A stretch of DNA of 64,000 bases, taken from Mucilaginibacter yixingensis. GTDB taxonomy: Bacteria > Bacteroidota > Bacteroidia > Sphingobacteriales > Sphingobacteriaceae. Made by a program: the position numbers and the translations under genes. The DNA lies in contig NZ_CP160205.1 in assembly GCF_041080815.1 (NCBI RefSeq), positions 4,960,001-5,024,000 on the forward strand. The letters run 5' to 3'. The notes beneath the pieces were generated by a model, which had not been told where the DNA came from, searched no databases, and saw only the letters and a list, made by a program, of their open reading frames with translations. Of the stretch, positions 1 through 64,000 are shown piece after piece. Within the stretch, counting starts at the first letter, position 1. Every line of letters begins with the position of its first letter.

Positions 1-270
1 TCTAAATACCTGCGGTGCACCATCCAGCTGAGCAAACAGCGTCATACTTGATTGCAGCTTCATATCATCGGGAGAACCGAAAACCTGATGAGCATCGTTA
101 CCCGGTAACAGCAACAGGGCATTTGAAATTTCCACCAGTCGCGCGCCAAGCTCTGGATGTGCCAGATAGGCCACAGCTTCGTCCATATCCTTAATAGCAT
201 AATATTTTGACGTACTACTTAGTCCCAAACCGGCAATCTGCGGAAAGATGAACCACATCCAGTGTGTCAT
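1..270 (-). pseudogene. DUF1810 family protein, 5'-truncated and running off the left edge
   Basis: The frame is open for 90 codons from an ATG at 270 to the window edge. The translation (THWMWFIFPQIAGLG, then a region ending GSPDDMKLQSSMTLFAQL) carries the core of the DUF1810 family, whose function is not established. Full members have about 30-40 residues before the HWMW motif. Here these are gone, and the sequence upstream of HWMW is an intergenic palindromic element (265-364) whose terminal ATGACA forms the Met-Thr start. The frame also stays open through the element to an ATG at 360, but that extension looks like translated repeat, not protein family sequence. It lies on the same strand as, and directly downstream of, the DUF4920 gene. 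I read it as a 5'-truncated gene; whether it is still translated is unknown. Confidence 0.7.
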
Positions 271-364
271 CCTGAGCATCGTCGAAGGGCGCGTAAAGGC
301 CCATGCCAATAGCCTAAGCATATGAGAGGCTCCCGCACGTGTTTCGACTGGGCTCAACATGACA
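265..364. repeat. Palindromic intergenic element, family A (TGTCAT/ATGACA ends)
   Basis: This 100-bp element starts with TGTCATCCTGAGCATCGTCG and ends with the complementary type of arm (CAGTCGAAAC on the minus strand, then ATGACA on plus). The arms are imperfect inverted repeats around a variable centre. It abuts the DUF1810 coding remnant and replaces its 5' end. Confidence 0.7.
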
Positions 365-386
365 TCCCTTTTTTTAATCGTTCAAA

Positions 387-839
387 TCAATAAACTTCTA
401 ACCCCTTCGCCTCAAATGTTATATGTTTTCTGGGATCAGTATTCACCTCCGGTTGATGCCCGTTGGCCCGGTCGCCGGCAAAATGCTGTTTATCAGCCGC
501 TACCATTTGTCGTTGCGCAATTCCCTCAACCACAGCTGTTTTACCAGCCAGGTTTTTAGGCAAATTTACGCCGGAGCGATTAAAATGCGCTGCAATTACG
601 CGCCCCCTGCCTCCATCCATCTCAAACCAGCCTCCCCTAACATCGGTCACTTTTAGTACCCGCCCTTTTATAGTAGTGCTTACGCGCGGGCGTCGGGCCA
701 TCCAGTCTTCCAGTTTGTTGGCTGCTATTATCTGGGTAGTGTTTGGCTTGGCTCCATATACCATGCCATGGGGCAATTTGTGCTGTGCCTGCGCTAGTGT
801 GGCGGCGGCCAGACAGATCATAATACCTAACGTTTTCAT
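387..839 (-). CDS. DUF4920 domain secreted protein
   Basis: A 150-residue protein from the ATG at 839. This start was chosen over an upstream ATG at 878 because it gives a clean signal peptide (MKTLGIMICLAAATLAQAQ). The body has the DUF4920 pattern: a small OB-like beta domain with GRVLKVTDVRGGWFEMDGG, then NLPKNLAGKTAVVEGIAQ. In other members the GGW position is often GCW; here the Cys is absent. The family is periplasmic or secreted in Bacteroidota and has no proven function. The gene is divergent from the NHL lipoprotein at 1000 and followed by the truncated DUF1810 gene on the same strand. Confidence 0.75.
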   Translation of the reverse strand: MKTLGIMICLAAATLAQAQHKLPHGMVYGAKPNTTQIIAANKLEDWMARRPRVSTTIKGRVLKVTDVRGGWFEMDGGRGRVIAAHFNRSGVNLPKNLAGKTAVVEGIAQRQMVAADKQHFAGDRANGHQPEVNTDPRKHITFEAKGLEVY

Positions 840-905
840 ATTGGCAGATGCTTTTAAAAGCAACATCGGGCAAAACAATTGGTTTTATGAACTTTACAGA
901 GGCAC

Positions 906-936
906 GCTGCTTGTTAAAATGTGTTAAAAAAGCAGC
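906..936. promoter_or_regulatory. Inverted repeat in the divergent intergenic region
   Basis: GCTGCTT and AAGCAGC face each other across a 17-nt AT-rich loop, between the starts of the DUF4920 gene and the NHL lipoprotein gene. It could be an operator or a weak hairpin; nothing else identifies it. Confidence 0.25.
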
Positions 937-999
937 ATCACCATATAATATAAACTGTAGTACAATGTTTTTTTATAGTTTTGCTTTGATAACGTGTAT

Positions 1000-2391
1000 A
1001 TGAGAAAACGCTTACCCTTACTGCTTTTACTAGCAGCGGCGCTTGTGCCGGTAATGTTATTGGTTCAGGGCTGTAATAAAAACAACGATTCAACCCCGTT
1101 GACCCCCTATGTAACCGTCAACCCCATCGTATCAAATTTAAAAGATACCACCTTGCGTGTTGATTACCAGATTCAGAATTTTGTGATAGGAACAGTAACC
1201 AGCTACGGTGTATGCTGGAGCTCTTCTAAAAACAACCCCACCACAGCCGATTCTAAAAACAATGTAGCTACATCGCCAAGTGCTGTAAACTACACAGCTA
1301 CTATTAACGGCTTAACCCCTAACACGCTATATTACGTACGTGCTTACGCGGTGATGAATAGCACCACTTATTATAGCCCGGCTGTACAAGTAACTACGCT
1401 TAAAACCGGTGGTGGCAATAACATGTATGGCACCGTTAGCACTTTTGCCGGTCAAACAACGGCTGGTTATAGCAATGGCACCGGTACTGCCGCTACATTG
1501 AGCAATCCGCAAGGCATAGCTGTAGACAATGCCGGCAACCTTTACGTAGCCGACACCTATAACAACAGTATCCGTAAAATTACACCGGCAGGTGTGGTAA
1601 CTTACCTGGCGGGTACCGGCGCTGCCGGTTATGCTGATGGCAATGCCGCCAGTGCGCAATTTTATGCACCTATTGGCATAGCTGTTGATGCCAGCGGTAA
1701 CGTTTATGTAGCCGATGCCGGCAATAACGCCATTCGTAAAATAACCACAGCCGGTGTGGTAAGCACATTGGCAGGCGGCAAATTTAGCGGCTATGTTGAT
1801 AGCACCGGTACCAATGCCCGCTTTAACGCACCCACAGGGGTGGCTGTTGATGCCAGCGGCAACTTATATGTAACAGACCGTATTAATTCTGCCATACGTA
1901 AAGTAACACCAGCCGGCAAGGTAACCACTTTTGCAGGCACCAACACAGTTGGCTATGTAGACTCTACGGGTACCAGCGCCCTCTTTAGATCGCCTACAGG
2001 CATCGTAATTGACGGAGCTAATCTTTATGTAACAGATCTGGGCAATTACGCTATCCGTAAAATTGTTATCAGCAGCGCTAAGGTGTCTACCTTACTGGGT
2101 AACCCAACACCTTCTGCAGATGTATTAAACTCACCGGTGGCTATAGCCAGCGACCAAAAAGGCAAACTTTTCATCACCGATCAAACCGGTCGTATCCTGA
2201 TGATAGGTACCAACAACGTATTGTATAACCTGGGCGGAAATGCAGCTACCTATGGCTTTGCTGATGGCGATGGTACCGCAGCCAAATTTGACTCGCCGCA
2301 GGGGCTTGCAGTTGACGCAAGCGGCAATGTTTATGTAGCCGATAACAACAATAACCGCATCCGGAAGATTGTAGTAAAAACCGCTCCGTGA
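1000..2391 (+). CDS. NHL-repeat lipoprotein with N-terminal Fn3/IPT-like domain
   Basis: A 463-residue protein starting at the ATG at 1000 (an in-frame GTG at 994 is possible). The signal peptide ends in a lipobox (LLVQGC, Cys-25), so it is probably anchored in the outer membrane. Residues about 35-135 form one fibronectin-like beta sandwich ending TLYYVRAYAV. From about 145 on there are at least five NHL-type repeats with the recurring NP/APxGIAVDASGNxYVADxxNNxIRKI pattern and intervening TFAGT/TLAGG segments, which should fold as a beta propeller. NHL propellers usually bind proteins, carbohydrate or act as lyase scaffolds; the ligand here is unknown. A strong terminator follows at 2411. 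Confidence 0.85.
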   Translation: MRKRLPLLLLLAAALVPVMLLVQGCNKNNDSTPLTPYVTVNPIVSNLKDTTLRVDYQIQNFVIGTVTSYGVCWSSSKNNPTTADSKNNVATSPSAVNYTATINGLTPNTLYYVRAYAVMNSTTYYSPAVQVTTLKTGGGNNMYGTVSTFAGQTTAGYSNGTGTAATLSNPQGIAVDNAGNLYVADTYNNSIRKITPAGVVTYLAGTGAAGYADGNAASAQFYAPIGIAVDASGNVYVADAGNNAIRKITTAGVVSTLAGGKFSGYVDSTGTNARFNAPTGVAVDASGNLYVTDRINSAIRKVTPAGKVTTFAGTNTVGYVDSTGTSALFRSPTGIVIDGANLYVTDLGNYAIRKIVISSAKVSTLLGNPTPSADVLNSPVAIASDQKGKLFITDQTGRILMIGTNNVLYNLGGNAATYGFADGDGTAAKFDSPQGLAVDASGNVYVADNNNNRIRKIVVKTAP

Positions 2392-2410
2392 GGTAAATGA
2401 TATTTTATGA

Positions 2411-2435
2411 GAAAGGCTCCCAATGGGAGCCTTTC
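2411..2435 (+). terminator. Rho-independent terminator after the NHL lipoprotein
   Basis: A perfect 11-bp stem (GAAAGGCTCCC / GGGAGCCTTTC) with a 3-nt loop follows the NHL gene stop by 19 nt and runs into TTGTTT. Confidence 0.85.
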
Positions 2436-2456
2436 TTGTTTATGCCTCAATAATGA

Positions 2457-2547
2457 TGTCATGCCGAGGGACGAAGCATCTCCGATGCAAATCAACTTTG
2501 AGTAGGAGCCTGTCCGCAGAGATCCTTTGCTATCGCTCAGGATGACA
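2457..2547. repeat. Palindromic intergenic element, family A
   Basis: A 91-bp element with TGTCATGCCGAGGGACGAAG at one end and GCTATCGCTCAGGATGACA at the other. It belongs to the sub-type with GAAGCATCTC arms, like 4235-4317 and 61620-61702. It lies between two convergent genes. Confidence 0.75.
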
Positions 2548-2561
2548 ATCAGATTATCCCC

Positions 2562-4076
2562 CTACCCAAACAGCAACGAAAATACCTCCTCTATATTCGC
2601 TACCGTTTTTACGCTGATATCATAACGGGAGAGATCAATACGCTTTTTATCCTGACCGCCCTGCGGTAAATTATACTTGGAGATAAAAATCTGCTCAAAG
2701 CCCAGTTTCTGCGCCTCGGCTATACGCTGTTCTATGCGATTTACAGCCCTGATCTCGCCCGAGAGGCCCAACTCACCGGCAAAGCAGGTTTTGAATGGTA
2801 TAGGCATATCCTCGTGCGAGGAAATAATGGCAGCGGCCAGTCCCAGGTCAATAGCAGGGTCTTCTACTCTGATGCCGCCAGTAATGTTCAGAAACACGTC
2901 TTTGGCCCCTAAACGGAAGCCACAGCGCTTTTCAAGCACCGCCAGCAGCATATTCATGCGGCGCGTATCAAAGCCCGTAGCCGAGCGCTGAGGCGTGCCG
3001 TAAGGCGAGTCACTCACCAGTGCCTGGGTTTCGATCATCATAGGGCGCATGCCTTCCAGCGTGGCCGATATAGTGATGCCGCTTAAAGGCTCATCGCGTT
3101 GTGATAATAAGATCTCAGACGGGTTGGATACTTCGCGCAAGCCTGCACCCAGCATCTCATAAATCCCCAACTCTGATGCCGCTCCAAACCTGTTTTTCAC
3201 CGCACGTAAAATGCGGTAAACATGGTGCCTGTCGCCCTCAAACTGCAGTACGGTATCTACCATGTGCTCCAATATCTTCGGGCCGGCAATCATGCCGTCT
3301 TTAGTAATATGGCCAATCAAAAATACAGGCGTACCGCTCTCCTTTGCAAAACGCAGTAATTCTGCCGTACACTCCCGCACCTGCGATACACTGCCCGGCG
3401 TGGACTCAATATGGGCCGAATGCAGGGTTTGGATCGAATCAATCACCACCAAATCCGGCTGCAACTGCTCTATCTGTTTAAATATGTTTTGGGTTGATGT
3501 TTCGCACAAAATAAAGGCCTCGGCCACCCGGCCCTCTAAAGGCAGGGAGATGTCGGATGTCGAATGTTCAATTTCGGATTTATTGCCTATTGGGGACTGC
3601 CTGTTGCGAACGGCTCCCCCTTCAGGGGGCTGGGGGGCTGGGGCTATACGCTCCGCCCGCATTTTGATCTGTCGCTCGCTTTCCTCGCCAGATACATAAA
3701 GCACTTTCAGATGGGGCATATTGAGCGCGATCTGCAGCATCAGGGTTGATTTACCGATGCCCGGCTCTCCGCCTATCAGTACCAATGAACCGGGGACGAT
3801 ACCGCCGCCCAGCACACGGTTTAATTCTTTATCCTGAGTGGGAATGCGCGGCTCTTCATCATAAGCAATGGCGCTTACAGGGATGGCCTTGTTGGCGCGT
3901 TGCATAGAGGTTGAGCCATTGGTGGGCTGCCGCCAGTCTGGAACGGACGGATTTGCCTTTTCAATAATTTCTTCTACAAAAGTATTCCACTGGCTGCATG
4001 ACGGGCATTTGCCCAGCCATTTTGGAGATTCATAGCCGCAGCTTTGACAGAAATAGGTGGTTTTGGTTTTAGCCAT
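2562..4076 (-). CDS. radA: DNA repair protein RadA, with an extra in-frame segment
   Basis: RadA is a RecA-like branch-migration ATPase acting in recombination. The 504 residues show a C4 zinc finger (Cys-10, 13, 24, 27), Walker A GEPGIGKST at 103-111, the segment PDLVVIDSIQT, the RadA-specific KNRFG motif, and a C-terminal Lon-like domain. The family usually has about 450-460 residues. The excess sits at about residues 145-186, between IKMRAERI and the segment FILCETSTQNIF, a short loop in other RadA proteins. That segment (PAPQPPEGG through SLPLEGRVAEA) is the translation of palindromic repeat DNA at about 3519-3644. The frame is kept and all catalytic motifs are intact, so the protein may still work. 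The ATG at 4076 gives the expected MAKTKTTYFC start. Confidence 0.93.
   Translation of the reverse strand: MAKTKTTYFCQSCGYESPKWLGKCPSCSQWNTFVEEIIEKANPSVPDWRQPTNGSTSMQRANKAIPVSAIAYDEEPRIPTQDKELNRVLGGGIVPGSLVLIGGEPGIGKSTLMLQIALNMPHLKVLYVSGEESERQIKMRAERIAPAPQPPEGGAVRNRQSPIGNKSEIEHSTSDISLPLEGRVAEAFILCETSTQNIFKQIEQLQPDLVVIDSIQTLHSAHIESTPGSVSQVRECTAELLRFAKESGTPVFLIGHITKDGMIAGPKILEHMVDTVLQFEGDRHHVYRILRAVKNRFGAASELGIYEMLGAGLREVSNPSEILLSQRDEPLSGITISATLEGMRPMMIETQALVSDSPYGTPQRSATGFDTRRMNMLLAVLEKRCGFRLGAKDVFLNITGGIRVEDPAIDLGLAAAIISSHEDMPIPFKTCFAGELGLSGEIRAVNRIEQRIAEAQKLGFEQIFISKYNLPQGGQDKKRIDLSRYDISVKTVANIEEVFSLLFG
3519..3644. repeat. Palindromic element (family B) inside radA, in frame
   Basis: About 126 bp with a CCCCCTTCAGGGGG palindrome at 3616-3629 at one side and an imperfect palindrome (CCCTCTAAAGGCAGGG) near 3532-3547 at the other. 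The first palindrome recurs in the TPP riboswitch at 12692-12776 and after sucD at about 16330. The length is a multiple of three and contains no stop in the radA frame. The boundaries are approximate. Confidence 0.7.
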
Positions 4077-4234
4077 TTGTATTTGCCGTTAAGCAAAAGT
4101 GCGCAAATGTTTTGGGAATTGCTAAAATTTTTGGCTTTTTTGAATTCTAAAGATTAAAAATGGGGAGATTGAAGATTAGTAGTTATTTTGCAGACCAAGG
4201 TTTTGACTACCCTTCTTAAGGATAAATTTAATCA

Positions 4235-4317
4235 TGTCATGCTGAGCAAGAGCGAAGCATCTCTGATGCAAAACCGTGCGGACTGTCCTTAGAGATGCTT
4301 CGTTCCTCAGCATGACA
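4235..4317. repeat. Palindromic intergenic element, family A
   Basis: An 83-bp near-palindrome: TGTCATGCTGAGCAAGAGCG at the left and CTTCGTTCCTCAGCATGACA at the right, with GAAGCATCTC inner arms. It fills part of the 333-bp gap between panD and radA. The rest of that gap holds the short palindrome at 4348 and AT-rich sequence. Confidence 0.8.
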
Positions 4318-4347
4318 CCTTTCTTGGTTGCTATCATTGCGCAAATA

Positions 4348-4404
4348 AGCCACAAATATGTGGCTCTACAAAAAATCCTGAAAATCTACAAAATCCGTTA
4401 AATC
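4348..4404. repeat. Short palindrome (family E) followed by a TCCTG-type repeat (family F)
   Basis: AGCCACAAATATGTGGCT at 4348-4365 is a perfect palindrome also found twice at 24049-24099. It is followed by AAATCCTG, AAATCTAC, AAATCCG and AAATCCT words, which resemble the element at 27376-27476. Confidence 0.55.
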
Positions 4405-4409
4405 CTAGT

Positions 4410-4757
4410 TTAGATCAGCTTATTATCGTTATCCGGGAAGATGAGGATGGGCTCGTATTTCCTGGCTTCTTCCATTTCCATTTGGGCGTATGACATGATG
4501 ATCACCACATCGCCTACCTGGGCCAGCCTGGCGGTGGCGCCGTTGAGGCAAACCGTTCCGCTTCCGCGCTCGCCTTTAATTACATAAGTCTCAAAACGGG
4601 CGCCGTTGTTGTTGTTAACAATCTGCACCTTTTCGTTTGGTATAATGTTGGCGGCTTCTATCAATGCTTCGTCAATAGTAATGCTGCCTACGTAGTTCAG
4701 CTCTGCCTGTGTTACCCTTGCCCTGTGGATCTTGGATTTTAACACCTCTATTATCAT
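4410..4757 (-). CDS. panD: Aspartate 1-decarboxylase
   Basis: PanD converts L-aspartate to beta-alanine for pantothenate and coenzyme A synthesis. The 115 residues match the family length. The Gly-24/Ser-25 self-cleavage site that yields the pyruvoyl cofactor is present in NYVGSITID, and the N-terminal [12 protein letters not shown] motif fixes the start at 4757. The conserved [19 protein letters not shown]-like region (here NGATA) and a [13 protein letters not shown] segment complete the fold. A TAnnTTTG promoter box ends only 4 nt before the ATG, so the transcript may be leaderless. It is a single gene with no pantothenate partners nearby. Confidence 0.95.
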
Positions 4758-4761
4758 GGCG

Positions 4762-4790
4762 CAAAGTTAGTATATAATTAACATATGCAA
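4762..4790 (-). promoter_or_regulatory. Bacteroidota-type promoter of panD
   Basis: On the minus strand TTG (4790-4788) and TAACTTTG (4769-4762) are separated by 18 nt, which fits the TTTG / TAnnTTTG consensus of the Bacteroidota primary sigma factor. The -7 box is only 4 nt from the panD ATG. Confidence 0.6.
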
Positions 4791-4979
4791 ATACAAAGCC
4801 AATATTATGACGCAACAATGTAACACCCACGCTACCTGTTATTTACACCAATATAGCCCATCAGTATAAAAACATTTAGGATGATGTTGCGAGCGCGATA
4901 GTCGCTTTTGCTATGCTAATCTGCCTCAATTGTTAAAACAACCCCGCAATAGCGCGCGTTGTTTAAATAAAACATCACT

Positions 4980-5231
4980 ATGAATACGACCAGCGAAACA
5001 CTGCCAAAAGGCAGCGATGGTAACTATGAGTTCACCATCAATTACTCGGAGCGGGAGTTGGCGTGCCGGGTAGAGAAAAAAGACGATATTTTACAGGTAC
5101 ATATTGATAATAACATTGATGCCACCCTGCAAATTGAGCCTGACGGCACCCTGCATCAAACCGCAGGCAACACCCTGCCCGGTTCAAACATCGAGTTTAT
5201 TAAAAAACATGTATTGGGGCACCACGTTTAA
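4980..5231 (+). CDS. Small protein of unknown function (83 aa)
   Basis: I do not recognise this protein. It is short, acidic in its first half, has no signal peptide and no membrane segment, and reads as a small beta-rich soluble domain (YEFTINYSERELACRVEKKDD, then LQVHIDNN and ATLQIEPDGTLHQ). The start follows an AT-rich leader and the gene is closed by a strong terminator at 5253-5289, both of which support it as a real gene. The 220 bp upstream hold the divergent panD promoter and no other clear signal. Confidence 0.6.
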   Translation: MNTTSETLPKGSDGNYEFTINYSERELACRVEKKDDILQVHIDNNIDATLQIEPDGTLHQTAGNTLPGSNIEFIKKHVLGHHV

Positions 5232-5252
5232 AAACGGACCCTTGTTGATAAG

Positions 5253-5289
5253 AAAAGGCCGTGCAGGTACTCCCCTCGCACGGCCTTTT
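5253..5289. terminator. Bidirectional terminator between convergent genes
   Basis: A perfect 12-bp stem AAAAGGCCGTGC / GCACGGCCTTTT with a 13-nt loop. A-rich and T-rich ends on both sides let it serve the 83-aa gene on plus and the SDR gene on minus. Confidence 0.85.
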
Positions 5290-5311
5290 ATATTTTATAG
5301 CGCTTTGTATT

Positions 5312-6124
5312 TTATACGCCGCTGAAAACGGAGAAACCGCCATCAACATTAATAACCGTACCGGTTACAAATTTAGAGGCATCGCTTAGCAACCACACCA
5401 GGGCGCCAATCAGCTCGTCTGGCTCGCCGAAACGTTTGTATGGGGTGTTCTGCAACACCAGGTTACCACGCTCGGTATAACCGCCATCTGGCTGGGTAAG
5501 CAGCGTACGGTTTTGTTCGGTTAGGAAGAAACCTGGGGCAATTGCGTTCATACGCAATTTATCGCCATGGCGGTTAGCCATTTCTACTGCAAACCACCTG
5601 GTATAGGCATCAACAGCAGTTTTAGCCAGCGTATAACCCAACACCTTGGTAATTGCGCGTTGCGAAGCCATAGATGAGATATTTACGATACTACCGCTAC
5701 CAGCTTGTGCCATCACCTCGCCAAAAACCTGGGTAGGGATCAGCGTGCCGTACAGATTCAGGTCCATTACCTGGCGCAGACCGTCCATATTTAGTTTAAA
5801 CACATCATCGCCGGGTTGTACAATACCGCCTGGCATGTTGCCGCCAGCACCGTTTACCAGGCCATCAATACGGCCATAAGCATCCATGATCTGGTTTTTA
5901 GCAGCAATCAGTTGATCTTCCTGCATTACGTCTGCAATCAGTGCCATGGCTTTACCACCTGCGGCTACCACTGCATCGGCGCGCTCCTGGGCTACAGCCT
6001 GGTTACGGCCCAAAATGCCTACGGTACCACCTGCTTTGGCAATGCCTTTTATAAATGCATCACCCAAAATACCGGTACCGCCGGTTACGATGATCACTTT
6101 ATCTTTTAATGAGAATTCTTCCAT
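5312..6124 (-). CDS. SDR oxidoreductase, D-mannonate oxidoreductase type
   Basis: A 270-residue classical short-chain dehydrogenase. The Rossmann motif TGGTGILG (about residues 15-22), the NGAG motif near 91, the catalytic Ser in NISSMASQ, and YTLAK (YxxxK, near 163) are all present. The C-terminal part (APGFFLTEQNRTLL, TPYKRFGEPDELIGALVWLLSD, VDGGFSVFSGV) is typical of the SDR enzymes annotated as D-mannonate/fructuronate oxidoreductase in hexuronate breakdown. No uxuA or other hexuronate gene is in the window, so the substrate is an inference. It is monocistronic and convergent with the 83-aa gene. Confidence 0.8.
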   Translation of the reverse strand: MEEFSLKDKVIIVTGGTGILGDAFIKGIAKAGGTVGILGRNQAVAQERADAVVAAGGKAMALIADVMQEDQLIAAKNQIMDAYGRIDGLVNGAGGNMPGGIVQPGDDVFKLNMDGLRQVMDLNLYGTLIPTQVFGEVMAQAGSGSIVNISSMASQRAITKVLGYTLAKTAVDAYTRWFAVEMANRHGDKLRMNAIAPGFFLTEQNRTLLTQPDGGYTERGNLVLQNTPYKRFGEPDELIGALVWLLSDASKFVTGTVINVDGGFSVFSGV

Positions 6125-6246
6125 ATCGGGAGTATTTGTTTTTCGGGTTCAAAACAAGCAAAAAAATAACAGAATAGATTAAGTGTGATGTGGTTTTTAT
6201 TCTGTTTGATTAACCTGATTATGAATTGGCTGCTCATACTCCGCTG

Positions 6247-6347
6247 TGTCATTTATAAGCAGCGAAGCGTAGAGAGAAATTTTGGGCGATGCCTGAGCCA
6301 CCTGATTGGCGTGGGGGCTAAGATTTCTCCCGTTGGTCGAAATGACA
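6247..6347. repeat. Palindromic intergenic element, family A
   Basis: 101 bp with TGTCATTT at the left and GGTCGAAATGACA at the right, and AGAGAAAT / GATTTCTC inner arms. It lies between the SDR and pafA-like genes; the remaining intergenic sequence is the terminator at 6361. Confidence 0.7.
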
Positions 6348-6360
6348 TGGGGGTAAAACA

Positions 6361-6393
6361 AAGCAACCGGCCTGTGTCCAGGCCGGTTGCTTT
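6361..6393 (-). terminator. Terminator after the pafA-like gene
   Basis: A 13-bp stem AAGCAACCGGCCT / AGGCCGGTTGCTT with a 6-nt loop, placed just beyond the stop of the minus-strand phosphatase gene. It has runs suited to termination in that direction. Confidence 0.75.
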
Positions 6394-6408
6394 ATAATAT
6401 TAGGCTAA

Positions 6409-8064
6409 TTACTTCTTAATCACTTCGCTGATTGGCACGCCAATACAACCGCTTGGGGCCTGGATGTGCAGCAGGGCTGCCAGCGTGGCCGAGATATCGG
6501 TCATGTGGGTTGGTCTGACCAGACTGCCATGCTGGATACCCCAACCGAAGAATACCAGCGGGATGTGCGTATCATAAGGATTCCAGGTACCGTGGGTGGT
6601 ACCTGTTAAGCCCGAACCCGCAAACCATCCCGGTTTCAGGATGATCTGGATCACACCACTGTGCTCAATGCTGTAACCATTGATAATGCGATAACGCAGC
6701 TCTTCAGGGATATTGGCTATTTGCGCGGCTTTCATGTCAACAGCAAAGGCTACTGCCGGCTGTTTGCCCAGCCAGTCGATAATGTCGTTTTTAACGGCCT
6801 GCTCGCTGATGTTTTGTTTTTTGATGGCGATGTTATTAAGGTTAACCTGATAGTTGTCCAGGCTGATCACCAGATTATTTACCTTGTATTTCTCGTTCAG
6901 CATGGCGTTCATGCCGCGCATGGCTTCGCCAGCTTTCCAGGTGCCTGCCGGGATGTTATGGTCGGTCAGGAATTTAGGGTTGTGTGCAGCGCCGTGGTCG
7001 GCAGTCAGGAATACGGTATAATTACCTTTACCTACTTTGGCATCCAGGTAGCTGAAGAACGCGGCCAGATCTTTATCCAAACGCAGGTAAGTATCTTCTG
7101 TCTCCACCGCATTAACACCTACCAGGTGACCAACATAGTCGGTTGAGGAAAGACTCACAGCCAAAAAGTCGGTTACGGTGTTGTTGCCCAAGTGCTCGGC
7201 ATCAATGGCTGCTTTGGCCAGATCCAGCGTCAGCGTGTTACCGTAAGGCGTAGTGCGGATCATGCCCAGGTTACCATTGTACAGTTCTGACGTTTTGAAC
7301 GGGAAAGTTGGGCTAGCAGCGCCACCAACGCGGCCTTCGTATGGCGTATTGTCGGCAGTGCTCTGTAAATAAGTATTGATTGGATACAGGGTGTTCCAAT
7401 CTTGTTTCAAATATTTCTCAGGTAGTTTCTGGTCATTAAATTGTTTTACCCATGCAGGCAAATCGTTCATGTAAAAGGTGCTGGTAATCCAATTGCCTGA
7501 TGCATCGTCAAACCAGTATGCGGCATTTGCAGCGTGACCGGCAGGCAGAATACCGCCACGATCTTTCAGTGCGATGCCAATAACTTTTGAGCGGAAGTTG
7601 GTAGCCAGCTTCAGCTCGTCGGTAATGGTGCTGGCCTCCAGGTTACGTGGCGACATTTCGCCGGCGTGCGACGTGCTACCAACTGTTTTTACCGTGGTAT
7701 CTTCGGTACAATACATAGCCCTGCCCGTGGCCTGATCAATAAAATCATTACCGGCAATGCCGTGAATGGCCGGTACAGAACCGGTGTACACACAGCTGTG
7801 ACCAGCCGCGGTTACGGTTGGAATATAATCTACGCTGGTATTCTCGCAGGTAAAACCTTCGCCCAGCATGCGTTTAAAACCGCCAGCCTGGTAACGATCG
7901 TAATAGCGGTACAGGTAGTCCCAGCGCATCTGGTCTACTACCAGGCCCACCACCAGTTTAGGGCGGGGTAAAGCGTTTGTTGCGGTTTCTGTTTTCTTTT
8001 TTACCTGGGCGGTTGCAGTAGCAGCAATCCCGAAGGTTAAAAGAAGGATGGATTTAAGCCTCAT
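6409..8064 (-). CDS. pafA: PafA-like alkaline phosphatase, exported
   Basis: A 551-residue protein of the alkaline phosphatase superfamily, close to the single-subunit PafA phosphatases of Bacteroidota, which release phosphate from monoesters in the periplasm. The start at 8064 gives a signal peptide (MRLKSILLLTFGIAATATAQ); an upstream ATG at 8106 would bury it. Metal and catalytic elements are visible in order: VVDQMRWDY, the Thr nucleophile region YIPTVTAAGHS, the DYVGH aspartate and histidine, TADHGAAHNP, and the late HGTWNPYDTHIP histidine. This is the usual PafA length. It is monocistronic with a strong terminator. No Pho box can be recognised from the sequence alone. Confidence 0.88.
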   Translation of the reverse strand: MRLKSILLLTFGIAATATAQVKKKTETATNALPRPKLVVGLVVDQMRWDYLYRYYDRYQAGGFKRMLGEGFTCENTSVDYIPTVTAAGHSCVYTGSVPAIHGIAGNDFIDQATGRAMYCTEDTTVKTVGSTSHAGEMSPRNLEASTITDELKLATNFRSKVIGIALKDRGGILPAGHAANAAYWFDDASGNWITSTFYMNDLPAWVKQFNDQKLPEKYLKQDWNTLYPINTYLQSTADNTPYEGRVGGAASPTFPFKTSELYNGNLGMIRTTPYGNTLTLDLAKAAIDAEHLGNNTVTDFLAVSLSSTDYVGHLVGVNAVETEDTYLRLDKDLAAFFSYLDAKVGKGNYTVFLTADHGAAHNPKFLTDHNIPAGTWKAGEAMRGMNAMLNEKYKVNNLVISLDNYQVNLNNIAIKKQNISEQAVKNDIIDWLGKQPAVAFAVDMKAAQIANIPEELRYRIINGYSIEHSGVIQIILKPGWFAGSGLTGTTHGTWNPYDTHIPLVFFGWGIQHGSLVRPTHMTDISATLAALLHIQAPSGCIGVPISEVIKK

Positions 8065-8170
8065 GATCTTCAAATGGTGTTTGTAAATTCGGCCAAATAT
8101 CCACAAATAAAGGGAGCGTGTGTGTGATGTTATTGTTAACGGTAATTTAACGAAAGGTTATTGAGGGCAG

Positions 8171-8232
8171 AGCGCGGCCAGAGGCCGCAGGATAATCGTC
8201 TCTCGCGAAGACGCGAGCGACTGCGACGATGA
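8171..8232. repeat. Palindromic intergenic element, family C (GTCGCTCGCG)
   Basis: It contains CGCGGCCAGAGGCCGC and CTCGCGAAGACGCGAG hairpins. The minus strand reads almost identically to 61841-61905. Related copies lie near 10028 and, split by another element, at 57777-57990. Confidence 0.65.
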
Positions 8233-8235
8233 GAT

Positions 8236-9336
8236 CTATCGCTCAAACGTAAAAATAGCGTGCTGGCCGGCGGTATGCATATCGCGCCAAACGCGATTGA
8301 TCTCGCTATCGGCAGCGGCTGCGCGCAGGCCGCAGTAAGGATAAAGAGTATCTACTACCTCGCGGGATATTTTGGCCAGCGTACGGCTGGATTTACTTAC
8401 GTTCTTCAATTCGCACTGGCGATTGTCAACCGGCTTTTCCCAGGAGATGTCTACCGATTTATAAAAGAGCTCGCGTGTGGCATTAATGAGGGCGGTGGTA
8501 TCGTCAATCAGATCGTCCAGCAGCAGCATGTTCTCCACCAGCAGTCGCGGATTCCTCTTTTTATCCTCAAAGAGTTCTTTACACAGATCTATAAAATGGA
8601 TAGCCATACCCGACATGTTGACGGCCAGCGTAGCTTCTGCCAATTGCAGGAATGGGTATTGATAAAGATCTTCGTTCACTTCGGCATAATCTGGGTCGAT
8701 ATGAAAACAGCGATCTTCGGATACAACTAAATCCTCAATAATAAACGAATGACTGCCCGTGGCTACCATGCCCATGGTTTTCCAGGTGGGCTTTAGTGTT
8801 ACGTCTTTTTTATCTACCACAAAAGGCAACACCCAAGGCTCGCCCTTTTCGTCCAATACCGCCTCGCCGTTACGTTTAATCAAACAATTTACCGTAAAAT
8901 GCGTGGCATGATGCGCACCGCTGGCATAGTTCCAAATGCCATTGATGCGGTAACCATCGGCCGTAATTTCGGCCTGGCCCGTAGTGGCACCACTGCCCGC
9001 CAGGCAAACTTGTGGGGTGTTAAATATTTGATGTGCGGTATGGGCCGTCATAAATCCACCAAACCAGCCTGCACCGGCGCACAATGTTACCACCCATCCG
9101 GCGCTGCCATCGGCCCAGCTGATGCCTTCCTGCAGGCGCACTAACTGGGGGATGCCGCGCTCCAGTCCGCCATAAGTCCATGGCACCAGCAGCTTGAACC
9201 ACCCCAACCGTTGGATGATCTTCATTTGCTCCGGGTGCAACTGCCCATCCAGCTCTGCCTGGCCGGAATACCGGCGTATGACGTCGGCATGTTCCTGATC
9301 AATATAATCTGATGGATGCGGCGGCGGTTTTCTCAT
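8236..9336 (-). CDS. Acyl-CoA-dehydrogenase-like flavoprotein in the thiamin operon
   Basis: A 366-residue protein starting at 9336, where ATGA overlaps the stop of the upstream transporter gene by 4 bp. It has the acyl-CoA dehydrogenase layout: an alpha-helical N-terminal domain (YSGQAELDGQLHPEQMKIIQRLGWFKLLVPWTYGG), a beta middle domain (GSGATTGQAEITADGYRINGIWNYASGA, PTWKTMGMVATGS) and a C-terminal helical bundle. The pattern is nearer to the flavin-dependent monooxygenase/hydroxylase branch (HpaB/DszC-like) than to fatty-acid enzymes, and the usual catalytic glutamate is not evident. Being co-transcribed with a TPP riboswitch operon, it may oxidise or salvage a thiamin-related compound; that is an inference with no direct support. 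Confidence 0.8.
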   Translation of the reverse strand: MRKPPPHPSDYIDQEHADVIRRYSGQAELDGQLHPEQMKIIQRLGWFKLLVPWTYGGLERGIPQLVRLQEGISWADGSAGWVVTLCAGAGWFGGFMTAHTAHQIFNTPQVCLAGSGATTGQAEITADGYRINGIWNYASGAHHATHFTVNCLIKRNGEAVLDEKGEPWVLPFVVDKKDVTLKPTWKTMGMVATGSHSFIIEDLVVSEDRCFHIDPDYAEVNEDLYQYPFLQLAEATLAVNMSGMAIHFIDLCKELFEDKKRNPRLLVENMLLLDDLIDDTTALINATRELFYKSVDISWEKPVDNRQCELKNVSKSSRTLAKISREVVDTLYPYCGLRAAAADSEINRVWRDMHTAGQHAIFTFER

Positions 9337-9965
9337 GATGCGGTAGATATGCTTACAGTTTCGGCTCGTTCTTTCTTTAAAATGCGCAGCCAATCCAGAT
9401 ATCCAAAAATGGCCACTATAAATAAAAATAGGGTGAGCAGCGCCATCAACGGCAACTGCTTGTAGAATAACAGCGGGATTGCAAACAGATTAGATATGTT
9501 TAGCAATATCCAGTTTTCTGTTTTACGGCGCGCCAGCAACCACATACCGGCCCAGGCGCTCGATGAAACAAATGAATCCCAAACCGGAACGTTAGAATTG
9601 GTAAAATGTTTTAACAGCACATACAACACCGCCCAACCCACAAAGGTGATGGCCAGCGTAATGCCCCACTCCTGCCGGCTGCTGTTACTAATTTTTACCG
9701 GTGGCTCATTCCGTCGTTTAATCCAGTGCACCCAGCCATAAATGCTCATCACCAGGTAATAACCGTTCAGCGCGGTTTCGGCATAAAGGCTACTTTCCAG
9801 TAACAGAATACTTCCTGCTAATATGCCTAATATCCCGGTTGGATACAACCAGATGTTGTTCTTTTTTGCCAGCAAAACTTCGGCTACACTGGCCATAACG
9901 GCCAGCCACTCCAGCCAGGTGGTTTCTTTTATCTGCTCCCAGAATAAATGAATTAAGTGTTGCAT
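9333..9965 (-). CDS. pnuT: PnuC-family transporter, probable thiamin permease PnuT
   Basis: A 210-residue inner-membrane protein with about seven hydrophobic helices and the PnuC hallmark WLEWLAVMASVAEVLLAKKN followed by IWLYPTGILG. PnuC proteins carry nicotinamide riboside, but the Bacteroidota branch next to thiamin-regulated TonB receptors (PnuT) was assigned to thiamin by comparative genomics. The gene lies downstream of a TonB receptor whose leader is a TPP riboswitch and overlaps the next gene by 4 bp, so thiamin is the more likely substrate here. A 220-bp gap with repeat elements separates it from the receptor gene; read-through is presumed. Confidence 0.85.
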   Translation of the reverse strand: MQHLIHLFWEQIKETTWLEWLAVMASVAEVLLAKKNNIWLYPTGILGILAGSILLLESSLYAETALNGYYLVMSIYGWVHWIKRRNEPPVKISNSSRQEWGITLAITFVGWAVLYVLLKHFTNSNVPVWDSFVSSSAWAGMWLLARRKTENWILLNISNLFAIPLLFYKQLPLMALLTLFLFIVAIFGYLDWLRILKKERAETVSISTAS

Positions 9966-9977
9966 GGTATCTCCTCC

Positions 9978-10180
9978 CCGGCCCTCTCCAAAGGAGAGGG
10001 AGATTTTATTCTGTTATTGAATCATTTGCAGTCGCTCGCGTCTTCGGCTGGAGCCGAGCGACTGCGTGATTGTTTGCCCGACTCCGGTTATCACCAGAGC
10101 CTGGATATATGATAAGGTTTAGGTAGTATTGCTTGTAAGCCTCATCCCAACCCTCTCCATTGATGGAGAGAGTTTAGGCT
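9978..10180. repeat. Intergenic repeats between the TonB receptor and pnuT genes
   Basis: Three palindromic motifs lie in this gap: GGCCCTCTCCAAAGGAGAGG near 9981, a family C copy at 10028-10064 (GCAGTCGCTCGCG facing CGAGCGACTGC), and CCTCTCCATTGATGGAGAG near 10152. The first and last resemble arms around 58806-58895. They may influence read-through between the two operon genes. Confidence 0.55.
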
Positions 10181-10186
10181 CGGCTG

Positions 10187-12580
10187 TTAAAACCTCAAAC
10201 TCAGTGATGCCAGGAAATTCCTTGGCGCCTGTGTAAAGAAGTAGTTATAGTTATTTAACTGTCCGCTGTAAATACCAGGGTAAGTTGCTCCGTCTGACGA
10301 ATAAGCTTTGCTGAACACGTTATTTACCAGCAAGCCAACGCCAATATTTTTGATGCCTTTAATTTTGAAGTTATAGTTTAAGCGCACATCGCTCACAAAA
10401 TACTCCGGCAGCGAACGGCTCACCGTGCTGGTGTTATCCAGGTACTGGCGGGTGATATACCTGCTGATGAACGAGAACTCCGCACCTTTAAACGGTAGGA
10501 AATTCAATGAACTGCTGCCTATAAAACCAGGCGAGTAAGCCAGGTTAGTGGTGTTATAAGCCGTTTCATCCATATTACCAGTAGCATCGTTATATAAAAA
10601 CTGGTGGAAATTTTTCACCCTGTTACGGCTAACTGATGCAGTTAGCGCCCAGTTAAATCCATCACAGAATTTAATGCGCGCATCGGCTTCCAGGCCTGCG
10701 CGGTAGCTATCATCCACATTGGTACGGATAGCCTCGCCTACATCATCCAGCGAGCCGGTTAAGATTAGCTGGTTTTTATATTTCATGTAGAAAGCGTTGA
10801 TGCCGGCCGTAATCCAGGTTTGCTTGGTGCGATAACCCAGCTCCCAATCCAGCAAGGTCTCTGGTTTTGGGCGACTGGCTGGCGACGAATTGGTATAATC
10901 GCTGCGGTTAGGCTCGTGGTGACCAACTGCAAACGATGCGTAGATGTTGTTTTGATCGTTCAGTTGGTAAGTGATACCCGCTTTAGGGTTAAAAAAGTTG
11001 AGCTGAACATCCTGCTGCACGTTTCTCAAGTCACGGTCAAAACCCAGGAACGAGTAGTTGATATGACGGTATTGCATATCGCCGTAGAACAAAAAGTTAC
11101 CTGCATGGAAATCGGCACGGGCAAAAACGTTAAAGTCTTTCTTTACACCGCGGTCGCGCGAGTATTCATAATCTGGCGGGATGTTGGTGGTTTGTTGTGT
11201 CCACTCTATGTTGTTGTAATGGTCGCCTCTGTACTCATTATAAGCACCACCCAGTGTTGCATCAATCTTGTTTGATGGATGATAGTTCAGGTTATATGTT
11301 GCGCCATAAAAGTAATTGCTTAACCACAGTCTGCGCACCAGGTCTGAGTTGGTGATGGTAGTACCGCCAACGGTTTGAGGAGTAATACCGTAGTCGGCCA
11401 GAGTCTGGTCGTTCTGGTACTCCTCGTAATACCCATAGCCACGGGTATAGTGTAACGCGCCACTGAACGACAGATCACTTGTGATCTTTTGATTTAGCAA
11501 TAGCTGGGCAAAGTTTTGCCAGTAGTTATCTGTCTGGTTGTTGTAATAAGTACCCCTAGCATCGATATAACCCAACTCATTGTAACGGCGGTTGCCGGCA
11601 TTGATCATATCTTCCGACACGCCGTCCCAGGCCTGGCCGGTTTTTTCATAGCCGCTAAAAACGTTCAGGCGCAGTACCGTACCTTGGTTATAATAAGCAC
11701 CGCTCAGGAAATATGATTTTAACTGCGATGCAGAGCGCTCAATGTAACCATCAGAGTTAATGCGCGACAGGCGGCCATCAAACGTAAAATGATCACCCAG
11801 CAAGCCGGTACCCACACTCACCGAGTTTTTAATAGTACCGTATGAGCCGGCTGAGTTATCTAACTGCGCATAAGCCGTATCATGACGGGTGGTGGTCTGG
11901 ATGTTGATGCTGGCACCAAAAGCACCTGCACCGTTGGTTGAAGTGCCCACGCCACGTTGCACCTGGATGTTATCTACTGATGAAGCCAGATCCGGAATAT
12001 CTACAAAGTAAACACCCTGATCTTCTGCATCATTCATTGGCACACCGTTAACCGTTACGTTGGTACGGGTAGCGTCACTACCACGGATACGGATACTGGT
12101 ATAGCCCACACCTGCCCCGGCATTTGAGCTTACCACAGCCGATGGTGTTTGCTCCAACAAATACTCAAAGCCCCGGCCGGTATTGTTTTTCTGAATATCG
12201 CCCTTATTGATATTGGTATAAGTGGTTGGTGAGTTAGCGCCGGCACGCGTGCCGTGTACGGTTACTTCCTCGGTCACAGTGGTATTTGAAGAAATACTGA
12301 AGCTTAACCTGATGCTTCCAGCAACCTGTTGATTAATTTCGCCAGTGTTATAGCCAATGTAAGTTATAACAAAAGTGTATTTGCCAGCCTCAGGCAAATT
12401 AAGACGATAATTGCCCTTCTGGTCTGTTTGTGTTTGAATGCTTTTACCCTTGATGCTGACGGTAGCGCCGGGCAATGCATAATGCGTAACGTTGTCTGTT
12501 ACCTTCCCCGATACGGAAAGTTGGGCCGATGCCGCGTACGGCAACAGCAGGGCTAAAATGCCCGCAAAAAAGTTCTTCAA
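10187..12580 (-). CDS. TonB-dependent receptor, probable thiamin outer-membrane importer
   Basis: A 797-residue outer-membrane receptor. A signal peptide (about 1-19) is followed by a carboxypeptidase-regulatory-like domain (SVSGKVTDNVTHYALPGATV to about 105), a plug (about 115-235, with VNGVPMNDAEDQGVYF and the IQVQRGVGTSTNGAGAFG loop) and a 22-strand barrel ending in the expected C-terminal Phe (FLASLSLRF). The TPP riboswitch in its leader and the PnuT-like gene downstream fit the predicted Bacteroidota thiamin receptor. Regulation is by riboswitch; a promoter lies at 12848-12878. The start at 12580 gives MKNFFAGILALLLPYAASAQ. Confidence 0.88.
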   Translation of the reverse strand: MKNFFAGILALLLPYAASAQLSVSGKVTDNVTHYALPGATVSIKGKSIQTQTDQKGNYRLNLPEAGKYTFVITYIGYNTGEINQQVAGSIRLSFSISSNTTVTEEVTVHGTRAGANSPTTYTNINKGDIQKNNTGRGFEYLLEQTPSAVVSSNAGAGVGYTSIRIRGSDATRTNVTVNGVPMNDAEDQGVYFVDIPDLASSVDNIQVQRGVGTSTNGAGAFGASINIQTTTRHDTAYAQLDNSAGSYGTIKNSVSVGTGLLGDHFTFDGRLSRINSDGYIERSASQLKSYFLSGAYYNQGTVLRLNVFSGYEKTGQAWDGVSEDMINAGNRRYNELGYIDARGTYYNNQTDNYWQNFAQLLLNQKITSDLSFSGALHYTRGYGYYEEYQNDQTLADYGITPQTVGGTTITNSDLVRRLWLSNYFYGATYNLNYHPSNKIDATLGGAYNEYRGDHYNNIEWTQQTTNIPPDYEYSRDRGVKKDFNVFARADFHAGNFLFYGDMQYRHINYSFLGFDRDLRNVQQDVQLNFFNPKAGITYQLNDQNNIYASFAVGHHEPNRSDYTNSSPASRPKPETLLDWELGYRTKQTWITAGINAFYMKYKNQLILTGSLDDVGEAIRTNVDDSYRAGLEADARIKFCDGFNWALTASVSRNRVKNFHQFLYNDATGNMDETAYNTTNLAYSPGFIGSSSLNFLPFKGAEFSFISRYITRQYLDNTSTVSRSLPEYFVSDVRLNYNFKIKGIKNIGVGLLVNNVFSKAYSSDGATYPGIYSGQLNNYNYFFTQAPRNFLASLSLRF

Positions 12581-12644
12581 TGTGCTTTGTATAAAAAACC
12601 TGTTAAACTTGCTGCTCGATAGGGTAAATCGCTCAGAATACTTA

Positions 12645-12838
12645 ACTGTGTTACCTGTTCCCTACGCCGGCATTACCCGGATCAGGTGTTACCCCCCAGC
12701 CCCCTGAAGGGGGAGCACATCGTCCTGAAGAGTATCTTGAGGATAAAATGCTCCCCCTTCAGGGGGGGTGGGGGGTATGGGTATGATCTCAGCCTGTCTT
12801 TCAGTTTGATTGCTCAAAGCAAGGCACCCCTTGAGAAA
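12645..12838 (-). ncRNA. TPP (THI-box) riboswitch with an enlarged P3 arm
   Basis: On the minus strand the core elements appear in order: GGGGTGCC, the pyrimidine-sensor bulge GGCTGAGATC, ATACCC, then ACCTGATCCGGGTAATGCC and GGCGTAGGGAA. These are the conserved TPP aptamer signatures. It sits about 65 nt before the TonB receptor start. Between ATACCC and the GGGT that precedes ACCTGAT there is an extra inverted repeat of about 85 nt (family B), so P3 becomes a long hairpin of about 26 bp. The binding core itself is untouched. Thiamin pyrophosphate should repress the operon. Confidence 0.93.
12692..12776. repeat. Family B palindromic element inside the riboswitch P3
   Basis: The left arm (12692-12717, with CCCCCTGAAGGGGGAGCA) and right arm (12749-12776, with TGCTCCCCCTTCAGGGGG) are complementary over about 26 bp, with a spacer of about 31 nt. 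The same CCCCCTTCAGGGGG core is found inside radA and beside sucD. Confidence 0.8.
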
Positions 12839-12847
12839 AATATGGCG

Positions 12848-12878
12848 CAAAGTTAGGCTTTGTGTGTTAACAATGCAA
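12848..12878 (-). promoter_or_regulatory. Promoter of the thiamin operon
   Basis: Minus-strand TTG (12878-12876) and TAACTTTG (12855-12848) are separated by 20 nt. The -7 box lies about 10 nt ahead of the aptamer, so transcription would start at the edge of the riboswitch. Confidence 0.6.
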
Positions 12879-12927
12879 ACGGGCTTAACCTAAACCTAAC
12901 CTGAGCTACGTGTTGCACTTGTTTACA

Positions 12928-12956
12928 TTGGTTTTAAGATCAATTATTTACCTTTG
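12928..12956 (+). promoter_or_regulatory. Promoter of the RDD protein gene
   Basis: TTG at 12928-12930 and TACCTTTG at 12949-12956 with an 18-nt spacer, 23 nt before the ATG at 12980. Confidence 0.55.
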
Positions 12957-12979
12957 CCGCAAATTCTAGTTCCCCCCTT

Positions 12980-13957
12980 ATGCAGGCTAAACCCTCCTTC
13001 AAGTATTTTATCATTGTTTTTAGTTTAATAGTAGGCGTTTGGAGTGTTTACAATGACCTGATCTGGACAACACACGACTTTAAAATCGGCGATCTGAAAC
13101 AGCTATTTAGTCCGTTAAACCTGCAATTATCATTTGGATCCAAGGCCGTTGGTCGCGTTAACGGACTAAATCAGGTTAACGGTATTTTTGATTTCCTGCT
13201 GATATTAGGTGCCATCGGCTTCGCTATTAACGGCGAGCGGCAGATCAGGCTACTTCGGTTTGTTTACTCCCTAATTTTTGGGTGCAATGTGGTATCTATA
13301 CTGCGCCTGGTGTTGTTTTTTGTATTGTTCAGACCGATGATGGGCAACAAAGCACCGGTAATAACCACCGACCGTATGATTGGCGACGCAGAGTTTCTGG
13401 CGATGGAATGTGCATGGCTGGTAGTATCGTTCCTCATACTCAGATATTTTAACCGCACACGTGATGTGGCCGTAGAATTGCATGAGCAAGAGGACGGTGA
13501 ACAGGTAGGCATTTATATAGAAGCATCCAAAGGCACGCGCTTTATGCATAACCTGATAGATAACCTTACCATCATCTTAATTTTTTCAGACCTGCAAAAG
13601 ACTTTTGAGGGCCTGGTATCTCACGGCGCAAGCGCAGCCAATTCAAATGAGGACGTAGGCACCGTATTGCTCACGCAAGTTTTCTTTTTGGTTTGCGCCT
13701 GGATCTACTTTGCAATATACGAGGCTATTTTTGGCATCACCCCTGCTAAAACCCTTACCGGCACACGTGTAGTTGATGATGAAAGCCGCACTCCCCAATT
13801 TAAAACCATTGCCATAAGAAGTTTAAGCAGGCTGGTTCCGTTTGATAGTATCTCGTTTTTTATGGATCGTGGCTGGCACGATAAGTGGTCTGATACCTAC
13901 GTGGTAATGGAAGAAATAGTGGAGACCGACGAGCAGATTTCCACACCGCAAGCTTAG
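12980..13957 (+). CDS. RDD-domain membrane protein
   Basis: A 325-residue membrane protein with about five to six hydrophobic segments (near 8-27, 65-83, 93-116, 140-158, 228-250). The second half holds an RDD domain: the ASKGTRFMHNLIDNL segment with the signature Arg and Asp, and IYEAIFGITPAKTLTGTRVVDD, where GxTPAKxLxG is diagnostic. RDD proteins are inner-membrane proteins of mostly unknown function; some are linked to ion exchange. The N-terminal half has no family I recognise. It has its own promoter and stands alone, divergent from the thiamin operon. Confidence 0.8.
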   Translation: MQAKPSFKYFIIVFSLIVGVWSVYNDLIWTTHDFKIGDLKQLFSPLNLQLSFGSKAVGRVNGLNQVNGIFDFLLILGAIGFAINGERQIRLLRFVYSLIFGCNVVSILRLVLFFVLFRPMMGNKAPVITTDRMIGDAEFLAMECAWLVVSFLILRYFNRTRDVAVELHEQEDGEQVGIYIEASKGTRFMHNLIDNLTIILIFSDLQKTFEGLVSHGASAANSNEDVGTVLLTQVFFLVCAWIYFAIYEAIFGITPAKTLTGTRVVDDESRTPQFKTIAIRSLSRLVPFDSISFFMDRGWHDKWSDTYVVMEEIVETDEQISTPQA

Positions 13958-13980
13958 TGTTGAAAAAATTATTCAATCTG

Positions 13981-14011
13981 TTGCGATACAGCAATTAATC
14001 TCCTACTTTTG
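13981..14011 (+). promoter_or_regulatory. Promoter of the symporter operon
   Basis: TTG at 13981-13983 and TACTTTTG at 14004-14011 with a 20-nt spacer, 25 nt before the ATG at 14037. Confidence 0.6.
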
Positions 14012-14036
14012 CCACATCATTACTGTAAACAGCATC

Positions 14037-14225
14037 ATGAAAAATCATAAAAAAGAAGAAGAAAACTACGATTCTCTATTCTACATCATCGGCCTGCTGG
14101 CTGGTATGTTTACCGGAGCCGTAATTGAAAAAGGTTTCACCTGGGTAGTAGTGGGTGGTGTTATGGGTTTATTAACCGCAGCTTTCTTCCTGAATGTTCT
14201 GGTTAAAGGCAGTGAAAAAGCCTGA
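14037..14225 (+). CDS. Small two-helix membrane protein
   Basis: 62 residues with a charged N-terminus (NHKKEEENYDS) and two hydrophobic helices separated by KGFT. It has no named family that I can assign. It heads a tight operon: its last codons overlap the next tiny gene by 14 bp, which in turn abuts the symporter gene. A promoter lies just upstream. Its position suggests an accessory role for the symporter, but this is inferred from arrangement only. Confidence 0.65.
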   Translation: MKNHKKEEENYDSLFYIIGLLAGMFTGAVIEKGFTWVVVGGVMGLLTAAFFLNVLVKGSEKA

Positions 14226-14337
14226 TCCGGAGCTACCGACATTTATACGTAACTGGAACCAGTTTTACATCATTGTGGGTGTATGGCTGGTTCTTTTAGT
14301 TTTTATCTTCTGGCTCATCACCCTGTACTTCCGTTAA
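14212..14337 (+). CDS. 41-residue membrane peptide upstream of the symporter
   Basis: GTG at 14212 opens a 41-codon frame: a short charged head (KKPDPELPTFIRNWNQ) followed by one long hydrophobic helix (FYIIVGVWLVLLVFIFWLIT) and a basic end. The stop TAA (14335-14337) is followed directly by the symporter ATG at 14338. It overlaps the previous gene by 14 bp. The sequence looks like a genuine single-pass membrane peptide and not random translation, and the zero-gap junction suggests translational coupling. It could be a small subunit or regulator of the symporter. Confidence 0.6.
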   Translation: MKKPDPELPTFIRNWNQFYIIVGVWLVLLVFIFWLITLYFR

Positions 14338-16026
14338 ATGAGCATTGCCGACTGGATAGTTTTAACCGTTACCCTGCTGGGGATTGTACTATACGGCGTC
14401 TGGAAGAGTGGCAGTAATAAAAATATAGATCAGTTTCTGGTAGGCGGGCGCTCGTTGCCCTGGTATCATATCGGCCTATCGGTAATGGCTACGCAAGCCA
14501 GCGCTATTACGTTCCTCTCGGCCCCCGGCCAGGCTTACAGCGATGGAATGCGCTTTGTGCAGTTCTATTTCGGCCTGCCATTGGCCATGATTGTGCTGTG
14601 CATCACCTTCGTCCCCATCTTCCACCGGCTCAAAGTTTACACCGCTTACGAGTATCTGGAACAACGCTTCGATCTGAAAACAAGAACGTTAACGTCACTC
14701 CTGTTTTTGATTCAGCGCGGATTATCTACGGGGATCACCATTTATGCGCCGTCCATCATCCTGGCTACCATCCTCAACATCAACGTTACCTATACCACTA
14801 TTTTCATTGGTCTGCTGGTGATATTTTACACCGTTTACGGCGGCACTAAAGCCGTGAGCTATACCCAGCTGCTGCAAATGAGTATTATATTTTGCGGTAT
14901 GTTTCTGGCCGGTATAGTGGTGGTAAAAATACTGCCCGAGCGTGTAGGCTTTGTACAAGCGCTCAAAGTAGCCGGCAAAGCGGGCCGCATGAACGTGATT
15001 GACTGGCATTTTGACTGGAACAACCGTTACACGGTGTGGAGCGGCCTTATTGGTGGGTTCTTTCTGCAACTCTCCTACTTTGGTACAGACCAAAGCCAGG
15101 TGGGCCGTTACCTGGCCGGTGCCTCGGTAGCGCAGAGCCGTTTAGGGCTGATTATGAATGGCCTGATCAAGATCCCCATGCAGTTCCTCATCCTGCTCAT
15201 CGGCATATTGGTGTTCGCTTTTTACCAGTTTAACAAGCCGCCTATGTTTTTTAATCGCTACGAGGCCGAGCAGATCAAAAAGAGCACCTATGCACCAGCT
15301 TATAATCATCTGGAAAAGCAGTATGATAGTTTGTTTGTACTCAAACAGCAGCAGACGGGTAAACTTATTGACTCAAAAGATCAAACCCAAACCGACGCAG
15401 TTACCCAAAACCTGCATCAATTAACTTCTAAGAGCGACAGCATCCGCAGCGCGGGTTTAAAGCTGATGACGCTGAATAACCCCAACGCCAATACAGACGA
15501 TACCAATTACATCTTCCTTAGCTTTGTAAAACGCTATCTGCCAACCGGTTTAGTGGGTTTGCTCATTGCCATAGTGTTTTTGGCGTCAATGGGCTCTACT
15601 GCCAGTGCGCTCAACTCGCTGGCATCTACCACGGTAGTTGATATTTATAAAAGGATGATTAACACCCAGGGCAGTGATGAAAGTTATGTTACTGCCTCGC
15701 GCCTTTCCACCGTTTTCTGGGGACTGGTTTGCATAGGCATGGCCCTGTTTGCCGGGAAAATGGGCAACCTGCTGGAAGCGGTAAACTTGTTAGGCTCTTA
15801 CATCTACGGCACCATCCTTGGCGTGTTCCTGGTGGCATTTTATTTTAAACGCATCAGCGGTACACCGGTGTTTATTGCAGCGCTGATTACCGAGGCCGTG
15901 GTTTGTGCCTTAGGATTTACCAAAACAGTGGCTTATTTGTGGTTAAATCCTATCGGGTGCTTTTTGGTAATTGGGATTGCGTGGGTGATTAATTTGGCGA
16001 TTCGTAAGAAGGCTATTTCGGCTTAA
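14338..16026 (+). CDS. Sodium:solute symporter (SSS family)
   Basis: A 562-residue inner-membrane transporter with about 13 helices. The family pattern is clear: FLVGGRSLPWYHIGLSVMAT, SAITFLSAPGQAYSDG, YTVYGGTKAVSYTQLLQM, and the late LLIAIVFLASMGSTASALNSLAS motif. A hydrophilic loop of about 90 residues (about 300-395), rich in Lys and Gln, interrupts the helices. It is common in Bacteroidota members and absent from shorter relatives. The substrate cannot be told from sequence; sugars, sialic acid and myo-inositol are all carried by this family. It is the last gene of a three-gene operon with two small membrane proteins. Confidence 0.9.
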   Translation: MSIADWIVLTVTLLGIVLYGVWKSGSNKNIDQFLVGGRSLPWYHIGLSVMATQASAITFLSAPGQAYSDGMRFVQFYFGLPLAMIVLCITFVPIFHRLKVYTAYEYLEQRFDLKTRTLTSLLFLIQRGLSTGITIYAPSIILATILNINVTYTTIFIGLLVIFYTVYGGTKAVSYTQLLQMSIIFCGMFLAGIVVVKILPERVGFVQALKVAGKAGRMNVIDWHFDWNNRYTVWSGLIGGFFLQLSYFGTDQSQVGRYLAGASVAQSRLGLIMNGLIKIPMQFLILLIGILVFAFYQFNKPPMFFNRYEAEQIKKSTYAPAYNHLEKQYDSLFVLKQQQTGKLIDSKDQTQTDAVTQNLHQLTSKSDSIRSAGLKLMTLNNPNANTDDTNYIFLSFVKRYLPTGLVGLLIAIVFLASMGSTASALNSLASTTVVDIYKRMINTQGSDESYVTASRLSTVFWGLVCIGMALFAGKMGNLLEAVNLLGSYIYGTILGVFLVAFYFKRISGTPVFIAALITEAVVCALGFTKTVAYLWLNPIGCFLVIGIAWVINLAIRKKAISA

Positions 16027-16064
16027 TTTTTTCCATAACGTTTTCTTCTCTCTATCAACCTTCA

Positions 16065-16219
16065 TGTCATTTCGATGAGCACGGGCAGGGGCAATGGAGC
16101 GCAAGAGAAATCTTGTACTTGCGATACGCCAATATGCCATTCAATCAGGCTTTGCTATCGTATAAGATTTCTCGTCGCCCTAACGCTCATTTCCCACCCT
16201 TCGCTCGCTCGCGATGACA
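16065..16219. repeat. Palindromic intergenic element, family A (long copy)
   Basis: 155 bp from TGTCATTTCGATGAGC to CGCTCGCGATGACA, with AGAGAAATCTTGTA and TATAAGATTTCTCG inner arms. It is the longest copy seen in the window and lies in the 330-bp gap between the symporter and sucD. Confidence 0.65.
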
Positions 16220-16227
16220 TGATGTAT

Positions 16228-16264
16228 AAATAGAAAATGCGGCCCAAAGCCGCATTTTCTATTT
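16228..16264. terminator. Bidirectional terminator between symporter and sucD
   Basis: A perfect 16-bp stem AAATAGAAAATGCGGC / GCCGCATTTTCTATTT around a 5-nt loop, placed between two convergent genes. Confidence 0.85.
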
Positions 16265-16329
16265 ATTTCTATATATCCGAAATCAAAAACTGCGAAGCAT
16301 TCAACGAAGTTAATTTTAATTCCGAAGGC

Positions 16330-16357
16330 CATTCCCCCTTCAGGGGGTTAGGGGGGC
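16330..16357. repeat. Half copy of family B palindrome
   Basis: CCCCCTTCAGGGGGTTAGGGG just beyond the sucD stop. It carries one palindromic arm of the element that occurs complete in radA and in the TPP riboswitch. Confidence 0.6.
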
Positions 16358-16358
16358 T

Positions 16359-17246
16359 TTATACTAATTTAGCTAGTTTAGCCAGTTCCTCAGCCATAGC
16401 AGCGCCAATTTCAGCTGGCGACTCTACTACGCGGATACCGCACTCAGCCATAATTTTCATTTTGGCAGCAGCAGTATCGTCAGCACCACCTACGATGGCA
16501 CCGGCGTGGCCCATACGGCGACCTGCAGGAGCAGTTTGACCGGCGATGAAACCTACAACTGGTTTAGTACCGTTTTCTTTGATCCAACGAGCAGCTTCGG
16601 CTTCCATGCCACCACCAATCTCACCGATCATGATGATACCGTGAGTTTCAGGGTCGTTCATTAACAACTCAACAGCTTCTTTGGTTGGAGTACCAATGAT
16701 TGGGTCGCCACCAATGCCGATAGCAGTAGTGATACCCAAACCAGCTTTAACAACCTGATCAACAGCTTCATAAGTTAAAGTACCAGATTTTGATACTACA
16801 CCTACGTTACCTTTTTTGAAGATGAAGCCTGGCATAATACCAATTTTAGCCTCATCAGCAGTGATTACACCCGGGCAGTTAGGGCCGATCAAACGGCTGT
16901 CACGACCTTTCAGGTATTCTTTTACCTGGATCATATCTTTGGTTGGGATACCTTCGGTGATACAGATAATCACTTTGATACCAGCCTCAGCAGCTTCCAT
17001 AATAGCGTCGGCAGCAAAAGCAGGAGGAACAAAAATGATAGATACATTGGCGCCAGTTTCTGCAACCGCGTCGGCTACCGTATTAAAAACAGGTTTGTCC
17101 AGATGCTTTTGGCCACCTTTACCTGGGGTTACACCACCTACAACCTGGGTTCCGTACTCGATCATCTGCGAAGCATGGAAAGTACCTTCGGTGCCGGTGA
17201 AACCCTGCACAATAACTTTTGAATCTTTGTTTACAAGGACGCTCAT
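16359..17246 (-). CDS. sucD: Succinyl-CoA synthetase alpha subunit
   Basis: SucD carries the CoA-binding site and the phospho-histidine of succinyl-CoA synthetase, the substrate-level phosphorylation step of the TCA cycle. The 295 residues match the family length. [18 protein letters not shown] (15-32) binds CoA, GPNCPGVI (121-128) and KSGTLTYE are conserved, and His-247 in [12 protein letters not shown] is the phosphorylated residue. The partner sucC is not adjacent and not in this window, which is common in Bacteroidota. A TAGCTTTG promoter box lies 22 nt upstream at 17269-17276. Confidence 0.95.
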
Positions 17247-17268
17247 CTATTTTTCATTTTGATTGTCG

Positions 17269-17276
17269 CAAAGCTA
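17269..17276 (-). promoter_or_regulatory. Probable -7 box of sucD
   Basis: Minus-strand TAGCTTTG fits TAnnTTTG and lies 22 nt before the ATG. No clear TTG lies at the right distance upstream. The rest of the 287-bp gap to the next gene is AT-rich and shows nothing else. Confidence 0.4.
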
Positions 17277-17533
17277 AAAATTTTTTAACCGCCTCAGTCA
17301 CAGATTGCATTTTTTTTTAAGAAGAAGCGAATTTTTTACAATTTCTTAAAATTGAAAGGCTTATAAATGGCATAATCGAACATAATTTAAAGAATTACGT
17401 GCCTAGACTATGTAAAATGTCATACTTTATTGAGGATTACTGCCAAAACAGGCACTTGCAATTGCCTCTTTAGTGGTTAAATCTACAGATTCTTAAAAAT
17501 TTCTTTGCTGTCGCGAGTTTAGCAGAGCATTCA

Positions 17534-17887
17534 TCAATGCTTCCACTCCTTGATATCTACACCAGTAACTATCGAGTCTTTATTTATCATCAGCCGTAAC
17601 GACTTAACATAAACCGGGTCAATATCCCAACCGTAATCTATTTTAACATCATAATATATAATACCAGAGGTATCATCAACCGAATTATTTGGGTTTCCTA
17701 ATGAATCTACGAGTTGCCGGTATGTCAGCCCTCGCAGTTTATGATGCTTTACCAAGTCATCCACCATATCATTGCGGTAAGGGTAACCATCAACATCTCC
17801 CTGTACCACCCAAAGCTTTTTATCAAACTTTGATTTGCATCCGCATAAAATCAGCAGCATCAATATCAATATAACCGGTTTAAGCAT
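17534..17887 (-). CDS. Small lipoprotein, BamE/SmpA-like
   Basis: A 117-residue protein with a lipoprotein signal (LILMLLILCGC, Cys-17). The segment LRGLTYRQLVDSLGNPN, followed by short beta strands (GIIYYDVKID, SLRLMINKDSIVTGVDI), resembles the BamE/SmpA two-helix plus three-strand fold, in which a helix-turn before GxP is typical. The similarity is by pattern only and the function is unknown. It is a single gene; a divergent 130-bp gap separates it from the DUF4175 gene. Confidence 0.6.
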   Translation of the reverse strand: MLKPVILILMLLILCGCKSKFDKKLWVVQGDVDGYPYRNDMVDDLVKHHKLRGLTYRQLVDSLGNPNNSVDDTSGIIYYDVKIDYGWDIDPVYVKSLRLMINKDSIVTGVDIKEWKH

Positions 17888-18017
17888 AGCTAAACTTACA
17901 AACTTTGTTACAAAGCTGACAACAAAACATTTAACAGTTATTCTCCGTCAGCACCGTATAATTATTACAGCGCAATTTCCGTTTAATGAGGTATATCTGC
18001 TAATTTAGTATTCAGGT

Positions 18018-21000
18018 ATGGACGCTAACAATAACTATGAATTGCTTATTGAAAAGATCAACCTGTTCATCCGCAAGTATTACTTTAATAACCTGCTGCG
18101 TGGACTGATCTTTCTGGGCGCTGGGCTGTTTTCGGCCTACGTGGTTATTACTTTGAGCGAGTATTTCGGTAACTTCAGCAGTACCCTGCGCACATTGTTG
18201 TTCTATGCGTTTATCCTCATCAACCTTACCTTGCTTATTTGGCTGGTAGTTCCCTCATTGCTGGCCTGGCTCAGGTTGGGTAAAACCATCTCGCATGATG
18301 AAGCCGCACAGATCATCGGCAAACATTTTAGTGATGTAAGCGATAAACTGCTCAACACCCTTCAACTCAAAAAACTGGCCGGCGAGGATGAGCGACACCG
18401 ACTACTCATAGAAGCCAGCATCAATCAAAAGATAGAGGTTTTGAAACCCGTGAGTTTCCCTTCGGCTATCAATCTGAAAGAGAATAACAAATACCTCAAA
18501 TGGGTCATCTTCCCGGCCGCAGTTATCTGTGTAATTGCATTGGCAGCGCCATCAGTACTGACAGAGAGCACCAAACGGCTTATCCGTCATAACGAGTACT
18601 TTGCACCTCTGGCCCCTTTTCAGTTTGTGGTGCTAAACAAAAGTCTCTCGGCCGTGCAGGGTGAAGATGTAAAACTGGACCTCAAACTAACCGGCAACAA
18701 CCTGCCTGCCGATGTTTATATAGAAACAGCCAATAATACTTTTAAGCTTGATAAAGAGAACCTCTCTCGCTTTCATTATATCTTTAATAATGTGCAGCAA
18801 AGTACCTCATTCAGGCTCTCGGCCAACGGGTTTTACTCGCAGCCGTATCAAATTAAAGTAAACCTGAAGCCATCGCTGCTGCATTTTGATGTGCAGCTAA
18901 GTTATCCGGCCTATCTGCATAAAAAGAATGAAACCGTTTTAAATGCCGGCGATCTGAATATCCCTGCCGGTACCACCGTTAAGTGGCAGCTGCACACGCA
19001 AAATGCCAACCGGGTGATTTTTAAGCTGAATGATGCCACTACCCCTATCGAAAATGGCAAAGACGGCTTATTTGAACATACCGAGCGCATCAGTGCCAAT
19101 GCTGTTTACTCTTTAAAACCCGAAAACGGCAACATTACCCGCGGCGACTCTGCTGGATACCGCATCAATGTAATTACCGACGAAGCGCCAAGTATTACAG
19201 CCGATGAACGTGCCGATTCGGTAAGTACCAAGGCCATCTATTTTAATGGACGTGCACAGGATGATCATGGTTTTTCATCGCTTACTTTCCACTATACAGT
19301 TAATGCAGCTGGCGTAACAGGCGAAAAGAATTACAGCAAGCCTGTAAAAGCCGATCTGAGTCAAACCCAGGCAGATTTCTTCTATTTCTGGGATTTAAAA
19401 GACCTGCAGGTAAAACCCGGCGACCAGGTGCATTATTACTTTGAGGTTGCCGATAACGATGCCGTTAACGGCCCGAAAAAAGCGCGTACTGCAGAACATA
19501 GTCTCATTGTCCCTACGCAAAAAGAGCTGAATGAGCAGCTGAACGCCGGCAGCAAAGGCGTAATGGATAAAATGGCATCGGCCATTAAAATGGCTACGCA
19601 ATTGGAGCGTGAGACGCAAAAACTGAATCAACTGCTGCTAAATAAAAATAACCTGTCTTTCGACGAGAAGAAACAGATCCAGGACTTGCTGCAGAAAAAG
19701 AAAGATCTGAATGACCTGGTAAAGCAAATTCAGGACGAGAACCGCAAAAACAACTATAACAGGCAGGAGAACCAGCAACAGGATCAGTCGCTTACCGATA
19801 AGCAGAAACAGATGGAGCAACTGCTCAACAATGTGCTCGATCCGCAAACGCAACAATTACTGGAGCAGCTGCAAAAACTACTGGAAGCCGAGCGCAAAGA
19901 CTCCACCCGTGATGCCCTGAACCAGATGCAGAGCGATAATAAGAATCTGCGCAAAGAGCTCGACCGCATGCAGGCCCTCTATAAACGCCTGCAATTTGAA
20001 CAGCAATTAAACCAAACCGCCAATCAACTGGAAAAACTGGCTAATGATCAGAATAAACTGGCCGATAAAACACAGCAGCCAAAAGATCAAAAAAATCAGA
20101 ACCAACAGCAGCAAGCGGGCGATAAGAATCAACAGCAGCAAAACGGTCAGCAGCAGAACGGTGATAAAGACCAACAACCATCCAATCAACAGCAGCCTAA
20201 TCAGCAGCAATTACAGCAGGAACAACAAAAGCTGAGCGAAGATTTTAAGCAGGTAGAGCAACAAATGGACGATCTGAAAAAGCAGAACGATCAACTGGAG
20301 CAAAAACAGGATATGCCCAATAACGAGCGGGATAAGCAGGAAGTGGAGCAGAATATGGAGAACAGCAAGCAAAACCTGCAAAAGAATGACCGGCAGAATG
20401 CATCAAAATCTCAGCGACAGGCCGCACAGCGCATGCAAAAAATGGCCCAGCAAATGCGCCAAAGCAGCGAGGATAGCGAGAGTGAGCAGAACTCTGTTGA
20501 TGCCCAGCAATTACGCGAGTTATTAAAGAGCCTGGTTAACAGTTCATTTGAGCAGGAAAAGTTGATGCAAACCCTGAAGGGCACTAACATTAACGACCCT
20601 AACTATGTAACGCTGGCCCAGAAACAAAAAGATATCAAAGACAATCTTAAAACGGCAGAAGATACGTTATATTCATTAAGCAGGCGCATTCAGCAGATAC
20701 AATCCACCGTAAATACCGAAATTAGCAGCATCAATGATCATATTGATAAAGCGTTGGAAAACCTGGGCGACCGCCGCACCGCCGAGGCTAACCGCAACCA
20801 GCAGTTCAGCATGACGTCTATGAACAACTTGGCTTTGATGCTGGCCGAAGCGCTGGATCATCTGCAAGATCAGATGAGCAAATCAAAAAGCGGCAAGGGC
20901 AAAAGTAAGCCCAACATGCAGCAGCTAAGCCGCATGCAGCAGCAGCTGAATAATAATATGCAGCGCATGCGGCAGCAAATGCAGCAACAAGGCAACAACA

Positions 21001-21452
21001 TGAGCCGCAGCGAGCACCAGAGCCAAAGTGAACAACTGGCACGCATGGCAAGGGCCCAGCAACAGATCCGTCAGGAACTGGAGCGGATTAACCAGGAAGA
21101 AAATAAAGACGGTCGCAGCGGCATGGGCGATCTGCAAAAAATTGCCAAGCAAATGGAACAAACTGAGAACGATCTCGTAAACAGGAAAATAACTGAGGAA
21201 TCTATAAAACGGCAACAGCAAATACAATCGCGTTTGCTGGAAGCCGAAAAAGCCGAGCAGGAACGCGAACAAGACCAAAAACGCCAGAGCAACGCCGGCA
21301 AAGATATGCCTCCGGGATACATCAAAGCCTTGCAGAACTATCAACAAACCCGGTCAAAACAAACCGAACAAATAAAAACTGTACCTGCGGCATTGAATTT
21401 GTATTATAAGCAAAAAATTAAATCGTACTTTGATCAACTTAATGCTAAATAG
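18018..21452 (+). CDS. DUF4175 family membrane protein with long Gln-rich coiled coil
   Basis: A 1144-residue protein. Two or three hydrophobic helices lie in the N-terminal region (about 25-47, 58-85, 160-180), followed by an extracytoplasmic beta-rich part (about 190-490). From about 500 to the end it is a very long Gln/Asn/Lys-rich coiled coil (runs such as QQQQAGDKNQQQQNGQQ), interrupted by an ordered patch at about 830-960. Bacteroidota and proteobacterial DUF4175 proteins share this layout and are of unknown function; they often sit beside aerotolerance (Bat) or envelope genes. Here the next genes are a switch kinase and ybeY, 1 nt or less apart, so the three are one operon. Confidence 0.8.
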   Translation: MDANNNYELLIEKINLFIRKYYFNNLLRGLIFLGAGLFSAYVVITLSEYFGNFSSTLRTLLFYAFILINLTLLIWLVVPSLLAWLRLGKTISHDEAAQIIGKHFSDVSDKLLNTLQLKKLAGEDERHRLLIEASINQKIEVLKPVSFPSAINLKENNKYLKWVIFPAAVICVIALAAPSVLTESTKRLIRHNEYFAPLAPFQFVVLNKSLSAVQGEDVKLDLKLTGNNLPADVYIETANNTFKLDKENLSRFHYIFNNVQQSTSFRLSANGFYSQPYQIKVNLKPSLLHFDVQLSYPAYLHKKNETVLNAGDLNIPAGTTVKWQLHTQNANRVIFKLNDATTPIENGKDGLFEHTERISANAVYSLKPENGNITRGDSAGYRINVITDEAPSITADERADSVSTKAIYFNGRAQDDHGFSSLTFHYTVNAAGVTGEKNYSKPVKADLSQTQADFFYFWDLKDLQVKPGDQVHYYFEVADNDAVNGPKKARTAEHSLIVPTQKELNEQLNAGSKGVMDKMASAIKMATQLERETQKLNQLLLNKNNLSFDEKKQIQDLLQKKKDLNDLVKQIQDENRKNNYNRQENQQQDQSLTDKQKQMEQLLNNVLDPQTQQLLEQLQKLLEAERKDSTRDALNQMQSDNKNLRKELDRMQALYKRLQFEQQLNQTANQLEKLANDQNKLADKTQQPKDQKNQNQQQQAGDKNQQQQNGQQQNGDKDQQPSNQQQPNQQQLQQEQQKLSEDFKQVEQQMDDLKKQNDQLEQKQDMPNNERDKQEVEQNMENSKQNLQKNDRQNASKSQRQAAQRMQKMAQQMRQSSEDSESEQNSVDAQQLRELLKSLVNSSFEQEKLMQTLKGTNINDPNYVTLAQKQKDIKDNLKTAEDTLYSLSRRIQQIQSTVNTEISSINDHIDKALENLGDRRTAEANRNQQFSMTSMNNLALMLAEALDHLQDQMSKSKSGKGKSKPNMQQLSRMQQQLNNNMQRMRQQMQQQGNNMSRSEHQSQSEQLARMARAQQQIRQELERINQEENKDGRSGMGDLQKIAKQMEQTENDLVNRKITEESIKRQQQIQSRLLEAEKAEQEREQDQKRQSNAGKDMPPGYIKALQNYQQTRSKQTEQIKTVPAALNLYYKQKIKSYFDQLNAK

Positions 21453-21453
21453 T

Positions 21454-21876
21454 ATGCAAACTGCTAAAGTGCCAACTACTGAGCTTTATACCCTGCAACT
21501 GCCGTCAAGGCCTGCAAGCATTATACAGCTTGAGAGTTTGATAGAAAATATAGCCGATAAACACCAGGTGGCTGATGACACCTTTGCCAATATGATGACT
21601 TGTTTGAGTGAAGCAGTTATCAATGCTATGGTACATGGCAACCAACTTGATGCCGATAAATTGGTAATTGTGAATGCCGAGGTAGACCAACGCCGCATTG
21701 TGTGGACAGTTACAGACGAGGGTGAAGGCTTCAACCCCAACCAGCTGCCTGACCCTACCGCTCCTGAAAACCTGGAGGCCCTAACCGGTCGCGGCGTATT
21801 TATTATGAAACAACTGGCAGACCAATGTATTTTTAACGATCGCGGAAACGAGATCGAGCTTCATTTTAAGATTTAA
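21454..21876 (+). CDS. RsbW-like histidine-kinase-fold ATP-binding protein
   Basis: 140 residues from the ATG at 21454, one base after the DUF4175 stop; an ATG at 21430 would overlap that gene. It is a single HATPase domain of the anti-sigma/switch kinase class: N-box SEAVINAMVHGN, G1 box TDEGEGFNP and G2 box GRGVFIMKQLAD. Such proteins phosphorylate an antagonist or hold a sigma factor in partner-switching systems. No STAS antagonist, phosphatase or sigma gene lies next to it, so the partner is elsewhere or the role has changed. Confidence 0.85.
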   Translation: MQTAKVPTTELYTLQLPSRPASIIQLESLIENIADKHQVADDTFANMMTCLSEAVINAMVHGNQLDADKLVIVNAEVDQRRIVWTVTDEGEGFNPNQLPDPTAPENLEALTGRGVFIMKQLADQCIFNDRGNEIELHFKI

Positions 21877-22301
21877 TGCCGTCAATCAATTTTTTTGAGG
21901 AAGATATTGTCTTTAAACCCAAACAAAAAGCCGCCCTGCGGCAGTGGATTAAAGACACCTGTGTTGCCGAAGGTTTCAGGCTGAAAGAACTAAACTACAT
22001 TTTCTGTTCTGACGCCTATTTGCTGCAAATCAATCAGCAATACCTAGATCACGATACTTATACCGATATCATCACCTTTGATAATTCTGAGCAGGAAAAG
22101 GTAATTGTAGGCGATATTTTTATTTCGGCAGAGCGCATTCGTGAGAACGCTGAAAAGTTCAAGGTTACAGAAGCTACCGAGCTGCACCGCGTAATGATCC
22201 ACGGTGCTTTACACCTGCTTGGCTATCCGGATAAGACCCCCGAAAGTAAAAAGTTGATGACACAGAAGGAAGATGAGTATCTGGCGGCCAGAACTTTTTA
22301 A
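21876..22301 (+). CDS. ybeY: Endoribonuclease YbeY, 16S rRNA maturation
   Basis: YbeY is a zinc-dependent single-strand RNase needed for 16S rRNA 3'-end processing and ribosome quality control. The 141 residues carry the TDIITFDN segment, the VVGDIFIS-like strand (VIVGDIFIS) and the metal motif HGALHLLGYPDK. His-109 and His-113 are present, but the third position, His in the usual GYDH, is Asp-119 here (GYPDK). This substitution is, as far as I know, common in Bacteroidota copies. Its ATG overlaps the previous stop by one base (TAATG). Confidence 0.92.
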   Translation: MPSINFFEEDIVFKPKQKAALRQWIKDTCVAEGFRLKELNYIFCSDAYLLQINQQYLDHDTYTDIITFDNSEQEKVIVGDIFISAERIRENAEKFKVTEATELHRVMIHGALHLLGYPDKTPESKKLMTQKEDEYLAARTF

Positions 22302-22358
22302 AGCCGCAGCAATTTTGTCTAACTTCACTGCGTATTAATTTAAATACCTGGTATAGTT

Positions 22359-22874
22359 ATGAAAATCCTCTCCATTATGGTTGCGTTGCTGTTTGTTGCA
22401 GCACCTAGCTCAGTTTATCAATTTAAACTAAAAAACATAGACGGTAAAGCCTTCAAACTGTCTGACTACAAAGGCAAAAAGATCCTTATTGTTAATACAG
22501 CTTCTAAATGCGGTTACACTCCGCAATACAAAGAGCTGGAGCAATTATCTGAAACCTACAAAGACAAATTAGTGGTGGTTGGTTTCCCGGCCAATAACTT
22601 TGGCGGACAGGAACCTGGCAGCGCATCAGAAATTAAAACCTTCTGTACCGGCACTTACAATGTAACCTTCCCAATGGCAGAGAAAGTTAGTGTTAAGGGT
22701 GATGACATTGCCCCGTTGTTTAAATTCCTGACAGAAGCACCAAACCCAGATTTTACCGGCGAAATTAAATGGAACTTTGAGAAATTCCTGATTGACGAAA
22801 ACGGTAAACTCATCCACCGCTTCCGTTCAAAAACTACCCCTATGTCTGCAGAATTAACCAAATATCTCAACTAA
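22359..22874 (+). CDS. Glutathione peroxidase family thiol peroxidase, exported
   Basis: 171 residues with an N-terminal hydrophobic leader (MKILSIMVALLFVAAPSS), so probably periplasmic. The peroxidatic Cys-51 lies in NTASKCGYTPQY; the partner Gln is in FPANNFGGQEPG and the Trp/Asn pair in IKWNFEKFLID. It has Cys instead of selenocysteine, and Bacteroidota lack glutathione, so the reductant is probably thioredoxin. The CTGTY Cys near 95 could be the resolving residue. It is monocistronic, closed by the 50-bp palindromic terminator at 22889. Confidence 0.9.
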   Translation: MKILSIMVALLFVAAPSSVYQFKLKNIDGKAFKLSDYKGKKILIVNTASKCGYTPQYKELEQLSETYKDKLVVVGFPANNFGGQEPGSASEIKTFCTGTYNVTFPMAEKVSVKGDDIAPLFKFLTEAPNPDFTGEIKWNFEKFLIDENGKLIHRFRSKTTPMSAELTKYLN

Positions 22875-22888
22875 AAAGAGATTTTTGT

Positions 22889-22938
22889 CCAAATAAAAAA
22901 AGAGTTGTTTCACGTGAAACAGCTCTTTTTTTATTTGG
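22889..22938. terminator. Terminator hairpin with an embedded parS-like site
   Basis: A 50-bp palindrome: 17-nt A-rich left arm ending AAAAAAAGAGT and 17-nt right arm GCTCTTTTTTTATTTGG, with one T/G mismatch. Its centre at 22906-22921 is the perfect 16-bp palindrome TGTTTCACGTGAAACA. As RNA it would terminate the peroxidase transcript. Confidence 0.75.
22906..22921. other. parS-like site 1
   Basis: TGTTTCACGTGAAACA equals the broadly conserved chromosomal parS consensus TGTTnCACGTGAAACA recognised by ParB/Spo0J. Because it forms the centre of a terminator palindrome, a purely structural origin is possible. Further sites about 7 kb away at mnmG support the parS reading. Confidence 0.55.
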
Positions 22939-23009
22939 CAGGTTTCATAAGCACATGCCTTAAATATTTGTTATATTTAACTAACTCATTATCAAACCGA
23001 AACTACGCC

Positions 23010-24029
23010 ATGAAACCACATGTATTATTGCTTTCGGCCGCGTTATGTTTTGCCGCTTGCAAACAAAATCCATCAACAAATACCCCTTCAACAGCCGACA
23101 CTTCATCTCATGAAGTAAAAACGGGTGGCAGCAAACTCATCAAGGTAGATGGTAAGTACAACATCTACACAAAAAAGGTAGGTGACGGAAAAATTAAGGT
23201 ATTGCTACTTAACGGTGGCCCTGGCCTGCCGCATGATTATATGGAGTGCTTTGAAGATTTTTTACCAAAGGCCGGAATCGAGTTCTATTACTATGACCAG
23301 CTAGGCTGCGGTAACTCTGATACACCTAAAGATACCACACTTTGGATTGTACCGCGTTATGTAGAAGAAGTAGAGCAGGTACGTAAAGGTTTAGGGCTGG
23401 ATAGTTTTTACATCGTCGGCCACTCCTGGGGCAGCATGCTGGCTATGGAGTATTTGCACAAGTATCAGTCGCACGTTAAGGGAGCCGTATTGTCTGATAT
23501 GACGGCCGGCGTAAAAGAATATGTAGCCTATGCCGAGCAGTTAAAGAAAAAGTATTTCACCCCCCGTGATATTGTTGTCTTTGATTCGCTTTCGCGATTA
23601 AAAAAATATGATTCCGAACAATATAATACGCTCTTAATGACCAAATTGTATGCCAACGTACTTTGCCGTATACCCCTGGAAAAATGGCCGGAGCCATTAC
23701 TACGCACCTTTAAAAAAATGAACCAACCCATTTACATGCAAATGCAGGGGCCAGATGAGTTTCAGATTACCGGAAACTTCAAAAACTGGGAATTTTGGAG
23801 CAGACTACCAGATATTAAAACCCCTATTCTGGTTTTGGGTGCTAAGTATGACGAAATGAATCCCGAAGATTTAAAGCGCGAGGGTAAATTACTGCCTAAT
23901 AGTCGCACCTACATTTGCCCTAACGGCAGCCATATGGCTATGTATGATGATCAGCAGCATTATTTTGGCAATCTGATAGCTTTTTTGAAGGATGTAGATG
24001 CCGGAAGCTTTAAACCTGATGCGAAATAG
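23010..24029 (+). CDS. Proline-iminopeptidase-like alpha/beta hydrolase lipoprotein
   Basis: 339 residues from the ATG at 23010, chosen because it gives a lipoprotein signal (LLLSAALCFAAC, Cys-16); the frame is open further upstream through the terminator but that part is not protein-like. Family S33 features: LLNGGPGLPHDYM (HGGPG-like oxyanion motif), YYYDQLGCGNSD, the nucleophile elbow GHSWGS, the Asp in LGAKYDEMNP and the His in PNGSHMAMYD. It should cleave N-terminal proline or a small ester or amide at the cell envelope. It is monocistronic; family E palindromes follow. Confidence 0.85.
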   Translation: MKPHVLLLSAALCFAACKQNPSTNTPSTADTSSHEVKTGGSKLIKVDGKYNIYTKKVGDGKIKVLLLNGGPGLPHDYMECFEDFLPKAGIEFYYYDQLGCGNSDTPKDTTLWIVPRYVEEVEQVRKGLGLDSFYIVGHSWGSMLAMEYLHKYQSHVKGAVLSDMTAGVKEYVAYAEQLKKKYFTPRDIVVFDSLSRLKKYDSEQYNTLLMTKLYANVLCRIPLEKWPEPLLRTFKKMNQPIYMQMQGPDEFQITGNFKNWEFWSRLPDIKTPILVLGAKYDEMNPEDLKREGKLLPNSRTYICPNGSHMAMYDDQQHYFGNLIAFLKDVDAGSFKPDAK

Positions 24030-24045
24030 CGTTTTTATTTCCCGT

Positions 24046-24102
24046 AGAGCCACATATTTGTGGCTCCCGTTAGCAAAGTGAGCCACAAATATGTGGCTCT
24101 AC
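24046..24102. repeat. Family E palindromic element (two copies face to face)
   Basis: AGAGCCACATATTTGTGGCT and AGCCACAAATATGTGGCTCT enclose about 18 nt. Each arm is itself palindromic. Single arms lie at 4348 and, in a variant, in the nadA terminator at 38393. Confidence 0.7.
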
Positions 24103-24113
24103 TATAAATTCGC

Positions 24114-24683
24114 TCACCCATTATACTTCAACATCTCCCACATCAGCTCATAAACGCTGTGAATCAAGCGGCGTTGCTCGTCTTCTTCCAGCTCAAAAGA
24201 GGTAAGATATTGATAAACAGCCATTACCTGACCATTATATAAATTGAGCACCAACTCTGGCGGTTGTTGAATAAGCAACCGCTTATGGATGGCGTCGGTA
24301 ATCAGCTGGCTTTGGATGCTGATTTGCTCTTTCAGCTTTTCGGGCGGTATTTGGTGCACATGGGGCGATAATTGGAATTGCTGCAGGTAAAAGTATTTAT
24401 CACGATTGTCCAACGCCCAGTGCACCGAGGTAACAAACATCTTTTTGAAACGTACAGCCATAAAATCATCAGCATGAATGGTTTTGGCTATAGCGGCAGA
24501 AAACTCATCCCTGATGCTGTTATAAAGCCCTACAACCAGCTCATCTTTGGTTTTATAATAATGGAAGAGCGTGCCGTTGGCCACGCCGGCTTCTTCTGCA
24601 ATCCTGGCTGTCGGCGTTCCATGAAAGCCGAACCTAACAAACAGCTTGAGTGCTGTCGCTAATATTTGTGTCTGCTTGTCCAA
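24114..24683 (-). CDS. TetR/AcrR family transcriptional regulator
   Basis: 189 residues. The N-terminal helix-turn-helix is typical: ILATALKLFVRFGFHGTPTARIAEEAGVANGTLFHYYKTKDELV (about residues 8-50). The C-terminal ligand-binding half has no recognised subfamily. Such repressors usually control a neighbouring efflux or lipid gene. The nearest same-strand neighbours are the mlaEFD genes upstream, separated by a repeat element, so a shared transcript is uncertain. The target is unknown. Confidence 0.88.
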   Translation of the reverse strand: MDKQTQILATALKLFVRFGFHGTPTARIAEEAGVANGTLFHYYKTKDELVVGLYNSIRDEFSAAIAKTIHADDFMAVRFKKMFVTSVHWALDNRDKYFYLQQFQLSPHVHQIPPEKLKEQISIQSQLITDAIHKRLLIQQPPELVLNLYNGQVMAVYQYLTSFELEEDEQRRLIHSVYELMWEMLKYNG

Positions 24684-24773
24684 TAGCTTAGAGTGATTAA
24701 TCGGTCTATGAATTTAATCATTATTAAGCGGTAAAAAGCAAAAATTTGGCGGTTTTTTTGAGGATAATAAATG

Positions 24774-24903
24774 AATACCATTTGTCATTTCGAACGAACA
24801 CCGCGCGGGCCTATGTGGCGCGTGAGGAGAAATCTTAGACGTATGGCATGTTTGGACTTGCAATCGTCTAAGATTTCTCCCGTTGGAAATGACAAATGGT
24901 ATT
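24774..24903. repeat. Palindromic intergenic element, family A, with extended arms
   Basis: Terminal arms AATACCATTTGTCATTTCG and GGAAATGACAAATGGTATT are complementary for 17 bp, with inner arms AGAAATCTTAGAC and GTCTAAGATTTCTCC. The TGTCAT/ATGACA unit is at 24783-24894; the complementarity continues about 9 bp beyond it on each side. Confidence 0.8.
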
Positions 24904-24925
24904 GCTCAAATTGTTGATATAGGGC

Positions 24926-25684
24926 TTATTCCTTATTGCTCTCCTGCTGTTTCTTCTTTGCCTCCTGGATCTTCTTCAATGAATCTTGTTTGGCTTTCTG
25001 TTTCTTTTTAAAGAAGCCTTTCAGCAGGAAATTATGTTGGGCGGCGGTTAAGTCCTCATTAAGCGTTTTGCTGGTGGTGTGTACGCTGGCAATGGTAGTT
25101 TTGGCTTGTCTAACTGTACCTTCCAGGTCTTTGGCCATTTTATCGTTATTCAATAGCCGCCCCAGACTACCTTTGCCTTTATTTATCTTCTCTACTATGC
25201 CACCCAGGTTTTCGGTAAGGACGGCGCCATTGTCGGCAATCCTGGTAAACTTGTTGATCAGCTTGTCTACATCCAGTGGATTAACGGTAGCCAGTTTATC
25301 GCCATCATTTACTACCTCATGGCTTTTTATACCGCCCGGATTAATTACTACCAGCTTATCGCCCATTAAACCGTCGCTGCCAATGGCCATTTTGGCATCC
25401 TTCTTTACAAACTGTTTAACCGAGTTATTAAGCGTTAGCGTCACTTTTACCGAACTATCTGTCACAATAGTAATATCATCTACCACACCTACGTTAATGC
25501 CCGCAAAACGCACATTATTGCCCACCTGCAGGCCGCTAACGTTCTTAAATATGCCGTAAACGTTAAACGTTGCGTTAAACATGCTCTTTTGGTTACCTAT
25601 CAGGAAGATGCCGAGAAACAGCACTACCAGACCAACAACTACAAAGAGTCCTATTTTTATTTTTTGTCCCGATGTTGCTTTCAT
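24926..25684 (-). CDS. mlaD: MlaD-like MCE domain protein
   Basis: 252 residues: one N-terminal membrane helix (KIGLFVVVGLVVLFLGIFLIG, about 8-28), an MCE domain (about 38-118, with VSGLQVGNNVRFAGINVGVV), a helical part, and a Lys/Gln-rich charged tail. MlaD forms a periplasmic hexamer that binds phospholipid between the inner membrane MlaEF complex and the outer membrane. It is the third gene of mlaE-mlaF-mlaD, 2 nt after mlaF. MlaB and MlaC homologues are not adjacent, as is normal outside Proteobacteria. The symbol is by family; detailed function in this phylum is inferred. Confidence 0.88.
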   Translation of the reverse strand: MKATSGQKIKIGLFVVVGLVVLFLGIFLIGNQKSMFNATFNVYGIFKNVSGLQVGNNVRFAGINVGVVDDITIVTDSSVKVTLTLNNSVKQFVKKDAKMAIGSDGLMGDKLVVINPGGIKSHEVVNDGDKLATVNPLDVDKLINKFTRIADNGAVLTENLGGIVEKINKGKGSLGRLLNNDKMAKDLEGTVRQAKTTIASVHTTSKTLNEDLTAAQHNFLLKGFFKKKQKAKQDSLKKIQEAKKKQQESNKE

Positions 25685-25686
25685 AA

Positions 25687-26460
25687 TCAGATAAAATAAG
25701 ATTTCACCAATTCGTCTTTTGATTTCGAGAGCTCATCAAATGATCCCTCGGCTTTATATTCTCCATCATCCATAATCAGTACCCGGTCTGATACCACACG
25801 GGCACAGTCCATATCGTGCGTAATAATGATAGAGGTTGTTTTATACTTACGCTGCATCTCCAGGATCAGCTGACTAATCTCACGCGACGTAATGGGGTCT
25901 AAACCTGTAGTCGGTTCATCATACAGCATAATCTCGGGGTGAACAATCAGCGTCCGCGCCAGGCCAATCCGCTTACGCATCCCTCCCGATAAATCCGATG
26001 GCATCTTTTCAGCCGCATCAGGCAAGCCGACGTTCTCCAACATCTCTTTTACGCGCTTATTAAGTTCAGACTGATTAGTCACTCGCATTACGCGCTTTAG
26101 CGCAAACTCCAGGTTTTCGCGTACGGTCATAGAGTCATACAACGCAGCGCTTTGAAACAGGAAACCTATTTTGGTACGCAGTTCCTTTAGTTCCCTATCA
26201 TTCAGTTGCTCTACTTCCTGACCTAATACCTTTACGGTGCCCTTATCAGGCGTTAACATCCCAACCACACATTGTATGGTGACTGATTTACCGGTACCTG
26301 ATCGACCCAAAATCACCACATTCTCTCCCCGTTTTACACTAAGGTTGATGTTTTTAAGCACCTGCTTTTTACCAAAGGACTTTTTTAATCCCTTGATCTC
26401 GATTACCGCCTCCTTTTGGTCAGAAGCAGTATGCTTTGCTTTTTCTGCTACTTCTTCCAT
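25687..26460 (-). CDS. mlaF: MlaF-like ABC transporter ATPase
   Basis: 257 residues with all ABC motifs: Walker A GRSGTGKS (52-59), Q-loop FLFQSAALYDSM, signature LSGGMRKR, Walker B IMLYDEPTTGLD and the H-loop ITHD. It powers phospholipid transport across the envelope together with the permease and the MCE protein. Its ATG overlaps the mlaE stop by one base (TAATG) and the stop is 2 nt before mlaD. Confidence 0.93.
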   Translation of the reverse strand: MEEVAEKAKHTASDQKEAVIEIKGLKKSFGKKQVLKNINLSVKRGENVVILGRSGTGKSVTIQCVVGMLTPDKGTVKVLGQEVEQLNDRELKELRTKIGFLFQSAALYDSMTVRENLEFALKRVMRVTNQSELNKRVKEMLENVGLPDAAEKMPSDLSGGMRKRIGLARTLIVHPEIMLYDEPTTGLDPITSREISQLILEMQRKYKTTSIIITHDMDCARVVSDRVLIMDDGEYKAEGSFDELSKSKDELVKSYFI

Positions 26461-27242
26461 TATTTATAAAATAAAAGGGTGCTTATCTGTACCACCAGCA
26501 TGTCTATAAAAAAGATCCACAAAGACGATGTTACTACCGCCGAGTTAGCGGCAACACCCACGCTTTCGGTACCATGATCTGAGTGATAACCTTTATAACA
26601 GCCCACAAAACCAATAGCGAAGCCAAAAAAGAAGGTTTTGATGAGGGCGGGCATATAATCAGTATAATCCAGCGCTGCTATGCATTTATGCAGATAAAGG
26701 GTAAGGCTGATATTATCGGTTAAATTAAGGGCTATAAACCCGCCTACAAGGCTAATCAGATCGCCGATCATGGCCAATAGTGGAATCATCAGGCTGGTGG
26801 CCAATATGCGCGTTACAACCAGGTATTGTACCGAATTAGCGCCAGATACCTCCATAGCGTCAATCTGCTCGGTTACCTTCATGCTGCCTAATTCGGCACC
26901 TATACTCGATGCTATTTTACCTGCACAGATAATTCCTGTAATTACCGGGCCTATTTCTCTGATTACTGATACGGCAAGTGTGTGCGGCAGCATACTTTCC
27001 GCACCAAAACCAACCAATGTTGGTCGCAGTTGCAGAATAAGCACTAAGCCCATAATAAAAGAGGTAATACCCACCAATGTTAAAGACCGATAGCCAATTT
27101 CATAACACTGGCGCACAAACTCGTTCCATTCAAAACCACCGGAAAAAAGATTACGCACAAAGCGCATAAAGAACACACCCTGCTCGCCAACGCTCTCCAG
27201 CCATTTGCGCCAACCCGTTGTTACTGTTGCCTCTGCTGCCAT
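26460..27242 (-). CDS. mlaE: MlaE-like permease
   Basis: 260 residues from the ATG at 27242 (MAAEATVTTGWRKW); a further ATG at 27290 is in frame but gives an unlikely head. The MlaE pattern is clear: GYRSLTLVGITSFIMGLVLILQ, REIGPVITGIICAGKIASSIGAELGSMKVTEQIDAMEVSG, then PLLAMIGDLISLVGG and GCYKGYHS...GTESVGVAAN. It forms the membrane channel of the phospholipid transporter. It is the first gene of mlaEFD. Confidence 0.92.
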   Translation of the reverse strand: MAAEATVTTGWRKWLESVGEQGVFFMRFVRNLFSGGFEWNEFVRQCYEIGYRSLTLVGITSFIMGLVLILQLRPTLVGFGAESMLPHTLAVSVIREIGPVITGIICAGKIASSIGAELGSMKVTEQIDAMEVSGANSVQYLVVTRILATSLMIPLLAMIGDLISLVGGFIALNLTDNISLTLYLHKCIAALDYTDYMPALIKTFFFGFAIGFVGCYKGYHSDHGTESVGVAANSAVVTSSLWIFFIDMLVVQISTLLFYK

Positions 27243-27375
27243 AATGCTAATTTTTATACCTAATTGTTCAGTTTTATAAGTGGCTCTCAATCAGCATGAC
27301 AATTCGGGGTTTATTTTGTTTCGTTTTACAATTGCTGGTGTTAAGTATATATTAATTTTTAAACCAGAATTTAAA

Positions 27376-27476
27376 GGATTAATGGGATCTACAGGACGCA
27401 AATCATTCCTTTGATCTACCTATTTTTAAAGCATTTACTGTTGGCTTTATCAAAATCCTGTCAATCCTATCAATCC
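27376..27476. repeat. Family F intergenic inverted repeat
   Basis: GGATTAATGGGATCTACAGG at the left faces TCCTGTCAATCCTATCAATC at the right, with about 60 nt between. It lies in the roughly 380-bp divergent gap between mlaE and uup. Similar words follow the palindrome at 4348. Confidence 0.6.
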
Positions 27477-27512
27477 GTTTCATACTGGTTCTCAATCTGG
27501 TTCAGAAATCCG

Positions 27513-27520
27513 TACTTTTG
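27513..27520 (+). promoter_or_regulatory. Probable -7 box of the uup operon
   Basis: TACTTTTG fits TAnnTTTG and lies 105 nt before the GTG start, implying a long AT-rich leader. A TTC rather than TTG lies at the -33 distance. Confidence 0.35.
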
Positions 27521-27624
27521 CACCAATTATTAAACTGGCTAAAGTGTACCCATGTAGTAGGCTAAAAGCATTGTTTTTTATTTTAATCAATTGATTATCA
27601 AACTAATAAACTAATAAACATCGC

Positions 27625-29511
27625 GTGAGTACGTTAATATCGGCCGAGCAATTAGGGCATTCATTTCAAGACCACTGGCTATTCAGAAACATGACGCTGG
27701 GTATAAACCGCGGGCGCCGGGTGGCATTGGTGGGTGTTAATGGCGCCGGCAAGTCTACCTTATTAAAGCTTTTATCGGGCCGCTTGATGCCCGTTGAAGG
27801 TAAAGTTGTGCATGCACGCGATCTATCGCTGGGTTACCTGGAGCAGGATCCTTCTTTTGGCAGTGCTGTTACTATCAGCGATTATATTTTCCATTCAGAC
27901 AATCGTCAGCAACAACTCATCCGCGAGTATGAGGAGCTTCTGGAGAATGATCCGGAAAATATAAAAGAAATAGAGCGCCTCACCATTGAGTTGAGCAATC
28001 TGGACGCCTGGGAATATGAATATCAAATCAAAACCATTCTGGGCAGATTAGATATTCATCATCTTAATCAGCCTATTACTACCTTATCAGGTGGTCAGCG
28101 TAAACGTTTATCGTTAGCGCGTTTGTTAATTGAGAACCCAGAGGTTTATGTATTGGACGAGCCTACCAACCACCTGGATATTGATACCATTGAGTGGCTG
28201 GAAAAGCTGCTGACCGAGGGCAACAAAACCATCATCATGGTAACGCACGACCGTTATTTTCTGGATAACGTTTGTAACGAGATCATGGAGATTGATAACG
28301 GCAAGATGTTTACCTACCAGGGCAACTACGCCTATTTCTTAGAAAAGAAAGCCGAGCGCGAAAGTGCCGATGCTGCTGCCTTTGCCAAGAACAGTAACTT
28401 GCTAAAGAAAGAGCTGGAATGGATGCGCAGACAGCCACAGGCACGTGGTACCAAATCAAAAGCGCGCATTGACGCCTTTTATGATCTGGAAGAAAAAACC
28501 AAAAACGCCGGACCTAAAGCCAAGGTAGAGCTAAGCGTTAAGGCGGCCCGCCAGGGTAATAAGATTATGGAGCTGCATCACCTGAATAAACACTTCGGAG
28601 ATCGCGAGATTATCACAAACTTCTCTTATGTATTTAAGAAGGGCGACCGTATTGGTTTGGCAGGTAAGAACGGCAGCGGTAAATCTACCCTGCTCAATAT
28701 TATTACCGGCAGTTTAAATCCTGACGGCGGCGAGGCTATTAAAGGCGAAACAACGGTATTGGGTTACTTCCATCAATCGGGCATTGTTTTTAAAGAAGAC
28801 GAGCGCGTAATCGATGTGGTAAAGAACGTGGCAGAGTTTATCACCATGGCCGATGGTAAAACCATCTCGGCCTCTGCCCTGCTCACATTGTTTTTATTCC
28901 CACCTAAAAAGCAACACGGTTTTATATCAAACCTGAGCGGTGGCGAAAAGAAACGTTTGCAGTTGATGAGCTTGTTGATGAAGAATCCAAACTTCCTCAT
29001 CCTCGATGAGCCTACTAACGATTTGGATATTGACACACTAAATGTGTTAGAAGAGTTTTTAACCGACTATCCAGGCGTTTTAATGCTGGTATCGCACGAT
29101 CGTTATTTGCTGGACAAACTAACCGATCAGCTCTTTATTATGGAAGGCAATGGCGATGTACGCATCTTTAATGGCAACTATTCATCATACCGCGAAGAAA
29201 TTGAAGAGCAAAAACAATTAGCCAAGAAACAAAGCGTTAATGATAAGCCTGCACCAGTGGTAGCCATTCCTACCCCTGCTCCTAAAAAGAATAAGCTAAG
29301 CTTTAAAGAGCAAAAGGAATATGAAACTTTAGAGAGCGAGATAGCTAAACTGGAAACAGTAATAAAAGAGTTAACCCTAAAGATGAATTCTGGCAGTGTT
29401 ACAGAACATCAGGAGTTAATGGACCTGGCTAAACAGATAGAAGATAAATCTAACGAAATAGACGAAAAAAGTATGCGTTGGATGGAACTGGAAGAATTAA
29501 AAGAAGCATGA
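27625..29511 (+). CDS. uup: ABC-F protein of the Uup type
   Basis: 628 residues starting with GTG at 27625. Two ABC domains in one chain and no membrane segments: Walker A GVNGAGKST (37-45) and GKNGSGKST, two signatures (LSGGQRKR and LSGGEKKR) and two Walker B/H-loop pairs (DEPTNHLD, DEPTNDLD). A C-terminal coiled coil (about 560-628, KLSFKEQKEYETLESEIAKLE) is the Uup hallmark. Uup-type ABC-F proteins act on ribosomes and DNA, and in E. coli Uup affects transposon excision and branched DNA. The next gene overlaps by 4 bp (ATGA). Confidence 0.92.
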   Translation: MSTLISAEQLGHSFQDHWLFRNMTLGINRGRRVALVGVNGAGKSTLLKLLSGRLMPVEGKVVHARDLSLGYLEQDPSFGSAVTISDYIFHSDNRQQQLIREYEELLENDPENIKEIERLTIELSNLDAWEYEYQIKTILGRLDIHHLNQPITTLSGGQRKRLSLARLLIENPEVYVLDEPTNHLDIDTIEWLEKLLTEGNKTIIMVTHDRYFLDNVCNEIMEIDNGKMFTYQGNYAYFLEKKAERESADAAAFAKNSNLLKKELEWMRRQPQARGTKSKARIDAFYDLEEKTKNAGPKAKVELSVKAARQGNKIMELHHLNKHFGDREIITNFSYVFKKGDRIGLAGKNGSGKSTLLNIITGSLNPDGGEAIKGETTVLGYFHQSGIVFKEDERVIDVVKNVAEFITMADGKTISASALLTLFLFPPKKQHGFISNLSGGEKKRLQLMSLLMKNPNFLILDEPTNDLDIDTLNVLEEFLTDYPGVLMLVSHDRYLLDKLTDQLFIMEGNGDVRIFNGNYSSYREEIEEQKQLAKKQSVNDKPAPVVAIPTPAPKKNKLSFKEQKEYETLESEIAKLETVIKELTLKMNSGSVTEHQELMDLAKQIEDKSNEIDEKSMRWMELEELKEA

Positions 29512-29762
29512 AACTATCAGATATTATAGCATCAGTTGGAGTAGTTATCTTATTAATAGCTTTTGTATTAAATGTACAGAAGAAATTATCAGCTAACAGC
29601 CGCCCCTATACCGCCATGAACTTTATTGGCGCCGGCTTATGCTGTTTATCTTCATACATGATCAGCTTCTACCCTTTTGTGGTGTTAGAAAGCGTTTGGG
29701 CAACGTTTGCCCTGGTTTCTTTCTTTAGAGTTCCACGTGGAACATCGGTAAAGGAACGATAA
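29508..29762 (+). CDS. Small membrane protein (CBU_0592-like)
   Basis: 84 residues from the ATG at 29508, overlapping the uup stop by 4 bp. Three hydrophobic helices (DIIASVGVVILLIAFVLNV, then NFIGAGLCCLSSYMISF and VLESVWATFALVSFF) resemble the CBU_0592-type small membrane proteins, whose function is unknown. Its C-terminal codons (FRVPRGTS) are written in a parS-like palindrome at 29729-29744, so the coding end carries a DNA site. It is likely co-transcribed with uup and perhaps mnmG. Confidence 0.7.
   Translation: MKLSDIIASVGVVILLIAFVLNVQKKLSANSRPYTAMNFIGAGLCCLSSYMISFYPFVVLESVWATFALVSFFRVPRGTSVKER
29729..29744. other. parS-like site 2 (inside a coding 3' end)
   Basis: AGTTCCACGTGGAACA contains the perfect 14-bp palindrome GTTCCACGTGGAAC, the core of the chromosomal parS family. 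It is 104 nt before the mnmG start. Confidence 0.65.
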
Positions 29763-29775
29763 TCGCCATAAGTTT

Positions 29776-29792
29776 ACGTTCCTGTGGAACGT
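29776..29792. other. Degenerate parS-like palindrome
   Basis: ACGTTCCTGTGGAACGT has the GTTCC/GGAAC arms of the adjacent sites but a 3-nt instead of 4-nt centre. It could be a decayed site, or the stem of an RNA hairpin in the mnmG leader. Confidence 0.35.
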
Positions 29793-29814
29793 AATAATAG
29801 TTAGATTAAAATAG

Positions 29815-29832
29815 ACGTTCCACGTGGAACGT
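29815..29832. other. parS-like site 3 (mnmG leader)
   Basis: ACGTTCCACGTGGAACGT is a perfect 18-bp palindrome with the GTTCCACGTGGAAC core, ending 15 nt before the mnmG ATG. Confidence 0.65.
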
Positions 29833-29847
29833 AAGTAAATAAAAGAG

Positions 29848-31710
29848 ATGTTTAAGCAATATGATGTAATTGTAGTGGGTGCCGGGCACGCGGGCTGTGA
29901 AGCTGCCGCTGCTGCTGCAAACATGGGATCGTCAGTTTTACTGATTACTATGAACATGGGCACCATTGCACAAATGAGCTGCAACCCCGCAATGGGTGGT
30001 GTGGCCAAAGGGCAAATTGTGCGTGAGATTGATGCACTTGGTGGCTATTCAGGTATTATAACAGATAAATCTACCATCCAATTCAGGATGCTCAATTTAT
30101 CTAAAGGCCCTGCCATGTGGAGCCCAAGGGCACAAACAGACCGCATGCGCTTCGCCGAAGAATGGCGTCTAGCACTGGAACAAACCCCTAATGTTGACTT
30201 TTGGCAGGATATGGTATCGGGCCTATTAGTTAAAAACAATACGGTAGTAGGCGTACGTACCTCTATAGGTGTAGAGATTGAAGCCAAAGCGGTAGTATTA
30301 ACCAATGGTACCTTCTTAAACGGCCTCATCCATATTGGCGAGAAACGCTTTGGTGGTGGCCGTACAGGCGAGAAAGCGGCTACTGGTTTAACCGAGCAAT
30401 TGGTTGAATTAGGCTTTGAAGCAGGCCGCATGAAGACCGGTACCCCACCCCGTGTAGACGGACGCAGCCTTAATTATTCGGTGATGGAAGAGCAATGGGG
30501 CGATGAAAACAGAGGCAAATTTAGCTACACTGATACCCCTGTAACGCAAGATCAACGTTGCTGCTGGATTACCTATACCAATACTGCAGTGCATGAAACC
30601 CTGAAAGAAGGCTTTGAAAAATCGCCTATGTTTACGGGCAGGATTAAAGGTTTAGGCCCTCGTTACTGCCCGTCTATTGAGGATAAGATTAACCGTTTTG
30701 CAGAGCGAGACCGTCACCAGATATTTGTAGAACCAGAGGGATGGAACACAGTTGAGATCTATGTAAATGGCTTCTCTACCTCATTACCCGAGGATGTACA
30801 GTACCGTGCATTGACCCAAATACCGGGCTTTGAGAACGCCAAAATGTTCCGACCAGGTTATGCAATAGAGTATGATTACTTCCCTCCTATGCAATTAAAT
30901 CTGACGCTGGAGACTAAACTCATCAGCAATTTATTCTTCGCAGGTCAGATTAATGGTACCACCGGTTATGAAGAAGCAGGCTCGCAAGGACTCATTGCCG
31001 GCATCAACGCACACAATAAAGTACATGACAAACATGAGCTGATACTGAAAAGATCAGAGTCATACATTGGTGTTTTGATAGACGATTTGGTAACCAAAGG
31101 TACCGAAGAACCATACCGTATGTTTACCTCAAGGGCAGAACACCGTTTACTTTTAAGACAGGATAATGCCGATATCAGGCTGAGTCCGATAGGTCATGAG
31201 TTGGGTTTGATCAGCGATGAGCGGCTGGAGAAGGTAAACAAAAAGATAAAAGACTCTGATGACATTGTGGCCTTCACCCGCCAAAAATCGATTAGTCAGT
31301 CGGAAGTAAATGGCTTACTGGAAGAGTTAGGTACCAGCCCCCTCGCCCAGGGTGTAAAGTTACACGCGTTGGTTAGTCGCCCGCAGGTGACTATTAATGA
31401 CCTGCGCAAGGCAGACACTCAACTGGATGAACTGTTATCAAACTATGACACCGAGACTATTGAGCAGGCCGAGATCAAGATTAAATATGAGAGCTACTTT
31501 GAGAAAGAGATGGACATTGTAGAACGCATGAAGAAAATGGAAGACCGAAACATCGACCCTGACTTTAATTATCAGACCCTGGTATCGCTCTCTAAAGAAG
31601 CTCGCGAAAAATTGATCAGAATAAAACCGAAGACTTTGGGCCAGGCATCACGCATTTCAGGCGTGTCGCCGTCTGATATTTCGGTTTTGATGGTGCACAT
31701 GAGTAGATAA
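29848..31710 (+). CDS. mnmG: tRNA uridine-5-carboxymethylaminomethyl modification enzyme MnmG (GidA)
   Basis: With MnmE, MnmG makes the (c)mnm5U modification at wobble U34 of several tRNAs, using FAD and methylene-tetrahydrofolate. The 620 residues are full length. The FAD motif [10 protein letters not shown] starts at Gly-11; [24 protein letters not shown], the [12 protein letters not shown] strand, PPRVDGRS, and the C-terminal [16 protein letters not shown] and [10 protein letters not shown]-like segments are all present. In many bacteria mnmG lies close to the replication origin and parAB; here it is preceded by a cluster of parS-like palindromes. Confidence 0.96.
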
Positions 31711-31750
31711 TACATAAATAACTGATAATCAATTAATTATAAATATTCAT

Positions 31751-31811
31751 TATAAGCCACTTTTAGAAAGTTTTAATATCAATATTCCAAAAACATCAAA
31801 AGTGGCTTATA
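31751..31811. repeat. 14-bp inverted repeat between mnmG and the next lipoprotein
   Basis: TATAAGCCACTTTT and AAAAGTGGCTTATA are perfectly complementary, with a 33-nt AT-rich loop. It may act as a terminator for mnmG or a control element for the lipoprotein gene, whose ATG is 10 nt further on. Confidence 0.55.
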
Positions 31812-31821
31812 TCGCATAAAA

Positions 31822-33465
31822 ATGGGCTCAAATAAAAAATCACTTTTTTTAGCCAAAATTTTAGGGCTTTTGTTGGTCATCATTAACATTATTGGCTGTG
31901 CCAACATCCAAAGACCACTGGGCGGACCTCGTGACCGTACCCCACCTAAACTTTTGCTGGCTACCCCCGTCAACGAGACGCGCAATTTTAATGCGAAACA
32001 AATCCGCATGGATTTTGATGAATATTTTAAACTGGTCAATCAGTTTCAGGAAATCACGGTGAGCCCGGCTATGGAAAAAACGCCGGAGTTTAAAGTGCGC
32101 CAAAAAAGTTTGTACATCAACTTTAAGGATACGCTACAAAAGAACACTACCTACGTGATCAACTTCGGCAAAGCTGTTGCCGATGTTAATGAAGGCAACG
32201 TGATCAAAAACTTCGTCTACGTTTTTTCTACCGGCCCTCACATTGACTCGCTCACTCTGTCTGGAACCGTGGTTAACTCCCTCACCCAGGAGAAAGAGAA
32301 GGATGTAACGGTAATGCTGGTGCCCATAAAACAGGATACCATCTGGGGTAAACATAAACCGAGCATATTTACCTCTACAGATTCATCAGGCAATTTCAGC
32401 ATGTCTTACCTGCATGATGGTCGTTATCGCATTTATGCGCTGAAAGAACAAAGCGCCAATCGAATTTATGATAATGAGAGTGAACAGGTAGGATTTCTTA
32501 AAAACGACATTGTATTGGATAAAGACACCTCGGGTGTACAGTTGAGCTTGTTTCAGCAGGATCCTGACCGTTTCAGAATACTAGCCAAACGTTTTGACGC
32601 AGACGGTAAGATACTTTTGGCATTTAATAAGAAACTAGCTGAGCCCGGCATTACTATTAATTACCCGAAAGGCTCTAACGACCAGAAATATGTAGACTTC
32701 AGCAAAACACGTGATACAGCCTTGATTTATCTGCGTAACATGGACTTTGACTCGGTGTCTGTCGCCATAACAGATCATGGCAAACCTATTGATACAACAT
32801 ACCTCAGAAAAGGCCGTAAAGAAGCCTTTAAAAGAGATATCTCTATCGGTGCCAATATCAGCAACATGGGCAGATTAAAGCCAAATACAGACCTTCAATT
32901 AACGTTAAACAGCCCGATTGAAAGCTTTGACCGATCGCGCGTGCTCTTATTGGAAGATTCTGTTGACGTAAGCAATTTCACCCTTCAAAAAGACTCGTTG
33001 AAGCAAACTAAGTTCATATTAAAATACCGATGGAAGCAGGATAAGCGGTACGAGCTCTCTTTTAACGAAGGCACTTTTGTAAACATCTACGGCGACCATA
33101 ACAAGCGGATTGTCAAGAAATTTACGGTTGATAAAATAGAGAATTACGGAACGCTAACTTTAAAAATGACCGTACCCGATACCAGCAAAAATTACGTGGT
33201 AGAACTTTTAAACGATAAAAAAGAAGTACTGCGCAGCGACGCCATCAAGAAAAACACCTCACTGGTATACAAAGACTACCCTACCGGCAGATTGTTTGTC
33301 AGGGTAACTTATGATACCAATGGCAACGGTAAATGGGATACAGGCAATATCAAAGCCAAGCGATACCCCGAAAATATATGGGTATCCCCTACCGTAATAA
33401 CGCTAAGACCTAACTGGGAAATGGATCAGGATGTGGCCATACCACCTGAAGTATTTATCCCTTAA
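31822..33465 (+). CDS. Ig-like domain (SbsA-type) lipoprotein
   Basis: 547 residues with a lipobox (IINIIGC, Cys-26). Residues about 38-135 match the bacterial Ig-like (Ig_5/SbsA) domain: RTPPKLLLATPVNETRNF, IRMDFDEYFKL, then KNTTYVINFGKAVADVNEGN. A carboxypeptidase-regulatory-like sandwich (about 140-215, GNFSMSYLHDGRYRIYALKE) follows, then further beta-rich sequence to the end with a late DTNGNGKWDTG calcium-loop-like motif. Such proteins are outer-membrane-anchored in Bacteroidota; the role is unknown. Its 3' end overlaps the convergent gamma-carbonic anhydrase gene by 11 bp. Confidence 0.8.
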   Translation: MGSNKKSLFLAKILGLLLVIINIIGCANIQRPLGGPRDRTPPKLLLATPVNETRNFNAKQIRMDFDEYFKLVNQFQEITVSPAMEKTPEFKVRQKSLYINFKDTLQKNTTYVINFGKAVADVNEGNVIKNFVYVFSTGPHIDSLTLSGTVVNSLTQEKEKDVTVMLVPIKQDTIWGKHKPSIFTSTDSSGNFSMSYLHDGRYRIYALKEQSANRIYDNESEQVGFLKNDIVLDKDTSGVQLSLFQQDPDRFRILAKRFDADGKILLAFNKKLAEPGITINYPKGSNDQKYVDFSKTRDTALIYLRNMDFDSVSVAITDHGKPIDTTYLRKGRKEAFKRDISIGANISNMGRLKPNTDLQLTLNSPIESFDRSRVLLLEDSVDVSNFTLQKDSLKQTKFILKYRWKQDKRYELSFNEGTFVNIYGDHNKRIVKKFTVDKIENYGTLTLKMTVPDTSKNYVVELLNDKKEVLRSDAIKKNTSLVYKDYPTGRLFVRVTYDTNGNGKWDTGNIKAKRYPENIWVSPTVITLRPNWEMDQDVAIPPEVFIP

Positions 33466-33967
33466 ACCAGCTGGAGTACAGTAAATAGTTTTGTGGTAAA
33501 CGATCTAATAAAGCCTTTTGATCATTGGTCAGAGGCTTTATTTTTTTGGCAGGATTGCCTGCGTACAAGTAACCAGACTCACAAATGGTATTTTCCAGTA
33601 CGATAGAACCTGCCCCAATAATCACATATTCTTCTACCACGGCGTTATCCATTACAATGGATCCCATACCTATCAGCGTATGATCGTGTACGGTACAGCC
33701 GTGCACAATAGCATTATGACCAATGGTTACATGGTTACCAATGGTAGTTGCGGCACGCATATAGGTAGCGTGAATAACAGCACCATCCTGAATATTAGTG
33801 TTATCGCCAATGTGGATATAATTAACATCACCGCGGATAACGGCGTTGAACCATACAGAACAATTATCGCCCATAATAACATCGCCAACAATGGTAGCGT
33901 TTTCGGCAATAAAGCAGTCGTCGCCCCAATCAGGCTTTTTATTTTTAACGGGAAGTATCAGCGGCAT
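33455..33967 (-). CDS. Gamma carbonic anhydrase family protein
   Basis: 170 residues forming a left-handed beta helix of hexapeptide repeats (about 20-140, for example ATIVGDVIMGDNCSVWFNAV). The zinc-ligand histidines of the family are seen in GAVIHATYM, NHVTIGHNAIVHGC and VHDHTLIGMG. Members (YrdA/PaaY-like) are trimeric, and many lack strong carbonic anhydrase activity. The true substrate is unsettled. It is a single gene, convergent with the Ig-like lipoprotein (11-bp overlap). Confidence 0.9.
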   Translation of the reverse strand: MPLILPVKNKKPDWGDDCFIAENATIVGDVIMGDNCSVWFNAVIRGDVNYIHIGDNTNIQDGAVIHATYMRAATTIGNHVTIGHNAIVHGCTVHDHTLIGMGSIVMDNAVVEEYVIIGAGSIVLENTICESGYLYAGNPAKKIKPLTNDQKALLDRLPQNYLLYSSWFKG

Positions 33968-34051
33968 AATCTTGGGTTAAAAGGTAAATGATAAAGCTAC
34001 AGGCAAGTTGCACACTTTATATTTATTTTCCTACTTTAGCTTACAACAAAA

Positions 34052-34124
34052 GCGAAAATAGCTCAGCTGGTAGAGCATCAGTTTCCCAAACTGAAGGTCG
34101 CGGGTTCGAACCCCGTTTTTCGCT
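34052..34124 (+). tRNA. tRNA-Gly (anticodon CCC)
   Basis: 73 nt with a complete cloverleaf: acceptor GCGAAAA / TTTTCGC, D-arm AGCTCAGCTGGTAGAGC, anticodon arm TCAGT-TTCCCAA-ACTGA giving CCC, and T-arm GCGGGTTCGAACCCCGT with a normal TTCGAAC loop. The discriminator is T. The 3' CCA is not encoded. Confidence 0.95.
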
Positions 34125-34136
34125 CAGAACCTAAGC

Positions 34137-34571
34137 ATGGAAAAAATCTTACCCGTTTTTCTCCCGTTATTAATCTTGCCCATTTTTAGCATAGGTCAGC
34201 AAAAACCTATAAAATATGATCCTTTCAAAAAGTATAAAGTCGAAAATTTTATCAATGTAGACGCCATTGACAGCATTGAAGTATATAATACCTGGACAAA
34301 TAAAAAATGGATGGTAAAAAATAAGAACTTAGACTATCTGAAATACATTATAAAAAAGTCTACCGGCATCGCTAGCGTTATAGTTAAACCCGGTCACCTA
34401 TATCTCCGGTTTTTCAGTAAACAAAAGCTAGATCATTACGATACCTATGCCTATACTGACTGTATAGTATTTGATTGCTTATACGACAAAAAAACTCTTG
34501 AGCCTTATAAAGATACTCCCCTCTTTACAATAAGCTTTTCTAATAAAATAGACTGGGATAAATTGAAATAA
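34137..34571 (+). CDS. Exported protein of unknown function (144 aa)
   Basis: I do not recognise the family. The N-terminus is a signal peptide (ILPVFLPLLILPIFSIGQQ) with no lipobox Cys, followed by a small, Lys- and Tyr-rich domain with short beta strands (DSIEVYNTWTNKKWMV, GHLYLRFFSKQ). It starts 12 nt after the tRNA and is AT-rich compared with most neighbours, as is the next gene, which may point to acquisition or relaxed constraint. Confidence 0.6.
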   Translation: MEKILPVFLPLLILPIFSIGQQKPIKYDPFKKYKVENFINVDAIDSIEVYNTWTNKKWMVKNKNLDYLKYIIKKSTGIASVIVKPGHLYLRFFSKQKLDHYDTYAYTDCIVFDCLYDKKTLEPYKDTPLFTISFSNKIDWDKLK

Positions 34572-34594
34572 TTAAATATAGCTTCTATATTTCT

Positions 34595-35362
34595 CTACTG
34601 TAACCTTTCCAACTTCCACATCCCGAAAGGATTTTCAAAAAGTTCAATGCCTTTATTAGGCTGATCTGTTTCTTCTGTTATAAGATAATAAGCTGATTCT
34701 AAACCGGTTCTAAACGTCTGTTTATTTTTTATGACAGGCTTGTCGATCAATTGATAAAATGAAAAGATCTTTATCAAATCCACAGCCTCCTGAAATTCAA
34801 GACCAGATACTATCGTATCTTTCAAACCAAGATTATGCATTCCACACGAGTAAACATCACCGTTTGGCTTAACTAATGAATCTACTACGAAACCATTAAA
34901 AGCTGCGTCTTCAAAATCAAAGTCGAGATTTTTACTCCACTGATATGGTTCAAATGCTTTACCAGCTGTTTCAATCTTTATCCCAATTCCACCAACTTTG
35001 AGCAACTTAGCAGCTATCTCAGCCATTTGAAAAGCCTTAACCGGATCACCTGTTTCGCCAATAAGATACAAAACAGATTGATGATCAGCTATTTTTGACA
35101 AAAATTCAGAAGACAAACTGCAAGCGTACCCAGCAGCAGTAAAAGCTAAAGCTATACGATCATCAGCAACGCAAAGTTCTATCTCGTAATTCCGCCCCGT
35201 TATATTATCTGCCAGAAACTTGCCAGCGATCATCAGTTCTCCGTTGGATCTACTAAATATTTCTATCCTGTCTTTCCAATCACCCGGAATACATATTATA
35301 GTTTTCACAACCGCTTCCGCTACCTTCTGTAGCTCCGCATTCTTCTTTTTGAATGGCCACAT
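34595..35362 (-). CDS. DUF4261-like protein downstream of nadB
   Basis: 255 residues, cytosolic, no signal peptide. The C-terminal part with GDVYSCGMHNLGLKDTIVSGLE and YYLITEETD looks like DUF4261, where a GMH..G.PD pattern is characteristic; the assignment is by memory of that pattern and moderately sure. The function is unknown. It starts 3 nt after the nadB stop, so it is in the same transcript, though no link to NAD synthesis is known. It is AT-rich relative to nadB. Confidence 0.55.
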   Translation of the reverse strand: MWPFKKKNAELQKVAEAVVKTIICIPGDWKDRIEIFSRSNGELMIAGKFLADNITGRNYEIELCVADDRIALAFTAAGYACSLSSEFLSKIADHQSVLYLIGETGDPVKAFQMAEIAAKLLKVGGIGIKIETAGKAFEPYQWSKNLDFDFEDAAFNGFVVDSLVKPNGDVYSCGMHNLGLKDTIVSGLEFQEAVDLIKIFSFYQLIDKPVIKNKQTFRTGLESAYYLITEETDQPNKGIELFENPFGMWKLERLQ

Positions 35363-35365
35363 AAC

Positions 35366-36958
35366 CTAAAATACCGTATCCTGCAAAACCGGCGAATGCT
35401 CCGGATAATCTGTAGTATAATGTAGTCCTCTACTCTCTTTACGCATCATGGCCGATTTGATGACGATGTATGAAACCTGGATCAGGTTACGTAACTCACA
35501 AAGCTTTACTGAGAGCTTGGTTTGTTTATAGAATGATTCTGTTTCTTCATGCAGCAGGCCCAGTCGGCGCATAGCTCTTTCTAAACGAAAATCTGAACGG
35601 ACAATGCCTACATAATCATTCATCACCTTTTGCATTTCGCGCAAGTTGTGGGTAACCAGGATGTCTTCATTAGATAATGTTGCACCTTTCTCATCCCAAT
35701 CCGGGATGTTATCCGGGATCACATTAGTTTCAAACTGGCTCATGGCATCTTTATAAATGCGATGCGCAAAAACCAATGCCTCTAATAAAGAATTGGAAGC
35801 CAACCGATTAGCACCATGTAAGCCAGTAGAAGAACATTCCCCACAGGCATACAATCTTAATATAGATGAACGACCGCTATGATCTACCATGATACCACCA
35901 CACATATAATGACAGGCCGGCGATACGGGGATCATATCTCTGGTCATATCAATACCGATATCTAAACACTTGGCATAAATATTAGGGAAATGAGCCAGGA
36001 TATCTTTTTTACTGCGATGACGCACATCTAGGTAAACGTAATCCTCACCTGATTTTTTGATCTCAGCATCTATGGCACGAGCCACCACATCACGCGGCGC
36101 TAATGAACCGCGTTCATCATACTCGTGCATAAATTCCTCACCATTTATTCGTTTCAACACACCGCCGAAACCACGCACAGCCTCAGAAATTAAAAATGAA
36201 GGATACTCCCCCGGGTTATATAAGGCTGTGGGATGGAACTGCATAAACTCCATGTTACGCACTTTTCCTTTAGCACGATACACCATGGCTACACCATCAC
36301 CGGTTGCAATAGTTGGGTTGGTAGTAATGGCATAAATATGGCCGGCGCCACCTGCAGCCATCACTGTTACTTTAGAAAGGATCTTTTCCACCACATTGGT
36401 ATGGGTGTTAAAAGCATAGATACCATAGCAAGTGATATCATCACTCTGCTTATCAACAAATTTACCCAGATGATGCTGAGTGATCAGATCAACGGCAAAA
36501 TAATGCGTAAGTATCTCAATATTAGGGTTTTGATGAATTTGTTCTAACAGCGCCCTTTCTATCTCAAAACCGGTAATATCCTTATAATGTAGTACACGAT
36601 ACTCGCTATGACCACCCTCTTTGGCCAGGTCATAAATACCATCGTTAGTTTTATCAAAATTGGTTCCGTAGTCAATAATTTCGTTAATCCGGGCCGGACC
36701 CTCTTTCACCACAATTTCCACAACTGCTTCGTCACATAGTCCGTCACCGGCAATTAAGGTGTCATTTATGTGCTTTTCAAACGAATCTTCCTTTTTATCC
36801 ACAACCACAGCAACGCCTCCCTGGGCATATTTTGTGTTGCTCTCATCTTCATTTGCCTTTGTAACTATCAGTACCTTACCATGTTTGGCAGCTTTGAGTG
36901 CAAAACTCAATCCGGCGATACCCGAACCGACTACCAGGAAATCCACATTTTTGGTCAT
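35366..36958 (-). CDS. nadB: L-aspartate oxidase
   Basis: NadB oxidises L-aspartate to iminoaspartate, the first step of de novo NAD synthesis, passing it to NadA. The 530 residues show the N-terminal FAD motif VVGSGIAGLSFALKAAK, the segment NTKYAQGGVAVVVD, MEFMQFHPTALY, the active-site region RDVVARAIDAE and PVSPACHYMCGGIMVD, and the C-terminal helical domain. It is divergent from nadA across a 410-bp AT-rich gap that also holds DnaA boxes. No NiaR/NrtR operator is obvious. Confidence 0.96.
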   Translation of the reverse strand: MTKNVDFLVVGSGIAGLSFALKAAKHGKVLIVTKANEDESNTKYAQGGVAVVVDKKEDSFEKHINDTLIAGDGLCDEAVVEIVVKEGPARINEIIDYGTNFDKTNDGIYDLAKEGGHSEYRVLHYKDITGFEIERALLEQIHQNPNIEILTHYFAVDLITQHHLGKFVDKQSDDITCYGIYAFNTHTNVVEKILSKVTVMAAGGAGHIYAITTNPTIATGDGVAMVYRAKGKVRNMEFMQFHPTALYNPGEYPSFLISEAVRGFGGVLKRINGEEFMHEYDERGSLAPRDVVARAIDAEIKKSGEDYVYLDVRHRSKKDILAHFPNIYAKCLDIGIDMTRDMIPVSPACHYMCGGIMVDHSGRSSILRLYACGECSSTGLHGANRLASNSLLEALVFAHRIYKDAMSQFETNVIPDNIPDWDEKGATLSNEDILVTHNLREMQKVMNDYVGIVRSDFRLERAMRRLGLLHEETESFYKQTKLSVKLCELRNLIQVSYIVIKSAMMRKESRGLHYTTDYPEHSPVLQDTVF

Positions 36959-37368
36959 ATCAAAATCATAGGATGTTTAAAAATTGAGTTGTATGTTAAT
37001 AAGCTTCCTAAAACGTGTTAATTTTGTGTAAGCAAATATTTAAAAAATGTTGAACATGTGGATAAGTGCTGATTTTACCGTTAGAAGGGATTACTTTTGA
37101 GGAATTTCCTGGCAGATGTAGTGCGTTAATTAACATTTTTAAACATACTAAAATCTCCACATAAATCTTTTGAAGAAAAAACTTGGTTCTCACATCAATC
37201 TAAAAATCAAATTAATAGAAAATAAAAACCGTGTTAAAAATGTGGATAACCTGCGGATAAGTAGCTTTCACAAATATTTTTAACCTTGGTTTTACACAAA
37301 ACTAACACACCAATAAACAATAGTTTTATTTATTTAAAATATTAGTTGTTATTATTTGAATTGTTGAA
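36959..37368. other. Candidate chromosomal replication origin (oriC)
   Basis: This 410-bp AT-rich gap between the divergent nadB and nadA genes holds two perfect DnaA boxes TGTGGATAA (37057-37065 and 37241-37249), a near match TGCGGATAA in tandem (37252-37260), and a relaxed box TTTTACACA (37290-37298). A very AT-rich tract (about 37261-37368) beside the tandem boxes could be the unwinding element. Three parS-like palindromes and a degenerate one lie 7-14 kb away, and mnmG, often origin-proximal, is 6 kb away. No dnaA gene is in the window, which is usual for Bacteroidota origins. Confidence 0.5.
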
Positions 37369-38361
37369 ATGGATACTTTTGAAGAAATAAACATGAAAGG
37401 TTTCGTCGACGAGTACATTGATCCGTCGCTGGATCTTTATGCGGAAATCGAAAAACTTAAAAAAGAAAAAAATGCGGTTATACTGGCCCATTATTACCAG
37501 GACGGAGAAATACAGGATATTGCCGATTATATTGGCGATAGTCTCGGCTTGTCGCAAGAGGCTGCTAAAACCGACGCCGATATTATTGTATTTGCCGGTG
37601 TACACTTCATGGCCGAAACAGCCAAGATCCTCTCACCTGGAAAGAAAGTTTTACTGCCCGACGTAAAAGCCGGTTGCTCTTTGGCCGACAGCTGCCCGCC
37701 GCACTTGTTCAAAAAGTTTAAAGAAAATTACCCGGATCACCTGGTGATTACTTATGTGAACTGTACGGCCGAGTTGAAAGCAATGACCGACATTGTTTGC
37801 ACATCAAGCAACGCCGTGCAGATTGTAGAGAGCTTGCCGAAAGATCAAAAAATCATCTTCGGCCCTGACAAAAACCTGGGTGCTTACGTGGCTAAAAAAA
37901 CCGGTCGCGATTTGGTGTTGTGGAATGGTGCCTGTATGGTTCATGAGATTTTTTCGAGAGAAAAGATTACCAAGCTGAAAGAGCGTCATCCTGGTGCCAA
38001 ACTGCTGGCCCACCCTGAGTGCGAAGAAGTAATACTGGAAATGGCCGACTATATTGGCTCTACCACAGGCATTTTAAAATATGCAGGCTCGCGCCCGGAA
38101 AAGGAATTTATTGTAGCAACCGAATCTGGTATACTGCACCAAATGCAAAAAGCCAATCCGGATAAAACGTTTATCCCGGCGCCACCAAACAACCAATGTG
38201 CTTGTAACGATTGCCCGCACATGAAACGTAACACGCTGGAAAAGTTATACTTGTGTTTGAAAAATGAACAACCGGAGGTAGCTGTACCGGCAGATATTAT
38301 TGAAAGAGCAGTAAAGCCAATTGAGCGCATGCTGGACATTTCAGCTAAACTGGGTTTATAG
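37369..38361 (+). CDS. nadA: Quinolinate synthase A
   Basis: NadA condenses iminoaspartate with dihydroxyacetone phosphate to quinolinate, using a [4Fe-4S] cluster. The 330 residues have the triplicated alpha/beta layout: [38 protein letters not shown], the first cluster Cys in AGCSLADSC (Cys-103), the second in WNGACMVHE (Cys-189) and the third in the CACNDCPHM group (probably Cys-282). It is divergent from its pathway partner nadB. A perfect palindromic terminator follows. nadC is not in the window. Confidence 0.96.
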
Positions 38362-38392
38362 TTTTTACAACTTTAATAAAAACGTATAATTT

Positions 38393-38420
38393 AAAGAGCC
38401 ACAATATATTGTGGCTCTTT
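38393..38420. terminator. Palindromic terminator after nadA
   Basis: A 28-bp perfect palindrome with arms AAAGAGCCACAAT / ATTGTGGCTCTTT followed by TTTG. Its GAGCCACA core is shared with the family E elements. Confidence 0.8.
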
Positions 38421-38556
38421 TTTGTTGACTGATCTACTACTTCAATAGCGAAGAATGGGGCAGCGACGCGACGGATATTTAGTCTTGCAGGCTTAAATTA
38501 TTCCTTGCTTCCCGAAGCAAAAGGCCCTAACTTTATACTAAGCAAACCTATACATC

Positions 38557-39399
38557 ATGAAAACGAATTTAATGCGTTGCTTAATAGCAGCCTTATCATT
38601 TACCGCGTTTCAATCGCAAGCGCAAATCACACCACAACCCAGTTCATCACAAACCATTGTTCAGGGGTTTGGATTAGGACAGGTCACCCTCACGTATTCT
38701 CGCCCCAATGTTAAAGGCCGTAAGATTTTTGGCGGAATGGAACCTTATGGCACCGTTTGGCGCACGGGTGCTAACTCGGCCACGCTTTTAAAATTTAGCG
38801 ACGATGTAATTATTGATGGTAAAAAAGTACCCGCCGGCGATTATGGTTTATTCAGTATCCCCGGTATGGATGAGTGGACTATTATTATCAGTAAGAACCC
38901 TAAACAGTGGGGTGCCTATACTTACAAAGAAAGTGATGACTTGATGCGTTTTAAAGTTAAGACCGACAAACTAAAAGATCTGACCGAAACCATGACGCTT
39001 GACTTTATTAATGTAAGCCCTACTACCTGCGATTTGCAAATGAAGTGGGAACACTCAGGTTTTGCCTTCCATATTGTGACTGATATTGATACCAAAGTAA
39101 TGGCTAAAATAGACTCGGCTATGAAGACCGACAATAAGCCATATTTTGAATCGGTAATCTATTATTACAACAATAATAAAGATATGGATAAGGCGCTGGC
39201 CTGGGCCAAAGAGATTGAGAAGGATAAAAGGTTCCCTCCTTTTTTGCCTAAACTATGGGAAGCACGTATTTTGTTAAAAAAGGGTGATAAGGCCGGAGCC
39301 ATAGCTGCCGCTACAGAAGGCGTAAAGCTTGCCCAAGCCAGTAAAACCGATGAATATGTGCGTTTAAATAACGAAGTGCTGGCACAGGCCAAAAAATAA
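38557..39399 (+). CDS. DUF2911 domain exported protein
   Basis: 280 residues with a signal peptide (ending QSQAQ, about residue 22). DUF2911 covers about 25-170: VTLTYSRPNVKGRKIFGGMEPYGTVWRTGANSATLLKFSDDV, KKVPAGDYGLFSIP and the TIIISKNPKQWGAYTYKESDD stretch. A C-terminal TPR-like helical part follows (ALAWAKEIEKDKRF...). The family is widespread in Bacteroidota and has no known activity. It is monocistronic. Confidence 0.85.
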   Translation: MKTNLMRCLIAALSFTAFQSQAQITPQPSSSQTIVQGFGLGQVTLTYSRPNVKGRKIFGGMEPYGTVWRTGANSATLLKFSDDVIIDGKKVPAGDYGLFSIPGMDEWTIIISKNPKQWGAYTYKESDDLMRFKVKTDKLKDLTETMTLDFINVSPTTCDLQMKWEHSGFAFHIVTDIDTKVMAKIDSAMKTDNKPYFESVIYYYNNNKDMDKALAWAKEIEKDKRFPPFLPKLWEARILLKKGDKAGAIAAATEGVKLAQASKTDEYVRLNNEVLAQAKK

Positions 39400-39521
39400 A
39401 AAAAATTTTTCGCCTTCGGCGATTAGCTGCTTTTTTAAAAAAATTTTGGGGCGCTTTGCGCCCCTTTTTAATGGGTGGATGTTCCGCGCCGATTTTAAAA
39501 AAATTTTCGGCGCTTCGCGCC
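39398..39521. repeat. Three tandem AAAAAAATTTT-hairpin modules
   Basis: The motif AAAAAAATTTT(T) occurs three times (39398, 39437, 39497), each followed at once by a GC-rich hairpin: TCGCC-TTC-GGCGA, GGGGCGC-TTT-GCGCCCC (with a T tail, a terminator) and GGCGC-TTC-GCGCC. They separate the convergent DUF2911 and DUF1835 genes. Confidence 0.65.
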
Positions 39522-39549
39522 ATATATTGGAGGTGGTTCCGCCCGGAAA

Positions 39550-40332
39550 TTATAGATAAATTAAGCCCCGGTCTTGTAATTTTTGCAGATAAGTTAATAG
39601 CTGCAAATCGCCCAAACCATAAATAGGTTCTGTGCGCCAAAATTCGCGGTAAATGGCGGGAAAAGATGTTGCGCCGGATTGATGGATATCCAGTAGCTTT
39701 TGTTCTATGTAGGTTAATCCGGCGGCATTGGTGCGTAGATTTTTTAAATGGGCCTGCAGCGCCGGGAGAAGCGCTGAGAAAGGGCTAGATGGGGTGGTTC
39801 TGGCCAGCCAGGTTTCCAATACATCGGCGTTTTGTGCTGCAAATGCTTGCCAGGCCTGATGAGCTGTTTCCAGGCCATCTGCAGTTAGTGTTTTCCTGCC
39901 GGGGTACAAGGATGCCAATTGTGATGCATTAAGCTCTCCAAGGCCTCTAAAATCGGCCATGCCGGGAAAGCTGTCAGGACAGATTAATGAGATTTGCGTG
40001 TTTTGCAGATGCGGCTGGCACCGAATGTAAGCCAGCGCCCCCAGCAAATTAGCCTGGCAAAACAGATCGAACTCAAACCAAAGGATGATTTCGGTATAGC
40101 TATGATCGAGTTTGGCCAGTTCATCCAGCATTTTGTGGTTATAACCAGCCTTGGTTTCGCCATAAGTCTTCCCGATCCACTCGCTGCGATCGTCCCAAAA
40201 TTCAAGGCTGCTGATATCGGCTATGAGTGACCCTTCACACAAAGCTTCGCGCCAAACCAATATATCGCCTTCAATGCCGGCTTCCTGGAAGTCGGGCAAC
40301 ATGGCATCACCATTAAGGATGTGTAGAATCAT
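39550..40332 (-). CDS. DUF1835 domain protein
   Basis: 260 residues, cytosolic. The N-terminus is typical of DUF1835: ILHILNGDAMLPDFQEAGIEGDILVWREALCEG. The later LWFEFDLFCQANLLGALAYI segment and the C-terminal helical part complete the family pattern. Some relatives sit beside sigma factors or DNA-processing genes, but no function is proven. It is a single gene here. Confidence 0.8.
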   Translation of the reverse strand: MILHILNGDAMLPDFQEAGIEGDILVWREALCEGSLIADISSLEFWDDRSEWIGKTYGETKAGYNHKMLDELAKLDHSYTEIILWFEFDLFCQANLLGALAYIRCQPHLQNTQISLICPDSFPGMADFRGLGELNASQLASLYPGRKTLTADGLETAHQAWQAFAAQNADVLETWLARTTPSSPFSALLPALQAHLKNLRTNAAGLTYIEQKLLDIHQSGATSFPAIYREFWRTEPIYGLGDLQLLTYLQKLQDRGLIYL

Positions 40333-40362
40333 GAAATAAATTATAAGGGGCTAAGTTGTGGA

Positions 40363-40965
40363 TCAATCGGGCATCCAATAATCAACTCTTTCCAAATGTC
40401 CGGTTTGGGCATTAAAAAGCAAAACCCACAGGTCATCAGATTTGGGGACACTTAATGAAATGGTCACAAACTTTTGAGTACCATGGTCGTCGTTAGTGAC
40501 TGTCAATTTCTTTTTTATGGATTTAGGAAAGTAATTTTTGAGAGAACTGATGGTAGTTTGATAATTCAATATCAACTTGCCGGATTGCAGCCAAACTTTG
40601 TTTTTTTGACTAAAGTTAATCTGACTGATAACCATTTTATCTCCATATTTTTCAAACTCAATTCCCTTGAAATAGGCCAGTTTACAAGGCTGATCATAAA
40701 AAGATACAGAGCGGTCTACCGGTGTTGTTATGCTATCTGGTTTCCCCAACACGCTTTTTACGTGTCTGTAGTGATCTATAAGCGAAATGGAATTATTCAG
40801 TTTCAGATTGCTTATATGATCAAATTCAGGTCGGTCGGCAATAACATGAATATGAGATGTGTTAAACCCAGATGATTTTAAACGGTTTGCGGTTATGTAA
40901 TTAGTAGCCGTCAAGCAGATAATTGCGGGGAGGCTAAAGTTTAGCAAAACACTTTTGGTGATCAT
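40363..40965 (-). CDS. Exported or membrane-anchored protein of unknown function
   Basis: 200 residues if the ATG at 40965 is used, which begins a hydrophobic leader (ITKSVLLNFSLPAIICLTA); an ATG at 41004 is also in frame. The rest is beta-rich with Lys-rich strands (DKMVISQINFSQKNKVWLQSGKLIL) and a conserved-looking motif HYRHVKSVLGKPDSI, which recalls small lipoproteins of the BamE/SmpA type. I cannot assign a family. The start and the signal are uncertain. It is AT-rich, like the genes at 34-35 kb. Confidence 0.55.
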   Translation of the reverse strand: MITKSVLLNFSLPAIICLTATNYITANRLKSSGFNTSHIHVIADRPEFDHISNLKLNNSISLIDHYRHVKSVLGKPDSITTPVDRSVSFYDQPCKLAYFKGIEFEKYGDKMVISQINFSQKNKVWLQSGKLILNYQTTISSLKNYFPKSIKKKLTVTNDDHGTQKFVTISLSVPKSDDLWVLLFNAQTGHLERVDYWMPD

Positions 40966-41029
40966 GGCAGTCGGTTTTGCTTTCGAATTTAAATGATATA
41001 CCATTAAACAACAATACCTGCCACCTGCT

Positions 41030-41072
41030 AAAAAGAAAAGGGAATAGTTTATGGCTATCCCCTTTTCTTTTT
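41030..41072 (-). terminator. Terminator after the FKBP gene
   Basis: AAAAAGAAAAGGGAATAG and CTATCCCCTTTTCTTTTT pair with one bulge around a 7-nt loop, directly downstream of the minus-strand FKBP gene. Confidence 0.7.
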
Positions 41073-41088
41073 ATTGCAAAGCAAGTAG

Positions 41089-41556
41089 TTACTTATCTAC
41101 GCTCTTCAAAGTAATGGTGAAGGTAAGCACAGAGTTTGCAGGTATTGCCCCGTTATCTACGTTGGCATAGCCCATGGCCGATGGAATGATGAGGAAAATG
41201 GTACCGCCCTCGTTAATGTGCTGCAAACCTAGTGTCCATCCGCGCACTACTGCCGTAAGTGCGGTTGAAAAATTGTCGTTAGCATCAAATTGGGTGCCGT
41301 TAAGTAGCTTACCTACATAAGATACCGTTACAGTTGATGCCGCGGTTGGATATTTACCGGTACCCGGCGTAACTATCTTATAATAAAAGCCAGACACATC
41401 TTTGGTCATAGAAAGATGGTTGTTTGCGATGTAGGCCTGTATTGTCGCATCGTCTGTTGCTGCCTGTGCTTCCGCGTCAAAAGTATCGGTACTATCTTTT
41501 TTGCATCCGCTAAATCCGGCCGCAACTACCAGCAATATCAGTATAAATTTTTTCAT
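41089..41556 (-). CDS. FKBP-type peptidyl-prolyl isomerase lipoprotein
   Basis: 155 residues with a lipobox (AAGFSGC, Cys-18). The C-terminal half is an FKBP domain: TVTVSYVGKLLNGTQFDAN, VVRGWTLGLQHINEGGTIFLIIPSAMGY and the closing ANSVLTFTITLKSV. The aromatic pocket residues are mostly kept. It should fold proteins in the periplasm. It lies 31 nt downstream of aspS on the same strand and is followed by a terminator, so it may be co-transcribed with aspS. Confidence 0.9.
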   Translation of the reverse strand: MKKFILILLVVAAGFSGCKKDSTDTFDAEAQAATDDATIQAYIANNHLSMTKDVSGFYYKIVTPGTGKYPTAASTVTVSYVGKLLNGTQFDANDNFSTALTAVVRGWTLGLQHINEGGTIFLIIPSAMGYANVDNGAIPANSVLTFTITLKSVDK

Positions 41557-41587
41557 CGCTTATTCTAACTCAAAATGGGGTAAAAAA

Positions 41588-43333
41588 TTATATCGTCGTT
41601 TTTATTTTCAGTTCGTCCATCTGCGCCTGTGCAATGGTAGACGGTGAGTCGATCATTACATCGCGACCCGAGTTGTTTTTCGGGAAGGCAATTACATCGC
41701 GGATCGAGTCCAGACCGGCAAAAATAGAGCACAGCCTGTCAAAGCCCAGCGCCAAACCACCATGCGGAGGTGCACCATACTCAAACGCATCCATCAGGAA
41801 GCCAAATTGTTTCTGCGCTTCTTCCGGACTAAAGCCCAGGTGTTTGAACATGAGCGATTGGGTTTCACGATCATGGATACGGATAGAACCGCCGCCAATT
41901 TCAGAACCGTTGATCACCAGGTCATACGCATTGGCGCGTACATCACCGGGAGCGGTATCCAGCATCGGGATATCCTCTGGTTTTGGCGAGGTGAACGGGT
42001 GGTGCATAGCATGGTAGCGCTCGGTTTCTTCGTCCCACTCCAACAGCGGGAAGTCAAGTACCCACATTGGCGCAAACTCATCTTTATTGCGTAAACCTAA
42101 ACGGCTGCCCATTTCTAAACGGAGCTCATTCATTTGTTTACGCACTTTATTGGTGTTGCCGGCCAGGATCAGTATTAAGTCGCCTTTCTCTGCACCAAAG
42201 GCTGCAGCCCAGTTGGTCAGGTCATCTTCACTGTAGAATTTATCTACCGATGATTTCAGCGTACCATCTTCGTTGTAACGACAGTAGATCAAACCCGTAG
42301 CGCCAATTTGCGGGCGTTTCAGCCATTCGGTCAACTCGTCAATTTGTTTACGGGTGTAGCTGGCGCAACCTTTAGCGTTGATGCCCACTACCAGTTCTGC
42401 ACTATCAAAAATGCCGAAGTTTTTGCCTTTCACTATGTCATTCAGTTCAACGAATTCCATGCCGAAACGACGGTCTGGCTTGTCTGAACCGTACAGACGC
42501 ATGGCATCAGCATATTGCATGCGTGGGAAATCGCCCAGATCAATACCTTTAGTGGTTTTGAACAGGTGACGGATCAGTCCCTCAAAAATATTCAGGATAT
42601 CCTCCTGTGTAACGAATGACAGCTCGCAGTCTACCTGGGTAAACTCAGGCTGACGATCGGCACGTAAATCCTCATCACGGAAACATTTAACAATTTGGAA
42701 ATAACGGTCAAAACCGCTCACCATCAGCAATTGCTTAAATGTTTGTGGCGATTGCGGCAGGGCATAAAACTCGCCCTGGTTCATGCGGCTTGGCACCACA
42801 AAATCACGTGCACCTTCCGGGGTCGATTTGATCAGTACCGGGGTTTCTACCTCCATAAAGTCCAGATCACTCAGGTAACGGCGCACCTCTTGTGCCAGTT
42901 TATGGCGCAAAACAAGGTTATTGCGGATGGGGTTACGGCGCAAATCCAGGTAACGGTATTTGGCACGCAGCTCTTCGCCGCCGTCGGTATCGTCTTCTAT
43001 CAGGAATGGTGGAATTTTTGATTCATTCAGAATTTCCAGTTCCTCAACAGCAACTTCAATTTCACCGGTTGGAATTTTCAGGTTTTTGCTGGTACGCTCC
43101 AGCACTTTACCGGTAACGCGAATTACAAACTCGCGGCCCATGCCACGTGCTTTATCGCGCACGGCGGCATCGGTATCGGTATTTAACAATATCTGGGTTA
43201 AACCATAACGGTCGCGCACGTCAATAAAAGTAGTGCCGCCCAGGTCGCGCGATTTTTGCACCCAGCCGCATAAAGTAACCGTTTGGTCTAAATGGCTGAT
43301 ATTTAATTCGCCGCAAGTATGTGTACGTAGCAT
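41588..43333 (-). CDS. aspS: Aspartyl-tRNA synthetase
   Basis: A class II synthetase charging tRNA-Asp. The 581 residues match the bacterial type: an N-terminal OB anticodon domain ([27 protein letters not shown]), motif 1 with [20 protein letters not shown], motif 2 with [18 protein letters not shown], an inserted GAD domain (about 285-410), and motif 3 GLALGFDRL. It begins [11 protein letters not shown] as usual. A minus-strand TACTTTTG box (43363-43356) lies 22 nt upstream. Confidence 0.96.
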
Positions 43334-43355
43334 AGTCCTCTCGTAATAAAGTGAG

Positions 43356-43363
43356 CAAAAGTA
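43356..43363 (-). promoter_or_regulatory. Probable -7 box of aspS
   Basis: Minus-strand TACTTTTG fits TAnnTTTG and lies 22 nt before the aspS ATG. Confidence 0.45.
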
Positions 43364-43438
43364 GTATTTTGAGCCGAAAGCCGAAAGGCAAAAGGCGGGC
43401 AGGGATGTTAAAAGATGTTAAGGGATACATAAACATGC

Positions 43439-43580
43439 TGTCATTTCGACCAACGGGAGAACTATTCTCTTGAACGAAGTGAAAAAATCTTAGCCCCCAT
43501 GCTTGTAGGCAATAGCCAAGCAGATGTCTAAGATTTCTCCTCACACTAACGCTCACACCCTCTTCTGTTCGTTCGAAATA
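43439..43580. repeat. Palindromic intergenic element, family A (decayed right end)
   Basis: 142 bp from TGTCATTTCGACCAACGG to TTCGTTCGAAATAGC. The right end has lost the exact ATGACA. Inner arms are AAAATCTTAG and CTAAGATTTCTCC. It fills most of the 357-bp gap between aspS and the SDR gene. Confidence 0.65.
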
Positions 43581-43690
43581 GCATAAGATGAGAATGCATA
43601 GCAGCCTGAGCCAACCAACAAACCAACAATGAGCCGTACAACAAAACGCCCGCACGCTATCCTCCCGATCTTTGAATAAAAAAACGATTT

Positions 43691-44572
43691 ATGAAAAAGA
43701 CATGGTTTATAACAGGTAGCTCACGCGGATTAGGCCGCAGCTTAACACAGGCCGTATTGGCCGCAGGCGATAACGTTGCTGCCACTGCACGCAACCCTGA
43801 ACAATTAGATGATTTGAAAGTGCTGTACCCCGATCAGCTTTTAGCTATAAAACTGGATGTGACCGATTACCCTCAGGTACACCAGGCGGTGGCCGACACT
43901 GTTAAGCACTTTGGTTCGATAGATGTATTGGTGAATAACGCCGGTTTCGGCATCACCGGTGCTGCCGAGGCGTTCACCGATGAGCAGGTGCGCAGCCAAC
44001 TGGAAACTAACTTATATGCCCCTATAGAAATTACCCGCGCTGTATTGCCTTATATGCGCAAACAGCGTTCGGGTAGAATTTTGCAGATCAGCTCTATTGG
44101 TGGTCGTGTAGGTAATCCGGGCGTGAGTATTTACCAGGCGGCTAAATTTGGTCTGAGTGGTTTCAGCGAGGCGCTGGCTAAAGAGGTGCGCGATCTGGGG
44201 ATATTGGTAACCAGTGTTGAACCGGGAGGTTTCCGTACCGACTGGGCAGGCGACTCGATGAGTTATGCCGAGGATATTGAAGGCTATGAAAAATCTGTCG
44301 GCTGGCGTAAAGACATGTTCCAAAGCGGCAAGTTTGTGCCGGTGGGCGATCCGGATAAAGCCGCCAAAGTAATGGTTGATTTGGCCGTAAACCCCGAGCC
44401 GCCGGTGCACCTGGTGCTGGGCAGCGAAGCGATCGGTTTCCTGAAAAATGCCGATGAAGCCCGCTGCGAGGAAATGGAAAAATGGCTGCCGGTAAGTATT
44501 TCTACAGATCATACCGAATCTGATAATTTCCTGGAAACTGATTTAGGGAAATCTTATTTGGTCAGGAAGTAA
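43691..44572 (+). CDS. SDR family oxidoreductase
   Basis: 293 residues, classical short-chain dehydrogenase: TGSSRGLGRSL near residue 8, NNAGFGITG near 82, catalytic Ser in QISSIGG and YQAAK (YxxxK). The C-terminal region (SVEPGGFRTDWAG, PVHLVLGSEA) places it with the SDR5-type oxidoreductases that act on unknown ketones or alcohols. It is a single gene with no pathway context. Confidence 0.85.
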   Translation: MKKTWFITGSSRGLGRSLTQAVLAAGDNVAATARNPEQLDDLKVLYPDQLLAIKLDVTDYPQVHQAVADTVKHFGSIDVLVNNAGFGITGAAEAFTDEQVRSQLETNLYAPIEITRAVLPYMRKQRSGRILQISSIGGRVGNPGVSIYQAAKFGLSGFSEALAKEVRDLGILVTSVEPGGFRTDWAGDSMSYAEDIEGYEKSVGWRKDMFQSGKFVPVGDPDKAAKVMVDLAVNPEPPVHLVLGSEAIGFLKNADEARCEEMEKWLPVSISTDHTESDNFLETDLGKSYLVRK

Positions 44573-44586
44573 GTCATTTCTTTAAC

Positions 44587-44696
44587 CGTTTTGTCATTGC
44601 GAGGAACGAAGCAATCTCGTCGAAGGACGATCCAATTTGTATGCCAACTATATGCGACGAGATTGCTTCGTCGTTCCTCCTCGCAATGACAAAACG
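44587..44696. repeat. Palindromic intergenic element, family A (GAGGAACGAAG sub-type)
   Basis: TGTCATTGCGAGGAACGAAG at the left and GTTCCTCCTCGCAATGACA at the right, with GCAATCTCGTCG / CGACGAGATTGC inner arms; the complementarity extends about 5 bp past the TGTCAT unit (44592-44691). The arms match the elements at 45882 and 46373. Confidence 0.85.
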
Positions 44697-44749
44697 TTAT
44701 TGCAGGGCATCTATTCCCACCATTTCTTCTGCATATTTGTTCATCAAAT

Positions 44750-45856
44750 ATGTCCGATACCGCCATTACCGTAGTCAGAAAGATCATCCATATAGATATG
44801 GATGCTTTTTACGCGTCGGTAGAGCAGCGGGATAACCCGGATTACCGGGGCAAACCCATTGTAGTAGGTGGCCTGCCCGAAGGCCGGGGCGGCGTAGTGG
44901 CTACTGCCAGTTATGAAGCGCGCAAGTTTGGTGTGCGCTCGGCCATGCCGTCTAAGAAGGCTAAACAACTTTGTCCGCAGGCTATTTTTGTGCGGCCACG
45001 GTTTGACGCTTACAAAGATGCCTCCCGGCAGATCCGTGAGATCTTTAGCCGGTATACCGATCTGATTGAACCCCTCTCGCTGGATGAGGCCTACCTGGAT
45101 GTTACCGAAGATAAACTGGGCATCGGCTCGGCAATTGAGGTGGCTACTCAAATTAAACAAGCCATTAAAGATGAACTGAACTTGACGGCATCTGCTGGTG
45201 TATCTATCAATAAGTTCGTCGCCAAAATTGCGTCAGATATCAATAAGCCTGATGGATTAAAATTTATCGGTCCTTCCTCTATCGAGGCCTTTATGGAGCA
45301 ACTACCGGTAGATAAATTCTACGGAGTAGGCCGGGTAACGGCCGACAAAATGAAACGCATGGGCCTGCATACCGGCGCCGATCTGAAGCGGCTGACCGAA
45401 GACGAAATGCAGCAACACTTCGGCAAGGTTGGTCGTTTTTACTATCGCATTGTGCGCGGCATTGACGATCGCCCGGTAAACCCACACCGTGAAACCAAAT
45501 CGCTCGGTGCCGAAGATACTTTTCCGTATGATCTCACCACTGCGGAGGAAATGTTCCCCGAGTTAGAAAAAATTACCAAAACCGTCTGCGATCGCCTGGA
45601 GCGTTACGGACTGAAAGGCCGTACCATCACCCTCAAAATAAAATACAGCGATTTCCGTCAGATCACCCGTAACCAATCTTTTCCTCATCCGGTCGGTGAT
45701 GCTGAGACTATTATTTCTACCGCAAAAAGCCTGCTGCTGGCCACCGGGATTGACGATGTGCGCATCCGTCTGCTGGGTATATCCTTATCAAACTTCGGCG
45801 AGGTAGAGCGCCCGTCATTGATTAAGGGGGATAGTAATCAGTTGCGGCTGTTTTGA
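44750..45856 (+). CDS. dinB: DNA polymerase IV
   Basis: A Y-family translesion polymerase. 368 residues: catalytic acids in HIDMDAFYASVE (Asp-16) and SLDEAYLDVT (Asp-112, Glu-113), YEARKFGVRSAMP finger, two HhH motifs (KFYGVGRVTADKM), and the little-finger domain (RTITLKIKYSDFRQITR). The C-terminal QLRLF is a beta-clamp binding motif. No LexA box can be recognised upstream. It is monocistronic, with family A elements on both sides. Confidence 0.95.
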   Translation: MSDTAITVVRKIIHIDMDAFYASVEQRDNPDYRGKPIVVGGLPEGRGGVVATASYEARKFGVRSAMPSKKAKQLCPQAIFVRPRFDAYKDASRQIREIFSRYTDLIEPLSLDEAYLDVTEDKLGIGSAIEVATQIKQAIKDELNLTASAGVSINKFVAKIASDINKPDGLKFIGPSSIEAFMEQLPVDKFYGVGRVTADKMKRMGLHTGADLKRLTEDEMQQHFGKVGRFYYRIVRGIDDRPVNPHRETKSLGAEDTFPYDLTTAEEMFPELEKITKTVCDRLERYGLKGRTITLKIKYSDFRQITRNQSFPHPVGDAETIISTAKSLLLATGIDDVRIRLLGISLSNFGEVERPSLIKGDSNQLRLF

Positions 45857-45881
45857 TGGCGTAGTGTTCCTCTCCCCAATA

Positions 45882-46002
45882 TGTCATTGCGAGGAACGGC
45901 AAGGGAAGTGGGGTGGGGTGACGAAGCAATCTCGTCGGAGGGTAGTCAGACATGCAAATTCGTCTAGCATGCGACGAGATTGCTTCGTTCCTCGCAATGA
46001 CA
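45882..46002. repeat. Family A element left of the GIY-YIG gene
   Basis: 121 bp bounded by TGTCATTGCGAGGAACGG and CGTTCCTCGCAATGACA. The left arm has an extra stretch (GGCAAGGGAAGTGGGGTGGG) not seen at 44592, and a near copy of this extra stretch occurs in opposite orientation in the element right of the GIY-YIG gene. Confidence 0.85.
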
Positions 46003-46026
46003 AAGTTTTGTTAGTTTTAATTGAGA

Positions 46027-46329
46027 ATGATAACAAACATCCATCAATATAACGTCTACATAGTTACCAATAAGGCACACACCGTTTTTTATGTTGGCGT
46101 CACTAGCGACTTATTCACCCGAATACTACAACATAAAAACAAAGCCTATCCAGGATTCACCGCTAAATATGAATGCCACAAGCTTGTTTACTTTGAGGAT
46201 TTTCAATGGATAGATCAAGCTATCGCCCGTGAGAAGCAGCTAAAAGGAGGCTCGCGTCAGAACAAGATAGATCTAATTGTTAATTCCAATCCAGATTGGA
46301 AGGATTTAAGCAAAGACTGGTTCGATTGA
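46027..46329 (+). CDS. Small GIY-YIG nuclease
   Basis: 100 residues from the ATG at 46027. It is a stand-alone GIY-YIG domain: the first strand pair VYIVTNKAHTVFYVGVTSDL (Tyr-11, Tyr-22, Gly-24), the catalytic Arg-33 in TRILQHKN, the metal Glu-69 in AIAREKQLKGGSRQNKI. GIY-YIG proteins of this size (UPF0213-like) are abundant in Bacteroidota, with no proven target. The gene is framed on both sides by family A palindromes whose outer arms form a longer inverted repeat, an arrangement of a mobile unit. No HTH or other DNA-binding extension is present. Confidence 0.88.
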   Translation: MITNIHQYNVYIVTNKAHTVFYVGVTSDLFTRILQHKNKAYPGFTAKYECHKLVYFEDFQWIDQAIAREKQLKGGSRQNKIDLIVNSNPDWKDLSKDWFD

Positions 46330-46372
46330 TTAGCTTAAATCAAGAACTATATTTCTACTATTATTAAAACCT

Positions 46373-46490
46373 TGTCATTGCGAGGAACGAAGCAATCTCG
46401 TCGCAAGCCAAGTGGATATGTACCCGATGATCTTCGACGAGATTGCTTCGTCACCCACCCCACCACCCCTTGCTGTTCCTCGCATTGATA
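46373..46490. repeat. Family A element right of the GIY-YIG gene
   Basis: 118 bp starting TGTCATTGCGAGGAACGAAG and ending CTGTTCCTCGCATTGATA, a decayed ATGACA end. The right arm carries ACCCACCCCACCACCCCTTG, the inverse of the extra stretch in the left-hand element. The rest of the 295-bp gap to fecR has no recognised feature. Confidence 0.8.
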
Positions 46491-46624
46491 AAGTTTCGTT
46501 GATTTTAATTCGCTCATAATCAATCCCAATGCATTAATAATAAAATTTTTCTGCCCTCCGCGTAGGGGGTACACACCAACTCGCACGTCATACCTTTTTG
46601 TAAACCGAATTATATTCCTCCTTT

Positions 46625-47689
46625 ATGAAAAATCCGATATCCATTGAACTGCTGGAGAAGTATGTTAATGGGCAGTGTTCTGAAGAAGAAATGGCCATTG
46701 TTAAAGCATGGTATTTCTCGTTCGATAAAGAGCAAGACCCCATCCCATCGCTCAGCGTGCCAGAAGAACAGCAACTGGAGGAAGCGATTTACAATCGGAT
46801 TCTACACAACATCGGCATGTCTGAAGAGCCGGCAGAACCAGATCAGCCCGAAACTGCAGATGATCGTGTTTACGAATTACCTGCCCGCCGCCGCTTTAAA
46901 GCCTGGTATGCGGTGGCCGGTATTGCCGCTACGTTATTGGTTGTTTTTAGCGTGTGGCTGGTAAACTTCAAAAACGGCGGTGTTTTGATGGCCGACCGTA
47001 GCCAATCGTCAGATTTAGTGGTGATTAATAATGACGGCAAGCAACTTTATAAGGCTACCCTGCCAGATAATAGCGTGGTATGGCTCAGCCCGGGTGCGCA
47101 GTTGCGTTATCCAAAAACTTTCGCTGCCAAATATCGTGCAGTGCGTATGAACGGCGAGTGCTTTTTCGAAGTGACCAAAAATCCAGGCAGACCGTTTATT
47201 ATCAGCAGCCATTCTATCATTACCAAAGTTTGGGGTACCAGTTTCCGCGTGCGCGATGATGCCGCCAGGCATTGCTGTGCCGATGTATCGGTAGTGACAG
47301 GCAAAGTATCGGTAAGCATTAAAAATGCCGATAGTGCTGATGTTAACCACCTGGTATTGAAAAAGGGCGACGTAATGCTTTATCCTCACCAGCGCGTGGT
47401 TTACCTGGCCGATAAAAATCAGCTTCGTCCGGAATTGAGTAGCAACGAGCCTGCGCTGCAGATCTGGAATCGCGTAAACCTGAATTTTGAAAATAAACCG
47501 TTGAGCGAGATTGTACCGGTGTTGAACGCGCAGTTCCACGTAAATATTAAAATGCGCAGCGAAAAGCTGAACCATTACATCCTGAATGCCGATATGGAGG
47601 GCTTTAACCTGCCGGATATACTGGAAGCCTTCAAAAAATCACTGAATGTTGATTACCAGATGAAGGATAACAACATTGAACTTGAATAA
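46625..47689 (+). CDS. FecR-family anti-sigma factor
   Basis: 354 residues: a short cytoplasmic N-terminal zinc-less anti-sigma region, one membrane helix (about 90-112, AWYAVAGIAATLLVVFSVWLV), a FecR domain (about 125-240, LPDNSVVWLSPGAQLRYP, RMNGECFFEVTKNPGRPFII, TKVWGTSFRVRD) and a C-terminal DUF4974 (about 280-353). It should relay the signal from the STN domain of the SusC protein to an ECF sigma factor. The sigma gene that usually precedes fecR is not here; a GIY-YIG gene with repeats occupies that position. Confidence 0.92.
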   Translation: MKNPISIELLEKYVNGQCSEEEMAIVKAWYFSFDKEQDPIPSLSVPEEQQLEEAIYNRILHNIGMSEEPAEPDQPETADDRVYELPARRRFKAWYAVAGIAATLLVVFSVWLVNFKNGGVLMADRSQSSDLVVINNDGKQLYKATLPDNSVVWLSPGAQLRYPKTFAAKYRAVRMNGECFFEVTKNPGRPFIISSHSIITKVWGTSFRVRDDAARHCCADVSVVTGKVSVSIKNADSADVNHLVLKKGDVMLYPHQRVVYLADKNQLRPELSSNEPALQIWNRVNLNFENKPLSEIVPVLNAQFHVNIKMRSEKLNHYILNADMEGFNLPDILEAFKKSLNVDYQMKDNNIELE

Positions 47690-47806
47690 CCCAATTTATT
47701 AACCATACAAAAACCAATGTGCATGAAGATAAACAAGCTACAGACCTGAAAAATAGCCTCAGATAAATCTCTTTGAGGTAAACACCCAATAGCTATAAAC
47801 AAAAAA

Positions 47807-47836
47807 ACTTAGAAGTGTTGCGACCACTCCTAAGTT
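47807..47836 (+). promoter_or_regulatory. Hairpin between fecR and susC
   Basis: AACTTAGAAGTG and CACTCCTAAGTT pair with one mismatch around a 7-nt loop and run into TTAG. It could be an attenuator or terminator that separates anti-sigma from susC expression. Confidence 0.5.
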
Positions 47837-47923
47837 TTAGCTCAAGCCCGATTGGAACGCCATCATAAAATGGTGAAGGGGGCCCTTATTGTCTCATTTT
47901 TAAACAGAAACAAGATCAAATAT

Positions 47924-50900
47924 ATGAAATTTCATTTACGAAAACCTATACCCTGGGTTCAAATCATGAAGATTACATTTAGCCAAATCCTGATAGCAAT
48001 GATCGTAACCAGCATGACTTATGCCAGTTCATTGCGTGCGCAGGATATACTTAATAAAAAGGTGACGCTGTCGGTACAAAATACCAGTTTGGCAGAGGCA
48101 CTGTCTGCACTACAGAAAAACAATAACGTAAAATTTATTTATAGCAAAAATGCCATCAATGTACTCAAAAAGGTAACCGTAAATGCGGCCGATGCATCGC
48201 TTAAAGCGGTGCTTGAACAGCTGCTTACCCCAAACGGCATTGATTATGAAGTGCTGAAAAACCGCATTGTATTAGGAAAAGCACCGCACCCGGCGGAAGA
48301 AAACGGGAGCAATGAAATAAACACCGCAGGCGATGCCGTTAATGCAGATGCGCAGGCAGTAGCCGGCACACCGGTTACCGGCCGGGTGGTGGACGATAAA
48401 GGCATGCCCATTGCCGGCGCTACGGTAGTTGAAAAAGGCACTACCACTGGCGTAACCACCGGTCCTGACGGGCATTTTAAGTTGAATGTAAGCGGCCCCA
48501 ACGCGGTGCTGGTGTTCAACTTTATCGGTTACAAAAAACAGGAGATGGCTGTAGGCAGCCAGATCGTTTTTAACGTTACGCTGGCAGAAGAGCTGACCGG
48601 TCTGAACGAAGTAGTGGTAGTAGGTTATGGTACCCAAAAGAAAAGCGTAACCACAGGTTCTATCTCAGGTGTTACCGCACGCGATTTTCAGGATCAGCCG
48701 GTAACGCGTTTGGAGCAGGTGCTGCAGGGTCGTACATCAGGCGTTACCATTACCACCAATGATGGTCAGCCGGGCGATGGCGCTTCGGTACGCGTAAGGG
48801 GTATTACCACTTTTAACAATAATGATCCGCTTTATGTGGTGGATGGTGTGGTGGTTGATAATGGCGGTATCAGCTACCTGAATCAACAGGATATTGAATC
48901 GGTTGAAGTATTAAAAGATGCGGCGTCACAAGCTATTTATGGTACACGTGCTGCCGCTGGTGTTATCCTGGTAACCACCAAAAAAGGGAAAGCAGGTCAT
49001 TTACAGATTAACTACAACGGTTACTTTGGTGTAGAGGGCCCTGCCCGCAGGCTCCAGTTGCTGGATGCTACCCAATACGCCACCCTGCGTAACGAGGCTA
49101 AAGTAAATGCCGGTTTAGCCGCCCCTTATGCCAACCCTGCTGCGTTTGGCAAAGGCACAGATTGGCAATCGGTAATTTTTAACAACAGCGCCAAACAGCA
49201 GGATCATGAACTGGCGTTTAGCGGTGGTAATGATAAAAATACTTATTACACCTCTTTCGGTTATCTGGATCAGCAAGGTATCGTAACTACCGATATTTCT
49301 AAATACAAACGCATCACTTTCCGTATCAACGAAACCTTTAAACCCGCCAAATGGGTAACTTTTGGCGAGAACCTGGGTTATGCCTACAACAAATCCATCG
49401 GTCTGGGCAATACCAACAGCGAGTTTGGCGGTCCGCTTAGCTCTGCTATCAACCTTGATCCGTTGACTCCGGTAATCGCCACCGATCCGGCAATGATTGC
49501 TAAAGATCCTTACACCCAGTCGGCAAATATTGTGCGAAACTCCAAAGGGTATCCTTATGGTATCTCGCCTATTGTTCAACAGGAGATTACCAACCCACTG
49601 GCCTATACCCAAACTCATTTGGGCAATTATGGCTGGGGCCATAACATTGTTGGCAATGCTTTCTTAGAGTTGGAGCCGATCAGCGGACTGAAACTGCGCT
49701 CTACCCTGGGTTCAAAACTAGCGTTCTTCGGCTCAGAGTCGTTCACGCCGGTGGCTTACCTCAATGCCAATAACAACACCACGCAAAACAGCTTTAACCG
49801 CCAGATAACACGCGGGTTTAACTGGAACGTGGAGAACACCGCATCGTACACCCGCTCTATCGGCAAGCACAACATTAATGTACTGATTGGTCAGGGCGCG
49901 TACTCAGACGGCCAGAATTACGGCACCAACATCACCTACTTTAACCTGCCGGTAAATACTTTTGCAGATGCATCTATGAACTATAGTTTGCCGAAAGACC
50001 AGCGCGATGGCTCAGGCAGCGAACAGCAGGTGCACCACGTCAGCTCTTTATTTGCCAGGTTGAACTATGATTTTGACGAGCGCTACATCGTCCAGGGCGT
50101 TATCCGCCGCGATGGTTCTTCTCGCTTTGGTGCAAACTACAAATTCGGCACCTTCCCGTCGGTGTCATTAGGCTGGGTGCCAACCAAAGAAAGTTTCTGG
50201 CCTGAAAACAAAGTGATCAACTTTGCTAAACTGCGTGGCGGTTATGGCGTGGTTGGTAATGATAATATTGGCGATAATGCGTTTTTGCCAACCATAGGCG
50301 GCGGCCGTAACTACAGCTTTGGTACGGGCGATACCTACGTGAGCGGTTATAGTCCTAACGCGCCGGCTAACCCTAACCTGCATTGGGAAGAAACATCGCA
50401 AACCAACATCGGGCTTGACCTGGTGGTGCTGAATGATTTTAACGTTACGCTGGAATGGTATAAAAAGAAAACCACCGGTATTTTGCAAAATCCGCCTATT
50501 CCAAATTATGTGGGCGCTATTTCTAACCCCGCCGCTAACGTGGGCGATATGGAGAACACCGGTCAGGAGTTGTCTATCGGCTATCACCATAACTTTAATG
50601 GCGTAAAACTGGGGCTTGATGGTAACTTGTCTCATCTGCACAACGAGGTAACTTACCTGGGCAATGCGCAGCAGTTTTTACCGGGTGCAAAATTCCAGAA
50701 CGTACAGGATGTAATTACCCGCACCGAGGTTGGCCAGGCTTATGCTTCTTTCTACGGTTACGATAACCTGGGCTTGTTTCAAACTCAGGCAGATATCAAC
50801 AACTATCGCCACAACGGTCAGCTGATTCAGCCCAATGCCCGCCCCGGCGATGTGAAATGGGCCGATCTGAACAACGACGGCCAGATTACCGATGCCGACC

Positions 50901-51403
50901 GCAAATTCATCGGCAACCCTACCCCTTCCTGGCAGTATGGCTTCACCGCTACTGCGGCTTACAAAAACTTTGATGTGCTGGTGTTTGCGCAAGGCCAGGC
51001 CGGCAACATGATTTTCCAGGGTTTACATCGCCTGGATATTGATAACTCCAACTATACTACCGCCGCCTTGAACCGTTGGACAGGCCCGGGTACCAGCAAT
51101 GATTTCCCACGCCTGGTAGCGTCAGACGCACCTGATCTTAATCACAATTTTACTTATAACTCTAAATTTTATCTGGAAAGCGGCACCTACCTGCGCTTAA
51201 AAAACATCCAGCTGGGCTACACCTTCAACCAGAAATGGATGAAGAAAGCAGCTCTGCAGCATGCCCGCTTGTATGTATCGGCCCAAAACCTGGTCACCTT
51301 TACCCGCTACACTGGGTATGACCCAGACATCAGCGGCAGTATTGACCGCGGTTTCTATCCGCAGGCCCGCATGTTTATGGTTGGTTTAAGTTTAGGACTA
51401 TAA
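47924..51403 (+). CDS. SusC/RagA family TonB-linked outer-membrane transporter
   Basis: 1159 residues from the ATG at 47924; the frame is open back to an ATG at 47852 but that head is not signal-like. Order: signal, STN domain (about 50-115, VTLSVQNTSLAEALSALQKNNNV), carboxypeptidase-regulatory-like domain (about 150-225, VTGRVVDDKGMPIAGATVVEKG), plug (about 230-360, with VVVGYGTQKKSVTTGSIS and the YGTRAAAGVILVTTKKG loop), then the barrel. It imports oligosaccharides with its SusD lid. The STN domain marks it as regulated through FecR. Confidence 0.95.
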   Translation: MKFHLRKPIPWVQIMKITFSQILIAMIVTSMTYASSLRAQDILNKKVTLSVQNTSLAEALSALQKNNNVKFIYSKNAINVLKKVTVNAADASLKAVLEQLLTPNGIDYEVLKNRIVLGKAPHPAEENGSNEINTAGDAVNADAQAVAGTPVTGRVVDDKGMPIAGATVVEKGTTTGVTTGPDGHFKLNVSGPNAVLVFNFIGYKKQEMAVGSQIVFNVTLAEELTGLNEVVVVGYGTQKKSVTTGSISGVTARDFQDQPVTRLEQVLQGRTSGVTITTNDGQPGDGASVRVRGITTFNNNDPLYVVDGVVVDNGGISYLNQQDIESVEVLKDAASQAIYGTRAAAGVILVTTKKGKAGHLQINYNGYFGVEGPARRLQLLDATQYATLRNEAKVNAGLAAPYANPAAFGKGTDWQSVIFNNSAKQQDHELAFSGGNDKNTYYTSFGYLDQQGIVTTDISKYKRITFRINETFKPAKWVTFGENLGYAYNKSIGLGNTNSEFGGPLSSAINLDPLTPVIATDPAMIAKDPYTQSANIVRNSKGYPYGISPIVQQEITNPLAYTQTHLGNYGWGHNIVGNAFLELEPISGLKLRSTLGSKLAFFGSESFTPVAYLNANNNTTQNSFNRQITRGFNWNVENTASYTRSIGKHNINVLIGQGAYSDGQNYGTNITYFNLPVNTFADASMNYSLPKDQRDGSGSEQQVHHVSSLFARLNYDFDERYIVQGVIRRDGSSRFGANYKFGTFPSVSLGWVPTKESFWPENKVINFAKLRGGYGVVGNDNIGDNAFLPTIGGGRNYSFGTGDTYVSGYSPNAPANPNLHWEETSQTNIGLDLVVLNDFNVTLEWYKKKTTGILQNPPIPNYVGAISNPAANVGDMENTGQELSIGYHHNFNGVKLGLDGNLSHLHNEVTYLGNAQQFLPGAKFQNVQDVITRTEVGQAYASFYGYDNLGLFQTQADINNYRHNGQLIQPNARPGDVKWADLNNDGQITDADRKFIGNPTPSWQYGFTATAAYKNFDVLVFAQGQAGNMIFQGLHRLDIDNSNYTTAALNRWTGPGTSNDFPRLVASDAPDLNHNFTYNSKFYLESGTYLRLKNIQLGYTFNQKWMKKAALQHARLYVSAQNLVTFTRYTGYDPDISGSIDRGFYPQARMFMVGLSLGL

Positions 51404-51418
51404 TTAATAGCTGATTAT

Positions 51419-52966
51419 ATGAAAAAGATATTCAAATATTTATCATTTGGCGCTGTTGCAGCAATGGCTTTTGCCGGCTGCAAAAACAGCTTTGTAGATG
51501 TGACGCCCGTAGGCACCGCCTTAGAAGGCAACTATTATAAAGACCAAACCGAAGCATTTAACGGCCTGGTTGCCGTGTATGATGTGGTGGGCTGGCAGGG
51601 TGGTGGCTTTGTAACCAAAGAGAATGCCATGGACGCTGGCTCAGACGATCAGTTGGCCGGCGGCGGCAGCGCGACAGATATTAGCGATTTGCAGCTGTTC
51701 TCTAACTATACCCTTACCCCGGCGGCCGGTCCGCAGGGTGAGTTGTGGAAAGCCGGTTTCTCAGGCGTGTTCCGTGCCAATATCCTGCTGTCAAAATTGC
51801 CGGGTGTGCCGATGGATGCCGCTTTGAAAAGCCGCTATGCCTCAGAAGCTAAAGCACTGCGTGCTTACTTTTATTTTGACCTGGTGCGTCTGTTTAAAAA
51901 TGTGCCGCTGATTCTCTCTCCTATTCCTGCAGATCAGGTTTACAACGTTGAACAAGCCGCTCCAACGGCTGTTTACCAACAGATTGAGAAAGATTTAACC
52001 GATGCAGCAGCCGATAGTAACCTGCCAAACATTATTGCCAATGTTAGTACCGATGGCGGCCGCTTAACCAAAGGTGCCGTGCATGCCTTGCTGGGCAAAG
52101 TGTATTTGCAGGAGCAGAAATTTGCACAGGCAGCTACAGAACTGGCACAGGTTAACGGTACCCCGGGCCAGCAAAATGCTACCTATGGTTATAAGCTGCT
52201 GCCCAATTTTGCCGACTTGTGGAAGGTGAGCAACAAGTTTAACAGCGAGTCTATCCTGGAGGTGACGCACTCATCAACCAGTGCCGGTGGCTGGAGCTGT
52301 ATTGCCTGTACCGAGGGCAACGTGCTTAACATCCTGACCGCGCCACGTGGCTACGCCGCAATTAAACCAGACGCGCCAGATTACATTGCCGGTTATGGAT
52401 TCTGTATCGTAACGCCCGATCTGTACAACACCATGCACTTTGATCCACGCTTTAAATCAACCATTGCCGACCTGGATAGTATGAAGAAAGCCGGTGCAGC
52501 TAATTATTCAGAATCTTACATGAATACCGGCTATTTCCTGGCCAAGTTTGCCGGTCATCAGGCTGATAAAACCAAAGGCGCCGGTGCGCCGGAGCTAAAT
52601 TATCCGCAGGATATCTATGAGATCCGCCTGGCCGATACTTACCTGATGGAGGCCGAAGCGCTGATAAGAGGTAATGGCGATTTAACCCGTGCTGCGGCTT
52701 TGATGACTGCTGTCCACAGTCGTGCTTATAACGATGGTACATCGCACCCCATCGCAGCCACTTTTGATAACCTGAAGCGCGAACGCCGTGTAGAGCTGGC
52801 AGGCGAAGGCCATCGTTGGTTTGACCTGGTGCGCTGGGGCGATGCTCCAAACGCCTTGAAGTCGCGCGGCTTTGCGGCTGGTAAGAACGAGATTCTGCCT
52901 ATTCCGCTTTCCGAGCTGAGCAACACCAAAATCAAACAGAGCAAAGAGTGGGGCGGATCGCTTTAA
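51419..52966 (+). CDS. SusD/RagB family glycan-binding lipoprotein
   Basis: 515 residues with a lipobox (AMAFAGC, Cys-21). The SusD helical scaffold is evident: an N-terminal region with YYKDQTEAFNGLVAVYD, AKALRAYFYFDLVRLF, GAVHALLGKVYLQ, and the C-terminal IYEIRLADTYLMEAEALIRG, RVELAGEGHRWFDLVRWG and ILPIPLSEL. It caps the SusC barrel, 15 nt upstream, and binds the incoming glycan. Confidence 0.95.
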   Translation: MKKIFKYLSFGAVAAMAFAGCKNSFVDVTPVGTALEGNYYKDQTEAFNGLVAVYDVVGWQGGGFVTKENAMDAGSDDQLAGGGSATDISDLQLFSNYTLTPAAGPQGELWKAGFSGVFRANILLSKLPGVPMDAALKSRYASEAKALRAYFYFDLVRLFKNVPLILSPIPADQVYNVEQAAPTAVYQQIEKDLTDAAADSNLPNIIANVSTDGGRLTKGAVHALLGKVYLQEQKFAQAATELAQVNGTPGQQNATYGYKLLPNFADLWKVSNKFNSESILEVTHSSTSAGGWSCIACTEGNVLNILTAPRGYAAIKPDAPDYIAGYGFCIVTPDLYNTMHFDPRFKSTIADLDSMKKAGAANYSESYMNTGYFLAKFAGHQADKTKGAGAPELNYPQDIYEIRLADTYLMEAEALIRGNGDLTRAAALMTAVHSRAYNDGTSHPIAATFDNLKRERRVELAGEGHRWFDLVRWGDAPNALKSRGFAAGKNEILPIPLSELSNTKIKQSKEWGGSL

Positions 52967-52999
52967 ACCAATTATCATCAATTCATTAAGAGTAAAACA

Positions 53000-53860
53000 A
53001 TGAAAACAAAAATATTGGCCATTGGCGCCCTGTTGGCCGGGGTTGTGGCTATGAGCATATACAGCGGCTGTAAGCCCGAAAAAGTTTCTACCGGTAACGG
53101 CTTGACTACCGATAACCTGGCTGCCAATTTTACGGTAACACCAATACCCAACAAGCCTAACTATTACGCTTTAAAAGCGGCAGAGGTACCAGGTGTGCTG
53201 GGCTACAAATGGAATTTAGGCGATGGCGGCGGCTCGGCGGCGGGCAAGGCTATTGATACCGTTTTTTATCCGGATGCGGGCGCCTATACCATCACCCTAA
53301 CCACTATTGGTAAGGGCGGTGGCTCGGCATCGTCAACCCAAAACATCAGCGTGGCCACGTCTGACCCGAATGCCGGTAACCTGGTACAAGGCGGCAAAAT
53401 GCAGGCCGGCGATGATGCCAAATGGACGCACCTGCAAATATCGCCGGGCGTAACCATGGCCATCAACAATGGCTATATGTGGGCTTCGGGCGGTAATGGC
53501 GGGCACGCGGCCATCTACCAGGCCATTAACGTGGTAGCCGGTAAAAAATATAAAGTAGACATGCTGGTACAAGGCAGCGGCGCTACAGATACCTGGTTTG
53601 AAGTGTATGCCGATTTTGCCGTGCCGGTACAAGGGCAGGATTACCCATCATCAAACAAACTGATCTCTTTAAACACCTGGGCCGGCTGTGGCAAGGGGCA
53701 GTTTAGCGGCAAGCTATCGGCCATATCATGTTCTGGTAGCGGCAATACCTTCACGTTTACCAAAAGCGGTACCGTTTACCTGCTCATTAAGAGCGGTGGC
53801 AGCAACCTGGGCACCACAGGCATTGGCTTTACCAACGTAGAATTTAGAGGAGTTAACTAA
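53000..53860 (+). CDS. PKD-domain surface lipoprotein, probable glycan-binding protein
   Basis: 286 residues with a lipobox (MSIYSGC, Cys-24). Residues about 40-115 form a PKD domain (YKWNLGDGGG, YPDAGAYTITLTTIG). The C-terminal part (about 125-286) looks like a carbohydrate-binding beta sandwich (YQAINVVAGKKYKVDMLVQGSG, WFEVYADF). In beta-glucan loci the gene after susD often encodes such a surface glycan-binding protein. Its place between susD and GH16, with short gaps, supports that role. Confidence 0.8.
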   Translation: MKTKILAIGALLAGVVAMSIYSGCKPEKVSTGNGLTTDNLAANFTVTPIPNKPNYYALKAAEVPGVLGYKWNLGDGGGSAAGKAIDTVFYPDAGAYTITLTTIGKGGGSASSTQNISVATSDPNAGNLVQGGKMQAGDDAKWTHLQISPGVTMAINNGYMWASGGNGGHAAIYQAINVVAGKKYKVDMLVQGSGATDTWFEVYADFAVPVQGQDYPSSNKLISLNTWAGCGKGQFSGKLSAISCSGSGNTFTFTKSGTVYLLIKSGGSNLGTTGIGFTNVEFRGVN

Positions 53861-53931
53861 ACATGCAAAGCAGACCGGAGGTGCAGCGCGATATCGCTGC
53901 ACCCAACCCCGGTTTAAAAATGATTGATGTT

Positions 53932-54786
53932 ATGAAGAAGTTTACCTGGGCTATTGGCCCTGCTATGCTGCTTTTGCTGGCCTGCTCTAAAAAGGCAGAT
54001 GTGGGTGATGACTTGCCCCCCTACCAGCCGCCGGTACAGCAGGTAAAAACCTACTCGTTTGATGCTGCCCCTGCCTGGAGCGATGAGTTTAACACCGATG
54101 GCGCACCCGATGCCAACAAGTGGACCTATGATGTTGGCGGTACCGGCTGGGGTAACCACGAGTTGGAGTATTATACCAATACCACCAATAACGCCAATAT
54201 CAGCGGCGGCATACTCACTATTACAGCACGTAAGGAAAGTATGGGCGGGATGAACTACACCTCATCGCGCCTGGTATCAAAAACACCTGCCGATTTGCTG
54301 TATGGAAGGATTGAGATCCGCGCTAAGCTACCCGCTGGCCGCGGTACCTGGCCAGCCATCTGGATGTTGCCTAATGATTATGCTTATGGCAACTGGCCAA
54401 ACTCTGGCGAGATTGATATTATGGAGCACGTGGGCTTTGACCCGGCCAATGTGCATTTCAGTATCCATGACCAGGTGAATTTTGCCGGTAACTCTAAAAC
54501 CAGTACGTTGAAAATACCCACTTATCAAACCGATTTCCACACCTATCGCGCAGATTGGACGCCCGACAGCATTAAGGGTTATTACGATGACCAACTGGTG
54601 TTTACCTATAACAATCCCAACACTGGTTGGCAAATGTGGCCTTTTGACAAGAGTTTCCACATCCTGCTCAACCTGGCCATCGGCGGTGACTGGGGCGGCT
54701 CGCAAGGGGTAGACGACACAATTTTTCCATGTGCCATGCAGGTAGATTATGTGCGCTATTATAAAATGGTTACAACGGTGAAGTAA
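53932..54786 (+). CDS. GH16 endo-beta-1,3-glucanase (laminarinase-like) lipoprotein
   Basis: 284 residues from the ATG at 53932, giving a lipobox (LLLLAC, Cys-18); ATGs at 53863 and 53920 are in frame but put sequence before the signal. The GH16 fold: AWSDEFNTDGAPDANKW, GNHELEYYT, YGRIEIRAKLPAGRGTWPAIWML and the catalytic GEIDIMEH (Glu-160 nucleophile, Asp-162, Glu-165 acid/base). The WPFDKSFHILLNLAIGGDWGG segment is typical of laminarinases. It should cut beta-1,3 or mixed beta-glucan at the cell surface. It is 72 nt downstream of the PKD gene. Confidence 0.93.
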   Translation: MKKFTWAIGPAMLLLLACSKKADVGDDLPPYQPPVQQVKTYSFDAAPAWSDEFNTDGAPDANKWTYDVGGTGWGNHELEYYTNTTNNANISGGILTITARKESMGGMNYTSSRLVSKTPADLLYGRIEIRAKLPAGRGTWPAIWMLPNDYAYGNWPNSGEIDIMEHVGFDPANVHFSIHDQVNFAGNSKTSTLKIPTYQTDFHTYRADWTPDSIKGYYDDQLVFTYNNPNTGWQMWPFDKSFHILLNLAIGGDWGGSQGVDDTIFPCAMQVDYVRYYKMVTTVK

Positions 54787-54814
54787 ATAGAAAAATATTT
54801 CAGAGCCAATACAT

Positions 54815-54910
54815 CCCCTCTTGAGAGGGGGCGCGAAGGGCATAGCATTGGCAGGGGTGTGTTATTACACACGCAGAAATGACACACCCCTGCACCCCTC
54901 TCTAGAGGGG
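54815..54910. repeat. Family D palindromic element (CCCCTCTTGAGAGGGG)
   Basis: CCCCTCTTGAGAGGGG at the left, CCCCTCTCTAGAGGGG at the right, with inner arms GGCAGGGGTGTGTTATT and AATGACACACCCCTGC. The same element lies in the gap after the cytochrome gene (57850-57945), so copies sit inside and at the end of the locus. The remaining bases up to 55062 show no clear feature. Confidence 0.75.
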
Positions 54911-55062
54911 AATCGCACAATCCACTCCATCGCAAGGCATTAATTAGGGGCAATTGTTTTCCTTCGGGGATGGATGGAGATGGGGGTAAGCGGCTACCTG
55001 CCATCCTCCCTGGGGAAGACGTTGTATGCCATTTTTAATCAATACCCATAAAAATTAAACTG

Positions 55063-56526
55063 ATGAAAAGCATAAAAATATATGGCCTGGCAGTAGCAGT
55101 GTTGACGATGCTGCTCTGGGCCTGCAGCAAAAAAAGCGTAGATGATGGTCCGGATAGTCCGGTTACTACGCAACCGACCAATCCAACTAATCCAACCAAT
55201 CCGTTAAAAAGCGATGTGGCGTTGTGGCTCACTACGGCCGATAAATCGCAGCTGTTTGCCAAGCAGAGCACAGTTCTCAATTTTGCGGCGACAGGCACCG
55301 GCACACAAACTATCAATGTTGATAGTACGGTTACTTACCAAACCATAGACGGCTTTGGTTTTGCGCTTACCGGCGGCAGTGCCACGTTACTCAACTCGCT
55401 GGCCGAACCTCAAAAGACCGATCTGCTGCAAGAACTTTTCGGCACGGCAGATAACGCGATAGGCATCAGTTACATCAGAATCACTATCGGTGCATCTGAT
55501 ATGAGCGCCGCGGCGTTTAGCTATGATGATGTGCCGGGTGATGTATCATTAACCAATTTCAGCCTGGACAAAGAAAAGGCGGATCTGATCCCTATCCTGC
55601 AGAAGATCATCGCTATCAATCCTAACATCAAAATACTGGCCTGTCCGTGGAGTGCACCTGCCTGGATGAAAACCAGCAATAGCTTTACCGGCGGCAGCTT
55701 GAAGCCGGAGAACTACGGCCCATACGCCAACTATTTTGTAAAATACATTCAGGGGATGAAAGCGGCGGGTATTACCATTGATGCAATTACCCCGCAAAAT
55801 GAACCATTGAACGAGTACAACACCCCGGCCATGTTGTTCCAATCGGCAGATGAGGGGGCATTTATTAAAAACAACCTCGGTCCGGCGTTTCAAGCGGCTG
55901 GCATCAGCACCAAGATTATTATCTATGATCATAATGCAGATCATCCCGAGTATGCCACCAATATGCTGGCAGATGCAGCAACGGCAAATTTTGTAGATGG
56001 CTCAGCCTTTCACCTGTACGGTGGAAATGTAAACGCTATTGGTCCGGTGCACACCGCCTACCCTGCCAAAAACCTGTACTTTACCGAGCAGGCCACTTTT
56101 GCAGGAGGCAGCTTCAGCGGCGATTTAAACTGGCACGTGGGCAACCTGGTAGTGGGCGCTACCCGTAACTGGTGCCGCAACGTAATTGAATGGAACCTGG
56201 CGTCTGACCCTAACTATGGCCCGCATACCACAGGCGGTTGCTCTACTTGCCTAGGCGCAGTGACCATTGGCAGCAGCGTGGCGCGCAATGTATCGTACTA
56301 CATTATTGCCCATGCCTCTAAATTTGTGCGCCCCGGTGCTGTGCGGATCAACTCAGATCAATCGGCAACATTGCTGAACGTGGCCTTCAAAAATGCATCA
56401 GGCTCAAAAGTGCTTATTGTGCTCAATAACACCAGTAATGCGCAAACTTTCAACATAAAATACGGGGCTAAAATAGTGACCAGTACGCTAACCGGTGGCG
56501 CGGTAGGTACCTACGTGTGGAACTAA
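55063..56526 (+). CDS. GH30 glycoside hydrolase lipoprotein (beta-1,6-glucanase type)
   Basis: 487 residues with a lipobox (LLWAC, Cys-21) and a short linker of repeated NPT units (about 39-47). The (beta/alpha)8 barrel with side domain follows: IDGFGFALTGGSA, ISYIRITIGASDMS, ILACPWSAPAWMKT. The acid/base Glu-247 (TPQNEPLNEY) and nucleophile Glu-342 (YFTEQ) are present, then a beta side domain to the end. GH30 includes glucosylceramidases and beta-1,6-glucanases; next to GH16 and SusCD the latter is more likely. Confidence 0.92.
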   Translation: MKSIKIYGLAVAVLTMLLWACSKKSVDDGPDSPVTTQPTNPTNPTNPLKSDVALWLTTADKSQLFAKQSTVLNFAATGTGTQTINVDSTVTYQTIDGFGFALTGGSATLLNSLAEPQKTDLLQELFGTADNAIGISYIRITIGASDMSAAAFSYDDVPGDVSLTNFSLDKEKADLIPILQKIIAINPNIKILACPWSAPAWMKTSNSFTGGSLKPENYGPYANYFVKYIQGMKAAGITIDAITPQNEPLNEYNTPAMLFQSADEGAFIKNNLGPAFQAAGISTKIIIYDHNADHPEYATNMLADAATANFVDGSAFHLYGGNVNAIGPVHTAYPAKNLYFTEQATFAGGSFSGDLNWHVGNLVVGATRNWCRNVIEWNLASDPNYGPHTTGGCSTCLGAVTIGSSVARNVSYYIIAHASKFVRPGAVRINSDQSATLLNVAFKNASGSKVLIVLNNTSNAQTFNIKYGAKIVTSTLTGGAVGTYVWN

Positions 56527-56539
56527 GGCGATGTGAGCC

Positions 56540-57775
56540 ATGAAGCAGAAAAAGCTGTTGATTCCCTTGCTGGCGGCGCTATTACCCGCCATGGTGATGC
56601 TGAACAACTGTCGCCGGAAAAGCCCTTCGGCAGATCCGCGTGGACCGGCTTATGCCGGGGCGCAAAGTTGTGAGAGTTGCCACAAAGAGGTATATAACTC
56701 TTACATCCATACGGCGCATTACTTTACCAGTCATACGGTAAGTAGGTCATCCATGCATGGTAATTTCAGCCCGGGGTTTAACAGCTTAGTACTTGCCGGC
56801 GGGCGGCAGATTGCCGCCCAGCGAATCCATAACGATTTTTACCAGGTGGGTTATGAGGATGGCCGCCAAACAGAGGCGCACCAGATGGATCTGGCCATTG
56901 GCGGGGTAAAGGCCGAAACCTATTTGTATTGGAAGAATAACCAGCTGTTTGAACTGCCGCTAACCTGGTTTAACGGGCTGCACAGCTGGGTAAACAGCCC
57001 CGGTTATGCGCCGGATCAAATTAATTTTGACAGACCAGTTGCCATGCGTTGCCTGGAGTGCCACGGCAGTTACATTAAACAGGCCGAGCAGTTAACCCTG
57101 CGCGGCTCACTCAATAGTTACGACCGGAAAAGCCTGATTGCCGGTATTGATTGCGAGCGCTGCCACGGCCCGGCAGCACAGCATGTGGTTTATCATGAGG
57201 ATCATCCGGAGGAGAAACAAGCACATTTTATTGGGGTGTTCAGTAAAATGAGTCGCGCCCGAAAGCTGGATGCCTGTGCAGTTTGCCATGGGGGGAATAA
57301 CGAACGCTTCATTACATCGGCCTTTAATTTTAAAACGGGCGATACGCTGGCCAACTTCAAAGAGCCCGGTTTTGATAACACGCCCGCCAACGCAGCAACG
57401 CTGGATGTACATGGAAACCAAAACGGACTGCTGGCCGGCAGCAAATGCTTTTTAATGAGTAATATGGATTGCACCACCTGTCATGATACGCATGTTAGTC
57501 AGCGCAACCAGGTGGTGCTTTTTGCTGATAAGTGTATGCAGTGCCATAACACTGCCAATCATAATAACTGCAAAATGGCCGGAGGAATGGACGCCGGTGT
57601 GATGAAAAGCAAATGTATAGATTGTCACATGCCAGCCATGCCGTCGGATCAGATAGGCGTGCAAACAGCTACGCAGAAAAAGGCGCTGCCGTACCTGGTG
57701 CGCACGCATCGCATTGCAGTGTATGCCGATGAAGCGAAGAAGATTTTGGCGTTTGTGAGACAGGGGCGACATTAG
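56540..57775 (+). CDS. Heptaheme c-type cytochrome, membrane-anchored
   Basis: 411 residues with a lipoprotein-like or membrane leader (VMLNNC, Cys-24). It has seven CxxCH heme sites: CESCH (44-48), CLECH, CERCH, CAVCH, CTTCH, CMQCH and CIDCH. Extra histidines (AHYFTSH, HPEEKQAH) can serve as distal ligands. The pattern is close to the cytochrome c554/multiheme domain proteins of Bacteroidota, which move electrons in the periplasm. It starts only 13 nt after the GH30 stop, so it is co-transcribed with the glycan locus, an unusual partner. No terminal reductase gene is nearby. Confidence 0.88.
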   Translation: MKQKKLLIPLLAALLPAMVMLNNCRRKSPSADPRGPAYAGAQSCESCHKEVYNSYIHTAHYFTSHTVSRSSMHGNFSPGFNSLVLAGGRQIAAQRIHNDFYQVGYEDGRQTEAHQMDLAIGGVKAETYLYWKNNQLFELPLTWFNGLHSWVNSPGYAPDQINFDRPVAMRCLECHGSYIKQAEQLTLRGSLNSYDRKSLIAGIDCERCHGPAAQHVVYHEDHPEEKQAHFIGVFSKMSRARKLDACAVCHGGNNERFITSAFNFKTGDTLANFKEPGFDNTPANAATLDVHGNQNGLLAGSKCFLMSNMDCTTCHDTHVSQRNQVVLFADKCMQCHNTANHNNCKMAGGMDAGVMKSKCIDCHMPAMPSDQIGVQTATQKKALPYLVRTHRIAVYADEAKKILAFVRQGRH

Positions 57776-57776
57776 C

Positions 57777-57990
57777 GATTACTCGTCGCGGCGGCCAGAG
57801 GCCGCCACAGGTGTTGGGAAGATAGAAAGAAGCGTTGGGATTGCGCGATTCCCCTCTTGAGAGGGGCGGAGGGGTGTGTCATTTATGCGTGCGAATGACA
57901 CACCCCTGCAGCCGCACATTCAACGCGCCCCCTCTCAAGAGGGGATTTGAGCTCTTCCCAACACCTGTGGCCAGGACGCAAGCGACTGCA
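57777..57990. repeat. Nested intergenic repeats: family D inside family C
   Basis: An outer inverted repeat CCACAGGTGTTGGGAAGA (57805-57822) and TCTTCCCAACACCTGTGG (57953-57970) is flanked by GGCGGCCAGAGGCCGCC at the left and GACGCAAGCGACTGC at the right, both family C words. Inside lies a family D copy with CCCCTCTTGAGAGGGG and CCCCTCTCAAGAGGGG. This fills most of the 330-bp gap between the cytochrome and the flavin reductase gene. Confidence 0.65.
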
Positions 57991-58105
57991 AAGCACAGCG
58001 GGCTTTTTGGGCCACCGCGCGCCCTTCGACAGGCTCAGGATGATATCCTCTCCTTTTTATTGAAGTTGACTAATTTTTAATCTCTAACATCTAATCTCTC
58101 CGCCC

Positions 58106-58774
58106 CTATTTTTCAAACACCACCGCATCCGGCTGTGCACCAAGGTCTGTGAGCAAATCGCTGATATCCTTCACCATTTCATCGGGCCCGCACACATAGA
58201 AATGCTGGGAAAAATCTTTGATATGAGTTTTCAGATAATCAGCATCAATGCGTCCGACAGGGTATTTACCAGATCCTTGCGCGCGGCTCAGCAGATACTG
58301 CACGTTGTTGCCCAGCATCTGGTCCAGCTCATCTTTGTAGATAATATCGTCTTCAGTTTGATTAGCGAAGAACAGTTGATTGCCTTGCAAACGCCCATCT
58401 TTATGCAACTGCCGCAGTATCGAAATAAATGGCGTAATGCCCGCTCCGCCGGCAATAAATGTGCCCTCGCCTTTGTAGGCAATGGCGCCCCATATATCGC
58501 GCACAATCAGCTCGTCGCCAGTTACCAGGCTGTGCAGTTTGTTGGTTACGCCATCGTGGTCAAAATATCCTTTGATGGTAAACTCCAGGTAATGTTGATC
58601 GTTCAGGCTGGTAAAGGTAAACGGGCGTTTCTCGTCCTCCCACCCCTGCTGATTGATGGATACCTCGGTAGCCTGTCCGGGTTCAAAAACGTAATCATCG
58701 GGCTTTTCTACCCTGAAGGCTTTTACATTGTGGGTAACCTGCGCAATGTCCAGAATTCTAACAATGTGTTCCAT
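58106..58774 (-). CDS. FAD-binding ferredoxin-reductase-type oxidoreductase
   Basis: 222 residues. FNR-type FAD domain with RPFTFTSLND (RxxS/T-like FAD motif), then the NAD(P) domain with FIAGGAGITPFISILRQL and the C-terminal HFYVCGPDEMVKDI. There is no [2Fe-2S] domain, so it is a flavodoxin/ferredoxin reductase class protein passing electrons between NAD(P)H and a carrier. It stands alone; the 226-bp gap before the HAD gene carries a CCTCTCC-type repeat (58806-58895). Confidence 0.88.
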   Translation of the reverse strand: MEHIVRILDIAQVTHNVKAFRVEKPDDYVFEPGQATEVSINQQGWEDEKRPFTFTSLNDQHYLEFTIKGYFDHDGVTNKLHSLVTGDELIVRDIWGAIAYKGEGTFIAGGAGITPFISILRQLHKDGRLQGNQLFFANQTEDDIIYKDELDQMLGNNVQYLLSRAQGSGKYPVGRIDADYLKTHIKDFSQHFYVCGPDEMVKDISDLLTDLGAQPDAVVFEK

Positions 58775-58805
58775 GGTGCTTATGGTTTAATTACCTGGTT
58801 AAGCC

Positions 58806-58895
58806 TCACCTAATCCTCTCTAAGGGAAAGGTCTTTTCCATGCTTCTACGCGCTAATAGCTCCCTCTCCTCTGGAGAAGGCTGGGGTGAGGTCAT
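58806..58895. repeat. Intergenic inverted repeat, TCCTCTC type
   Basis: CCTCACCTAATCCTCTCTAA at the left and CTCTGGAGAAGGCTGGGGTG at the right form imperfect inverted arms around about 50 nt. Its arms resemble the CCTCTCCAAAGGAGAGG palindrome near 9984. Confidence 0.5.
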
Positions 58896-59000
58896 AATGT
58901 TAAAACATCTACCACTATTTTTGTTTTCAGTTTACAGATTAAAATACCTGTAGCTGTTTTAACTACGAGATTAAGCCGCGCTATTTTGTTATAATTGTTT

Positions 59001-59684
59001 ATGGATATAAAAGTTATTGCTTTTGATGCCGATGACACCCTTTGGGTGAATGAGCCCTATTTCAGGAAAACCGAAGAGGCCTTTTTTGAGCTGATGAGCG
59101 ATTATTTGCAACAGCGGTCTTTAGAGCGTGAATTGATGAAGATTGAAATTGGCAACCTGCCACTGTATGGATACGGGGTAAAAGGTTTTATCCTCTCTAT
59201 GATCGAGGCCGCCCTCAAGGTGTCAGACAAAACCATCAGCATTGAGGTGGTAGACCGCATCATTCAGCTGGGTAAAAATATGCTGGATGAACCGATTGAG
59301 CTGCTGGATGGCGTAGAAGAAGTATTGAAAACACTGAAAGGCCAATACCGGCTGGTAGTTGCTACCAAAGGCGATCTGCTCGATCAGGAGCGCAAGCTGC
59401 GCAAATCTAACCTGGGGCATTATTTCCATCATATTGAAATTATGTCTGAGAAAGATGAAGCCAACTATCAGAAACTGCTGCGCCATCTGGATATCCACCC
59501 GCATGAGCTGCTGATGGTGGGTAATTCCTTAAAATCAGACGTGTTGCCGGTGCTGAATATCGGCGGGCACGCCATCCATGTGCCCTACCACATTACGTGG
59601 GAACACGAAATGATTGAAAACAATATTGAACACGAGAACTTTAAAATGGTAAACACCATCAGCGAAATTTTGCCGCTGTTGTAG
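59001..59684 (+). CDS. HAD family hydrolase
   Basis: 227 residues from the ATG at 59001. HAD motifs: I with FDADDTLW (Asp nucleophile pair near 8-12), II with VVATKGD, III with Lys in MSEKDEANY and IV with MVGNSLKSDVLPVLNIG. The helical cap lies between motifs I and II. The family includes phosphatases for sugar phosphates and nucleotides; the substrate is unknown. It is 24 nt upstream of the GH20 gene on the same strand. Confidence 0.9.
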   Translation: MDIKVIAFDADDTLWVNEPYFRKTEEAFFELMSDYLQQRSLERELMKIEIGNLPLYGYGVKGFILSMIEAALKVSDKTISIEVVDRIIQLGKNMLDEPIELLDGVEEVLKTLKGQYRLVVATKGDLLDQERKLRKSNLGHYFHHIEIMSEKDEANYQKLLRHLDIHPHELLMVGNSLKSDVLPVLNIGGHAIHVPYHITWEHEMIENNIEHENFKMVNTISEILPLL

Positions 59685-59708
59685 TAACCTGTTGAAAAAC
59701 CCATCGCG

Positions 59709-61607
59709 ATGAAGAGATTTTTTACCTTAGCTTTTTCCGGTTTGATCAGCCTGACTGCTGTTGCACAGCCTAAGCCGGCTATTATTCCCAAGCCTGTAAA
59801 AATGGTGACTAAACCGGGGAGTTTTACGCTGCCCAAAACGTTCACCATCTGCGCACCGGCCAAGGCGGCAGATGCATCTGCCTATTTGTTTAAACGGCTG
59901 ATGGCGGCGGGTTTCAAGGTAAGCGTAAAGCCCGGCGCCACGGGCCCGGTAAAAATGATGTTGCTGACCAAGAGCGATCCGGTTATCGGCACCGAAGGGT
60001 ATTATCTGACCAGTACAGCTCAAGGCGTGGTTATTAAAGCTAATGAGTCTGCCGGTTTGTTTTATGGCGCCCAAACGCTGATGCAACTGCTGCCAGCCGC
60101 GGTGCAAGGCACAGAAAGCGCATCTGACGTAAAATGGACTATCCCTCACGTACAGATCACCGATTACCCGCGCTTTGCCTGGCGGGGACTGATGTTTGAC
60201 GTGGTGCGCCATTATTTTACCAAAGCCGAGATTAAGCGTTTTATTGATGAGATGGTGCAATACAAATTTAACGTGCTGCACCTGCACCTGGCTGATGATG
60301 AGGGCTGGCGCATTGAGATCAAAAGTTTACCAAAACTTACGCAAATTGGTGCCTGGCGGGTAAACAAGGTAGGTGATTTTGGCACCTTCACTCCACCTAA
60401 ACCAGATGAGCCACGCAATTATGGCGGTTTTTATACACAGGATGATATTCGTGAAATTGTGGCCTATGCCAAGGCAAATTTTGTAAATGTAATGCCGGAG
60501 ATTGACGTCCCCGGCCATAGTCTGGCGGCCATTGCCTCCTACCCCGAGCTATCTTGTACCCCTGGTGCCGACCAATACCATGTGCGCTCTGGTGAGCGGA
60601 TCATGAACTTTAGCGGCGGATTAACCGCATTGGTAGATAATACCCTTTGCCCGGCTAATGAGCGTGTCTATACTTTCCTGGATAAAGTGGTGGGCGAAAT
60701 GGCGCCGTTGTTCCCCTTCCCTTACATGCACATGGGGGGCGATGAGTGCGCCAAAAACTTCTGGGAACAAAGCGACTCGGTAAAAGCCCTGATGCAGCGC
60801 GAAGGCCTTAAAGATATGGAGCAGGTGCAGAGCTATTTTGAAAAAAGGCTGGAAAAGATAGTAGAATCAAAAGGCAAGAAATTTATGGGCTGGGACGAGA
60901 TTATTGAAGGTGGCCTTGGCCCTAACGCCGCGGTAATGAGCTGGCGTAATCAGAAAGCCGGTATGGACGCCGCCAAAATGGGGCACGAGGTGGTGATGAC
61001 CCCTACGGCCTTTACTTACCTGGATTACATGCAATCAGACCGGGTAACTGAGCCGCATGTGTACGCATCGCTCCGCCTTAATAAAACGTATGAGTTTGAC
61101 CCTGTGCCGGCTGATACGGTGGATTCAAAATTAATTATGGGCGGCCAGGCCAATTTGTGGACCGAACAGATCTACAACTTCCGTCAGGTAGAATACATGC
61201 TTTGGCCAAGGGCCATGGCGGTGTCAGAGTCTGTATGGTCTGCCAAAGGGAGTAAGAACTGGACTGATTTTTTTGGACGTGTAGAAAAACATTTTACCCG
61301 TTTGGATGATGCCGAAATTAAATACTCACCGGCGGTTTATGACCCGGCATTTAGTCCGTCTATTGCCCCTGGTAACCAGTTGCGTGTAGAGTTGAGCACC
61401 GAGATACCGGGACTGGATATTTATTACAGCTTTGACAACTCTTACCCTGATAAATTTTACCCGAGATATACGATGCCCCTCATCGTGCCCAAAGATGCTG
61501 GCCTGATGCGGGTGATTACCTATCGCGGCGGCAAACCTATTGGCAGGATGATTTCCATGCCGATTAGCGAGTTGAATACAAGGGCGAAAAGAGTGCCGAC
61601 ACCGTAA
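59709..61607 (+). CDS. GH20 beta-N-acetylhexosaminidase, exported
   Basis: 632 residues with a signal peptide (about 1-19, no lipobox). A GH20 N-terminal domain (about 22-150) precedes the catalytic barrel: RGLMFDVVRHYFTKAEIKRFID, LHLHLADDEGWRIEI, MPEIDVPGHSLA and the catalytic pair Asp-345/Glu-346 in HMGGDE. A C-terminal chitobiase-like beta domain (about 540-632) closes it. It removes terminal GlcNAc or GalNAc from chitin fragments, peptidoglycan or glycoproteins. It is probably co-transcribed with the HAD gene. Confidence 0.94.
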   Translation: MKRFFTLAFSGLISLTAVAQPKPAIIPKPVKMVTKPGSFTLPKTFTICAPAKAADASAYLFKRLMAAGFKVSVKPGATGPVKMMLLTKSDPVIGTEGYYLTSTAQGVVIKANESAGLFYGAQTLMQLLPAAVQGTESASDVKWTIPHVQITDYPRFAWRGLMFDVVRHYFTKAEIKRFIDEMVQYKFNVLHLHLADDEGWRIEIKSLPKLTQIGAWRVNKVGDFGTFTPPKPDEPRNYGGFYTQDDIREIVAYAKANFVNVMPEIDVPGHSLAAIASYPELSCTPGADQYHVRSGERIMNFSGGLTALVDNTLCPANERVYTFLDKVVGEMAPLFPFPYMHMGGDECAKNFWEQSDSVKALMQREGLKDMEQVQSYFEKRLEKIVESKGKKFMGWDEIIEGGLGPNAAVMSWRNQKAGMDAAKMGHEVVMTPTAFTYLDYMQSDRVTEPHVYASLRLNKTYEFDPVPADTVDSKLIMGGQANLWTEQIYNFRQVEYMLWPRAMAVSESVWSAKGSKNWTDFFGRVEKHFTRLDDAEIKYSPAVYDPAFSPSIAPGNQLRVELSTEIPGLDIYYSFDNSYPDKFYPRYTMPLIVPKDAGLMRVITYRGGKPIGRMISMPISELNTRAKRVPTP

Positions 61608-61619
61608 GCATGGGCCGAA

Positions 61620-61702
61620 TGTCATGCTGAGCGATAGCGAAGCATCTCTGATGATCGGCCGTGTTTATTTGCGTCAAAGATGCTTCGTTCCTCAACATGA
61701 CA
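61620..61702. repeat. Palindromic intergenic element, family A
   Basis: 83 bp: TGTCATGCTGAGCGATAGCG at the left and CTTCGTTCCTCAACATGACA at the right, with GAAGCATCTC / GATGCTTC inner arms. It is nearly the same as 4235-4317. Confidence 0.85.
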
Positions 61703-61716
61703 GGGCCATAAGCCCG

Positions 61717-61800
61717 GTCATCCCGAACTTGTTTCGGGACCTCATATGCAAGGTTACGTGCGGACGGTCCTGTGGGGTGCTGAAACAAGTTCAGCATGAC
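61717..61800. repeat. Palindromic intergenic element, family A (CCCGAACTTG sub-type)
   Basis: 84 bp: GTCATCCCGAACTTGTTTCG at the left and TGAAACAAGTTCAGCATGAC at the right. The same left arm restarts at 63952 and is cut by the right window edge. Confidence 0.8.
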
Positions 61801-61840
61801 GAGGGGGGAGATTTTAGGCCGTTGCGCCCTTCAATTTATT

Positions 61841-61905
61841 TGCAGTCGCTCGCGTCCTCGCGAGTGACGACTATCCAGCGGTCTCTGGCCGCCGTCAAGC
61901 AAGAC
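61841..61905. repeat. Palindromic intergenic element, family C
   Basis: GCAGTCGCTCGCGTCCTCGC followed by GAGTGACGAC and TCTCTGGCCGCC. It is the near-identical inverse of 8171-8232 and abuts the stop of the reductase gene. With the two family A elements before it, it fills the 299-bp gap. Confidence 0.7.
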
Positions 61906-61906
61906 G

Positions 61907-62914
61907 TTACTCATACCGTATCACCACATCATCATCCAGCGCATAGCCGGTGCAGGTAAGCACCCAGCCCTTGGCTTCATCTGCCGGGGTGATGACTTCG
62001 TTTGCCGTCATCTGCACTTTGCCGCTGCTGCAAATGGCTGAGCAGGCCGAGCAAATGCCTACCCGACAACTGTAAGGGATGTTGATCTTATTCTGCAAAG
62101 CAGCCTGTAAGATGGATTGATTCTCGCCCGCTGTAATGTTATAAGTCTCGCCTTTGTAAATGATTTGCACCTTATGTGGCGCAAAAGCCGGAAGAAAGCT
62201 GCTTACCGCCACGGTATCTACCACAAAATTCTCTTTACGGATCTGTTCCGCCGCTACGCCCATGTAAGTGAGCGATAACCGTACCATGCGCATATAATCA
62301 AACGGACCGCAGAGATAAAAGGCCATACGGTCCAGCTTGTCAGCAGAGGGGCGAAGCAATTGCTCTATGACGTAATTATTCAGGCGTCGCGCTTCATCGC
62401 TTAAAAAATGAATTACTTTAAGCCGATCTGGATGTTGTTCCTCCATCGCCTGCAATTCATCTTTAAATAGAATGCCGTTAGCATTGCGATTACTGTAGAT
62501 GAGCGTAAGTTTGCTTTGTCCCGGCCTGTTGAGCAGGTATTTCAGCTGGGCAAATACGGGTGTAATGCCACTGCCTGCCGCGAAGAAGAAAAGGTTTTTA
62601 TCCTCGTTACCATCCAGTACAAACTTGCCGGTTGGTTCGGCCACGTTCCAGCGGTCGCCGGGTTTGGTATGGCTGAGCAGAAAACGCGAAAGCTCGCCGT
62701 TGGGTACCCGTTTTACGGTGATGCTGAGCAAGGGTTCATCAGGTGATGAGCTGATGGAATATGACCGGCGCAACTCCTCATTATGATGACCAAATATCAG
62801 CGTAATAAACTGCCCCGATTTATAATGCAGCGGCTGCCCATCCGCAGGGCGCAGCTGAAAAGTGGCCGTATCTACCGCAAGGCGAATGATGTTTTCTACA
62901 ATCAGTTCAGGCAT
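61907..62914 (-). CDS. Ferredoxin reductase with C-terminal [2Fe-2S] domain (PaaE/HmpX-like)
   Basis: 335 residues in three parts: a FAD domain (RRSYSISSSPDEP, near 50), an NAD(P) domain (FFFAAGSGITPVFAQLKYLL, YLCGPFDYMRMV) and a plant-type ferredoxin domain from about 245 with the cluster Cys in YSCRVGICSACSAICSSG and a last Cys in WVLTCTGYAL. This matches the PaaE-type reductases that feed di-iron oxygenases. No paaABCD genes are nearby, so its partner is not known. It directly follows the quinone oxidoreductase gene (0-nt gap). Confidence 0.9.
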   Translation of the reverse strand: MPELIVENIIRLAVDTATFQLRPADGQPLHYKSGQFITLIFGHHNEELRRSYSISSSPDEPLLSITVKRVPNGELSRFLLSHTKPGDRWNVAEPTGKFVLDGNEDKNLFFFAAGSGITPVFAQLKYLLNRPGQSKLTLIYSNRNANGILFKDELQAMEEQHPDRLKVIHFLSDEARRLNNYVIEQLLRPSADKLDRMAFYLCGPFDYMRMVRLSLTYMGVAAEQIRKENFVVDTVAVSSFLPAFAPHKVQIIYKGETYNITAGENQSILQAALQNKINIPYSCRVGICSACSAICSSGKVQMTANEVITPADEAKGWVLTCTGYALDDDVVIRYE

Positions 62915-63910
62915 TTAAACACTCAGTACCAGTTTGCCAAATTGTGAAGAATACTCCATGCGTTTAAAAGCCTCTTTGGCATTAGCCAGGGTGAAAACTT
63001 CGTCAACAATCGGTTTAATTTCATGCTCGGTAATCAGTTTCAACAAACCCTTAAAATCATCCTGATTACCCATGGTAGTACCGAGTATCTGTAACTGTTT
63101 CCAGAAAATCTTGCGGCCGTTAATAGCCGGGATATCACCCGCTGTACCGCCGAAGAATACAATACGCGCACCGGGATTACACAGATCTGGTAGTTTAGCA
63201 AAGCCTTCGCCCAGGGCGCTGTCTATAATCACGTCAAAGCCGCCTGCCAGTTCGTGCAGTTGCTGGGCCCAGTCTTGCGCTTTATAGTTCACGCCTGCGG
63301 CTGCGCCTAATTTTTTGGCTTGCTGTAGTTTATCGCCGCTGCCGGAGGTAACGAATACCTGACACCCTGCCGCCACGGCCATTTGTAAGGCAATGGAGCC
63401 CGTACCTGCGCCTACGCCTACAATCAACACTTTGTCGCCTTTCTTAGCACGACCCTTCGTAAACAACGCACGATAGGCCGTTAAACCGGCTAAAGGCAAT
63501 GCTGCCGCATGCTCCCAGTTGAGGTGAGCTGGTTTGGCATAAATGTATTCGGCGCGGGTTTTTACGTATTCGGCAAAGGTGCCATCGTCTGGTAGACCTA
63601 AAATTTTAAAATGTTTGCCTTGAAAGTCGGGTGAGTCGCCCCAATTGTTCCCTGGGTTAATTACCACTTCTTTGCCCAACCATTCTTTACCTTCATCGCC
63701 ACCAGTTTCTACCACTATGCCGGCGCCATCGGCACCTAAGATGGTGGGATATTTTAGTCCGGCGTATTTGCCAACGGTAATCCAATAATCACGGCGGTTA
63801 AGGGCCGCAGCTTTTATTTGCACCAGCACCTCGCCAGGGGCAAGCGTTGGCTTTTCAACATCTTTATAAACGATGGGGTTTTCTGCAGATTCAAGGACGA
63901 TGGCTTTCAT
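62915..63910 (-). CDS. Zinc-less MDR family quinone oxidoreductase/alcohol dehydrogenase
   Basis: 331 residues of the medium-chain dehydrogenase type: a GroES-like N-terminal domain (VLVQIKAAALNRRDYWITVGKY, LGADGAGIVVETG) and a Rossmann domain with GVGAGTGSIALQMAVAAG. The cysteines of the structural zinc site are missing, and an Asp (GADGAG) sits where zinc enzymes have other residues, so it is probably a zinc-independent NADPH:quinone or enone reductase. It is the first gene of a two-gene operon with the downstream reductase. Confidence 0.9.
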   Translation of the reverse strand: MKAIVLESAENPIVYKDVEKPTLAPGEVLVQIKAAALNRRDYWITVGKYAGLKYPTILGADGAGIVVETGGDEGKEWLGKEVVINPGNNWGDSPDFQGKHFKILGLPDDGTFAEYVKTRAEYIYAKPAHLNWEHAAALPLAGLTAYRALFTKGRAKKGDKVLIVGVGAGTGSIALQMAVAAGCQVFVTSGSGDKLQQAKKLGAAAGVNYKAQDWAQQLHELAGGFDVIIDSALGEGFAKLPDLCNPGARIVFFGGTAGDIPAINGRKIFWKQLQILGTTMGNQDDFKGLLKLITEHEIKPIVDEVFTLANAKEAFKRMEYSSQFGKLVLSV

Positions 63911-63951
63911 TTTTATTAATCAGTGATTAGTTGATTGGTTATGGAACGCAG

Positions 63952-64000
63952 GTCATCCCGAACTTGTTTCGAGATCTCACAGGACGGTCCATTTAGTTAG
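63952..64000. repeat. Family A element cut by the right edge
   Basis: GTCATCCCGAACTTGTTTCG followed by an ATCTCACAGGACGGTCC stretch; same sub-type as 61717-61800. The other arm lies outside the window. Confidence 0.65.

Follow-up and report, generated by a model that had tools for sequence, protein, structure and literature searches.

A stand-alone GIY-YIG nuclease gene bracketed by REP-like palindromes in Mucilaginibacter yixingensis is a candidate partner for dispersed hairpin repeats

The 64,000-nucleotide stretch of the Mucilaginibacter yixingensis chromosome analysed here (contig NZ_CP160205.1, positions 4,960,001 to 5,024,000; hereafter the window) contains a small nuclease gene framed by palindromes, and raises the question of whether the nuclease and the repeats around it belong together. 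A precedent is provided by the REP/RAYT and REPIN systems, in which GTAG-tagged REPs are paired with the tyrosine HUH enzyme TnpA-REP. From the comparisons described below, we consider it probable that a single system is made up of the GIY-YIG nuclease together with its cognate REP-like repeats; the RAYT-like pairing of the two is strongly supported as an association, and we infer that the enzyme may mobilise or spread the repeats.

An overview of the locus is given in Table 1, and several patterns emerge. First, the gene and the two palindromes flanking it are present as set out in the preliminary description, and the bounding inverted repeat that was put there at about 55 bp corresponds to the outermost arms and measures 57 nt (45884-45940 and 46432-46488, 84% complementary, with 491 nt between). 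Both of these arms carry a G-rich extra stretch that is missing from the copy at 44592, again as described. Secondly, three of the four arms flanking the gene have the tag TGTC and one has TATC, and the window arms have a 5-bp stem with loops of at least 10 nt. Thirdly, both gene-flanking palindromes fold strongly as DNA (z-scores in Table 1), with single arms folding no better than their shuffles (z -0.8 for the short arm and 0.5 for the long-loop arm). A 16-base arm pattern with up to three mismatches has 12 matches in the window, some of them to other arm types, compared to 0.49 expected from shuffles, and a 17-base arm core has six compared to 0.06 expected. Single three-mismatch arm matches at 2457, 4302, 6332, 16065, 43439 and 61687, with the stem types GCCGAG, GCTGAG, TTTCGA and GTTGAG, are further repeat families of the same kind. 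A search of the 44592 palindrome against Rfam gave one weak match under the gathering score, which we regard as chance.

Table 1. Features of the GIY-YIG block and its surroundings, in window coordinates
Feature	Position	Strand	Remarks
Stand-alone GIY-YIG nuclease gene P0001, 100 codons	46027..46329	+	PF01541, E 3e-14
Upstream palindrome, two inverted GTC-hairpin arms	45882..46002	.	Inverted repeats I4, I10; DNA fold z -9.2
Downstream palindrome, two inverted GTC-hairpin arms	46373..46490	.	Inverted repeats I6, I12; DNA fold z -8.1
Outer left arm, long-loop form, TGTC ATTGC ... GCAAT C	45882..45931	+	57-nt inverted repeat with outer right arm
Inner left arm, short-loop form	45978..46002	-	
Inner right arm, short-loop form	46373..46397	+	
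Outer right arm, long-loop form, tag altered to TATC, one stem mismatch	46441..46490	-	
Third palindrome, same family, 5' of dinB, without G-rich extra stretch	44592..44691	.	Inverted repeats I7, I11
Context: dinB-type DNA polymerase gene	44750..45856	+	IMS domains
Context: fecR gene, no preceding sigma gene	46625..47689	+	FecR domains

The P0001 gene has PF01541 (GIY-YIG) as its sole domain match, and contains no HUH or Y1 transposase domain and no known transposase domain; a DDE- or HUH-type transposon is therefore ruled out. Residues Y11, Y22, R32, H36, E69 and N88 are conserved in the alignment with relatives, and across 65 of these, ten alignment columns (including Y11, E69, K73 and N88) are invariant and Y22, G24, R32 and H36 nearly so. 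The nearest solved folds to an AlphaFold2 model of P0001 (pLDDT 94, pTM 0.86) are those of UPF0213, Slx1 and the UvrC N-domain, with which it has the GIY-YIG fold and catalytic residues in common. P0001 is without a match in NCBIfam, in PADLOC (no defence family) and in a phage search, has a single weak endonuclease match in PHROGs, and finds nothing convincing in a PDB sequence search. The protein is under purifying selection, as seen from the low dN/dS of orthologous pairs: the values are 0.05–0.13 in the five of ten pairs whose synonymous changes number 10 or more, 0.21–0.34 in three pairs with few changes, and undefined in two.

Relatives do not keep the gene order seen in the window. In 29 of them neither a GIY-YIG gene nor fecR was found beside dinB (1.5-kb flanks), and these relatives lack the junction at which the block lies. 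Because the order is not conserved, we rejected the reading of the GIY-YIG gene as a fixed part of a fecR operon. The gene had also been said to occupy the place of an expected sigma gene, and this is borne out: in three of the four FecR loci read in relatives (L282–L285, of 12) a 186–193-codon open reading frame lies directly upstream of the FecR gene, and no sigma gene is present in the window directly before fecR (46490–46625), so that P0001 occupies a position commonly taken by a sigma gene. Of these upstream frames, the two that were scanned are sigma-70-type and that of L282 was judged by eye; L284 has none.

Repeats of this kind are abundant in the 5.36-Mb genome, where a search for the 16-base arm, allowing no more than two mismatches, gives 154 matches on each strand, compared to one on each strand for the reversed pattern. 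A PF01541 search of the genome finds seven places, two encoding long proteins and five with short genes. The long proteins (L005 and L006, in 605- and 480-codon frames) have no GTCATNNYGA arms within their 3.2-kb loci. All five short genes have arms nearby, with a different arm type for each gene: TGTCATTGCGAG at the window gene, and TGTCATGCTGAG, TGTCATCCTGAGC, GTCATGCCGAA and TGTCATTTCGA/TTCCGA at the others, the last of these adjoining a shortened GIY-YIG gene with a 72-codon open frame. In 464 kb of the genome (20 stretches plus the window) the five arm words, counted without their leading T, occur 30, 14, 7, 6 and 9 times in that order, and their reversed forms 0, 0, 0, 0 and 2 times.

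P0001 has a match in 53 of the 60 genomes searched, its own included, and a scan of one genome per species yielded at least 562 relatives among at least 592 matching stretches. The best 80 of these, which we used, span Bacteroidota, Chloroflexi, Acidobacteria, Verrucomicrobia, Clostridia, Sphingomonadales and Patescibacteria, among others. In total 153 loci were selected by similarity to P0001, and because many are related they were also collapsed to 134 independent sites. The duplicate L105 (of L017) was removed before pooling to 153, and remains in the counts on 114 loci, i.e. those for the inverted-repeat test, the stem partner, the strict arms and the matching of sides; loci L068–L097 lie outside the analysed set. 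Many loci have one outward arm per side and others two or more, and the nested two-palindrome layout of the window block is not a special feature.

The flanks were compared without reference to any motif by aligning the 300 nt 5′ of each gene to the reverse complement of the 300 nt 3′ of it, and an inverted repeat was scored where the alignment exceeded the 99th percentile of shuffles. By this test, 73 of the 109 loci that were usable among 114 have an inverted repeat across the gene, compared to 41 of 327 mispaired flanks and none of 29 dinB genes. Forty further copies, 36 of them from the same genus, were picked without regard to their flanks, and 33 of the 39 usable ones are positive. No inverted repeat was found at any of 16 loci of another stand-alone GIY-YIG class of the same genus (118–121 codons), these sixteen being part of those among the matches listed. 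In the pooled set of 153 loci, 148 were usable and 106 of these have the inverted repeat; in 90 of the 106 both arms contain GTCA, for which the single-arm expectation at that length is 0.108; with ambiguous cases counted as half, its orientation is outward in 73.5 of these 90 and inward in 16.5. The outer span of arm, gene and arm has quartiles of 440–585 bp.

The repeat unit consists of (T/C)GTC, then a small hairpin of the form ATxyz-loop-z′y′x′AT, then C, and two units in inverted orientation make one palindrome. The search word GTCAT itself fixes the AT of the stem on one side, and an exact five-letter stem partner is present for 292 of 514 such words within 350 nt of the genes (with C next in 268 of the 292), compared to 56 of 275 words more than 700 nt away and a fraction of 0.18 after words and remainders were swapped between loci. 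The stem letters vary by family with complementarity kept, e.g. TGC/GCA, CCT/AGG, GCT/AGC, TTC/GAA, TCC/GGA and GCC/GGC.

A strict arm was defined as GTC, ATxyz, loop, z′y′x′AT and C, within 350 nt on each side; this test depends on the word GTCAT, whereas the inverted-repeat test is motif-free. Of 114 loci, 59 have strict arms both before and after the gene, as do 22 of the 40 further copies, compared to five of 353 control ORFs, all from this genome (one of 59 among those shorter than 150 codons), none of the 29 dinB genes and none of the 16 loci of the other GIY-YIG class. Pooled, the figures are 80 of 153 loci and 73 of 134 independent sites, the latter giving an odds ratio of 83 against the 353 ORFs (Fisher, p 7e-43). 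Either criterion brackets 120 of 153 loci (105 of 134 sites). The expectation that such palindromes flank these GIY-YIG genes far more commonly than other genes is thus upheld by all three control sets; the existence of GIY-YIG genes lacking flanking palindromes, named at the outset as counting against the idea, is seen in the 33 of 153 loci bracketed by neither criterion, a partial refutation, with the 120 bracketed loci standing on the other side. In addition, direct repeats are frequent around these genes, and direct copies scoring more than 100 flank the gene in 12 of 110 listed loci (L029, L030, L110, L111, L119, L137, L140, L146, L156, L162, L164 and L174). These are outside what a simple cognate-repeat model explains, and are possibly duplicated composite repeats.

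The type of stem follows the gene. Stem types are identical on the two sides of the gene in 52 of 59 loci, compared to 26.4 expected and no more than 35 in 2000 shuffles. On the enzyme tree, which is built from few columns and has 65 open forks of 117, the number of stem-type changes is 23, whereas 500 shuffles average 31.9 and never fall below 29 (81 labelled rows of 120, with stem types found at fewer than three loci excluded); in the cross-phylum set alone there are 18 changes, compared to 24.7 when shuffled, with a minimum of 21.

The number of repeats tracks the presence of the gene loosely. At the spacing searched, perfect TGCGAG palindromes are present in 36 of 60 genomes and perfect TTTCG palindromes in 22 of 60, with none for either reversed control. 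TGCGAG palindromes are commoner where a P0001-like gene of at least 95 bits is present (medians of about 9 and 2, p 0.015; 20 and 17 same-genus genomes, own included), although G017 has 90 of them without a close gene, and G023 and G030 have none despite having the gene; we regard the relationship as supportive and not strong. We note that at G031:C1:969960-970811 a GIY-YIG fragment adjoins four tandem TTTCG palindromes, which recur every 147 bp and apparently resemble one another over the portion listed. Short GIY-YIG genes also occur in tandem in relatives, with three at G028:C10:152974-153921 and two each at G015:C60:16831-17397 and G037:C5:13124-14007.

Presence or absence of the block at orthologous sites had been proposed as a check, and one such case was found, among Sphingobium plasmids. 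Between fnrL and a response regulator gene, seven records contain the nuclease gene (with a one-base deletion in TomTYG73), and five other listed records have both flanks with the gene absent. Four of the seven gene-bearing records were examined, and all four have one arm per side. The gene-free site holds one symmetric hairpin in TomTYG74 and TomTYG64 (in the latter GTCACCCCGGG-TCAAG-CCCGGGGTGAC), a different short hairpin without the tag in TomTYG65, other GC-rich inverted sequence in TomTYG72, and no recognisable repeat in S. herbicidovorans. Two histories would account for this: insertion of the gene into a repeat, or loss of the gene with its two arms collapsing into one hairpin.

Plasmid records with a P0001 match number 34, and of 12 loci examined, there are inverted or palindromic repeats both before and after the gene in ten, four of these ten being the same Sphingobium site. 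At the Rhizobium plasmid loci L179 and L189 a CTCATTCC palindrome is present downstream only. In Planktothrix (L183:1175-2091) a plasmid homologue has an MmeI-type restriction-modification gene on one side and the DISARM gene drmA on the other, among TGTCATTCTGAGT repeats. A Neisseria gonorrhoeae homologue with 42.6% identity, from a 2.17-Mb record labelled as a plasmid, is surrounded by GTCATTCCCGCG repeats; two N. gonorrhoeae records filed as plasmids, L178 (NZ_CP119140.1) and NZ_CP119142.1, are 2.17 Mb in size and evidently chromosomes.

Neither the Sphingobium site nor the comparison of G031 with G013 (91–97% identical) showed a target-site duplication, among the few clean sites that they offered. 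In the G031 and G013 comparison no clean empty palindrome site was found, the places that differ holding other repeats or unrelated sequence so that no duplication is readable, and a like comparison of the Novosphingobium pair L187 and L215 gave no clean reading. Among Mucilaginibacter relatives, one intergenic place can carry palindromes of different types, as if repeats had replaced repeats there. A rearrangement breakpoint between G031 and G013 (L218:11180-11244 compared to L279 and L280) falls in a short intergenic GTCAT-like stretch, with a TGCGAG palindrome on the G013 side. Orthologous copies of the gene are often at the same site in related species, and the gene is therefore not jumping freely. 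The RAYT-like role proposed in the preliminary description is partly supported: the association of enzyme and repeats stands, on the controls, the side-matched stem types, the enzyme tree and the presence/absence site, and movement of the repeats is a putative part of that role.

The observed bases for a single system are the association, the covariation of the stem, the matching of the two sides, the co-variation with the enzyme tree, purifying selection and one presence/absence site. As to mechanism, the enzyme most likely would recognise the tag and hairpin in DNA that is single-stranded or extruded, as in replication, uptake or repair, and may nick it there. The broken ends could then be healed with, or written into, another copy, and healing by strand exchange or copying would spread repeats or replace them; now and then the gene would travel with its arms, favouring places already holding a unit. 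By analogy, the system would work like REP/RAYT with an unrelated enzyme.

Some of these observations also suit other explanations. The layout of many loci, with a single arm facing outward on either side of the gene, the quartiles of the outer span, and the lack of gene and arms from five Sphingobium records would agree with an autonomous minimal transposon of about 440–585 bp, with the arms as terminal inverted repeats and the palindromes as miniature derivatives arising by internal deletion. We think this unlikely, given that no target-site duplication was seen, that a genome holds few copies of any one type, these often having orthologues in other species, and that GIY-YIG is not known as a transposase fold. 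A little less credible again is a homing-type gene, whose enzyme would cut a lone hairpin and so have the gene and arms copied in by recombination, the repeats spreading in some other way: GIY-YIG domains are found in homing endonucleases, and at two of the five Sphingobium sites without the gene a single symmetric hairpin stands in its place, but departure of the gene with collapse of its arms gives the same picture, the site is a single one, and the genome-wide agreement between repeat type and enzyme clade is left unexplained. The Neisseria enzyme Ssn, which is said to be a site-specific single-strand nuclease linked to transformation, and the repeats surrounding the Neisseria homologue would fit a view in which the enzyme cuts at the repeats to serve a different function (DNA uptake control, recombination or defence) without moving them, with the flanking repeats regulating the gene. 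We rate this as improbable; there is no match to a defence family, and it does not alone explain the replacement of palindrome types at one place. Finally, passive hitch-hiking, in which common repeats flank genes by chance or through a shared intergenic preference, is very improbable and is rejected on the controls, which are so rarely bracketed on both sides; the stem types, too, are matched between sides and specific to lineages. In its favour, 60 of the 353 control ORFs have an arm on one side.

The single system of nuclease and repeats that we prefer resembles REP/RAYT in having a single-gene enzyme flanked by its own tag-and-hairpin repeats, in the dispersal of these as inverted pairs, and in the matching of enzyme type to repeat type. 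It differs in that RAYTs are HUH enzymes with a GTAG tag, whereas the present enzyme is GIY-YIG and the tag (T/C)GTC; P0001 is therefore not a RAYT. A biochemical parallel is Ssn of Neisseria, a GIY-YIG enzyme that in a 2025 study reportedly cuts single-stranded DNA at repeated sites, and which the N. gonorrhoeae homologue noted above may represent. Ssn and P0001 are alike as small, single-domain, stand-alone GIY-YIG proteins, and the catalytic residues of P0001 are intact, although the repeats around the Neisseria homologue have a different stem from the window arms; Ssn would be the biochemical prototype of the present enzyme class. Leaving aside the extent to which the Ssn study covers this, no paper joining GIY-YIG enzymes with REPs was found among those listed in a search of mostly open-access literature.

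The repeats themselves have a published counterpart in the CGTC-tagged REPs, which include TGTC and CCTC variants and are described from five phyla, Bacteroidetes among them (Di Nocera, De Gregorio, Rocco 2013, PMC3733652). In the accessible parts of that description, these have A and T as the first two residues of the stem, which are complementary to the other side, and an unpaired tail starting with C, are mostly inverted dimers, comprise four families with stems of 8–9 and loops of 4–5, and have dRS3 as their Neisseria members (PMC3733652). The present repeats are alike in tag, stem AT, tail C and inverted pairing, and differ from these parts of the description in an exact stem of about 5 nt and loops mostly of 9–25 nt; because of these lengths they appear, by their sequence, to be a variant fitting within the CGTC-tagged superfamily and not one of the four published families. 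The same parts state that CGTC REPs "apparently lack a dedicated transposase", leaving the associated enzyme as an open question (PMC3733652), and a 2025 REP survey, in its accessible parts, is without the words nuclease, RAYT or transposase (PMC12306157). Set against these parts of the sources, in which no enzyme is reported, the present repeats bracket a GIY-YIG gene, and the GIY-YIG enzyme makes a good candidate for the partner that this known bacterial repeat family has appeared to lack. This candidate is specific, encoded by a single gene and easily purified, and the cognate repeat of each enzyme is predictable from the flanks of its gene, so that the question of an enzyme for CGTC REPs becomes testable with oligonucleotides. 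It is quite possible, and we put it forward tentatively, that the CGTC REP superfamily is mobilised throughout Bacteria by GIY-YIG enzymes, its missing partners; they would form a second and independently evolved REP-spreading machinery, on a nuclease fold that is not known to act as a DNA transposase, with its specificity read from the GTC tag and the covarying stem. If so, many dispersed hairpin repeats of environmental bacteria would be explained, and REP/RAYT-like systems would have arisen at least twice with unrelated nucleases.
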